IMG/VR virus record: IMGVR_UViG_3300017730_003473
Coordinates: 1-35,736 of that record
Direction: 5' to 3' (one strand)
Origin: a virus
Length of the DNA: 35,736 bases
Under the pieces are notes generated by a model that saw nothing but the letters and a program-made list of their open reading frames with translations, made no database searches and was not told the DNA's origin. The position numbers and the translations under genes are program-made. Below, one piece after another: positions 1-35,736 of this stretch. The stretch's first letter is position 1. Each line of letters starts with the position of its first letter.

Positions 1-861
1 ATTAGTTACTATTACACGCCAGCAATGTTAAATGAAAATATGTTGGGTCTAATAAACGATCAAACGGGAGTTGATAAGTCACAGTTCTTTAGTGGTTATA
101 ATAACCAAGATCAAAATTTTTATATAGTCAACCATGAGAATGGAGCGGCTGATATGATTGTGAATGATGCTTCTGTTATATCAACTTTAGGCAATGAGTC
201 TGAAGTGATTTGTATCGGTAATGCTTTTTTAACTAACTATTCATTAGGTTTTTCGATAGGATCTTTACCTGTCGTCTCTACTTCATACAAATGCTCAAAT
301 ATAACAGTTAATCAAGGATCTTTTGATTCACTACAGATCCCCGCTATCAATCTATCCTCTGGTAATAATAATGGTGTTGCGAGCGTCAATTTAGAAGACG
401 CTAGTGTAAATGGGTTTGGAGATTATGCATCAGTAAATAGATTTAAGCCGCCCTTATGCTCTCCTAATGAATTAAACATAACTCTTCAGAATTTGCAGAT
501 TGGTGGCTCTACCATCAGTGGTGATGCAAGTATACAATCGTTCTCATTCAATATACCGATTAATAGAATTGATTTGTTTGGGCTAGGTAGTAATTACCCA
601 TATGGAAGAAAGGTCCAATATCCATTAACTTCATCAGTGGAATTAGAGTTTTTAGTCTCTGGTTTAGCTACTGGTGAGATTTCACAGCTGATAAACAATG
701 AATCTGTGTACAATTTCGAAGTTGAAGTAGTGGACACAGGAGAAGCATTCAAAAATACATTTTCATTTTCTGATCTCAGGCTAGAGAATGCAGCCTATCA
801 AATGAATGTAAACGACAGCATGACTTACTCCTTGTCATTTAGCCGCGAGTTAACTAACTAA
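1..861 (+). CDS. Probable virion structural (tail-tube-like) protein, 5' end outside window
   Basis: The reading frame is open from base 1 to the stop at 859-861. The first in-window ATG (base 25) follows in-frame codons reading ISYYYTPA, so the true start probably lies upstream. The visible protein is rich in Ser, Asn, Gly and Val, has no catalytic motif, signal peptide or membrane segment, and looks like an all-beta fold. The part around PYGRKVQYPLTSSVELEF, followed by a region of alternating beta strands ending in YSLSFSRELTN, resembles tail-tube or related phage virion proteins, but I cannot assign a family. It converges on the next gene: its TAA and the TAG of the minus-strand gene share bases 858-861, and no terminator is visible between them. 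It is likely the last gene of a structural module lying to the left. Confidence 0.55.
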   Translation: MSYYYTPAMLNENMLGLINDQTGVDKSQFFSGYNNQDQNFYIVNHENGAADMIVNDASVISTLGNESEVICIGNAFLTNYSLGFSIGSLPVVSTSYKCSNITVNQGSFDSLQIPAINLSSGNNNGVASVNLEDASVNGFGDYASVNRFKPPLCSPNELNITLQNLQIGGSTISGDASIQSFSFNIPINRIDLFGLGSNYPYGRKVQYPLTSSVELEFLVSGLATGEISQLINNESVYNFEVEVVDTGEAFKNTFSFSDLRLENAAYQMNVNDSMTYSLSFSRELTN

Positions 862-1241
862 TCGTACTCGACCTTTACATTCTTACTTTCGTAAGTTTTA
901 GATTGGGAGTGATGCTTCTTACCGTTAGTTCTCTTTGAGTAATCATCCAAATACTTTTGCTTGACTGGATCAACTCCTCCGGCTTTTTCAGCTCTTCTCT
1001 GACTCATTTCAGCTGAGTAGTCGAACATATCCCCCATAGTACCTTTTTTTGAACCTGTACTCTCAGCAAACTGACTTTGGTTAAATGGGTCGATCTTAGA
1101 GTTAATTGAGGCATGAGGGACGTTAAAAACCCTTTTCCACTGAGTACCAAACTCGTCGATATAGATATGCTCATCATTCATTCCTTGAAGGATATCTTTC
1201 TCTTCTCCTGTATCTGGATGGCGATAAGCGTATAAAGGCAT
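858..1241 (-). CDS. FmdB-like protein lacking zinc-ribbon cysteines
   Basis: This 127-residue protein begins MPLYAYRHPDTGEEKDIL and continues to WKRVFNVPHASI near residue 45, which follows the plan of FmdB/CxxC_CxxC_SSSS zinc-ribbon proteins (MPxYEYxCxxCG, then a second knuckle and RxF). Here every zinc-binding cysteine is absent; the protein has no cysteine at all. Beyond residue 50 it is hydrophilic and basic, with a charged C-terminus. Similar cysteine-poor relatives are found in large phages, usually among structural genes, and their role is not known. It is the last gene of the leftward block and is separated from hsp20 by a strong terminator. A TATAAT box ends five bases before its ATG, so it probably has its own promoter. 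Confidence 0.6.
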   Translation of the reverse strand: MPLYAYRHPDTGEEKDILQGMNDEHIYIDEFGTQWKRVFNVPHASINSKIDPFNQSQFAESTGSKKGTMGDMFDYSAEMSQRRAEKAGGVDPVKQKYLDDYSKRTNGKKHHSQSKTYESKNVKVEYD

Positions 1242-1246
1242 ATTAT

Positions 1247-1252
1247 ATTATA
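1247..1252 (-). promoter_or_regulatory. -10 box TATAAT five bases before the FmdB-like start
   Basis: Read on the minus strand, a perfect TATAAT ends five bases before the ATG at 1241-1239. No good -35 is visible: the best is TGGAAA within the upstream terminator hairpin. A transcript started the usual 6-8 bases after the -10 would have little or no leader. Confidence 0.45.
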
Positions 1253-1280
1253 AATAAAAACGGGGGCGTTTCCACCCCCG
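1249..1280 (-). terminator. Rho-independent terminator after hsp20
   Basis: On the minus strand the bases 1280-1261 form an 8-bp GC-rich stem (CGGGGGTG against CGCCCCCG, one G-T pair) closed by a GAAA tetraloop, followed directly by TTTTTATTTATAA. It stops transcription coming from sigma, ssb, glycosyltransferase and hsp20 before the FmdB-like gene. Confidence 0.9.
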
Positions 1281-1284
1281 CTGT

Positions 1285-1599
1285 TTAATTAACCTTGATC
1301 TTACAAGGCTTAACCACCCCTTTCTTAGGTAGCTCTAGATGAAGCAGCCCTTTATCCATTTTACAAGTTATGTTTTCTGTATAAACTCTTTTCATAAGTT
1401 TTACCGAACATCTCTTCTTGGATTCTTTAGGCTTAGTTTCAATTTGAAGTAAATCGTCTGAAACTTCTACTTCAACATCTTCCTTAGAGAAACCGGGAAG
1501 TTCTACTTTTAGTTCGTAAAAGTCCCCTTTGTCTTTAATGGTGCTATAAGGTTTAGATGAGTAATCTTCAAATAGGTTATCAAATAATGTATCAATCAT
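1285..1599 (-). CDS. Small heat shock protein, Hsp20/alpha-crystallin family
   Basis: A 104-residue holdase chaperone of the Hsp20 family. The alpha-crystallin domain spans about residues 15-100 and shows the typical ELPGFSKEDVEVEV stretch (33-46) and LLHLELPKK (about 85-93) in place of the usual GxLxIxLPK. The N-terminal arm is very short (about 14 residues), and there is no clear C-terminal IxI motif; IKVN ends the protein. Hsp20 genes occur in many cyanophages and other marine phages and are thought to help virion protein folding. An AAGGA sequence lies six bases before the ATG, one of the few convincing Shine-Dalgarno sites in this window. The gene lies downstream of ssb and a glycosyltransferase and is followed by a strong terminator. 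Confidence 0.9.
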   Translation of the reverse strand: MIDTLFDNLFEDYSSKPYSTIKDKGDFYELKVELPGFSKEDVEVEVSDDLLQIETKPKESKKRCSVKLMKRVYTENITCKMDKGLLHLELPKKGVVKPCKIKVN

Positions 1600-1618
1600 A
1601 ATATATCCTTATCATATT

Positions 1619-2692
1619 TTATACCACATCAAAATCCTTGAATATACGGTATAAAATGACATCTACAGTGTTCTTGTAAGTCAACCTGTCTGCTAACTTT
1701 TGTCCCTCTGTGTTAATTTGTCCCACTTTGCTTTCAGCCTTTTCCATTGCTTCTATCACATCTTCCTCTTCCCAATCATAGAAAGTTCCTTGATTAATAG
1801 GAGACTCCTTCTTGAAAAAGATGTTATCATAACATTCTACTTCCCCTGAAGGTTCCACCAAAATACAGTTATCTTTAGTAGCCCAATCTTTATGAGATGT
1901 GGCATTAAGAACAATGCTCCATTTGCCAAGACAAGTTGCGTTAAAAGCAGGCAGATTCCAACCTTCTGCCCCAGAAAGTCCTGTAAGATCAATGTCGATT
2001 GCATTTAAAAATTCATTGACTTCTGAGTTCTTTTCCAAATGAGGTAAGAAATTAATATTAGAATATCTTTCTCCACCTAAAACGGCATTGATTGTAGAAT
2101 CCATATCTTCTTTCTTATAGAAAGGGTTATTAACCAAACAAGAAAGTTGATATTTAGGATTATTACCGTATTGCTTTAACCAAGTCTGAATAATTTTAGC
2201 AGTATGCTTTCTATGTTCAAACTTACCCATTAATCCAAAATGGGTTATGTCATTCAAGTATTCTTTTTTTGTTTCTTTGAAATCTTCGTCGAAACCCAAT
2301 GGGCAGAACACGCCGCCAAACAAGTCAGAAGCGCAGGAAGAACTAAAGAATGTTTCACTTTGAGAAGCATAAATCTTTTTCTCGATATCTGTCGGTTTAT
2401 TACATTCATAAAAAGTTAACAGATATTGATTAGGATTTTTTCTGCTCTCAGAGCCATTTAAATGCCAAATTCTTAAGCTTGGTATTTTGTTGCTAAGGTA
2501 ATCATACCTATTATTGATACCATTTTCGATTTTTTTTACCAAATCTTCATCAGCATCGTAAGCTTTTAGGTCAACATTGCCTGTCGGCCAAATTCCAACG
2601 TCATAACCCCTATCGAAAAGCTCCCGGATAATGTTAAAAGAAACATTACCGAGGCTTAACGAGTTGATAGGAGCTTCAACTAAAATCTTCAT
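1619..2692 (-). CDS. GT-B glycosyltransferase (GT4-like)
   Basis: A 357-residue protein with the two-lobe plan of GT4-like glycosyltransferases. The N-terminus MKILVEAPINSLSLG is a Rossmann strand with a loop. The second lobe starts near residue 150 (HFGLMGKFEHRKH, 151-163), where GT4 enzymes have GRxxxxKG, and SGAEGWNLPAF (240-250) occupies the place of the nucleotide-sugar-binding EGFGLPxxE motif. Donor and acceptor are not predictable. Its ATG overlaps the ssb stop as TAATG, so it is translationally coupled to ssb, an odd partner for a glycosyltransferase. It may modify virion proteins, phage DNA or the host surface. No membrane segment is visible. Confidence 0.75.
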   Translation of the reverse strand: MKILVEAPINSLSLGNVSFNIIRELFDRGYDVGIWPTGNVDLKAYDADEDLVKKIENGINNRYDYLSNKIPSLRIWHLNGSESRKNPNQYLLTFYECNKPTDIEKKIYASQSETFFSSSCASDLFGGVFCPLGFDEDFKETKKEYLNDITHFGLMGKFEHRKHTAKIIQTWLKQYGNNPKYQLSCLVNNPFYKKEDMDSTINAVLGGERYSNINFLPHLEKNSEVNEFLNAIDIDLTGLSGAEGWNLPAFNATCLGKWSIVLNATSHKDWATKDNCILVEPSGEVECYDNIFFKKESPINQGTFYDWEEEDVIEAMEKAESKVGQINTEGQKLADRLTYKNTVDVILYRIFKDFDVV

Positions 2693-3087
2693 TAAAACGG
2701 AGGCTCATCATCAGATACTGGACCAGCGGTAGCGGTCGCAGGAGCGGAATCAGAATCAGAAGATTTTCCATCTTCTTTTTTACCAGAGTTTAAGAATTGA
2801 ATATCGTTTCCTCTGATGAAGTATTTCGATTGAGGTTTCCCTGTCTCTTTATTCTCCCAAGTATCCATTGCAAGCTCACCAGAAAAGACGAATTCACGAC
2901 CTTTTGTAAGGTACTTAGAGGCTATTTCCGAAAGCTTGTCCCAAACCTCAAGGTCAATAAAGCATTTAGTTTTAGCATTACTTTTGGAGATACCAATCCT
3001 TAGAGTGGTTACCGACTTACCGCCATTAAGTTGGCGTGTGACTGGATCTTTTACAAGATACCCTACTGCTGTAATATTATTATACAT
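2692..3087 (-). CDS. ssb: Single-stranded DNA-binding protein
   Basis: A 131-residue SSB of bacterial type. Residues 1-105 form an OB-fold with NNITAVGYLVKDPVTRQL at the N-terminus and FIDLEVWDKLSEIASKYLTKG in the middle, as in bacterial SSBs. A low-complexity Ser/Asp/Ala/Thr linker then leads to the acidic tip DDEPPF (126-131), closely matching the bacterial DDDIPF tip that docks replication and repair partners. It coats ssDNA during replication and recombination. Its start overlaps the end of the sigma gene by eight bases, and its stop overlaps the downstream glycosyltransferase ATG. The bacterial-type tip suggests that it can still recruit host SSB partners or phage proteins imitating them. 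Confidence 0.93.
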   Translation of the reverse strand: MYNNITAVGYLVKDPVTRQLNGGKSVTTLRIGISKSNAKTKCFIDLEVWDKLSEIASKYLTKGREFVFSGELAMDTWENKETGKPQSKYFIRGNDIQFLNSGKKEDGKSSDSDSAPATATAGPVSDDEPPF

Positions 3088-3649
3088 AATTTTCTGATTC
3101 TTTCTTGAATTTAGATAAATACCGATTGTGGATATTAATTACCCCTTGGATACTCATACCAAGGGACTTAGCTATCTTCCTCCAAGGTGTAAGCTTATTA
3201 GATACGTTATTGTACCTCATGTCAATAATTTTTTTAACCCTTTCGTCTTTTTCTTTATCTAAGGACTTTTTAAATAAGGAAAAGACCTCGTAATTCTCAT
3301 TGCTTTCGAAGCCGCCCTCATCTTCGGGTTGTTTGAGAAGATCATCTAGGGGGCATTTTTTAAATTTTTTATTCCTCGTTAGCGCATTCAAACATTTCCA
3401 TTTAGCTTCATTAGCTAGGTAAGTTGCAAATTTTGCACCTCTTGTAGGGTCATACTTTAACACCGAACTGTATATTGTAAATTCTTTTTCTAGAAGAATA
3501 CTATCTCTATCTTCAACGTTTTTATCACCGGAGAGAAACCTTTCCACCATACCGTGATAAACTCCTGAATGTCTGTTAATGATTTCGACAAGACTATCGT
3601 TGTCATTACTACTCTTTACTTTTTCAATTAATTCTTGATCCGTTTGCAT
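3080..3649 (-). CDS. Sigma-70 family RNA polymerase sigma factor
   Basis: A 189-residue two-domain sigma factor. Region 2 covers about residues 18-100; the 2.3/2.4 segment YDPTRGAKFATYLANEAKW (66-84) is the typical YDPxRGxxFxTYL motif that melts and reads the -10 box. Region 4 covers about 130-182, with a helix-turn-helix at WRKIAKSLGMSIQGVINIH (156-174). There is no region 1.1 or 3, so the size is that of ECF or phage sigma factors. It would redirect host RNA polymerase to phage promoters, plausibly the late ones. It is the first gene of the leftward block and faces the AT-rich control region, so its own expression is likely controlled there. The start has only a weak AAGAG upstream. Confidence 0.88.
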   Translation of the reverse strand: MQTDQELIEKVKSSNDNDSLVEIINRHSGVYHGMVERFLSGDKNVEDRDSILLEKEFTIYSSVLKYDPTRGAKFATYLANEAKWKCLNALTRNKKFKKCPLDDLLKQPEDEGGFESNENYEVFSLFKKSLDKEKDERVKKIIDMRYNNVSNKLTPWRKIAKSLGMSIQGVINIHNRYLSKFKKESENYV

Positions 3650-3693
3650 AACTCTTTTTTTAAAATACTAAAAACATTTATCCTTTTTTATAA

Positions 3694-3775
3694 TATATTA
3701 TATTAACGTATATATTATATTAATAGTATATATCATATTTTTATATCTATAATATTTTTATATATATTATATTAA
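3694..3775. repeat. Three perfect 13-base AT repeats (TATATTATATTAA)
   Basis: TATATTATATTAA occurs at 3694-3706, 3711-3723 and 3763-3775, all in the same orientation, with 17- and 52-base steps between starts. Such repeats recall the three AT-rich 13-mers of the unwinding element in E. coli oriC, although the sequences differ. Low complexity makes chance repeats easier here. Confidence 0.7.
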
Positions 3776-3800
3776 TATTATTCATTCGTTCCTTTTACCA

Positions 3801-3830
3801 GAGGTTTCACTTTAAAGCAAACGAAACCTC
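3801..3830. repeat. Inverted repeat GAGGTTTC / GAAACCTC
   Basis: Perfect 8-base arms at 3801-3808 and 3823-3830 flank a 14-base spacer that itself contains the palindrome CTTTAAAG. No T tract follows on either strand, so it is not a classical terminator. It could be a dimeric repressor site or an extruding hairpin next to the AT tract. Confidence 0.6.
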
Positions 3831-3840
3831 GCGGATTTTG

Positions 3841-3852
3841 ACCGTTAACGGT
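3841..3852. promoter_or_regulatory. 12-base perfect palindrome ACCGTTAACGGT, candidate operator
   Basis: The palindrome is perfect and overlaps a TTGACC hexamer (3838-3843), a good position for a regulator to block or aid RNA polymerase. No DNA-binding partner can be named. Confidence 0.45.
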
Positions 3853-3949
3853 ATTATAGGAATATTCAAATTCGTGTCAACAAAAAAAAAATTAAAAATT
3901 TTCGCTCGACACGCGACGAAATCGCTCTAAAAGTGTAACTATCTCTACC

Positions 3950-4921
3950 ATGATTTTTCAAGAACAAGTATCGCGTAAGCCTGACCATTATCCTTGGGCA
4001 GGAGAGTTTATCGAAGCAATGCATAACGGCTTCTGGACCGATAAAGAGTTCAGTTTTACGTCTGATTTGCAGGACTTTAACGTGGTATTGAATGAGCAAG
4101 AGAAAGAGATTATCGTTAGAACCCTCTCTGCAATCGGTCAGATTGAGGTAGCAGTTAAGAAGTTTTGGAGTAAGTTGGGTGACAATTTGCCGCACCCATC
4201 GTTTAGCGATTTAGGTTTTGTAATGGCTAACGTTGAAGTCATTCACAATAATGCGTATGAGAGGCTCTTGGAAGTCCTTGGTTTGGAAGAGGTTTTTGAG
4301 GAGAATCTAAAGCTCGACTTTATCGAGGGCCGAGTGAACTATCTTCGGAAATACACACACAAGTTTTACAAGAATAGCAAAAAGCAATACGTTTACGCTT
4401 TGATCCTATTCACCCTTTTTGTAGAGAACGTGTCGTTGTTTTCCCAATTTTACGTCATAAATTGGTTTTCCCGTTATCGTAACGTACTAAAAGATACTGA
4501 TCAACAAGTTAAGTATACTCGTAACGAAGAGAACGTTCATGCCTTGGTTGGGATGAAGATAATCAACACCATTAGAGATGAACACCCCGAACTATTTGAT
4601 GAAGAGTTGGAGGAACGTATTCTTGATGAGGCTCAACAAGCTTTTAAAGCTGAGAGTAACATCGTTGACTGGATGATCAATGGTATTCAAGCAAAAGGTC
4701 TTAATGCACCAATCCTAAAAGAGTTCATTAAAAATAGAATCAATGATTCTTTACAAAAAATTGGCTTTAAACAAGCTTTCGATGTTGACAAAAATCTGCT
4801 GAAAGATACAATTTGGTTTGAGGAGGAGTTACTTGGCAATAATGCCACTGATTTTTTCCATTCTAGACCTGTTGAGTACTCAAAAAATTCACAGACTTTC
4901 AACGAAGAAGACTTGTTTTAA
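3950..4921 (+). CDS. nrdB: Ribonucleotide reductase class I, beta (radical) subunit
   Basis: A 323-residue NrdB, which makes the radical for reduction of ribonucleotides to deoxyribonucleotides. Metal ligands can be read as E66 (AIGQIE), E96 and H99 (EVIH), E160 (FVEN), E194 and H197 (RNEENVH). A tyrosine, Y103, sits four residues after H99, as the radical tyrosine does in class Ia. The first ligand is Glu, as in Chlamydia-like and many Bacteroidota NrdB proteins, not the Asp of E. coli. The C-terminal tail FNEEDLF would dock to NrdA. No ATP cone is present. The stop is directly followed by the nrdA ATG, so the two are coupled. This is the first gene rightward of the control region. No Shine-Dalgarno is seen, and Arg codons here often are CGT. 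Confidence 0.95.
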   Translation: MIFQEQVSRKPDHYPWAGEFIEAMHNGFWTDKEFSFTSDLQDFNVVLNEQEKEIIVRTLSAIGQIEVAVKKFWSKLGDNLPHPSFSDLGFVMANVEVIHNNAYERLLEVLGLEEVFEENLKLDFIEGRVNYLRKYTHKFYKNSKKQYVYALILFTLFVENVSLFSQFYVINWFSRYRNVLKDTDQQVKYTRNEENVHALVGMKIINTIRDEHPELFDEELEERILDEAQQAFKAESNIVDWMINGIQAKGLNAPILKEFIKNRINDSLQKIGFKQAFDVDKNLLKDTIWFEEELLGNNATDFFHSRPVEYSKNSQTFNEEDLF

Positions 4922-6568
4922 ATGACTGAATATTATTGGCTAAACAAAGACTCAAGGGTATTTCTTGAGCGTGGTTACCTCAAAGATGGTGAAACTCCAG
5001 AGCAGAGGATTCGTGATATCGCAGATACTGCTGAAAAGTATCTAGGTATTGATGGGTTCTCTAATAAGTTTGTAGGCTATATGAAGCAGGGTTTTTACTC
5101 TTTAGCTTCTCCCGTCTGGTCTAACTTCGGTCGTAAGCGAGGTCTTCCTATATCTTGTAATGGTGTATATGTGCCTGACAGGATGGATGGTATCTTAGCT
5201 AAACAATCAGAGGTTGGAATGCAAACCAAGCATGGATCTGGGACATCAGCTTACTTTGGAGACCTCCGTGAACGGGGCGCACCGATAAATTCTGGAGGTG
5301 AGTCTTCTGGGGCTGTCCATTTTATGGAGCTATTTGATAAAGTCGCTTCTGTAGTATCTCAAGGCAATGTACGTCGTGGGTCTTTCGCTGCTTACCTCCC
5401 TATTGAGCATCCAGATGTAAAAGAGTTCCTCCGTATCCGAAGTGAAGGTAATCCAATCCAAGAGATGTCTTTCGCTGTAACGGTTACAGATGAGTGGATG
5501 AAATCAATGATAGGGGGTGATTCTGACAAACGCCAGATATGGGCTTCAGTCATTAAAAAAAGGTTTGAGACTGGTTATCCATATCTTTTCTTCCAAGATG
5601 CAGCAAATAACCAAGCTCCTGATTGCTATAAAGATAAAGGCATGAAGATTTATGCTTCTAATCTTTGTAATGAGATTGCTCTACCATCTAAAGAAGATGA
5701 ATCTTTTGTCTGCTGTTTATCTTCTCTTAATCTTATCCATTGGGATGATATTGTAGATACAGATGCTATTGAGACGTTAACAATGTTTCTTGACGCAGTT
5801 ATGGAGGAATATATTATTAAGACTAAGAATATTCCATTTATGGAGTCTTCCCATAATTTTGCAAAGCGTCATAGGGCTTTAGGTATGGGTGTCCTTGGCT
5901 GGCACTCTTACTTACAGAGTAAAATGATTAGCTTCGAAAGTATGGAGGCTAAACTGCAAAACAGTTACATCTTCAAGAAGATCCGTCAGCATAGTGATCT
6001 AGCAACTATACAACTTGCCAAACTACTAGGAAGCCCTTTATATTGTGAGGGTTACAACCGTAGAAACACTACGACTCTAGCTATTGCCCCAACTACGAGT
6101 AGTTCATTCATTTTGGGTCAAGTATCTCCATCTATTGAACCGCTTAATTCTAATTACTTTGTAAAGAATTTAGCTAAAGGGAAGTTCACTTACAGAAACC
6201 CATACCTTAAAACCCTCTTGGCTGAAAAAGGTAAAGACACTAATGAGGTTTGGATGAGTATACTTGAAACTGGGGGTTCTGTTCAGCATTTAGCTTTTTT
6301 AAGTGTCGAAGAGAAGGACGTATTTAAGACATTTGGAGAGATCACTCAGAAAGAAATAGTAATCCAAGCGTCTCAAAGACAGAAGTTTTTAGATCAAGGC
6401 CAATCTTTGAATCTTATGATAGCCCCTAAAGCTAACCTAAAAGAAGTAAATCAGCTTATGATTTTTGGTTGGGAGAGTGGATTAAAAGGGTTTTATTATC
6501 AAAGAAGTGCAAATCCCAGTCAAGAATTGGCTAGATCCCTTATGGAATGTAAATCTTGTGAAGGTTGA
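4922..6568 (+). CDS. nrdA: Ribonucleotide reductase class I, alpha (catalytic) subunit, short form
   Basis: A 548-residue NrdA, shorter than the roughly 760 residues of E. coli because it lacks the N-terminal ATP cone and is compact throughout. The catalytic core is intact: C79 (PISCNG) and a cysteine at CCLSSLNL (264-265) are the redox pair, NLCNE (247-251) carries the thiyl-radical cysteine C249 with N247 and E251, and GFYYQRSAN near the end carries the tyrosine pair of the radical path. The protein ends CKSCEG, the swinging CxxC tail that is re-reduced by thioredoxin or glutaredoxin. No such reductant is encoded in this window, so a host one is probably used. The overall wording (WLNKDSRVFLERGYL, GYFGDL-type segments) recalls the short Bacteroidota NrdA. 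It lies zero bases after nrdB. Confidence 0.95.
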   Translation: MTEYYWLNKDSRVFLERGYLKDGETPEQRIRDIADTAEKYLGIDGFSNKFVGYMKQGFYSLASPVWSNFGRKRGLPISCNGVYVPDRMDGILAKQSEVGMQTKHGSGTSAYFGDLRERGAPINSGGESSGAVHFMELFDKVASVVSQGNVRRGSFAAYLPIEHPDVKEFLRIRSEGNPIQEMSFAVTVTDEWMKSMIGGDSDKRQIWASVIKKRFETGYPYLFFQDAANNQAPDCYKDKGMKIYASNLCNEIALPSKEDESFVCCLSSLNLIHWDDIVDTDAIETLTMFLDAVMEEYIIKTKNIPFMESSHNFAKRHRALGMGVLGWHSYLQSKMISFESMEAKLQNSYIFKKIRQHSDLATIQLAKLLGSPLYCEGYNRRNTTTLAIAPTTSSSFILGQVSPSIEPLNSNYFVKNLAKGKFTYRNPYLKTLLAEKGKDTNEVWMSILETGGSVQHLAFLSVEEKDVFKTFGEITQKEIVIQASQRQKFLDQGQSLNLMIAPKANLKEVNQLMIFGWESGLKGFYYQRSANPSQELARSLMECKSCEG

Positions 6569-6606
6569 TTTCATTTATACTTAAAATTAGTGTAAAGAAA
6601 AATACA

Positions 6607-7581
6607 ATGGAATTGGACTTTTCTAAGAAAATCAAAGAATTTTTGGAGCAAACTGAAGCTGCAAAGCGAGGTGGGCCAAAAAGTGGAGCGCAAACACCTG
6701 CAAAACCATCAGAACGAAAGAAAGGTTCTAGTAAAAATAAGAAAGGTTCTGCTGGTGGTAAAGGGGGTTCAATTACATTTTCTGCAAAAGTCGTCCAGTC
6801 CTTAAAAAATAAAGTAGCCGAACATAATGAGAAGCATTCTAAAAAAGTGACTCTTGGGCAGCTTAAAAAGATTTATCGTCGTGGTGCAGGGGCTTTCTCC
6901 TCCAGCCACCGTCCGGGAAAAACTAGAGGTCAGTGGGCTATGGCTCGCGTAAATATGTTCCTTAAAATGGTTAGAGGCGGTAAAGTAAAGAAGTCCTACC
7001 GTGCTGCTGATCAAGACGTAGCTAAGGGGTCAGAAGATTATTACATTCAAGCAGAGTCGGAAGCTTTTATTGACTTTGAGCATATAGAGTTCGATGTGGC
7101 TCACATTGATTTAGTTAAGGTGGGTGCTAACGAATGGGAGCAGGATGATTGCACTGAAGATTTAGAATATACTGAGGCTGAAAAGAAAAACCTTAATAAA
7201 CCGTTCCGTTTGAAGGATGGTAAGAAAAAATTTGGCGTTTATGTTAAAAACCCTAAAACAGGTAATATTGTAATGGTTAAGTTCGGAGATCCAAACATGG
7301 AAATAAAGCGTGACGATCCAGATCGTCGTAGGAACTTTAGGGCGCGTCACAAGTGTGATACCGCTAAAGATAAGATGACTCCTCGCTATTGGAGTTGTAA
7401 ATTCTGGTCTAAGCGGCCAGTAAGTTCTATGGCTTCTGAAGATGTTATAGCTTGGGATGACGAAGAAAAGTTTTCTGAGTGGGGTTGGGATGACGAAGGA
7501 TTCTCTACTGAAGAAGAGATGCTTGCAAACCTTTCTGATCTCCCCTCTACCGTAGAGATTATTGAAGAAGACGAGATTTAA
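6607..7581 (+). CDS. Basic two-domain phage protein with a KFGDPNM...FRARHKCDTAKDK motif
   Basis: I start this at ATG 6607; an in-frame TTG at 6565 overlaps nrdA and is less likely. The 324-residue product has a Lys/Gly/Ser-rich linker (about 20-60), then a basic helical domain with VTLGQLKKIYRRGAGAFSSS and QWAMARVNMFLKM (about 85-130), then a domain with GVYVKNPKTGNIVMVKFGD and the phrase FRARHKCDTAKDKMTPRYWS, and a long acidic tail. The last two blocks match uncharacterised domains common in large phages (DUF5824 and DUF5872 types by memory; the numbers need checking), often found in structural or head-related proteins. A role in the virion or in DNA packaging is possible but not shown. It lies between nrdA and the glycan cassette. 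Confidence 0.65.
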   Translation: MELDFSKKIKEFLEQTEAAKRGGPKSGAQTPAKPSERKKGSSKNKKGSAGGKGGSITFSAKVVQSLKNKVAEHNEKHSKKVTLGQLKKIYRRGAGAFSSSHRPGKTRGQWAMARVNMFLKMVRGGKVKKSYRAADQDVAKGSEDYYIQAESEAFIDFEHIEFDVAHIDLVKVGANEWEQDDCTEDLEYTEAEKKNLNKPFRLKDGKKKFGVYVKNPKTGNIVMVKFGDPNMEIKRDDPDRRRNFRARHKCDTAKDKMTPRYWSCKFWSKRPVSSMASEDVIAWDDEEKFSEWGWDDEGFSTEEEMLANLSDLPSTVEIIEEDEI

Positions 7582-7589
7582 AGTATAAT
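7562..7589 (+). promoter_or_regulatory. Sigma-70-like promoter before the glycan cassette
   Basis: TTGAAG (7562-7567), a 16-base spacer and a perfect TATAAT (7584-7589). The start codon at 7601 is 11 bases further on, so any leader would be only a few bases long. It lies over the end of the preceding gene and could drive the glycan cassette. Confidence 0.6.
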
Positions 7590-7600
7590 CATGCATTAGC

Positions 7601-8401
7601 ATGAGAGATACTATAGCCGTTTATTCTTTGTGGCGGGATAGCGAACCGCATTTATCTAAAACTCTTAGTCAACTAGAGGATCTAGAGGATTTAGATTATG
7701 ATTTTGAGTACTATTTTTACGAAAATGACTCAAAAGATTCTACTGTAGCTTTACTGGAAAGTTGGCTTGAAGGCAGATCCCATAAGTTTCTTCATGAGGA
7801 TTTAGATGCTGAAAGTTTTGGAAGTGTCCAAAATATAGAGAGGATGCAAATGCTTTGCGGCTTCAGGAACAAATGTAAAGATTTACTCAAAAACAGTTCT
7901 TCAAAGTATACCTTAATGATAGACTCTGACATTAATTTCGACAAGAATAATTTAGAATCTCATTTGAATCTTATAGACTCGTTAGAAGATGCGGTATTAG
8001 TAACCCCGAATATCAGGCAGAATATACCTGATTATACTTTTGAAGTGACCTCGGACTCTTACTATGATGTATACCCTTTGTTAGATAGATCAAATAATAG
8101 AGGGTTATACTGGACAGACTGCCCATTTAAAAACGGGCTAGATAGAATGAATTGGTCTTTGGGAAACCCAATAAAATGTAATTCAGCGTTTGGAGGCTTT
8201 GCATTATCATACACAGATATAATCAAACAGGTAAAATGGTCAACTGACGGAGAATGCGATCATGTAAATTTCTGTAAAGAATTGTCAGCTTTTGGTTCTA
8301 TTTATGTAGATCCAATGAATAAAGTTAATGTAGAGATTGATTTGTCCAAACATAATTTAGATAGATTCAAAAATATAGCCCAGCAGCAGCTAAATGTATA
8401 A
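7601..8401 (+). CDS. GT-A glycosyltransferase, GT69/CAP59-like
   Basis: A 266-residue protein with a GT-A fold reading. ENDSKDST (41-48) after a beta strand, and LMIDSDINF (105-113) with a DxD metal/nucleotide-sugar motif, match the ENDSxDxT and DxD pattern of CAP59-type mannosyltransferases (GT69). C-terminally, CNSAFGGFALSYTDI resembles the acceptor region of these enzymes. Donor and acceptor are unknown. It is the first gene of an 11-gene glycan cassette running to 16051 and overlaps the next gene by eight bases. No membrane segment is visible, so it is a cytoplasmic enzyme. Confidence 0.75.
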   Translation: MRDTIAVYSLWRDSEPHLSKTLSQLEDLEDLDYDFEYYFYENDSKDSTVALLESWLEGRSHKFLHEDLDAESFGSVQNIERMQMLCGFRNKCKDLLKNSSSKYTLMIDSDINFDKNNLESHLNLIDSLEDAVLVTPNIRQNIPDYTFEVTSDSYYDVYPLLDRSNNRGLYWTDCPFKNGLDRMNWSLGNPIKCNSAFGGFALSYTDIIKQVKWSTDGECDHVNFCKELSAFGSIYVDPMNKVNVEIDLSKHNLDRFKNIAQQQLNV

Positions 8402-9143
8402 TTCTGACATATCCATAATAATCACGGGTCCGATAGATGACAGAACTTTCGAGTCTATAGATAGTTATTATGATCAAGGATTTGAAGAGGTAATTGTATC
8501 AACTTGGAAAGACGAAGATTTAAGTTTGCTTAATAAGACTAAAAAAGAATATAAATTAATTTTAAGTGAATATCCAGAGAATCTTAATGAGATAAATAAT
8601 CAAGGCTGTCGTTTTTTTCAAGCCTTCACAACTTGGAAAGGAAGTAGATTAGTCACAAAAAAATACTGTATTAGAGCTAGAAGCGATGAACTCTACCCAG
8701 ATCTTTCTGCGTTTGTAGAAAACATGAGGGATAATCCTCAAAAAGTTCATACTACAGATAATGGATTTTGGAAAATGCATAACTTTTGTTTTTCTTCTCA
8801 CCTGTTCGGTGGTAAAACCGAAGTTATTAAGGAAGGCTGTTTTATGATGGTGTTAAACGCAGAAAAAACCTTCTTAGATAATATACAGTTGGATTACCCA
8901 GAGCAATGCTTTGGTTTTTATTTTTTGTTGGCTAATGGCTGTGATATAAGAGTTAATCCTTGGAAACAGGCGTTCTACGAGAATGTTTTTATAACCCCAT
9001 GTAAAGACTTGCCGGGGCATCTTCATTCTGGCCAATCCTTTACTGGGTATAGGTTCAAAAGGAACACGGATTACCCTAATAATAGACCAGATAGACATCA
9101 AAGAGAGCGATTGTATCAATCATGCGAGGAATTTTTATGTTGA
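8394..9143 (+). CDS. WavE-type lipopolysaccharide synthesis protein
   Basis: A 249-residue protein with the landmarks of the WavE family: IIITGPIDDRTFESIDSY at the N-terminus (8-25), VIVSTWKDED (33-42), and KKYCIRARSDELYP (89-102), which is the KxRxD segment of that family. WavE was defined in Vibrio cholerae core-oligosaccharide synthesis and is predicted to be a GT-A glycosyltransferase. Here it would add a sugar in phage-directed glycan synthesis. It overlaps the preceding glycosyltransferase by eight bases. Its stop lies inside the -35 box of the promoter for the next gene. Confidence 0.75.
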   Translation: MYNSDISIIITGPIDDRTFESIDSYYDQGFEEVIVSTWKDEDLSLLNKTKKEYKLILSEYPENLNEINNQGCRFFQAFTTWKGSRLVTKKYCIRARSDELYPDLSAFVENMRDNPQKVHTTDNGFWKMHNFCFSSHLFGGKTEVIKEGCFMMVLNAEKTFLDNIQLDYPEQCFGFYFLLANGCDIRVNPWKQAFYENVFITPCKDLPGHLHSGQSFTGYRFKRNTDYPNNRPDRHQRERLYQSCEEFLC

Positions 9144-9167
9144 CTTTCCTTTTAAAATAAATACTAT
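9140..9167 (+). promoter_or_regulatory. Promoter TTGACT-N16-TACTAT directly before neuB
   Basis: TTGACT (9140-9145), a 16-base spacer and TACTAT (9162-9167). The neuB ATG at 9175 is eight bases past the -10, where the transcript would begin, so the mRNA is predicted to be leaderless. No Shine-Dalgarno is present in this gap. Confidence 0.65.
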
Positions 9168-9174
9168 TCTTAGT

Positions 9175-10008
9175 ATGGAAGAGACTTATATCATTTCGGA
9201 GATTGGCATTAATCACAACGGAGATCTAGATATAGCTAAGAAGCTTATTGATATTTCTGCTGCAGCTGGCTGCGATGCGGTCAAGTTTCAAAAAAGAAAT
9301 CCAGATGTTTGCGTCCCAGAACATCAAAAGTCTGTCATGCGTGACACTCCTTGGGGAGAGATGACATATCTTGATTACAAATACAAGGTTGAGTTTGGCA
9401 AAGAAGAGTATGATGAGATTGACCGTTACTGTAAAGAGAAAGGTATATCTTGGAGTGCTTCACCTTGGGATTTAGATAGCTTAGAGTTCTTAAATCAATA
9501 TGATATTCCATTCATCAAGATAGCTTCTGCTAGCATTACAGATAAAGAGCTTCTAAAGAAAACTTGTGAGACTGGTAAAAAAGTCATTATCTCTACAGGT
9601 ATGAGTTCTGAAGAGGAGATTGATGAAGCTGTTGATATCCTGAAAGATAACGCTTCGGATTATGCAGTTTTGCACTGCAACTCGTCTTATCCCGCTCCAA
9701 TAGAAGAATTGAATCTCTCTTGTGTTAAAACTTTAAAAGATAAGTACGGATGTCAAGTTGGTTACAGTGGGCATGAATTCCGACTTGGCACTACAGTCGC
9801 TGCTGTTTATCTTGGGGCTACTATTATTGAGCGTCATGTAACTCTTGACAGGACCATGTGGGGTTCCGATCATATGGCTTCAGTTGAACCTCAAGGTCTC
9901 TTCAAACTTGTCAGTGGTATTAGAGAGTTGGAACAGTCTTTCGGAGATGGGAAGATTTCAGTTACAGAAACTGAAGCTGAAGTGAGAAAAAAACTTAGGA
10001 ATAGTTAA
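9175..10008 (+). CDS. neuB: NeuB-type nonulosonic (sialic) acid synthase without SAF domain
   Basis: A 277-residue TIM-barrel enzyme that condenses phosphoenolpyruvate with an N-acylated hexosamine (ManNAc-like) to a nine-carbon acid. Motifs: SEIGINHNGD (8-17), AVKFQKRNP (35-43), KIASASITD (115-123), and metal-binding histidines H200 (GYSGHEFRLG) and H221 (IERHVTLDR) followed by GSDHMASVEP. The usual protein has about 345 residues; this one stops at RKKLRNS, just where the C-terminal SAF (antifreeze-like) domain should begin. Because that domain lids the partner subunit's active site, activity may be altered, or a separate protein may supply it. Whether the product is sialic, legionaminic or pseudaminic acid cannot be told. 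It is followed directly (TAATG) by a CstI-like transferase. Confidence 0.92.
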   Translation: MEETYIISEIGINHNGDLDIAKKLIDISAAAGCDAVKFQKRNPDVCVPEHQKSVMRDTPWGEMTYLDYKYKVEFGKEEYDEIDRYCKEKGISWSASPWDLDSLEFLNQYDIPFIKIASASITDKELLKKTCETGKKVIISTGMSSEEEIDEAVDILKDNASDYAVLHCNSSYPAPIEELNLSCVKTLKDKYGCQVGYSGHEFRLGTTVAAVYLGATIIERHVTLDRTMWGSDHMASVEPQGLFKLVSGIRELEQSFGDGKISVTETEAEVRKKLRNS

Positions 10009-10829
10009 TGGATCTTTACAGGAAAGATATTTTCCAAGGAGGCTGGTTTTCTTTTCATTCTACAGTTTCAGATTGGGTAAAGACATCTAAAAAGTTACAA
10101 ACAGCCTTTTTCAAGAGCTTTATGTTCAATGAAGTTTTTGGGGAATCTGAGGTCACCGATGAGCTTTTAATAAAATCGGATATAGATTTTAGCTTCATAA
10201 AAGATAAATCTGTTTTAGTTATTGGAGGTGGACCATCCTCTAAAACACTAACAGATAATCAAATAAAATCCTACGATCTAGTTTTTAGCTGTAATCATTT
10301 TTTTAAGAACGATTTGCTAAAAAAACATAAGATTCATTTAGCTTTAATTGGTGATGAAGTTAATTTTAATGATCCTGAGTTTTTAGATTATGTTAATAAC
10401 CATAATCCTATCCTAGGCTTTGATCATTCGGCTAGGAGGCCAGCTTTTAATTTATTAAAACTTAAGGAGAGTTACCCTTTATGTTTTATTTGGCTAACTA
10501 GATATTTTTCAAGGCTTGGTTATGTCCCTAGAGCTTGTGTGTTAGCTAAATTATTTGGAGCATCGAAGATAGATTTTATAGGTTTAGATGGATTCAGAAC
10601 TAACGAACACTTTTTTGAGAAGGATAAAAGCCCTCCTCCATTCAATGATGTAAAAGAGTTCCAAGATCAGATGAGGGTATTTTGTGAATATATGTTAAAC
10701 TGTCTAAAAATTGAAGTTGAGAATTTCAACGATTTATCCAGTAATAATATTTATGAAGGGATATTAGAGGATGTTAAACTTAGTTATGAAAACGGCACTA
10801 TATTACAATGGGCTAATTGGAGCGCTTAA
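10008..10829 (+). CDS. GT42/DUF115-like sugar transferase, copy 1
   Basis: A 273-residue protein. Residues 68-100 contain SVLVIGGGPSSKT and LVFSCNHFFKND, which correspond to the AGNGPSL and FRCNQFYFE motifs of Campylobacter CstI/CstII sialyltransferases (GT42) and to the related DUF115/Maf nonulosonate transferases. Further on, GASKIDFIGLDGF corresponds to their GIDFY strand. Known members transfer CMP-activated nonulosonates to glycans or flagellin. It overlaps neuB by one base (TAATG), which supports use of the NeuB product. A second, clearly related copy is at 13303. Acceptor is unknown. The family call is from motifs only; a pterin-kinase MptE-like protein shares the same Rossmann start and is the alternative. 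Confidence 0.65.
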   Translation: MDLYRKDIFQGGWFSFHSTVSDWVKTSKKLQTAFFKSFMFNEVFGESEVTDELLIKSDIDFSFIKDKSVLVIGGGPSSKTLTDNQIKSYDLVFSCNHFFKNDLLKKHKIHLALIGDEVNFNDPEFLDYVNNHNPILGFDHSARRPAFNLLKLKESYPLCFIWLTRYFSRLGYVPRACVLAKLFGASKIDFIGLDGFRTNEHFFEKDKSPPPFNDVKEFQDQMRVFCEYMLNCLKIEVENFNDLSSNNIYEGILEDVKLSYENGTILQWANWSA

Positions 10830-10857
10830 CAACTTTTTAAGTAATAAATAAAACAAA

Positions 10858-11772
10858 ATGTCGCAAGTAAACTTTAATAATAGCCAGAGTTATCTTTTAG
10901 AAACAGATTACGATCTTTTTTATAAGGTGACTGGTTCCACTATAGAGGGATTAGAACAAGAAATAAAAAACAATTCAGCTACTCATTCAGAGGTTTATAG
11001 TTCAAAAAAATTCGTAAACAACGAAAACTTAAATAAATTGGGTTTACATGTCTATAGGGTTTTGCTAGCTAGAAGAGTTTATGAAAAAAGGGCTGAAGGC
11101 AATGATGACTTTGATAAAAATGGATTTAAAGTTTATGAAAACTTCTTACCAGAACAGTTATTCAATAATTTAGTCTCTGTTTTTAAAAATGAAGTTGAAC
11201 CCAATCACCAAAAAGGGGGCGTGATACCTGTAAACCCTAAACCTTTCTTGCAGATGCCTCGATTATTAGATATAATTAAAAAATCTTCGCATATTTCAGA
11301 TTTTAAATTTAGTTTTCCTAACGCTAGTTTTTGGCATGTGTTACAAAAAGAAAATGATGATCAAGCTAAATATCACTCAGATACTTTTCAACCAACAATA
11401 AAGTGTTGGGTTTATTTAGATGATGTCGCAATTAACAATGGTCCATTTCATTTCGTCCCAAAAAGTCATATTGTAGATGAAAACAGGTTAAGATGGGAAA
11501 AAGAGAACTCTTTATCCGAAGAGGGTTCTGAACTTTGGAGGCAGAGAGACGGTAAAGGAGGCTCATTTAGAGTTTTAAAAGATTCAACAGTAGAAGAAGA
11601 GGATATTTTTATTAAAAATATGGGTTACACCCCACTACCTATGGTTGGTAAGAAAAATTCACTGGTAGTTGCTGATACATTTGGCCTTCATAAAAGAGGT
11701 TTAGGAGACATAGGGACTTATAGAAGCTCTCTAACTCTAGAGTATCGGCCCCAACCATTTTACATTTACTAA
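10858..11772 (+). CDS. Phytanoyl-CoA dioxygenase-like (PhyH) Fe(II)/2-oxoglutarate oxygenase
   Basis: A 304-residue protein with the PhyH iron triad: H173 and D175 (KYHSDTF) and H278 (FGLHKRG), plus R289 for 2-oxoglutarate binding. The family's GPFHFVPKSH turn is at 196-205. Such enzymes hydroxylate small molecules, lipids or sugars. In a glycan cassette it may hydroxylate a sugar or a carried acyl group, but the substrate cannot be read. An N-terminal stretch of about 85 residues precedes the catalytic domain. The 28-base gap before it is AT-rich and has no clear -35; the stop overlaps the next gene as TAATG. Confidence 0.85.
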   Translation: MSQVNFNNSQSYLLETDYDLFYKVTGSTIEGLEQEIKNNSATHSEVYSSKKFVNNENLNKLGLHVYRVLLARRVYEKRAEGNDDFDKNGFKVYENFLPEQLFNNLVSVFKNEVEPNHQKGGVIPVNPKPFLQMPRLLDIIKKSSHISDFKFSFPNASFWHVLQKENDDQAKYHSDTFQPTIKCWVYLDDVAINNGPFHFVPKSHIVDENRLRWEKENSLSEEGSELWRQRDGKGGSFRVLKDSTVEEEDIFIKNMGYTPLPMVGKKNSLVVADTFGLHKRGLGDIGTYRSSLTLEYRPQPFYIY

Positions 11773-12530
11773 TGATGTTGTCACAAAAAGAAATAAAACA
11801 ATGTTTAGATGAGCATAAACTCATAAGAGAGAAATACCTATCCAAAGAATGCTTGTTATCTTGCTTTACAAATTCTAGCCCGAGAGGTATAACGATTTCT
11901 CTTGAAGATTTTTTAAACAATGAAAAACATTTAAACTGGTTGCCGGATAGAAAAAGTTTTTTCAACTCGATGAATAGTTCTGGTAAATTTTCATACGAAA
12001 ACGATAATTGTAATTTTTTAGAAATAGGAACAGCTGATGGAGCTAACGCATTGAGAATAAGTAAAGAATTTTCTCCTAAAAAATTGTGGTTAATTGATCC
12101 GTATGAGTTTCAGAATGACAGATCAGCGGATAGAGGTCACAATCAAATGATTCATAATAGAGCTTTCAATAAAGCTAAAAACATTCTACACGATCAAAGT
12201 TGTGAATTTATAGTAAATTACTCAAAGAATGTTGTGGATAGGTTTAAAGATGAGTTTTTTGATTTTATTTACGTAGATGGTGATCATTCATATGAAGGTT
12301 GTAAAGCGGATTTAGATATGTACTACCCTAAATTAAAAAAAGGAGGAGTAATGAGTGGTCATGATTTTACTGGAACAAAAAAATCAATGAAATTAAAAGG
12401 TTTTGGGGTCCAAAAAGCGGTTTGCGAATTTTTAAACAAAAACTCCAAAAAGCTAGATTTTATTACAATTTGTATTGAAACTGAAAAACCCGAAATCATT
12501 CTTCCTTTTGATTGGGGCTTCATAAAATGA
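11772..12530 (+). CDS. Class I SAM-dependent methyltransferase (Methyltransf_24-like)
   Basis: A 252-residue protein with the Rossmann SAM-binding motif NFLEIGTADGANAL (81-94), a conserved acidic LIDPYE (107-112), and FIYVDGDHSYEG (165-176) followed by YYPKLKKGGVMSGHDF, the typical pattern of Methyltransf_24 enzymes found in capsule and O-antigen loci. It probably O-methylates a sugar. Two adjacent ATG codons (11772 and 11775) are possible starts; the first overlaps the upstream stop. The end overlaps the next gene as ATGA. Confidence 0.85.
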   Translation: MMLSQKEIKQCLDEHKLIREKYLSKECLLSCFTNSSPRGITISLEDFLNNEKHLNWLPDRKSFFNSMNSSGKFSYENDNCNFLEIGTADGANALRISKEFSPKKLWLIDPYEFQNDRSADRGHNQMIHNRAFNKAKNILHDQSCEFIVNYSKNVVDRFKDEFFDFIYVDGDHSYEGCKADLDMYYPKLKKGGVMSGHDFTGTKKSMKLKGFGVQKAVCEFLNKNSKKLDFITICIETEKPEIILPFDWGFIK

Positions 12531-13303
12531 AAACGGCGTTATGTTATAGTGGTCAAATCGGAGCTTTTAACAAAGCTTTAAATTCACAAAACCAATCATT
12601 CATGGATGATGTAGATGATATCTACGCTTACACATCTAATGTCGTTTCGCATAAGACTTTGAACAGTCCCCAGCTAAGACCTAGTTCAGAAGTTTATGAG
12701 TATCTTAAGAATGGTGAAGGGTGGAGAAAAAATCAGCCTTCATACGGGGTAGTTTACAAGATTAAGGATTCCCAAGTTGAGGGCTTACTGGCTCTTGTAA
12801 AAACAAAAAAACAATTTATAGAAGATGAATCTTTAGAAGAAGCGCTTAATGATTCAAACATGTCAAAGTGGCAATGGCTTAGAAAAAGACAGTTATGGAA
12901 AATGTATCAATGCCACCAAATGATTGAAGGTGACTATGATATTATTATCCGGTGCAGGTTTGAGTTTAATCCTTTTGTGAAAATACCTATAAAAGAGATT
13001 TATGAAACCCACAACTCTGAAGACAAGATATTTTTATTTGGCGGGTGGAATTGCGTCGCCCCAATGATTTTCATGGATAAGTTCATGTGCGATGGCTTTG
13101 CGTTTGGGTCTCCTAAAGCTATGGGCGTCTTTTCCTCTTTATACTTACAGGAGAAAGCTTATCCCTACGACCCAAAATATAAAGATTGTTGGGTTAGGTT
13201 TGGAGATAACGTCGAATATCAATTGGAAAAGCATTTAAAAAAACACGGTATTGAATTAGTATATATAGGGGACAAGAGGTCAATGTACCATTTACAGAGA
13301 TAA
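12527..13303 (+). CDS. Putative glycosyltransferase-like protein, KTALCYSGQ family
   Basis: I take ATG 12527, which forms an ATGA overlap with the methyltransferase stop; an upstream in-frame TTG (12512) is less likely. The 258-residue product starts MKTALCYSGQIGAFNKAL, a beta strand and loop seen in sugar-transferase-like proteins of O-antigen and capsule loci. YDIIIRCRFEFNPF (about 137-150) resembles the KxRxD segment of WavE-type enzymes, with the last Asp changed. FGSPKAMGVFSSL follows the plan of the acceptor side of GT-A enzymes. The function is inferred mostly from this and from its neighbours. It is followed by the second GT42-like gene with a TAATG overlap. Confidence 0.55.
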   Translation: MKTALCYSGQIGAFNKALNSQNQSFMDDVDDIYAYTSNVVSHKTLNSPQLRPSSEVYEYLKNGEGWRKNQPSYGVVYKIKDSQVEGLLALVKTKKQFIEDESLEEALNDSNMSKWQWLRKRQLWKMYQCHQMIEGDYDIIIRCRFEFNPFVKIPIKEIYETHNSEDKIFLFGGWNCVAPMIFMDKFMCDGFAFGSPKAMGVFSSLYLQEKAYPYDPKYKDCWVRFGDNVEYQLEKHLKKHGIELVYIGDKRSMYHLQR

Positions 13304-14079
13304 TGAAAACGTGGGAAAATTGTGAAGATAAAACTGAAGCCACCTTCGTGTCTTCTGAAGATAGGTTTGTTGAGAGCGTCAGAGGTCTAAGTTGGTTAGA
13401 GCCTCAAAACATAAAAAAGTCATCATTTAAATGCACCAGCAATTACATTTATGAGGATATAAAAGATTTTAATAAATTTAAAAATTCTAAGATATTGGTT
13501 GTTGGTGGTGGGCCATCGTCAAGTAGTTTGCAATTTGAACGAAAAGATTATGACTATATATTCTCTTGTAACCATTTTTTTAAGTGTGAAAAATTCAAAG
13601 ATATAAATCTGGATGTTTTGTTTGTGGGCAATGAAGTGAATACTTTTTCCATTCAATTCTTAGAATATTGTCGGAGGAGTCCGACTTATCTAGCTGTAGA
13701 AGATTTAAAAGAAAAATTAGCTCATTTACACTGCTTAATGCATTTTTTCCCTGAAAAAACCTTTTTATGTTCAAGTAGGTATCAAAGTAAATTCACAGGA
13801 ACGGCTTCTAAGATGGTAATTTTCGCTCTAGAGCTAGGCGCAAACCAAGTGGACTTTGTAGGCGTTGATGGGGTAGCTCCAGATTTTAAGTCTGGACAAT
13901 TGGTACCTCATGGATTTGAAAATAAGAAGTTATTCAGGAAGAAAAAGATATCAAAGTACTCAGATGTCATAAGGCACTATAAACATTTTGACGCTTACAT
14001 CAGAGATTTTTACCCTAACTGCAAGATAAACAATCTAGGGCGGTTTAATAAATATAATTATTCTTATGAAGGACATTAG
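13303..14079 (+). CDS. GT42/DUF115-like sugar transferase, copy 2
   Basis: A 258-residue paralogue of the protein at 10008. Shared blocks are ILVVGGGPSSSSL (64-76), YIFSCNHFFKCEKF (85-98), a VLFVGNEVN strand, and GANQVDFVGVDG, all in the same order and spacing as in copy 1. The same GT42 and DUF115 comparison applies, with the CN pair of SCNHFF matching the CNQFY motif of CstII. The two copies differ clearly along most of their length, so the duplication is old or they were acquired separately, and they could use different acceptors. It overlaps the NeuA-like gene by 14 bases, which links it to an activated nonulosonate donor. Confidence 0.65.
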   Translation: MKTWENCEDKTEATFVSSEDRFVESVRGLSWLEPQNIKKSSFKCTSNYIYEDIKDFNKFKNSKILVVGGGPSSSSLQFERKDYDYIFSCNHFFKCEKFKDINLDVLFVGNEVNTFSIQFLEYCRRSPTYLAVEDLKEKLAHLHCLMHFFPEKTFLCSSRYQSKFTGTASKMVIFALELGANQVDFVGVDGVAPDFKSGQLVPHGFENKKLFRKKKISKYSDVIRHYKHFDAYIRDFYPNCKINNLGRFNKYNYSYEGH

Positions 14080-14749
14080 TGACATAGCTGTAATCGTGCA
14101 AGCTCGACTCAACTCAGAGAGAGTCCCGAAGAAAATGACTAGATCTTTTTGTGGCTCTAATCTTTTCGAGATAGGATTACAGAAACTTTTTAAATCAACA
14201 ATCGTCCCGTCAGCCAATGTTTTTGCTTCCGTATATGAACAAGAGTTAATTGATATAGCTAATGACAACGGCGCTCAGGTTTACAAAAGAAGTTTCGATT
14301 CTGCTAATAATGATAATTCATTACAAAAAATTTATGAATGGCATGACAAGCTCCCTTATAAATATGTTATAAAGGTAAATCTATGTTCACCTCTTTTAAA
14401 AATAGAAACAATAGATTCTTTTGTTGAGACTTTTCTTAACCAAGAGGAAGATAACCTTTTTGGGGTTATTGAACAAAAAGACTACTTCTGGGATAATAAA
14501 GGTAAGTTGATTACTCCTTGGCCTGAAGACCAGACAATAATGAACACAAAAGCTGTTACCGAAACATACAAAGCTGCTCACGTTTTATATGCCTCTAGAT
14601 TAGATCTAATATCTAAAAACATGTTTATGGGAGACTTCCAAAAAGAAGGAGGCATCAAACTTTACCCGATGGAAGAGTTAGAGTGCTTCGATATTGACTA
14701 TGAGTGGCAGTTTAAAACAGCAGAATTACTTTATGACAATATATGTTGA
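14066..14749 (+). CDS. neuA: NeuA-like acylneuraminate cytidylyltransferase
   Basis: A 227-residue nucleotidyltransferase. The N-terminal IAVIVQARLNSERVPKKM (8-25) is the CTP-binding motif of CMP-sialic acid synthetases and their spore-coat SpsF-like relatives. Near the end ECFDIDYEWQFKTAELL matches the DIDTxxDFxxAE motif of NeuA proteins. These enzymes activate a nonulosonate with CTP, making the CMP-sugar donor used by GT42 transferases. With NeuB and two GT42-like proteins nearby, the cassette has the make, activate and transfer steps. SpsF-like proteins with another substrate are the alternative. It overlaps the preceding gene by 14 bases and the following HAD gene by 17 bases. Confidence 0.8.
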   Translation: MKDISDIAVIVQARLNSERVPKKMTRSFCGSNLFEIGLQKLFKSTIVPSANVFASVYEQELIDIANDNGAQVYKRSFDSANNDNSLQKIYEWHDKLPYKYVIKVNLCSPLLKIETIDSFVETFLNQEEDNLFGVIEQKDYFWDNKGKLITPWPEDQTIMNTKAVTETYKAAHVLYASRLDLISKNMFMGDFQKEGGIKLYPMEELECFDIDYEWQFKTAELLYDNIC

Positions 14750-15026
14750 TATAGATGAAACTATATTCATGACCCAAAATATGGATTACGAAAATAGTCA
14801 ACCATTTTTAGAGCGGATACAAAAAATCAATAAACTTTATGATGAAGGTCATACTATTGTATACTGGACCGCTAGGGGTTCGGGATCTGGTAAAGACTGG
14901 TCAAAAGTGACGAAAGATCAATTTGAACGTTACGGCGTGAAACATCACACTTTAAAATTTGGCAAACCTGTATATGATCTATTTATAGACGATAAGAATA
15001 TTAACTCAGAAGTTTTTTTTAAATGA
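14733..15026 (+). CDS. Small HAD-superfamily protein of capsule-locus type
   Basis: The start is taken at ATG 14733, because the family motif IYVDIDETI begins right after it; an in-frame ATG at 14694 would add 13 residues with no family similarity. The 97-residue product has HAD motif I (DIDET), a motif II-like segment TIVYWTARGS, and an acidic motif near FIDDKNINS. Small HADs of this type are found in capsule and lipopolysaccharide gene clusters, where they are supposed to be sugar-phosphate phosphatases. The protein has no cap domain and is smaller than most active HAD enzymes. It overlaps both neighbours (17 and 4 bases). Confidence 0.8.
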   Translation: MTIYVDIDETIFMTQNMDYENSQPFLERIQKINKLYDEGHTIVYWTARGSGSGKDWSKVTKDQFERYGVKHHTLKFGKPVYDLFIDDKNINSEVFFK

Positions 15027-16051
15027 AGAAGGTAATCATTACAGGGGTAACAGGTCAAGATGGTAGCTTTATGGCTGATTACCTCTTGGAGAACACAGAG
15101 CATATTGTTGTGGCTGGCGTTCGAAGGTTGAGTGTTAAAAACCACCAGAATATAGCTCATCTACTAGATAATCCTCGTTTCAAGCTTATTGACTTGGATG
15201 TTGCTGACCAAGCTAATACAGAATTGGTGATAGCGGAAGAGAAGCCTGATTATTTTATAAATTTTGCGGCTAATTCTTTTGTCGGCGTCAGTTGGAGGAT
15301 GCCAGTCAATCATATGGAGACTAACGCTATGGCTGTTTTATACCAACTTGAGGCTATTCGCAAATATTGCCCAGAATGCAGGTATTATAATGCTGGCTCT
15401 TCAGAAGAGTTTGGGGACGTCCAGTACTCTCCTCAGTCAGAACTTCACCCTTTACGTCCAAGAAGCCCTTATGGGGTCTCTAAGGCTAGTGCGAGGCATA
15501 TGGTGAAGGTCTGGAGGGATTCTTATGATTTATTCGCTATCCAAGGTTGGTTATTCAATCATGAAGGGACTCGTCGTGGAGAGGAGTTTGTCACTCGTAA
15601 AATAACTAAGAATGCAGCTCGTATCAAAAATCAATACACATCAAGTGAATTTAAGCCTCTTGAACTAGGTAATATTGACGCTAAAAGAGATTGGAGCGAT
15701 TCCGAAGATTTTGTAGAGGGTATTTGGTTAATGTTAAATCAAGAAGAACCTATAGAATATGTTTTATCTTCAAATGAGACTCACACCATTAGGGAGTTTG
15801 TAGAGCAAGCATTTAATTTTGCTGGGTTTGCTGCTGATAAGTGCGAGTGGGTGGGGGAAGGTGTAGATGAGAAATATATGCATGAAGGTAGGGTTTTAAT
15901 GAAGGTCAATCCAAATTTTTATCGCCCCGCCGAAGTGGAATTACTTTGGGGTGACTCTTCTAATGCTCGAAGGTTTCTTGGTTGGAAGCCTAGAACTGAC
16001 TTTATAAGATTAGTTGGGAAAATGGTTGCACACGATCTGAAAGAGTGGTAA
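15023..16051 (+). CDS. gmd: GDP-mannose 4,6-dehydratase
   Basis: A 342-residue short-chain dehydrogenase/reductase making GDP-4-keto-6-deoxymannose, the precursor of fucose, rhamnose, perosamine and others. Motifs: TGVTGQDG (7-14) binds NADP; YNAGSSEEFG (122-131) is the family's active-site segment with S126 and E128; SPYGVSKASARH (148-159) holds Y150 and K154 of the YxxxK pair; LFNHEGTRRGEEFVTRKI matches the GMD substrate region. The length is close to the normal 345-370. gmd occurs in several cyanophages. No reductase or epimerase for the keto-sugar is visible here, so a host enzyme would complete the pathway. It is the last gene of the glycan cassette. Confidence 0.93.
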   Translation: MKKVIITGVTGQDGSFMADYLLENTEHIVVAGVRRLSVKNHQNIAHLLDNPRFKLIDLDVADQANTELVIAEEKPDYFINFAANSFVGVSWRMPVNHMETNAMAVLYQLEAIRKYCPECRYYNAGSSEEFGDVQYSPQSELHPLRPRSPYGVSKASARHMVKVWRDSYDLFAIQGWLFNHEGTRRGEEFVTRKITKNAARIKNQYTSSEFKPLELGNIDAKRDWSDSEDFVEGIWLMLNQEEPIEYVLSSNETHTIREFVEQAFNFAGFAADKCEWVGEGVDEKYMHEGRVLMKVNPNFYRPAEVELLWGDSSNARRFLGWKPRTDFIRLVGKMVAHDLKEW

Positions 16052-16054
16052 CTT
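16026..16054 (+). promoter_or_regulatory. Possible promoter TTGCAC-N17-TAACTT before the replication block
   Basis: TTGCAC (16026-16031), a 17-base spacer and a weak -10 TAACTT (16049-16054) that ends six bases before ATG 16061. The -10 is poor, but the spacing matches the other start-proximal promoters of the window. Confidence 0.4.
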
Positions 16055-16060
16055 AATCTC

Positions 16061-16504
16061 ATGCCAAGAGGTAAAAAGAGATGCCCTAGCTGCGAAACAC
16101 ATGTCGCATCTGGGGCTTCTTCTTGTGACTGTGGCCACGTTTTCAAAAAAAAGAAACAAGCCAAGCCTAAGATAAAAAAAACAGATATCTTAAAAAGGCT
16201 TGTTGAAGAACCTGCGAAAAACAAAAGGATTTTTTACTCAAGAGAAATGAAATTTCTAAACGATTTGGTGGACAAATACTCTTTAGAATTCATGAATGTA
16301 GTGAATTTTTACCGACAGTTTGAATCGTTGACTTACTTGAGAAGCCCTAAACTAAAAGAGACGCTTGACAAAAAATTCAGGGCATTTAATTATGTGGTTG
16401 ATAAATCGAGATACCCAGAATATAATCTAGGTGAAAAAAGCGGTGAGGACCGATTTGTAGAGAAGAAAAGAAAAACGATAAAAGATTTTTTAACAGATGA
16501 GTAA
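16061..16504 (+). CDS. Zinc-ribbon protein of unknown function at the head of the recombination block
   Basis: A 147-residue basic protein. The N-terminus RCPSCETHVASGASSCDCGHVF (one residue pair per knuckle at C8/C11 and C22/C24) reads as a treble-clef zinc ribbon of the UPF0547 type, with CxxC and a shortened CxC. A Lys-rich linker then leads to a helical domain (about 45-147) with many charged residues. I do not recognise that domain. It overlaps the uvsX-like gene by eight bases, so a role with the recombinase or helicase (loader, mediator or transcription factor) is a reasonable guess, no more. Confidence 0.6.
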   Translation: MPRGKKRCPSCETHVASGASSCDCGHVFKKKKQAKPKIKKTDILKRLVEEPAKNKRIFYSREMKFLNDLVDKYSLEFMNVVNFYRQFESLTYLRSPKLKETLDKKFRAFNYVVDKSRYPEYNLGEKSGEDRFVEKKRKTIKDFLTDE

Positions 16505-17636
16505 AATGGCTAGTAAAAAAACAGTTGCAACAGTGAGTTCGAAAAGTTTATTAAATAATTTTTTGAAAAGTAATAAAGAGGATCACTTCAATTACGAAGA
16601 GCAGATTAGTTACAGAGTATCAAGTGGATCTTTGGAATTTGACCACCATCTCGATGGGGGTTTTGGCCCCGGCTTACATAGATTTGTTGGGATGAATGAA
16701 GGAGGGAAGACTTCAGCTTCCTTGGAAGTCATGAAGAACTTCTTAAAAATGCCTAAATCAAAAGCTGTTTATTTCAAAGCGGAAGGTCGGCTTTCAGATG
16801 AGATGATAAAGCGTTGCGGGATTAAATTTGTATTTGACAATGAGGAATGGGAAGAGGGGACATGTTTTGTTTTTGAGTCTAATATTTATGAAACATCAGT
16901 AGACTTAATGAGGCAATTAGTGACGTCTAACGAAGAGAAGAATAAATACTGTTTTGTTTTAGATTCCGTAGATGGTTTAATTAAAAAAGCAGATAACCAA
17001 AAAACATTTGAAGAGTCTTCTCAGGTAGCTGGAGGAGCAAATATTGCTGCTACTTTTATGAAGAAGATGTCGATTGCTCTTGCAAAGAAAGGTCACATGG
17101 CGATTTTTATCTCTCAGGTTAGAGCTGACATTAAGCTAGATCCATATTCTAAAGCCCCTGTGCGCCAGACAACTGCAACAGGTGGAAACGCTTTGTTGCA
17201 CTTTGCAAACTGGATCATTGAATTCGAACCTCGATTTGGTGGGGATAACATACTGCTTAATCCATCTAATAAAAAAATGGACCCTAAAACTAATCCAGCT
17301 ATAGGGCATTATGCTAAGGTTGTAGTCAAGAAATCTCCAAACGAGAAGACTAACACTAGAATATCTTACCCTATTCGTTACGGAAGAACTGGAGGCAATT
17401 CAATTTGGGTAGAGAAAGAGGTCGTAGGCACCCTTGAAGCTTGGGAATTTATCAAAAAAGCTGGTGCTTGGATTTCAATTACAGAAGATTTTAGAGAGAT
17501 TCTAAATGAAGGAGGTTTCTCACTTCCAGAAAAAGTTCAAGGAGAGAATAAATTATTTTCTCTGATCGAAGATGACTCAGCTCTCTGTCAATATCTGGTA
17601 GCTTATTTTAAGAAAATGTTTAGCGGTCAAGAATGA
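16497..17636 (+). CDS. uvsX: UvsX/RecA-like recombinase
   Basis: A 379-residue RecA-family ATPase for strand exchange in recombination and recombination-dependent replication. Walker A is GMNEGGKTS (65-73), the Walker B strand is CFVLDSVDGL (152-161), and FISQVRADIKLDP (204-216) is the motif 3 glutamine region before the DNA-binding loop L2, followed by TGGNALLHFANWI. The form is closer to T4 UvsX and cyanophage UvsX than to bacterial RecA. The N-terminal 40 residues would form the oligomerisation arm. It overlaps the zinc-ribbon gene upstream by eight bases and the nuclease gene downstream by four. Confidence 0.92.
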   Translation: MSKMASKKTVATVSSKSLLNNFLKSNKEDHFNYEEQISYRVSSGSLEFDHHLDGGFGPGLHRFVGMNEGGKTSASLEVMKNFLKMPKSKAVYFKAEGRLSDEMIKRCGIKFVFDNEEWEEGTCFVFESNIYETSVDLMRQLVTSNEEKNKYCFVLDSVDGLIKKADNQKTFEESSQVAGGANIAATFMKKMSIALAKKGHMAIFISQVRADIKLDPYSKAPVRQTTATGGNALLHFANWIIEFEPRFGGDNILLNPSNKKMDPKTNPAIGHYAKVVVKKSPNEKTNTRISYPIRYGRTGGNSIWVEKEVVGTLEAWEFIKKAGAWISITEDFREILNEGGFSLPEKVQGENKLFSLIEDDSALCQYLVAYFKKMFSGQE

Positions 17637-18040
17637 AATTTTATTCTGTAGATGGTAAACTTAGAAATCTTAAAAACCCTAGAAAATATCATATAGATTG
17701 GGATTCTTCTAGTAGGAGCAAGTTTCAGAAAAGTGTTAAAGATTTTCTCTACCCATACTGGGGTAACGATGTAGTTTTTGAAGAGTTTCGGATAGTAGGC
17801 TCTCGATTGTCTTTAGACTTTTACAACGCTAACAAAAGGATTGCTATTGAAGTGCAAGGCGCTCAGCATACAAAGTATGTCAAACATTTCCATAAAAATA
17901 GGTACAAGTTTTTAGACCAACTTAAAAGGGATCAGAAAAAGCTCGACTTCTGTGAGATAAACGATATAAAGTTGGTAGAGATATATCCTAATGACACGGT
18001 AGACCAATCATTTTTTGAGAATCAAGACATTTATTTATGA
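17633..18040 (+). CDS. Vsr/DUF559-like PD-(D/E)XK nuclease
   Basis: A 135-residue single-domain nuclease. The core is E50, then LSLDFYNANKRIAIEVQG (59-76) giving D62 and the E73-x-Q75 pair, then KRDQKKLDFCEINDIKLVEI (98-117), the helix and strand that follow the active site in very-short-patch-repair and DUF559 endonucleases. It lies between the uvsX-like and dnaB-like genes, overlapping the first by four bases, so it may process recombination or replication intermediates, for example as a resolvase or nickase. A selfish homing-type nuclease is the alternative, but it is translationally embedded in the operon, which argues against that. Confidence 0.75.
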   Translation: MKFYSVDGKLRNLKNPRKYHIDWDSSSRSKFQKSVKDFLYPYWGNDVVFEEFRIVGSRLSLDFYNANKRIAIEVQGAQHTKYVKHFHKNRYKFLDQLKRDQKKLDFCEINDIKLVEIYPNDTVDQSFFENQDIYL

Positions 18041-18267
18041 GCGAAGATAAAGAAGCGTTTTCAATCCCACAAGGGTTTGTAGAAAAGATTTACGAGATAT
18101 CTGGCGACTCAGATAAATATAAAGGAGTGATCATGGTCGCGGCTAATGAATCTGGAGATCCAATTGTGTATAGCAAATTCGACTCTACGATAACAGAATT
18201 AGGTCTAACAAAAGCTTTACATCAGTATTTATATAGGGTAGACAAAGAACCTGAAGAGGACTTATGA
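18037..18267 (+). CDS. Small acidic protein of unknown function
   Basis: A 76-residue acidic protein with no motif I recognise. It appears to be a small alpha/beta fold: GVIMVAANESGDPIVYS (about 30-46) suggests two beta strands, followed by helices and a DKEPEEDL tail. It overlaps its neighbours by four bases on both sides (nuclease and helicase genes), so it is surely translated. It could be a helicase or nuclease partner. Confidence 0.6.
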   Translation: MSEDKEAFSIPQGFVEKIYEISGDSDKYKGVIMVAANESGDPIVYSKFDSTITELGLTKALHQYLYRVDKEPEEDL

Positions 18268-19802
18268 TTTACAGTTATGAACTAGAAAGACAGCTTTTAG
18301 CTGGGCTGTTGAGAGATCCTCAGTCTTTGATTGAGATTTCTAATTTTATTAGTCACAAAGACTTTTATTCTGATACGTCTCTTTTGCATGCTACCATCTT
18401 TAGAATCATCAAACAGTCTGTAGATGCTGGTGAAGAAGTAGATAATATCATTCTAGCTCAGAGAGTTAATGAGGTGGGCCTTAGTTTTGAAGGCGATGTC
18501 ACCCCAGCTGAGTATATTAAGTCTCTAGCGATGAGGTCGGTCCCCTCGGGGAACCTATTAAAAACATGTAAGGAGGTTAAGAAATACTCAATCAGAAGGG
18601 AGATTGTAGAGTCTTCTGAATTGGTAGCTAAGAAGATGAAGGGGATGGCCCCAGAATCTTCGTATAGAGAGATCGTAGAAACTGCTGATCAGATCTATAA
18701 TTCTAGAATAAATCTGTTTGATATCGGAAATGATGTTCCCGAAAACATCTATAATGATATGGAGCATATGATTGAGGAGAGGGGCAATAATCCAATTGAA
18801 GAATTTGGAATGATGGGTCCACATAAGAAAGTTAATGATATCTATGGCTCTCTACTTAGACCCGGAAACATAACTGTTATTGTAGCTCGTTCTGGAGTAG
18901 GGAAAACACAATTCTGCATGGACTATGCTACTAAAGTAGCTTTAAAATACGACGTTCCAGTTCTACACTTTGATAACGGTGAGATGAGTAAAGAGGAACT
19001 TATAATGCGGCAATGTGCAGCGCACTCTGGAGTTCCGATGCATTTGTTGGAGAGTGGTAAATGGAGAAATGCTGGAGAACAGGTTGTTAATAAAGTTAGA
19101 TCTGTTTGGTCTAAAGTCCAAAACCTTAGATTTTACTACTATAATGTTGGCGGTATGGATGTTGACGTTATGATCAACACCTTGAAAAGGTTTTACTATT
19201 CTACTGTTGGCAGGGGTAACAAGATGGTATTTTCTTTTGACTATATCAAAACCACAAATAATTCTTCAGCAAATAAGAATGAGTGGCAGGTTGTTGGGGA
19301 AATGGTTGATAAATTTAAGAGGTGTATCCAAAAAGAGATCCTTGAGGATGGAGACCCGGTAATACCCATGATAACTTCTGTTCAATCAAATAGAAGTGGT
19401 ATCACTACAAACAGAAACTCTCAGAATATAATTGATGATGAGAGTATTGTATCCCTTTCAGACAGAATCACTCAGTTTTGTTCTCACATGTTTATTATTA
19501 GGCGTAAGACTGAAGATGAGATTCAGTTAGAGGGAGATAGGTTTGGTACTCACAAAATGATCAGTGTTAAGTATCGAAGTTTGGGTAGGGATATTGCTGG
19601 CGCTATCGAACCAGTGCAGGTGGAAGACTCTCTTCGTAAAAACTTTATCAATTTAAATTTTAATAATTTTAATATTTCAGAAAGGGGCGACTTAAGAGAC
19701 ATTGTCGCTGTTCAAAATGGAGAAGCACTATTAGATGACAGTATACCAGATGCACCAGCAAGACAAGAGACAGAAGACGCCCCAGAACTTGGTTCCTTCT
19801 GA
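18264..19802 (+). CDS. dnaB: DnaB-like replicative helicase
   Basis: A 512-residue hexameric 5'-3' helicase. The N-terminal domain (about 1-105) begins YSYELERQLLAGLLRDPQ like the DnaB-N domain that interacts with primase. The RecA-like motor domain has Walker A ARSGVGKTQ (208-216), a DnaB-type LHFDNGEMSKEEL segment (about 236-248), Walker B near VFSFDYIK, and the glutamine/arginine-rich TSVQSNRSG segment. The C-terminal tail is Asp/Glu/Pro-rich. Its last 68 bases overlap the primase gene, so helicase and primase are made together. It is distinct from T4 gp41 in having a full DnaB-N-like start. Confidence 0.92.
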   Translation: MIYSYELERQLLAGLLRDPQSLIEISNFISHKDFYSDTSLLHATIFRIIKQSVDAGEEVDNIILAQRVNEVGLSFEGDVTPAEYIKSLAMRSVPSGNLLKTCKEVKKYSIRREIVESSELVAKKMKGMAPESSYREIVETADQIYNSRINLFDIGNDVPENIYNDMEHMIEERGNNPIEEFGMMGPHKKVNDIYGSLLRPGNITVIVARSGVGKTQFCMDYATKVALKYDVPVLHFDNGEMSKEELIMRQCAAHSGVPMHLLESGKWRNAGEQVVNKVRSVWSKVQNLRFYYYNVGGMDVDVMINTLKRFYYSTVGRGNKMVFSFDYIKTTNNSSANKNEWQVVGEMVDKFKRCIQKEILEDGDPVIPMITSVQSNRSGITTNRNSQNIIDDESIVSLSDRITQFCSHMFIIRRKTEDEIQLEGDRFGTHKMISVKYRSLGRDIAGAIEPVQVEDSLRKNFINLNFNNFNISERGDLRDIVAVQNGEALLDDSIPDAPARQETEDAPELGSF

Positions 19803-20820
19803 AGAGTTTGAGAGGGTTTTGGTTTCAATAGGCTATAAGCTCATTGATTGTGGCGATCATTGGAGGTCACAAGCTTTATACAGAAACGGAGATAACGCTA
19901 CAGCTTTAAAGATTTATAAGAATACTGGAGTATGGATGGATTTTGTGGAGCCTAAAGGATCTCTTCCTTTTGAAGCTCTAGTCAGAATGACTGTTGGTGA
20001 TAATGGAAAGTTTTCTGAGACTCTAAAAAAGATCAAAAGCGATAAAGCTTATATAGCTCCAAGAGTAGATAAGATAGAAATGGAAAAATGCTACCCAGAG
20101 GATTGCTTAGATAAGTTATTCCCTAACTACAAATTTTATAAAGACAAAGGTATATCGGAGCAGACGCAACTAGCTTTCAAAGTAGGTTTAGCTGGAGTTG
20201 GTAAGATGTATCGGAGAATGGTATTCCCAATATACAACCAAAATAAGCAGATTATTGGTTTCTCTGGCCGGAAGATAGATGACAATAATGATTATGCTAA
20301 GTGGAAGCATATAGGCAAAAAGAATACTTGGGTTTATCCAGCCTGTGTAGAAGATAACGAATGTAGCTCGGAGATTGATAAGCTCGGCCAAGTTATTTTA
20401 GTTGAGAGTATAGGTGATGCTATGGCTCTGTATGATCAAGGCGTCAAAAACATCTTAGTCTTATTCGGGTTGTCTGCCAGTCCAAGCATCATTAATTATC
20501 TCTCCAGTAAGGTTTTGGATAACATTTACATTTCTACCAATAACGATTCGAATTCTTCTCAGAACAGAGGTTTGATAGCTGCGATAAAAAACTATTTAAA
20601 GTTAGCTAAACGTTTTGATTTAAATGTCCTTACTATCAAACTCCCACAAAACGGTAATGATTTTGGAGAAATGTATCAGAGTGGTTATAATATCAATAAC
20701 TGGATTGATAGACATATAGATCAACAAGAGCAAAAAGATTACATTTGTAATTACGTCTCCAAAAACCCTCGGCTGTTTACTAAAGCTGAAAATAGCATGG
20801 CTAAGAAATTAAATGATTGA
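19735..20820 (+). CDS. dnaG: DnaG-like primase with TOPRIM domain, zinc cysteines lost
   Basis: A 361-residue primase. Residues 20-90 occupy the place of the CHC2 zinc-binding domain (HWRSQALYRNGDNATALKIY, then VWMDFVEP), but the zinc ligands are missing; one cysteine remains, at C39. The RNA polymerase core has RMVFPIYNQNKQIIGFSGRK (161-180), typical of DnaG. The TOPRIM domain follows: VILVESIGDAMALYDQG with E224, and STNNDSNSSQNRG (267-279) with D271 in place of the usual DxD. The start could be ATG 19735 or 19750; both lie within dnaB. The C-terminal helicase-interaction domain is short. It makes RNA primers for lagging-strand synthesis. Confidence 0.85.
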   Translation: MTVYQMHQQDKRQKTPQNLVPSEEFERVLVSIGYKLIDCGDHWRSQALYRNGDNATALKIYKNTGVWMDFVEPKGSLPFEALVRMTVGDNGKFSETLKKIKSDKAYIAPRVDKIEMEKCYPEDCLDKLFPNYKFYKDKGISEQTQLAFKVGLAGVGKMYRRMVFPIYNQNKQIIGFSGRKIDDNNDYAKWKHIGKKNTWVYPACVEDNECSSEIDKLGQVILVESIGDAMALYDQGVKNILVLFGLSASPSIINYLSSKVLDNIYISTNNDSNSSQNRGLIAAIKNYLKLAKRFDLNVLTIKLPQNGNDFGEMYQSGYNINNWIDRHIDQQEQKDYICNYVSKNPRLFTKAENSMAKKLND

Positions 20821-21838
20821 ACCTAAAACAGCTCTATCCGCAAGTAGAATTAAGACCGCTCAAGGATGCTCTTGGTTATACTGGTGTAAGTATAAACTAA
20901 AACTCCCCGATACTAGCAATGATGGAGCTAGGAGAGGTTCTATATGTCATTTGATTTTCGAAGTGCTTGGCGAACCTCGCCATAGAAAGCATTATGACGA
21001 AATTATGCAAAAGCATGATATCTTCTCTGTTCCTTGTGTTGAGCGTTTAGTAATGAAACACGCTCGTCGAGAGGGTGTGGATGATGAAGAGAATATCCAA
21101 ATGATTAAAGAGATGACCTTCAATGGTTTAAGTTATGATTTCTTTGGATATGATTTGGATGATCCAACAGAAGAGCTTTCTGAGCAAGATTTTGATATAG
21201 TTAAAAATGATGGAGACATTGCTTACAGGATTAGGGGTTTTATAGACAAACTCTTTCTTTATAAGAAGCAAAAATTCGCCCTCATCAGAGACTTCAAAAC
21301 TAGTAAAGAGGTCTTCAAAGGTAAGGATGCTGAAGACAATATGCAGGATTTGATGTATAGCTTGGCTAGTCAACATTTATTTCCTGCGTATAAAAATAAA
21401 CAGAGTGAATTTCTTTTTGTAAAATTCGATTTAGATCCGAATGCTAAAAAGAGTGGCGTGATGAGAATGGAGCCATTGAGTGACGAGGATCTTTTAGGCT
21501 TTGAAATGCAACTCACTGAGATCCAGCGATACTTAGATAATTTTTCCGAAGAGGATGCTGTATCTAATATGGCCGCAGACAAAGGGTTTCCGACAGATAG
21601 CTCCTTTAGTGGGCGGCTGCTTTGTGGCTTCGCAAAACAAAAAGGAGAATTAAAAAAAGACGGGAACATAAAATGGCATTGTTCCATGAAGTTTGATTTC
21701 TTTTATTATTTATTCAAGAACCGGGATGGCCAAACTGTAGGTTCTTGTTTCGAGGAGGAGTTCTCTAAGGATATCGTCCCAGAAGGCTGCACCTACGAAA
21801 TACAATATTATAAGGGTTGCCCGTCTCATTGTTCTTGA
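20813..21838 (+). CDS. Cas4/RecB-type PD-(D/E)XK exonuclease
   Basis: A 341-residue nuclease. LSASRIKTAQGCSWLYWCKYK (8-28) is the typical opening of the PD-(D/E)XK_1 family, followed by RGSICHLIFE (41-50, H46), GFIDKLF (142-148, D145), IRDFKTSK (158-165, D160-x-K162), and QDLMYSL (178-184) as the QxxxY motif. These are all the catalytic elements of Cas4, AddB and RecB nucleases. Cysteines at 19, 271 and 290 and in the CPSHC end (336-340) could hold a 4Fe-4S cluster as in Cas4, but the spacing is not classical. It probably resects DNA ends for the UvsX-like recombinase or for repair. It overlaps the primase gene by eight bases. Confidence 0.85.
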   Translation: MIEPKTALSASRIKTAQGCSWLYWCKYKLKLPDTSNDGARRGSICHLIFEVLGEPRHRKHYDEIMQKHDIFSVPCVERLVMKHARREGVDDEENIQMIKEMTFNGLSYDFFGYDLDDPTEELSEQDFDIVKNDGDIAYRIRGFIDKLFLYKKQKFALIRDFKTSKEVFKGKDAEDNMQDLMYSLASQHLFPAYKNKQSEFLFVKFDLDPNAKKSGVMRMEPLSDEDLLGFEMQLTEIQRYLDNFSEEDAVSNMAADKGFPTDSSFSGRLLCGFAKQKGELKKDGNIKWHCSMKFDFFYYLFKNRDGQTVGSCFEEEFSKDIVPEGCTYEIQYYKGCPSHCS

Positions 21839-21862
21839 TTTCTTTGTGGACCTCTGTAAACT
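21835..21862 (+). promoter_or_regulatory. Promoter TTGATT-N16-TAAACT before the polymerase genes
   Basis: TTGATT (21835-21840, over the preceding stop), a 16-base spacer and TAAACT (21857-21862), which ends six bases before GTG 21869 and nine before ATG 21872. The spacer after the -10 contains AAAGGGG, which could instead act as a Shine-Dalgarno for neither codon at good distance. A leaderless start is predicted. Confidence 0.5.
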
Positions 21863-21868
21863 AAAGGG

Positions 21869-22615
21869 GTGATGACCCCTGTATTTAGATCCACATACTC
21901 TTACGGTAAAAGCATTTTAACTTTAGACGGAAAGTCAAAGGAGTTTGGTGCAGATTCCTTGGTTGATATCTGCCTTAGTAATAACATCAAGGATGTTGTT
22001 TTGGTAGAAGATAATCTAACAAGCTTTATGAAGGCGTTTAAAGTTTGCTCAAGCAATGACCTCAACTTGTATTATGGATTAAGGCTGACTTTCTGCAACG
22101 ATATGAATGAAGAGTCGTCAAGCTCTAATCATAAAAACATCATTTTTGCTAAGACTGATGAAGGATGTAAACTTTTGAACAAAATATACTCTTGCGCTTT
22201 TACAGAGGGTGATGGGAGGATAGATTATCCTACATTTAAGAAGTACTGGGATAAAACATCATTGTCGTTTGTTGTTCCGTTTTATGATAGCTATATACAT
22301 GAGAATAACTTCCATCAAAAGAATTGCATCCCTGATTTAGAAGGTTTAGATCCTGTGTTTTGGTCCGAGAGTAACGATTTACCTTTCGACCATTTACTGG
22401 ATATCAAGGTTCAAGAAGCTACAAAAAGAAAGCAATATAGGGTTGCTAAAGTTAAAACGATCCTATATAAAGAGAAAAAGGATGTCGAAGCTCTTCAAAC
22501 TTACAAGATTCTTTCTACCAGATCTTTTGGAAGGCCGTCAACACTTAGCAGCCCAGATTTAAACCATTTTGGCAGTCAAGAATTCTGTTTTGAAAGTTAC
22601 CTTGAACAATCATGA
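21869..22615 (+). CDS. Stand-alone degenerate PHP domain of DNA polymerase III alpha
   Basis: A 248-residue protein (start GTG 21869 or ATG 21872) that looks like the N-terminal PHP domain of DnaE, encoded separately. FRSTYSYGKSILTLDG (6-21) corresponds to the DnaE start FxHLHxHSxYSLLDG, and later KDVVLVEDN (41-49) to the ALTDHGN strand, LNLYYGLRL (66-74) to GIKPIIGxE, and IIFAKTDEGCKLLNKIYS to LLAKNxxGYxNLxKLxS. The catalytic HxH and DH histidines are replaced, so phosphoesterase activity is not expected and the domain should be structural. It is followed by the exonuclease gene (ATGA overlap) and then the polymerase body. Confidence 0.75.
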   Translation: MMTPVFRSTYSYGKSILTLDGKSKEFGADSLVDICLSNNIKDVVLVEDNLTSFMKAFKVCSSNDLNLYYGLRLTFCNDMNEESSSSNHKNIIFAKTDEGCKLLNKIYSCAFTEGDGRIDYPTFKKYWDKTSLSFVVPFYDSYIHENNFHQKNCIPDLEGLDPVFWSESNDLPFDHLLDIKVQEATKRKQYRVAKVKTILYKEKKDVEALQTYKILSTRSFGRPSTLSSPDLNHFGSQEFCFESYLEQS

Positions 22616-23244
22616 ATGATCAACTATTAAGATTTGATAAGAATCAAAAATATCTCGTATTAGATACTGAGACCGAAGGCTTGAACCTTGTTAAATCAAG
22701 ACCATACCAAGTATCTTGGATCATTGCTCAAGGAGATAGGGTTCTAGAGAAGAATGATAGGTATCTTTGGTGGTCTGACCTACAGATGTCAGAGGGAGCG
22801 GTTAGAACAAATAAATTTAAGTATGACTACTATAAATCAAGGGCTGAAGATCCAAAAAGTGTGTGGGAGGATTTCTCTAAAGAACTCTACAATCCAGAAT
22901 ACAAAGTTGTGGGGCAGAACCTTCTAGGGTTTGATGTTTACATGATCAACGTGTGGAGGAAATTGATGGGTTTGGGATCTGACCACTCTTATGTGGATAG
23001 AATTATAGATACCTTGAGTTTAGCTAGAGCCATAGCAAAAGAGGATGAACCTAATTTTGATAATTTCATGTGTTGGCAGTATGGGTGGAACAACTTTTTC
23101 CAGAGGGGCTTGAGAGCAGGGCAAGCCACCCTACTCAAGAAATATAACATCCCGCACGATAAAGATAGATTACATGACGCTCTTTACGATATCGAGATGA
23201 ACTTCAAGATCTTCAGAAAGCAATTATACGATATAGAATTATGA
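22612..23244 (+). CDS. DnaQ-like DEDDh 3'-5' proofreading exonuclease
   Basis: A 210-residue exonuclease with all catalytic residues: D18 and E20 in LVLDTETEGL (15-24, ExoI), D108 in VVGQNLLGFDVYM (99-111, ExoII), and H188 and D193 in RLHDALYDIEMN (186-197, ExoIII). This is the DEDDh type of DnaQ/epsilon and the PolC exonuclease domain. Its place between the PHP-like gene and the polymerase gene, with 4-base ATGA overlaps on both sides, strongly suggests it proofreads for this polymerase. There is no clear clamp-binding motif. Confidence 0.9.
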   Translation: MNDQLLRFDKNQKYLVLDTETEGLNLVKSRPYQVSWIIAQGDRVLEKNDRYLWWSDLQMSEGAVRTNKFKYDYYKSRAEDPKSVWEDFSKELYNPEYKVVGQNLLGFDVYMINVWRKLMGLGSDHSYVDRIIDTLSLARAIAKEDEPNFDNFMCWQYGWNNFFQRGLRAGQATLLKKYNIPHDKDRLHDALYDIEMNFKIFRKQLYDIEL

Positions 23245-25781
23245 GATACAAAAACCCGTTTCCAGCTGGTGTAAAGCTGCCAGAGATTGTCATCCCAAAA
23301 AGTATCTTAGATGAGTTGAGTCTTCAAGAGGGGAGTTCAAACAAAGACATTTTATATGAGCTTTCTAGAAAAGGCTTAAGAGATAGAGGTATCATTAAGC
23401 TTAAAAATAGGAAGGCTTACTATGATCGCACTGTAATGGAGCTTGAGATTTTTGAGGAGTTAGGATTTATTGATTATATTCTACTCAACTGGGATGTTCT
23501 TTACTTTTGTAAAAAGAATAGCATCCCAACAGGTGCCGGACGAGGATCTGCAGCAGGTTCGTTAGTCTTGTATCTTTTAGGTGTAACAAATATTGACCCA
23601 ATTGAATATGACTTATTTTTTGAAAGATTCGTATCTAGAAGTAGAGCAAAACAAATTGAGCATGATGGCGAAGTTTTCCTTGATGGGTCTCTTCTTGCTG
23701 ATGTTGATAATGATATCTCTTATAATCGCAGGAGCGAAGTTGTTAAATATATCGAAGAAAAATACAAAGGGAGAACGTCTAAGATCCTGACTCTCAATAC
23801 TCTTAGTGGTAAGCTATGCATGAAGGAATGCGGAAAGATAGTATCTGAACTTAACGAGACGGACGTAAACCAAATAAGCGACAGTATTCCGAAACAGTTC
23901 GGAAAGGTGGCTAAATTAAAAGTTGCTTACGAAGAGAGTGAATCATTTAAGAAACACGCAGATAACCACCCAAAAGCTTTTAAGATAGCTAAGAAGTTAG
24001 AAGGTTTAGTGAAAAACACAGGCGTCCACCCTTCAGGGATTTCGATTTGTTATTATGAACAATCAGATATCATGCCTCTGCAAAAAACTAATGATGACTC
24101 TTTGGTTTCTGGTTATGACATGGATGACGTTGCAAGTTTAAGTGTTAAATTTGATATTCTTGGTCTCAGGACTTTGTCTGTTGTCAATGATGTCTGTAGT
24201 AGTCTAGGTATAGATGTAGATGGCATAAACCCTCATGACCCTTTAATTTATACTGCCCTGTCTAACCTACAAAGCCCACAAGGTTTATTCCAGATAGAAG
24301 CTGATACAAACTTTAAAGTCTGCCAAAGTGTCGCCCCAAGGAACCTTGAGCAGCTTTCTGCTGTTGTAGCTATTGCTAGACCCGGAGCGTTAGACTTCAA
24401 AGATAGGTATGCTGAATACGTTAAGACTGGAGAATCTCAGTCGGTACATGAATTTTTCGATTCTGTTTTGAACTATACAGGAGGTATCCCCCTTTATCAG
24501 GAACAGTTAATGAAGATGGCTGTCAAAGTTGGCTTTAGCTTAGATGAAGCGGAACAGCTTCGGCGTATTGTTGGAAAGAAAAAAATAGACCAAATGCCAG
24601 CTTGGAAAACTAAAATAACTGAAAAAGTAGGCCAGCTTGAAAATCCAGATCCTGCTATAGCGGATGTTTTGTGGAAGGTTGCGGAAGACTCTGCGAACTA
24701 CTCATTCAACAAATCTCACTCTATTAGTTATGCATATCTAGCAGCCATTACGGTCTATTTAAAATTCAAATATCCACAACAGTTCTTTTTAAGCCTGTTG
24801 AAGTTCACGAAGTTTGAACCAAATAGCCATGAAGAGATATCTAAAATTTCTCAAGAGTTGATGGATTTCGATATCAAACTCCTACCTCCTGATCTAAATA
24901 AATCAGATATAGACTTCAAAATAGAAGGAAAGGATGTCAGGTATGGGTTGAACTCAATTAAAGGGGTCTCTGAGAAGGTCTTGAAGCATTTGTTGGAGTT
25001 TAGAGAGGATTCTTTTGAAAATAAGTATGATGTCTTTACGGCAGCTAAACAGGCTGGAGTTAATATAGGGGTGTTGTCAGCTTTGATTCAAGCTGGGCTT
25101 TTAGATTCATTCGTTACAGCTAACAGATCCCAGTTGGTTTTAGAAGCTCAGACTTTTAATATTCTTACAGATAGAGAGAAGAGGAACTTTAAAGCTTTAG
25201 GCAAAGAGCATAAGTATGACATATGCTGCTCTATAGACAAGGCTATTTCAGAAGAATTAATTGGGGATGATAATAAAAGAATATTCTCAGATAGAAGGAT
25301 CAATACTATAAAAAAGAAAAGAGAGCCTTATATAGAAATATTAAAGCGGAATAGAAAATCTATAAAGTACGCTAATTGGTATTTCGAAACTCAACTTCTA
25401 GGCTACAGTTATTCCTATACTATTAGGGATATATTTAAACATCCTGAAGATTACCAATGTTCTGATTCTGTAAAGATGGCTGGGGTAAGATCTGAAGTAA
25501 GATGTGTTGGTGTTTTAGTGGATATAATAAAGAGAACTAGTAGAAATGGCAACAAATATGCTAGGTTAGAACTACATGATGAAAAAGGTATTATTAATGT
25601 CCTATTTATGGATAGTAATAGAGAGTCTCGCTTGACATCTTACTTAAATGCAGGTAATAAGTTGCCCAAGAAAGATGATGTCGTAATCATTACTGGAAGT
25701 AAAGGTGATGATATTATTTTCGCAAACACCGTTAATACTTTAAAAGATAAAATTTACATGAAGCTTTCTCAGGTAAAATAA
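23241..25781 (+). CDS. dnaE: DNA polymerase III alpha (DnaE-type), polymerase body without PHP domain
   Basis: An 846-residue C-family polymerase, against about 1160 for E. coli DnaE; the missing N-terminal PHP part is encoded two genes upstream. PTGAGRGSAAGSLVLYLLG (96-114) matches the palm GPGRGSGAGSLV motif. The catalytic triad is D154, D156 (with D158) in LLADVDNDI and D305 in VKFDILGLRTL. A roughly 16-residue insertion lies between FFERFVS and the D-x-D-x-D motif. GVHPSGISI, GLFQIEAD, IPLYQEQLMKMA, LRRIVGKKK and YSFNKSHSISYAYLA are the usual fingers and palm landmarks. A helix-hairpin-helix region and an OB-fold (VRCVGVLVDIIKRTSRNGNK onward) finish the protein. It is the phage replicase and needs a sliding clamp, which I do not see here. 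Confidence 0.93.
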   Translation: MRYKNPFPAGVKLPEIVIPKSILDELSLQEGSSNKDILYELSRKGLRDRGIIKLKNRKAYYDRTVMELEIFEELGFIDYILLNWDVLYFCKKNSIPTGAGRGSAAGSLVLYLLGVTNIDPIEYDLFFERFVSRSRAKQIEHDGEVFLDGSLLADVDNDISYNRRSEVVKYIEEKYKGRTSKILTLNTLSGKLCMKECGKIVSELNETDVNQISDSIPKQFGKVAKLKVAYEESESFKKHADNHPKAFKIAKKLEGLVKNTGVHPSGISICYYEQSDIMPLQKTNDDSLVSGYDMDDVASLSVKFDILGLRTLSVVNDVCSSLGIDVDGINPHDPLIYTALSNLQSPQGLFQIEADTNFKVCQSVAPRNLEQLSAVVAIARPGALDFKDRYAEYVKTGESQSVHEFFDSVLNYTGGIPLYQEQLMKMAVKVGFSLDEAEQLRRIVGKKKIDQMPAWKTKITEKVGQLENPDPAIADVLWKVAEDSANYSFNKSHSISYAYLAAITVYLKFKYPQQFFLSLLKFTKFEPNSHEEISKISQELMDFDIKLLPPDLNKSDIDFKIEGKDVRYGLNSIKGVSEKVLKHLLEFREDSFENKYDVFTAAKQAGVNIGVLSALIQAGLLDSFVTANRSQLVLEAQTFNILTDREKRNFKALGKEHKYDICCSIDKAISEELIGDDNKRIFSDRRINTIKKKREPYIEILKRNRKSIKYANWYFETQLLGYSYSYTIRDIFKHPEDYQCSDSVKMAGVRSEVRCVGVLVDIIKRTSRNGNKYARLELHDEKGIINVLFMDSNRESRLTSYLNAGNKLPKKDDVVIITGSKGDDIIFANTVNTLKDKIYMKLSQVK

Positions 25782-25793
25782 GCGTAGTTATAT

Positions 25794-28211
25794 ATGATGT
25801 CTTTAACTGATTATAATCTTACCCCAAAAGCTAAGAAGGCTATAAGGGACGCTAAACTCTTCGCAGCTTCAAATAGTCACGAATTAATTAGAATACCTCA
25901 TTTATTTTACGGGTGCTTATGCAATCTTTCTGACAGGGTAGATTTACTATTTGAGAGCAGGGGGATCGAGTACCCGCCTAAATACTATTTAAAAGATTTT
26001 AAAAGTTTTTGTAAAGATAATAAAGACTATTTTTTAAGATCTAAAAATGATAACGCTTGGCATTCTGAACTAAATGACATTATAGCTGATGCAAAATTGT
26101 TTGCTGATGATAACGAAGATTTCTTTGTCGGGGTTGATCATATACTTTATTGTCTTTTAGGATCACAATTTTGCAAAGGGATGCAATCTGATACTTGTGA
26201 TATCTTGCATATGTCTGAAGTCCTGCTTGAATTGATTATAGACGCTAACTTAGTTATCCCTAAATCTTCTATTTTAGATCCTGAAGATCTTGACTCAGAA
26301 AGTTTTATAGAAAAGCTAGAAAGGTCTTTAGAGAGGAAGCCTTCAAAATTTTTATCTGAATATTGTTTAAATCTGAACGAACAGGTCGCACAAGAAAACC
26401 AAGTCCCTATAACATCAAGAGATGAGGAAATAGATATCTTGATTGAAGTTTTATCTAAAAAGAATAAAAGTAACGCTGTGTTATTGGGTGATTCTGGAGT
26501 GGGGAAGACTGCTGTTGTTGAAGGTTTAGCTCAAAAGATAATCAAAGATGAAGTTCCCGCTCATATTGGCGTATGCACTGTGTACAGTGTCGATATAGCC
26601 TCAATGGTCGCTGGGACTCAATATAGAGGACAGTTTGAAGAGAGGTTTAAAGGTTTATTAAAAGAGATCGAAGACCGCCCTGAAGTAATTCTATTTATTG
26701 ATGAAATACATACTTTAATGGGTGCTGGGAATTCAAGCGATAACGGTATAGACGCTTCAAACATGCTAAAACCTGCTCTGGCTAGGGGGGAAGTTAAATG
26801 TATAGGGGCGACGACCTTCAAAGAATACGAAAAATCTTTTGGTAAAGACCCAGCATTAAAGAGGAGGTTTGATAAGGTTGAAGTCTTAGAGCCTACAAAA
26901 AAGCAGACTGAGGTAATGATTAAAAACAGCCTCTCATACTATGAAAACTTTCATAAGGTTAAATATTCCAAAAGCAATATTAAAGACATTTTAGACCTTA
27001 GTGAGACCTATCTATCAAATAAAAAGTTTCCTGAGAAAGCTTTTGATATTATTGACCAAGTTGGAGCTAAAGCTAAAATTGAGCAAGATTACCCTGACGA
27101 TGAGTTGGCTTGTATTAGAGACAAGTTTTCTAAAAAAGACACAAATTTAGAAAGTGAGGTCGAGACTGAGAAACTTATTAAAGAGTATGTTGAGGATTTG
27201 GTTTCTTACATGAATAAAGAGGATAAGAAAAGGAGGGTTTCTAGGAATCAAATACTTGAGGTCTTTGAGAAAAAAACCGGTATACCTAAAAAAATCATTG
27301 GGGAAAGTAAAAAATCTTTTTCTAATTTCAATAAAAAAATGAAGTCTGAGATTTTTGGGCAAGATGAAGCTCTAGATAGGATTTACAGTATCCTTTCTTC
27401 CGTAAAGGTCGGCTTAAACGACCCCAATAAGCCTTTAGCTAATTTTTTGTTTGTCGGGCCAACGAGTGTAGGGAAGACGTTTACAGCAAAGAACATAGCA
27501 AAACATTTCTTTGGGAATCAGCAATCAATACTGCAAATCAATATGAGTGAGTATCAAGATAAAACTGGTATTTCTAAACTGCTTGGTGCTAATGCTGGTT
27601 ATATTGGTTATGAAGAAGGGGGCGTCCTAAGTGATTTTGTTAGTAATAACCCGAATTCTGTGGTTTTGTTCGACGAGATTGAGAAGTGTGACCCAAAGAT
27701 TCTAGACTTACTATTACATCTTTTGGATGAGGGCTACATTTCTGACAACTTAAATAGGCGTGTAGACTTCTCAAAATGTATTATCGTGATGACGACCAAT
27801 ATAGGGCATAAAGAAGCTTCTAAAACCTCTGTAGGTTTTGTCAGCGATAACAACGAGCGAGACTCTTATAAAGAGAGTTTGTCTAATTACTTAAGGCCGG
27901 AGCTAATAGCTAGAATTCAAAACACCTTAATCTTTAACCCTTTAAATGACGATATTATGGCTAATATCGTAGGGGTAGAAATAAATAAAATTAAAAGTCG
28001 TTTAGCTAGCAAAGGTATAAACTTATCTGTTCCTAGATCTATAAAGAACTTTCTTGTCAAAGAGATTAAATCTAAGAAGCTAAACGCAAGAAACATAAAG
28101 TCTTTAGTGGTGAAGCTGATACAGTTTCCTCTAGCCTCTCACATCATGGATGGAGAAAAAAATAAAAAAATATCGTTGAAAGTGGTTGACAAAACTATAA
28201 AGATCTATTAA
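25794..28211 (+). CDS. clpC: ClpC/ClpA-like AAA+ unfoldase with ClpP-docking-type loop
   Basis: An 805-residue Hsp100 protein. Two N-domain repeats fill about 1-150 (LTPKAKKAIRDAKLFA; DIIADAKLFADDNEDF). AAA+ module 1 has Walker A GDSGVGKT (232-239) and Walker B ILFIDEIHTL (299-308); module 2 has GPTSVGKT (555-562) and VVLFDEIEKCD (623-633). The middle domain between them is short, unlike the long coiled coil of ClpB. After the second module, TSVGFVSDN (678-686) stands where ClpC and ClpA carry their VGF/IGL loops for ClpP binding. So it is more likely an unfoldase for proteolysis than a disaggregase. Either of two ATGs (25794 or 25797) can start it. No ClpP is encoded in the window. Confidence 0.88.
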   Translation: MMSLTDYNLTPKAKKAIRDAKLFAASNSHELIRIPHLFYGCLCNLSDRVDLLFESRGIEYPPKYYLKDFKSFCKDNKDYFLRSKNDNAWHSELNDIIADAKLFADDNEDFFVGVDHILYCLLGSQFCKGMQSDTCDILHMSEVLLELIIDANLVIPKSSILDPEDLDSESFIEKLERSLERKPSKFLSEYCLNLNEQVAQENQVPITSRDEEIDILIEVLSKKNKSNAVLLGDSGVGKTAVVEGLAQKIIKDEVPAHIGVCTVYSVDIASMVAGTQYRGQFEERFKGLLKEIEDRPEVILFIDEIHTLMGAGNSSDNGIDASNMLKPALARGEVKCIGATTFKEYEKSFGKDPALKRRFDKVEVLEPTKKQTEVMIKNSLSYYENFHKVKYSKSNIKDILDLSETYLSNKKFPEKAFDIIDQVGAKAKIEQDYPDDELACIRDKFSKKDTNLESEVETEKLIKEYVEDLVSYMNKEDKKRRVSRNQILEVFEKKTGIPKKIIGESKKSFSNFNKKMKSEIFGQDEALDRIYSILSSVKVGLNDPNKPLANFLFVGPTSVGKTFTAKNIAKHFFGNQQSILQINMSEYQDKTGISKLLGANAGYIGYEEGGVLSDFVSNNPNSVVLFDEIEKCDPKILDLLLHLLDEGYISDNLNRRVDFSKCIIVMTTNIGHKEASKTSVGFVSDNNERDSYKESLSNYLRPELIARIQNTLIFNPLNDDIMANIVGVEINKIKSRLASKGINLSVPRSIKNFLVKEIKSKKLNARNIKSLVVKLIQFPLASHIMDGEKNKKISLKVVDKTIKIY

Positions 28212-28214
28212 TAT
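28186..28214 (+). promoter_or_regulatory. Strong promoter TTGACA-N17-TAATAT before the small basic protein
   Basis: A perfect -35 TTGACA (28186-28191), a 17-base spacer and TAATAT (28209-28214) ending six bases before ATG 28221. Most of it lies inside the end of the Clp gene. It is the best sigma-70-like match in the window. Confidence 0.75.
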
Positions 28215-28220
28215 ACACAT

Positions 28221-28436
28221 ATGAGTAAGTCAGTTTTAAAAGCTATTCGTAATTCAAAAGGCCGTTTCTTTGGTCTATATACAAAGCAGGGTGAATCACT
28301 AAACGCTCAGCTCCAATCCGAAACGGATCAAACAATCGTGGTTTATGACCGCAATTTTAATCGTACCCGGCGTTTCTCTAAAACCAGCATTTCTGGTGTA
28401 CGCTCAGGTTCTCGCACTTTTGGTCGAGTTCGTTAA
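28221..28436 (+). CDS. Small, highly basic protein with its own promoter and terminator
   Basis: A 71-residue protein with about 15 Lys/Arg and four acidic residues. NAQLQSETDQTIVVYDRN reads as a small beta barrel, and the C-terminal third, with NRTRRFSK and SGSRTFGRVR, is Arg-rich. Every one of its ten arginines uses a CGN codon, while neighbouring genes mostly use AGA or AGG, which suggests high expression or separate origin. It has a strong promoter just upstream and a strong terminator 40 bases downstream, so it forms its own transcription unit. Nucleic-acid binding is likely from charge alone. I do not recognise the family. Confidence 0.75.
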   Translation: MSKSVLKAIRNSKGRFFGLYTKQGESLNAQLQSETDQTIVVYDRNFNRTRRFSKTSISGVRSGSRTFGRVR

Positions 28437-28475
28437 ATTTTATTTGGTGTCATCGTTCATCGTTAAAAACATACG

Positions 28476-28505
28476 AAACCCGCCCTTTAAAAGGGGCGGG
28501 TTTTT
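28476..28505 (+). terminator. Rho-independent terminator after the small basic protein
   Basis: A 10-bp stem AAACCCGCCC (28476-28485) and GGGCGGGTTT (28494-28503) with a short loop, followed by a T run. The 39 bases between the gene end and the stem show no other feature. Confidence 0.92.
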
Positions 28506-28507
28506 AT

Positions 28508-28513
28508 TATAAT
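28508..28513 (+). promoter_or_regulatory. -10 box TATAAT directly after the terminator
   Basis: A perfect TATAAT ends five bases before the GTG start at 28519. The -35 position falls inside the terminator stem and shows no TTG. It mirrors the arrangement at 1280-1241, where a terminator is also followed at once by TATAAT and a start codon. Confidence 0.5.
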
Positions 28514-28518
28514 CATCT

Positions 28519-29589
28519 GTGGACATTAGCTCAATATTTAGGGATAGACTGTATAATTTACCTGTTAGTAGTGATCCTACTCAAGTAGAACGGAAAATTG
28601 TATCTAGGATATTAGATTCTTGTGACACTACAATTAACGATAGTAAACTATCTCTTCTTTATGTTGAAGAGGATTACGATTTTTATACCATAAGGGGTGA
28701 TACTCACGGGTTAGATTTAAAGTTCTCTTTAGATTATGAAAGTAAAAATTTCTTAAGAGAAATAAAAAACGTAAAGAATTGTAAATCTCAATACTCCCCA
28801 AGATATGTCAAAAGCGATACTGTGAAAGTAGGAGACAAAGTTTGCTTCCTACTTTGTCAATCAGATCTATCTGAATCTTTATTTGATTATGGCAGGTCTA
28901 TTTTGTCTAGTGATTTAAATTTGTTTTGTGATTGTTATGCCGATTTTGCTTCTCACTCAAACTACAGGATTCTCTACAAAACCATAGTAAAAGATTCTGT
29001 AATCAGTGCTGATATGGACCAGATATTTGATGACGATCAAAAAGGTTTTATCAAAAACAATTCGGATTATCGAAAATGTAAATTTATTATAGGTGAACTG
29101 AAATCAGAAATATTAGACCGTTTGGAAAAATTACCCAAGTTATCTACTGGAAACATCCTTGGAGACATAACTAAGAACTCAATATTCACCTCTGGTGATA
29201 AATTTCTATTCAAAGACTTGAGATTTGCATGTAAAGGTCACTTTTATTCAGATATAGCCAATATAGTTTTGTTTTTTGGGTTAAACCAAGCGGCTGAAAA
29301 ACAACTTTTAAAAACCGTATCTCAGAAGTGTCAGGTGAATCTAAATCAAAACTTATACGATGCTTACTATGAAGTAGAGTTAAGGAGGAGAGCTTTGTAT
29401 TACCTACTACAATACCTAAAAGAGGTTTATGTTTACGAGTCAATGAGGGTAGAAACAATAATAAACATCATAGATTCTTTTTCTCAAAGCTATAAAAGGC
29501 TTTGTAAAATACCCGTCTTCAAAGAGAATAGAGACTTTATATTAAGTAATATCACAGAGCCTGTCTTTGGGGACGACATCAAACATTAG
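28519..29589 (+). CDS. Kinase-like (APH/choline-kinase fold) protein
   Basis: A 356-residue protein starting with GTG. It follows the order of aminoglycoside-phosphotransferase/choline-kinase folds: an N-lobe with DLKFSLDYE (66-74, K68 as the ATP lysine) and FLREIKNVKN (78-87, E81 as its partner), a hinge near 105-120, then GDITKNSIF (215-223), which fits the catalytic GDxxxxN loop with D216 and N220, and FLFKDLRFA (229-237), whose D233 takes the place of the metal-binding DxG/IDW Asp. YSDIANIVLF (243-252) matches the DxA helix of the family. Substrate unknown; it could be a small molecule, a lipid head group, or a protein. The catalytic Asp comes in GD without the usual preceding His, so activity is not certain. 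Confidence 0.5.
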   Translation: MDISSIFRDRLYNLPVSSDPTQVERKIVSRILDSCDTTINDSKLSLLYVEEDYDFYTIRGDTHGLDLKFSLDYESKNFLREIKNVKNCKSQYSPRYVKSDTVKVGDKVCFLLCQSDLSESLFDYGRSILSSDLNLFCDCYADFASHSNYRILYKTIVKDSVISADMDQIFDDDQKGFIKNNSDYRKCKFIIGELKSEILDRLEKLPKLSTGNILGDITKNSIFTSGDKFLFKDLRFACKGHFYSDIANIVLFFGLNQAAEKQLLKTVSQKCQVNLNQNLYDAYYEVELRRRALYYLLQYLKEVYVYESMRVETIINIIDSFSQSYKRLCKIPVFKENRDFILSNITEPVFGDDIKH

Positions 29590-29592
29590 TTG

Positions 29593-29620
29593 TTGAATTA
29601 TAAGCCCTTTTATGTATCAT
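29593..29620 (+). promoter_or_regulatory. Promoter TTGAAT-N16-TATCAT before the PC4/whirly-like gene
   Basis: TTGAAT (29593-29598), a 16-base spacer and TATCAT (29615-29620), ending five bases before ATG 29626. It supports that ATG over the upstream in-frame TTG codons at 29590 and 29593. Confidence 0.6.
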
Positions 29621-29625
29621 CATTT

Positions 29626-30108
29626 ATGATTGTTCAGCTCTATAAACCTAACCCCAGAAATACTGGATGCGCTTTTAGCTGCGATATTGGTAGCGGTAAT
29701 CAGAAAGGTGAACCTTGCGTCTATGTTAGGGCGGTTAGGCAGTTTTCTTGGGATGACAAAAAGAAGACTGGGTCTTTTTCTCAAAACGCTAAGAACCCAG
29801 AAACCTCAATTTCTATTAAGCTTAATGAAGTTGAGATAGGAGGTCTAATCCACGCTATCGAAAAATGCACGGAGTTTTCTGCATATCACTCTTATGAAGA
29901 TAATAAAACCCAAATCTCTTTTAAACTCTGGGAGAGACAGGGGAGGTCTAATGCTTTTTCGTTTGGTATCATCAGAAACTCCACAAACAAGTTCGGGATA
30001 GGGGTGGAGATGTCTGAAGCTTACTGCTTACTTGAATTTTTTAGGTTCGCCTTACAGGAGATTTATGCTTTTCGCATGACCAGAAACGAAGAAATTAAAT
30101 CGCGATAG
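29626..30108 (+). CDS. Putative PC4/whirly-like single-strand nucleic-acid-binding protein
   Basis: The 160-residue product starts at ATG 29626, six bases after a -10 box. A beta-rich half (CVYVRAVRQFSWDDKKKTG, then SISIKLNEVEIGGLIHAIEK) is followed by a second strand set (KTQISFKLWER, FSFGIIRN, KFGIGVEM) and a long amphipathic helix (SEAYCLLEFFRFALQEIY, 130-147). This strand-strand-strand-strand-helix plan is that of PC4 and whirly ssDNA-binding proteins. The family call is from secondary structure reading, not from a known signature. A role in replication or transcription would fit the context. Its stop overlaps the next start (TAGTG). Confidence 0.5.
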   Translation: MIVQLYKPNPRNTGCAFSCDIGSGNQKGEPCVYVRAVRQFSWDDKKKTGSFSQNAKNPETSISIKLNEVEIGGLIHAIEKCTEFSAYHSYEDNKTQISFKLWERQGRSNAFSFGIIRNSTNKFGIGVEMSEAYCLLEFFRFALQEIYAFRMTRNEEIKSR

Positions 30109-31997
30109 TGAAGAAAAAAGTTCTGATTCACTCTAATTCTTGCAAAGCTTTTACAGGTTTTGGGAAGAATAAAAAGAATATCATGCGTTACCTGCATAAT
30201 ACAGGCAAGTATGAATTGATTGAGTTAGCTAATGGGTTGGAGTGGTCAGCTCCTCAATTATCTTTAATGCCTTGGCAAGCTGTTGGGTCTTTGCCATCAA
30301 AAGCTTCCTTATCTAGAATAGATAAGCAACGCCAGAGAGAGGAGGGTTATGGTTTCTCAGCTGTTGATAGGGCTGTAAAAGAGTTTAAGCCTGATGTGTA
30401 TATTGGCATGGAGGATATATGGGCTTTTAAAGATTATCACGTTAAACCTTGGTGGAACAAGATCAACTGTATGATTTGGACCACCTTAGATAGCCTTCCT
30501 ATCCTACCTCAAGCTATTGAATACGCGCCCAAGACTAAGAATTATTATGTTTGGGCCTCCTTTGCAGAAAAGGCTATGAATGAAATTGGTTACGACCATA
30601 TAAAAACTCTTAGAGGGTCGGTAGAACATAGTAATTTCGTTAAACTTCCAGACGATAAACGCAAAAACTTACGAGAGTATCACGGTTTATCTGATGAGTT
30701 TATTATAGGTTTTGTTTTTAGAAACCAGCTTCGGAAATCTGTGCCTAATCTATTAGAAGGTTTTAAAATTTTTAAGAGTAAAAATCCGAAGTCTAAAGCT
30801 AAACTCCTTCTACACACTCATTGGTTGGAGGGGTGGGATATCAATAGACTCATTTCTGAAAAAAACTTAAGCAGGGCAGACATACTTACTACATATGTTT
30901 GTTCTAATTGTGGGACTTATTATATATCAGCTTATCAAGCTCAGAAAAAAGACTGTCGTAATTGCGGCTCTAAAGAAACTGTAAACACGACAAGCACTAA
31001 AAAAGGGGTAAGTGAAAAACAGCTCAATGAAATTTATAATCTTATGGATTTATACTGTCACCCATTTACGAGTGGTGGGCAGGAGATACCAATTCAAGAG
31101 GCTAAACTCACAGAGCTTATAACTTTAGTTACCGACTACTCATGCGGAGAAGATAACTGCACTAAAGAGAGTGGCGGCATCCCCCTTGATTGGAGTGAGT
31201 ATAGGGAACCTGCAACTCAATTTATTAAAGCTTCAACCTGCGCTAATTCAATTGCCAAAGAAATTAAAAGAGTTTATGAGATGCCCTCTTCACAAAGAAG
31301 TGAAATGGGTAAAATAGCTCGGCAATGGGTTATTGATAATTTTTCTGTTGAAGTGGTTGGTAAAAAGCTGGAAGAAATTATCGACAATATGCCAGCTGTT
31401 GATTACGATTACGAATCAAAACACAGAGACTATAACTTGAGTTATGAAGCTGAACCTTGTGCAGAGAAGGAAGACCTTATAATCAACATCTATAAAAATA
31501 TTTTAGATGAAGATGTCGATAAAAATTCTGCCGCAGTTAAGCATTGGGTAGAAAAAATAAAATCAGGAGAAAAACTAGAATCCATAGTCGCTAAGTTTAA
31601 AAATGTAGCTAACCAGCAGATCAAAAAACATAATGCTCCTAACTTAGAAGATTTACTCAGTAAAAAAGATAAGGGTTTTAGAATAGCTGTTATTGTCCCT
31701 CAATCCGAAGTGGATGTGCTACTGGTCAACTCCCTGATGAAAAGATTAAAAAAGCTTTATTCAGATTATAATATTTATTTTTTTACAAAGCCGGAATACT
31801 TTGAGTTTATTGAGGACAGTCCTTATATATTTAAGATTCTAAAGTATAGCGAAGATATTGAGAATTGTTTAGATTTGGAAGGCGTCGGAAATTCAGAAGG
31901 GGTTTTCGCAGCAGCATTCTATCCTCACGCAACTACTCAAAAAACAGTGTCCTTCACACATAATGGAATTACTAAACACGAATTTTCATTTACATAA
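30108..31997 (+). CDS. Multi-domain glycosyltransferase: GT4-like with zinc ribbon, DUF4214-like, GT9 N-half
   Basis: A 629-residue protein starting with GTG. Residues 1-425 are a GT-B enzyme: GFVFRNQLRKSVPNLLEGF (201-219) is the second-lobe start and HPFTSGGQEIPIQEAKL (318-334) the sugar-nucleotide site. A zinc ribbon (C265, C268, C283, C286) is inserted between them. About 455-500 (IINIYKNILDEDVDKNSAA, then VEKIKSGEKLESIVAKF) resembles the DUF4214 repeat of surface glycan proteins. From 524 on, RIAVIVPQSEVDVLLVNSL begins a GT9 heptosyltransferase-like N-lobe, which breaks off at the stop. The next gene starts with what looks like the rest of that fold. The order of domains suggests a factory protein for a complex glycan. 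Confidence 0.75.
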   Translation: MKKKVLIHSNSCKAFTGFGKNKKNIMRYLHNTGKYELIELANGLEWSAPQLSLMPWQAVGSLPSKASLSRIDKQRQREEGYGFSAVDRAVKEFKPDVYIGMEDIWAFKDYHVKPWWNKINCMIWTTLDSLPILPQAIEYAPKTKNYYVWASFAEKAMNEIGYDHIKTLRGSVEHSNFVKLPDDKRKNLREYHGLSDEFIIGFVFRNQLRKSVPNLLEGFKIFKSKNPKSKAKLLLHTHWLEGWDINRLISEKNLSRADILTTYVCSNCGTYYISAYQAQKKDCRNCGSKETVNTTSTKKGVSEKQLNEIYNLMDLYCHPFTSGGQEIPIQEAKLTELITLVTDYSCGEDNCTKESGGIPLDWSEYREPATQFIKASTCANSIAKEIKRVYEMPSSQRSEMGKIARQWVIDNFSVEVVGKKLEEIIDNMPAVDYDYESKHRDYNLSYEAEPCAEKEDLIINIYKNILDEDVDKNSAAVKHWVEKIKSGEKLESIVAKFKNVANQQIKKHNAPNLEDLLSKKDKGFRIAVIVPQSEVDVLLVNSLMKRLKKLYSDYNIYFFTKPEYFEFIEDSPYIFKILKYSEDIENCLDLEGVGNSEGVFAAAFYPHATTQKTVSFTHNGITKHEFSFT

Positions 31998-33136
31998 TGT
32001 CTCACTTACTTCATGAATACTCAAAGAGTTTGGGTGTAAAGGTCTCAAAGCCGGATATCCAACAGCATTTTTTCCCATGTTTAGATGAGAAATTTATAGT
32101 ATTTTTTGATGGAGAGCTAAACCAATCAAAAATTTACAAACACTATTCTACAGTCTTCCAGTTGATAGGCGAGACATTGAAGGAGCATAATATTAAAATA
32201 TACCAAATTGGAGGTGAAAAACCAATCCTTGGGGCTAATAGGCACTTAAGTTGCAGTTTAAAGAATGAAGCTTATATCGTCTCTAAAAGTATGCTTTATA
32301 TCGGGCCTGATAGTTACTTATCCCAATATGCCAGCTCTCAAAATGTAAAGACTATCACTTTATATGGAAGTAATTATGCGAGCAACACGAAACCTTTTTG
32401 GGGGAGTTACAAAAATAAAGCTCTCTTAGAACCAGATTGGGATCTTAAACCGTGTTTCTCAAGCGTTGACCCGCAAAGACAAATAGATTCAATAAAACCA
32501 GAGTTAGTTTGCAAAAAAATATTAGAGTTTTGTGATTTAGGCCATTTAAATTTTAATTTTAAAACATTAAATATTGGAGACTCTTATTATCAGAAAATTG
32601 TGGAGGTTGTCCCTACTTCGATTGTAGAGGGTTTGCCAAAAAGTATCTTTGTCCGTATAGATTACGGGGTAAAGGAAGAGCCTCTGTTGTATTATTGCGC
32701 CAAACATGAAGTGGTGTTGGTAACAGATCAACTAGTACAGGTTAATATGTTACTTCAGTTTAAAGACAATATAAAAAGGATCATATACACAATTCAAGAT
32801 AAGGACGACACAATCCCAGAGGAATATTTTGAGGCTTTACGGAAATTAAATATTAGTTTTATTCTTTTATCCGATAAAGAAGAGGAGTTGCCTGAATTGA
32901 GGAATAAGTATTTTGATCAGCAGGTTCACTTCAAAGATGATGATAAAGATAAATTCGATTGCCCTAAAAACGCTAAGTTTTTGACTAACAAAAAAATCGT
33001 TGAAGGTGAAAAAGTTTACACCAGTTACGCTCATTACAAAAAAGGGCTTGACTCCTGCGATAAAGTAATTGATAGTAGTGATTACTGGGAAGAATCCAAA
33101 CATTTTTATATTTATGAGCAAGAAGAAAGTGGCTAA
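31997..33136 (+). CDS. GT9 (heptosyltransferase-like) C-terminal half with extra domain
   Basis: A 379-residue protein. KFIVFFDGELNQSK (32-45), YQIGGEKP (69-76) and LYIGPDSYLSQYASS (100-114) followed by TLYGS match the second lobe of ADP-heptose:LPS transferases (GT9), with the GPDSxxxH/Q motif. The N-lobe is missing here but is at the end of the preceding protein; the genes overlap by one base (TAATG). Residues about 195-379 form another alpha/beta domain with no family I know. The two products may assemble into one enzyme, or ribosomes may pass the junction. Substrate unknown. Confidence 0.7.
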   Translation: MSHLLHEYSKSLGVKVSKPDIQQHFFPCLDEKFIVFFDGELNQSKIYKHYSTVFQLIGETLKEHNIKIYQIGGEKPILGANRHLSCSLKNEAYIVSKSMLYIGPDSYLSQYASSQNVKTITLYGSNYASNTKPFWGSYKNKALLEPDWDLKPCFSSVDPQRQIDSIKPELVCKKILEFCDLGHLNFNFKTLNIGDSYYQKIVEVVPTSIVEGLPKSIFVRIDYGVKEEPLLYYCAKHEVVLVTDQLVQVNMLLQFKDNIKRIIYTIQDKDDTIPEEYFEALRKLNISFILLSDKEEELPELRNKYFDQQVHFKDDDKDKFDCPKNAKFLTNKKIVEGEKVYTSYAHYKKGLDSCDKVIDSSDYWEESKHFYIYEQEESG

Positions 33137-33902
33137 AAAAGCTGTCAAAAAGAAGTTATTTGGACCTGATCTCTACGAAAGGGATGAATACGGCTTGTTA
33201 AAGAATGTTGATTACATTTTTAATGGAGACGGCTCGGTCAATTGGCGAGCTATGATTAAGCCTGAGTTCCTTTACCCAAACCGCGATTGGTTTAACTATA
33301 GAAACAAGCCAATGCCTGATTCTTCTGAGGGTTTAGCTGATAATCAACTTCTGATCATGCTTGGGGGCATCAAAGAGCTTGCCCGACTTAGAGGTTTTGA
33401 AAGCGTTTCCTTTAAAACCGAAAGCTTATCAGAGACTTATGTTATAGCCTCTTGTGAGATTATTTGGTCGCCTAACTATGAGAGCGGAAAAGAACGTGTG
33501 ACTTATCAAGACGTAGCTAATGCTACTTTAGATAATACAGACTCATTCGCTTCTAAGTTCCTAGAGACAATAGCTTGCAACAGGGCTTTTGTTCGTTGCG
33601 TTAGAAACTTTTTGAATATTCATATCGTAGGAGCTGATGAGATAGACAAGTCTAAAGGGGCAAACAATAGCGTCTCTGTAGAGTCTGTCGAGGCTGCAGC
33701 TACAACACCTATTGGCCTCCTACAAAAGAGCCTCTTATCTAAGAAGAGCGTATCCTCATTTGAGGACTTTTTAGAATTGCTTAGGAGGATGTATAAAGAG
33801 GAGGTCTACAACTACGATGTAGAAGCTATAAAGACTTGGAAGTCTTGGAAAGACATTCCGACTAAAGAAGTTCGCAAATTGATTGCTCTTGTCCATAAAT
33901 GA
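33114..33902 (+). CDS. Putative Rad52/Sak-like single-strand annealing protein
   Basis: Started at ATG 33114 (262 residues); an in-frame ATG at 33069 would add 15 hydrophobic residues inside the previous gene and is less likely. A Lys-rich N-terminus (SKKKVAKKAVKKK) is followed by a core at about 75-180: LGGIKELARLRGFESVSF (83-100), IASCEIIWSPNYESGKE (111-127), and LETIACNRAFVRCVRNFLN (150-168). The rhythm (substrate strand, CxIxW strand, AxxRAxxRxxR helix) is that of phage Rad52-superfamily annealing proteins and of relatives common in large phages. The family is inferred, not proven. It would work with the Cas4/RecB-like nuclease or UvsX-like recombinase. It overlaps the GT9 gene by 23 bases and the next by four. 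Confidence 0.5.
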   Translation: MSKKKVAKKAVKKKLFGPDLYERDEYGLLKNVDYIFNGDGSVNWRAMIKPEFLYPNRDWFNYRNKPMPDSSEGLADNQLLIMLGGIKELARLRGFESVSFKTESLSETYVIASCEIIWSPNYESGKERVTYQDVANATLDNTDSFASKFLETIACNRAFVRCVRNFLNIHIVGADEIDKSKGANNSVSVESVEAAATTPIGLLQKSLLSKKSVSSFEDFLELLRRMYKEEVYNYDVEAIKTWKSWKDIPTKEVRKLIALVHK

Positions 33903-34360
33903 TCAAAAGAATAATTAGCAGACAACACTTCAATAAAGCTGTAGATGATATTACTGAATACCTACAGCTTAACGAAGAGTCTAATAACTATTATCATCTT
34001 TTGCCAAATAACGTAGATACGTTAAAAAAAGCTTTTGGACATGATAAAATGTTGACTTACAATGTGTTTGTCTGGGCTAATCTAAATGACCAGCAAAAAT
34101 ATGATGCAGGTATCATTTTTCTCAAAGACACTAGTCCTAAACATGGAGTGGAAGTTTTTTCTGAATATATTTGGTTATCAGCTAACCCCAAGGTTGGCTA
34201 CAAGCTGTTTGCGACCGCAATAAAATTCGCAAGAAATAACGGCTTTGAGAATATATCTATGGGCATCTCAGAAAAATCCCCTAAAAAAGATAAAGTAAAA
34301 AGCCTTTATAAAAGATTAGGTTTCATAAAGGTTTCAGAAAGTTACATAGCAAAATTATGA
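33899..34360 (+). CDS. GNAT-fold N-acetyltransferase-like protein
   Basis: A 153-residue protein whose second half follows the GNAT plan: a strand and VGYKLFATAIKFARNNGF (98-115) in the place of the acetyl-CoA binding loop and helix, then ENISMGISEKS, and KSLYKRLGFIKVSESYIAKL (133-153), the typical LYxxLGF end. The Q/RxxGxG/A loop is poorly kept, so acyl-CoA binding is not certain. Such proteins are common in large phages and mostly uncharacterised. It overlaps the annealing-protein gene as ATGA. Confidence 0.65.
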   Translation: MIKRIISRQHFNKAVDDITEYLQLNEESNNYYHLLPNNVDTLKKAFGHDKMLTYNVFVWANLNDQQKYDAGIIFLKDTSPKHGVEVFSEYIWLSANPKVGYKLFATAIKFARNNGFENISMGISEKSPKKDKVKSLYKRLGFIKVSESYIAKL

Positions 34361-34370
34361 GTGGAAAGAC

Positions 34371-34399
34371 TTGCAAAAAAATAAGAAAAGCGTTACTAT
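34371..34399 (+). promoter_or_regulatory. Promoter TTGCAA-N17-TACTAT before the duplicated-domain gene
   Basis: TTGCAA (34371-34376), a 17-base spacer and TACTAT (34394-34399). ATG 34406 is seven bases past the -10, at the predicted transcription start, so the mRNA would be leaderless. The gap (34361-34405) has no Shine-Dalgarno. Confidence 0.65.
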
Positions 34400-34405
34400 T
34401 AATTA

Positions 34406-34873
34406 ATGAAGACCCGACATCCAGAAGGAATTATAGAAGATTCAAACGTCAATATCAGAGAATCTCATCCAAAAATAAATCAGACTTCCTTAGAGCAACA
34501 GGAGAACTCTTCAAGTGAATGGAGTAACAAGAGAATTGGTGGTTTTTGGATCAAAAAGGATATCTCGGGAAATAAGTATTTATCCGGTTTAATCGCGTTT
34601 GAAGAAGGTAAACCTGAATGTTTTCATATTTTCAACAATCGTTTAGAAGGTAAGAGGTTACCTGATAAGGTTTGTTATCGAATTTTTGGGGACTCACAAA
34701 GAGACGAAGTCGGGGCTTTCTGGCTCAAGACAAATCAAAAAGGTAGCAAGTATTTATCCGGGGTGATTCGTAGACCTAACGGAGAGAAGAGAAGCCTTCA
34801 TATTTATAAGAATGACTTTAAACAGGGCGATCAGCCTCTATATAATTGTTTTTGTTTTGGCTCTCCTCTCTAA
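34406..34873 (+). CDS. Protein with two tandem DUF736-like domains
   Basis: A 155-residue protein. After a polar N-terminal tail (1-40) come two copies of one domain: IGGFWIKKDISGNKYLSG with CFHIFNN (44-78), and VGAFWLKTNQKGSKYLSG with SLHIYKN (102-136). The pattern GxFWxKxxxxGxKYLSGxI, then HI(F/Y)xN, resembles small DUF736-type proteins. Their function is unknown; single-copy versions are common in phages and mobile elements. The last 56 bases run antiparallel to a minus-strand gene. Confidence 0.7.
   Translation: MKTRHPEGIIEDSNVNIRESHPKINQTSLEQQENSSSEWSNKRIGGFWIKKDISGNKYLSGLIAFEEGKPECFHIFNNRLEGKRLPDKVCYRIFGDSQRDEVGAFWLKTNQKGSKYLSGVIRRPNGEKRSLHIYKNDFKQGDQPLYNCFCFGSPL
34574..34761 (+). repeat. 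Duplicated 14-base block within the tandem domains
   Basis: AAGTATTTATCCGG occurs at 34574-34587 and 34748-34761, encoding KYLSG in both domains. Surrounding codons have diverged more. It points to an internal duplication or strong constraint on this segment. Confidence 0.7.
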
Positions 34874-35162
34874 GCCTCTGGTTTTCTTCCCTCAAGAATT
34901 TAATCTCAACTTTTAATTCTGTTACTTGGACAGTCAATTCACTTATTTGAACTCTCATAGCCTCCTTTTCTTCAGAGGAGCTAATTAGCAAAGCTTCTAG
35001 CTTGCTCACTCTATCAATTAGGTTACTAAGCAGGACTCCTTCTGTTTGGTAATCTAATTTTTTTATTTGGTGTTCGGCTTTAAGTCTTTTGCCCATATAA
35101 TTCCATAAAGCCCCGCCAAATACCGCTGATATTATTGACGAGACTATTGTCCAATGATCCAT
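34818..35162 (-). CDS. Membrane-anchored coiled-coil protein
   Basis: A 114-residue protein on the minus strand. An N-terminal hydrophobic segment IVSSIISAVFGGALW (6-20) is a likely single transmembrane helix, followed by a basic MGKRLK that would stay in the cytoplasm, and a long heptad-rich region (about 45-105: LSNLIDRVSKLEALL, then repeated L/V every three or four residues) that reads as a coiled coil. Proteins of this shape in phages are often of unknown role, sometimes in lysis or virion entry modules. It overlaps the end of the plus-strand gene by 56 bases. A TAATTA ends five bases before its ATG. Confidence 0.65.
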   Translation of the reverse strand: MDHWTIVSSIISAVFGGALWNYMGKRLKAEHQIKKLDYQTEGVLLSNLIDRVSKLEALLISSSEEKEAMRVQISELTVQVTELKVEIKFLREENQRLREESQNKNNYIEADRPV

Positions 35163-35167
35163 GAGAT

Positions 35168-35173
35168 TAATTA
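35168..35173 (-). promoter_or_regulatory. Possible -10 box TAATTA for the membrane/coiled-coil gene
   Basis: Read on the minus strand, TAATTA ends five bases before the ATG at 35162-35160. No good -35 is visible. The 76-base divergent gap (35163-35238) is very AT-rich, so the match alone is weak; the position fits the pattern of the window. Confidence 0.3.
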
Positions 35174-35202
35174 CACAATTTATTTTAATTTTTATTAAAA
35201 TA

Positions 35203-35231
35203 TTTCAAAAATTTAACTTTTGGTGTAATTA
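35203..35231 (+). promoter_or_regulatory. Possible promoter TTTCAA-N17-TAATTA for the right-edge gene
   Basis: TTTCAA (35203-35208), a 17-base spacer and TAATTA (35226-35231), ending seven bases before ATG 35239. Both boxes are weak, in AT-rich DNA. Confidence 0.35.
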
Positions 35232-35238
35232 AAACTAA

Positions 35239-35736
35239 ATGGGGGAAAGCAACAAAAATCTTGAAGAAGCTACAGCTTTTGCTTTAAAGTACTGTAATCC
35301 AGATGATAGCGATATCATTTCTGACTTAGACAGGCATACAAGAGAGACCGCTTGGGCTTTATTAAAAAGAATTGAGCATTTAGAGAATCAGTCTTGTGTT
35401 TGTGAAGAGTGTGGTAGTGAAGTTGAAGAAGAAATTGTTGAAGAAGAGTTCTCTCAGGAAGAAGTTGGAGAAGAAGATGTAAAAGTCGAGAAGGGCAAAA
35501 ACCGGGAAGTCAAATCTGAAACTCCTGAGACTTCCACTATGGATAAGCTCAGTGAGATAGCTGAAAAAAATAAAGACATCTTAGATAAAGCTGCAAAAGG
35601 TACTGCTGCTGCCGCCGCCGCTGGAGCAACAACTCAAACAGCAAGTGCCGCTACTGGTTTAAGCGCTTTTGTACAAGAGACGGTTCAAAAAGTAGGAACA
35701 ATTGGGGTTGCTGGAACTATGTCCATAGGTAGTGGA
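35239..35736 (+). CDS. Acidic, Ala-rich protein, 3' end outside window
   Basis: An open frame of 166 codons from ATG 35239 that runs out of the window without a stop. The N-terminal 50 residues are ordinary and helical (NLEEATAFALKYCNPDD; ETAWALLKRIEHLENQ). A CVCEEC motif near 53-58 and a run of glutamates (EVEEEIVEEEFSQEE) follow. Then comes KLSEIAEKNKDILDKAAKG and a small-residue run (TAAAAAAGATTQTASAATG) leading into GTIGVAGTMSIGSG. The last part could be a flexible linker, a membrane-active segment or the start of a repetitive virion protein. I do not recognise the family. It is likely real because it has a clear start after a promoter-like gap and a consistent frame. Confidence 0.65.
   Translation, partial: MGESNKNLEEATAFALKYCNPDDSDIISDLDRHTRETAWALLKRIEHLENQSCVCEECGSEVEEEIVEEEFSQEEVGEEDVKVEKGKNREVKSETPETSTMDKLSEIAEKNKDILDKAAKGTAAAAAAGATTQTASAATGLSAFVQETVQKVGTIGVAGTMSIGSG

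Follow-up and report, generated by a model that had tools for sequence, protein, structure and literature searches.

A putative control element conserved between sigma-like and nrdB genes in a lineage of uncultured phages

Judging from comparison with related loci, the A/T-rich gap between a sigma-like gene and nrdB in a viral contig of 35,736 nt (IMG/VR record IMGVR_UViG_3300017730_003473, analysed at full length and referred to below as the window) is a control element that has been strongly conserved in a lineage of uncultured phages. At the level of sequence, the comparison established a promoter and its conservation, ordered boxes in the relatives, a single copy per genome, a fixed locus and an opposite orientation in one clade. 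The parts of this cassette follow one another in a set order (promoter, then a row of short, CG-centred ACG boxes shortly after the start site, then an A/T-rich dyad or tract) in non-coding DNA between sigma and nrdB. A first-pass annotation had proposed that the gap may be the origin for the phage's own replisome; the reasons given for this failed, and the proposal is retained tentatively on other grounds, namely the conserved, one-per-genome cassette and an anatomy resembling that of T4 oriF/oriG and lambda ori.

The gap in the window

The leftward flank of the gap is a gene for a small sigma-factor-like protein (3080–3649, minus strand), which matched an ECF sigma structure at E 6e-4 and also PHROG regulators; no Pfam family was found for it, and none of the annotated phages carried a close homologue. 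The next gene of the leftward island (2692–3087, minus strand) was assigned by protein match to single-strand DNA-binding protein (SSB) and is among the neighbours of the cassette in the window's group. The rightward flank (3950–4921, plus strand) was likewise assigned by protein match to nrdB, the small subunit of ribonucleotide reductase. Among cultured relatives, the nrdB homologues examined, those of DSS3_VP1 and phage Phosso, are placed in other gene contexts. A DnaB-like helicase, primase, RecA and DnaE are all encoded in the window, and no initiator-like protein family was found among the window proteins tested. The DnaE-type polymerase looks split at 21869–25781, where an N-terminal-like part (PHROG polymerase match), an RNase_T exonuclease gene and the DnaE core were found. 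Genes for NeuB, a cytidylyltransferase and GDP-mannose 4,6-dehydratase lie in a sugar gene block at 9175–16051, which suggests that the phage makes or modifies a surface sugar.

Five of the 99 bases at 3684–3782 are G or C, exactly as had been counted in the first-pass annotation, and no other 99-bp stretch in the 35.7 kb is as low (next best elsewhere: 18). The least stable 80 bp of the window falls in this tract (-69 kcal/mol against a mean of -100, sd 5.3), and a tract of this composition lies well outside chance expectation. A 17-bp x 5 array was called by TRF at 3693–3778. Exact copies of TATATTATATTAA, the 13-base repeat described earlier, were located at 3694–3706 (plus strand), 3711–3723 and 3763–3775, with none elsewhere in the window. 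When the 99 bp were shuffled at constant dinucleotide composition, three or more copies of some 13-mer turned up in 310 of 5000 shuffles (6.2%), and the triplet is therefore weak evidence once the tract is given. One copy each was found in the nearest relatives (L006, with sigma 91% identical and a gap of 227 nt, and likewise L008 and L010), and since the window and L006 are sisters in the sigma tree, the triplet reads as a recent local expansion. On this comparison it is a local accident, private to the window's closest lineage, that proves nothing on origin, and the tract appears to be a shorter palindromic A/T tract that was enlarged in this lineage. The gaps of contigs L002 and L003 are identical to that of the window, which makes an assembly error unlikely.

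A leftward sigma70-type promoter, TTGACA-16-TATAAT, was found on the minus strand at 3880–3853; both hexamers match the consensus (12/12), the spacing falls within 16–18 bp, and the promoter is conserved in relatives. Directly downstream of its -10 and over the transcription start, which is predicted near 3846 (minus strand), about 7 nt past the -10, lies a perfect palindrome, ACCGTTAACGGT (3841–3852, no strand), whose group B counterpart, CCGTGAAACGG, is near-invariant there. A second dyad (3801–3830, no strand) was read from the sequence, with arms GAGGTTTC (3801–3808) and GAAACCTC (3823–3830); the two different dyads of the first-pass annotation are thus both present. The second is imperfectly conserved and was rejected as a conserved hairpin, because only its right arm (minus-strand GAGGxTTCGT) is near-constant in relatives.

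The cassette across relatives

A search with nrdB gave 80 related loci, in all of which a sigma homologue lay upstream on the opposite strand. Among 72 distinct gaps, which all belong to a single phage lineage and do not count as independent, a sigma70-type promoter of at least 10/12 was present in 71 (25 expected from shuffles), of at least 11/12 in 60 (2.5 in shuffles) and of 12/12 in 37 (0 in shuffles). All 30 group B sequences carry four further ACG boxes after CCGTGAAACGG, 17–20 nt apart (mostly 18 and 19), with an A/T-rich TAAATATATTATAA downstream of the boxes, and chains of at least four ACG boxes were confined to the gap in 6/6 group B genomes. The window itself holds no chain of four, its array being degenerate. 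CG is in excess in all groups, with distance peaks at 18 in A, at 18–19 in B and at 11, 26 and 15 in C. Palindromes of the GGATACGTATCC type occur in group C together with an A/T dyad whose arms covary; a covarying GGC/GCC-type hairpin comes next, in most members with a T run. The A/T part is the least or nearly the least stable DNA in the window and in most group B genomes; two group C genomes (G001 and G002) show no unusually unstable stretch at the gap, 3.8% and 8.6% of the genome being less stable. Conservation of the gap, named in the first-pass annotation as a check, was found for the promoter, boxes and A/T part and not for the 13-mer triplet.

One clear copy of the cassette per contig was recovered by profile search of long contigs. 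When 2.9 million viral contigs were scanned by pattern, nrdB lay next to 44/44 of the B-type sites and 15/16 of the C-type sites, with sigma on the other side wherever that flank was present. The only C-type dyad off the locus (L250) was discarded: it lies in an intergenic region that is unrelated, holds two hairpins of similar form and has neither nrdB nor sigma close by. These two A/T hairpins (1479–1545 of L250, an unrelated phage) have a loop resembling the one in the group C dyad (CACTACGTTC), and perhaps a hairpin type is shared.

Orientation and neighbouring transcription

The cassette points left in groups A (13/13), B (44/44), D (3/3) and E (5/5) and right in group C (20/20). In the sigma tree all of group C falls into a single clade, and the change of direction therefore needs no more than one reversal (or an independent origin). 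A second leftward promoter (11/12) lies beyond the cassette in groups D and E (7/7 tested), and a terminator-like hairpin follows the cassette in most of group C and in L193; the cassette there is thus more than the promoter of the gene next to it and, in groups C, D and E, has the look of a short transcription unit of its own. In three members of group C (L036, L037 and L064), sigma has a weaker leftward promoter (10/12). Most of A and B have no strong second leftward promoter beyond the cassette, and the cassette promoter in these groups may also serve sigma. An extra gene lies between sigma and the cassette in L159, L178, L193, L195 and L198, and also in L044, where from its translation it looks like a nucleotide kinase. 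Group E has additional sequence between cassette and sigma, with a kinase-like gene by translation.

On the nrdB side, a GTGTAA element (AAGTGTAAC, 3933–3938, plus strand) lies 17 nt before the nrdB ATG and was picked out by hexamer enrichment as a candidate phage-specific -10. In the window and nine relatives (G001–G007, G010 and G014), GTGTAA was the most enriched of all hexamers at 9–24 nt ahead of start codons (68/867, against 7 further upstream and 7 for the reverse complement). SD-like sequence was found at 1/68 of these sites and no constant -35 was seen; the genes that carry the element upstream include those for a tail protein and PhoH. GTGTAA is probably a phage-specific promoter element and a candidate near-leaderless one, and it is our guess that the neighbouring sigma-like protein reads it. 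TTGAC and GTGTAA were considered as halves of one promoter and this was rejected; their spacing differs by group (by eye), and GTGTAA was therefore treated as an element of its own. The T4 late promoter (TATAAATA) is alike in being a -10-like element near starts with no conserved -35, but its letters differ. A literature search on a GTGTAA phage promoter gave no relevant work among the titles listed. In comparison with group C1 (L014–L023), nrdAB (window 3950–6568) is 84–92% identical and sigma only 35–39%, which suggests a recombinational exchange of nrdAB whose junction lies in or near the gap.

Replication start or control region

An origin of the DnaA/oriC type, with the three 13-mers as its unwinding element, is very improbable and already contradicted. 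The A/T tract does carry three A/T 13-mers, as does the E. coli oriC DUE, but the triplet that had been taken as the hallmark of such an element is missing in the closest relatives and is equalled by the shuffles given above. DnaA boxes are absent from the gap, as the first-pass annotation had said, and one-mismatch boxes in the window were at chance level (104 found, 102.7 expected). Lack of a skew change at the gap was named in that annotation as grounds for refutation, and the result goes against the proposal: in nine relatives of 72–118 kb the cumulative GC skew made no turn there; it rises on both flanks because the leftward genes are a small island of about 2–7 kb within a mostly rightward genome. 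Gene blocks do diverge at the gap, as had been claimed, but the leftward block is no more than this island. Genes of either orientation have positive skew on the strand that encodes them, and no consistent difference in skew set the rightward genes left of the gap apart from those right of it. A GC-skew minimum at 3993 in the window was rejected as an origin sign, being accounted for by gene orientation.

A short regulatory RNA gene or antitermination leader, in which the hairpins of a 100–200 nt RNA would matter and not DNA boxes, is unlikely. Such an RNA would fit the strong covariation of the A/T hairpin and terminator stem in group C (36 double-changed cells against 11.8 when shuffled, reached by 0/500 shuffles), and no conserved ORF was found in the sampled cassettes. 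However, covariation was found at 0/8 predicted pairs in B and almost none in A, so that a fold of the whole A/B leader was given up for lack of useful covariation, and a known RNA family was rejected after an Rfam search returned no match. The constant letters in B are the spaced ACG boxes and not a fold, and the lack of RNA covariation at the B boxes is what DNA sites would show. A purely transcriptional early control region is a serious possibility, nearly as likely as a transcription-coupled origin. On this view the consensus promoter would drive immediate-early transcription of the leftward operon (sigma, SSB) in A and B, the dyad and ACG boxes would be tandem operators for a phage repressor or the sigma, and the A/T tract would be leader DNA. 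Divergent operons require promoters in the gap, and this account agrees with the 12/12 promoter before sigma, with the palindrome over its expected start, with boxes placed where a repressor would block RNA polymerase and with the lack of a strong second leftward promoter in most of A and B. It agrees less well with the absence of the dyad and box array at other promoters of the genomes and with the leftward genes of D and E, which have a second promoter of their own; in C the cassette is directed towards nrdB, yet a terminator-like hairpin and nrdB's own GTGTAA mostly lie between the two.

The reading ranked first, held tentatively and at somewhat less than an even chance, is that the cassette is a site where replication starts coupled to transcription, in the manner of T4 oriF and with lambda-like iterons, because its anatomy matches T4 oriF/oriG and, in the boxes, lambda ori. 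T4 oriF and oriG combine a promoter and an A/T-rich downstream element in about 100 bp (PMC3016281), and lambda ori has 19-bp iterons next to 40 bp of A/T (PMC5043065). As in the T4 origins, a promoter is followed by A/T-rich DNA within 100–200 bp, the site lies where transcription switches strands, and the phage has a RecA-like protein and a replisome of its own. The conserved 12/12 promoter is predicted to direct RNA into the element, and the A/T-rich downstream part is present in the window and most of B and weak in G001 and G002 (group C). Unlike the MotA-dependent middle promoter of T4, the cassette has a consensus sigma70 promoter; it also has ordered boxes between promoter and A/T tract, a terminator-like hairpin in most of C and no compositional shift. 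R-loop formation and autonomous replication are further marks of the T4 type. Group B shares with lambda ori and iteron plasmids a row of four boxes 18–19 bp apart beside an A/T-rich stretch, in keeping with the row of at least 3–4 initiator sites of about 17–22 bp in iteron origins (30/30 sequences). The cassette differs from these in that ACG alone is constant per box, the promoter is directly upstream, the array is degenerate in the window and no O- or Rep-like initiator was found among the tested window proteins.

If the cassette starts replication, host RNA polymerase would make a short RNA early in infection, through the boxes into the A/T-rich part, and the ACG boxes would be occupied by a phage DNA-binding protein. 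The A/T-rich part would then melt, and the transcript or open bubble would give the DnaB-like helicase, the primase and the DnaE polymerase a place to load; nrdB, across the gap, would rely on its own GTGTAA element. Against an origin stand the lack of a skew turn, the ordinary stability in G001 and G002, the degenerate boxes of the window and the absence of an initiator among the proteins tested, and the promoter in A and B can simply read into sigma. It is rather doubtful that the cassette is an undescribed kind of phage origin, one in which a consensus promoter, a periodic row of ACG iterons, an A/T dyad and, in some clades, a terminator form a short transcription unit whose internal order is kept, whose direction relative to the flanks is reversed between clades and whose iteron sequence is clade-specific.

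If it is an origin, the cassette would show how origins are built in a common lineage of uncultured phages that have a DnaE-type replisome of their own, a design recognisable from sequence alone. If it is a control region only, it would mark the meeting point of host-type early and phage GTGTAA-type transcription, and even then it would caution against taking A/T 13-mers for origins.
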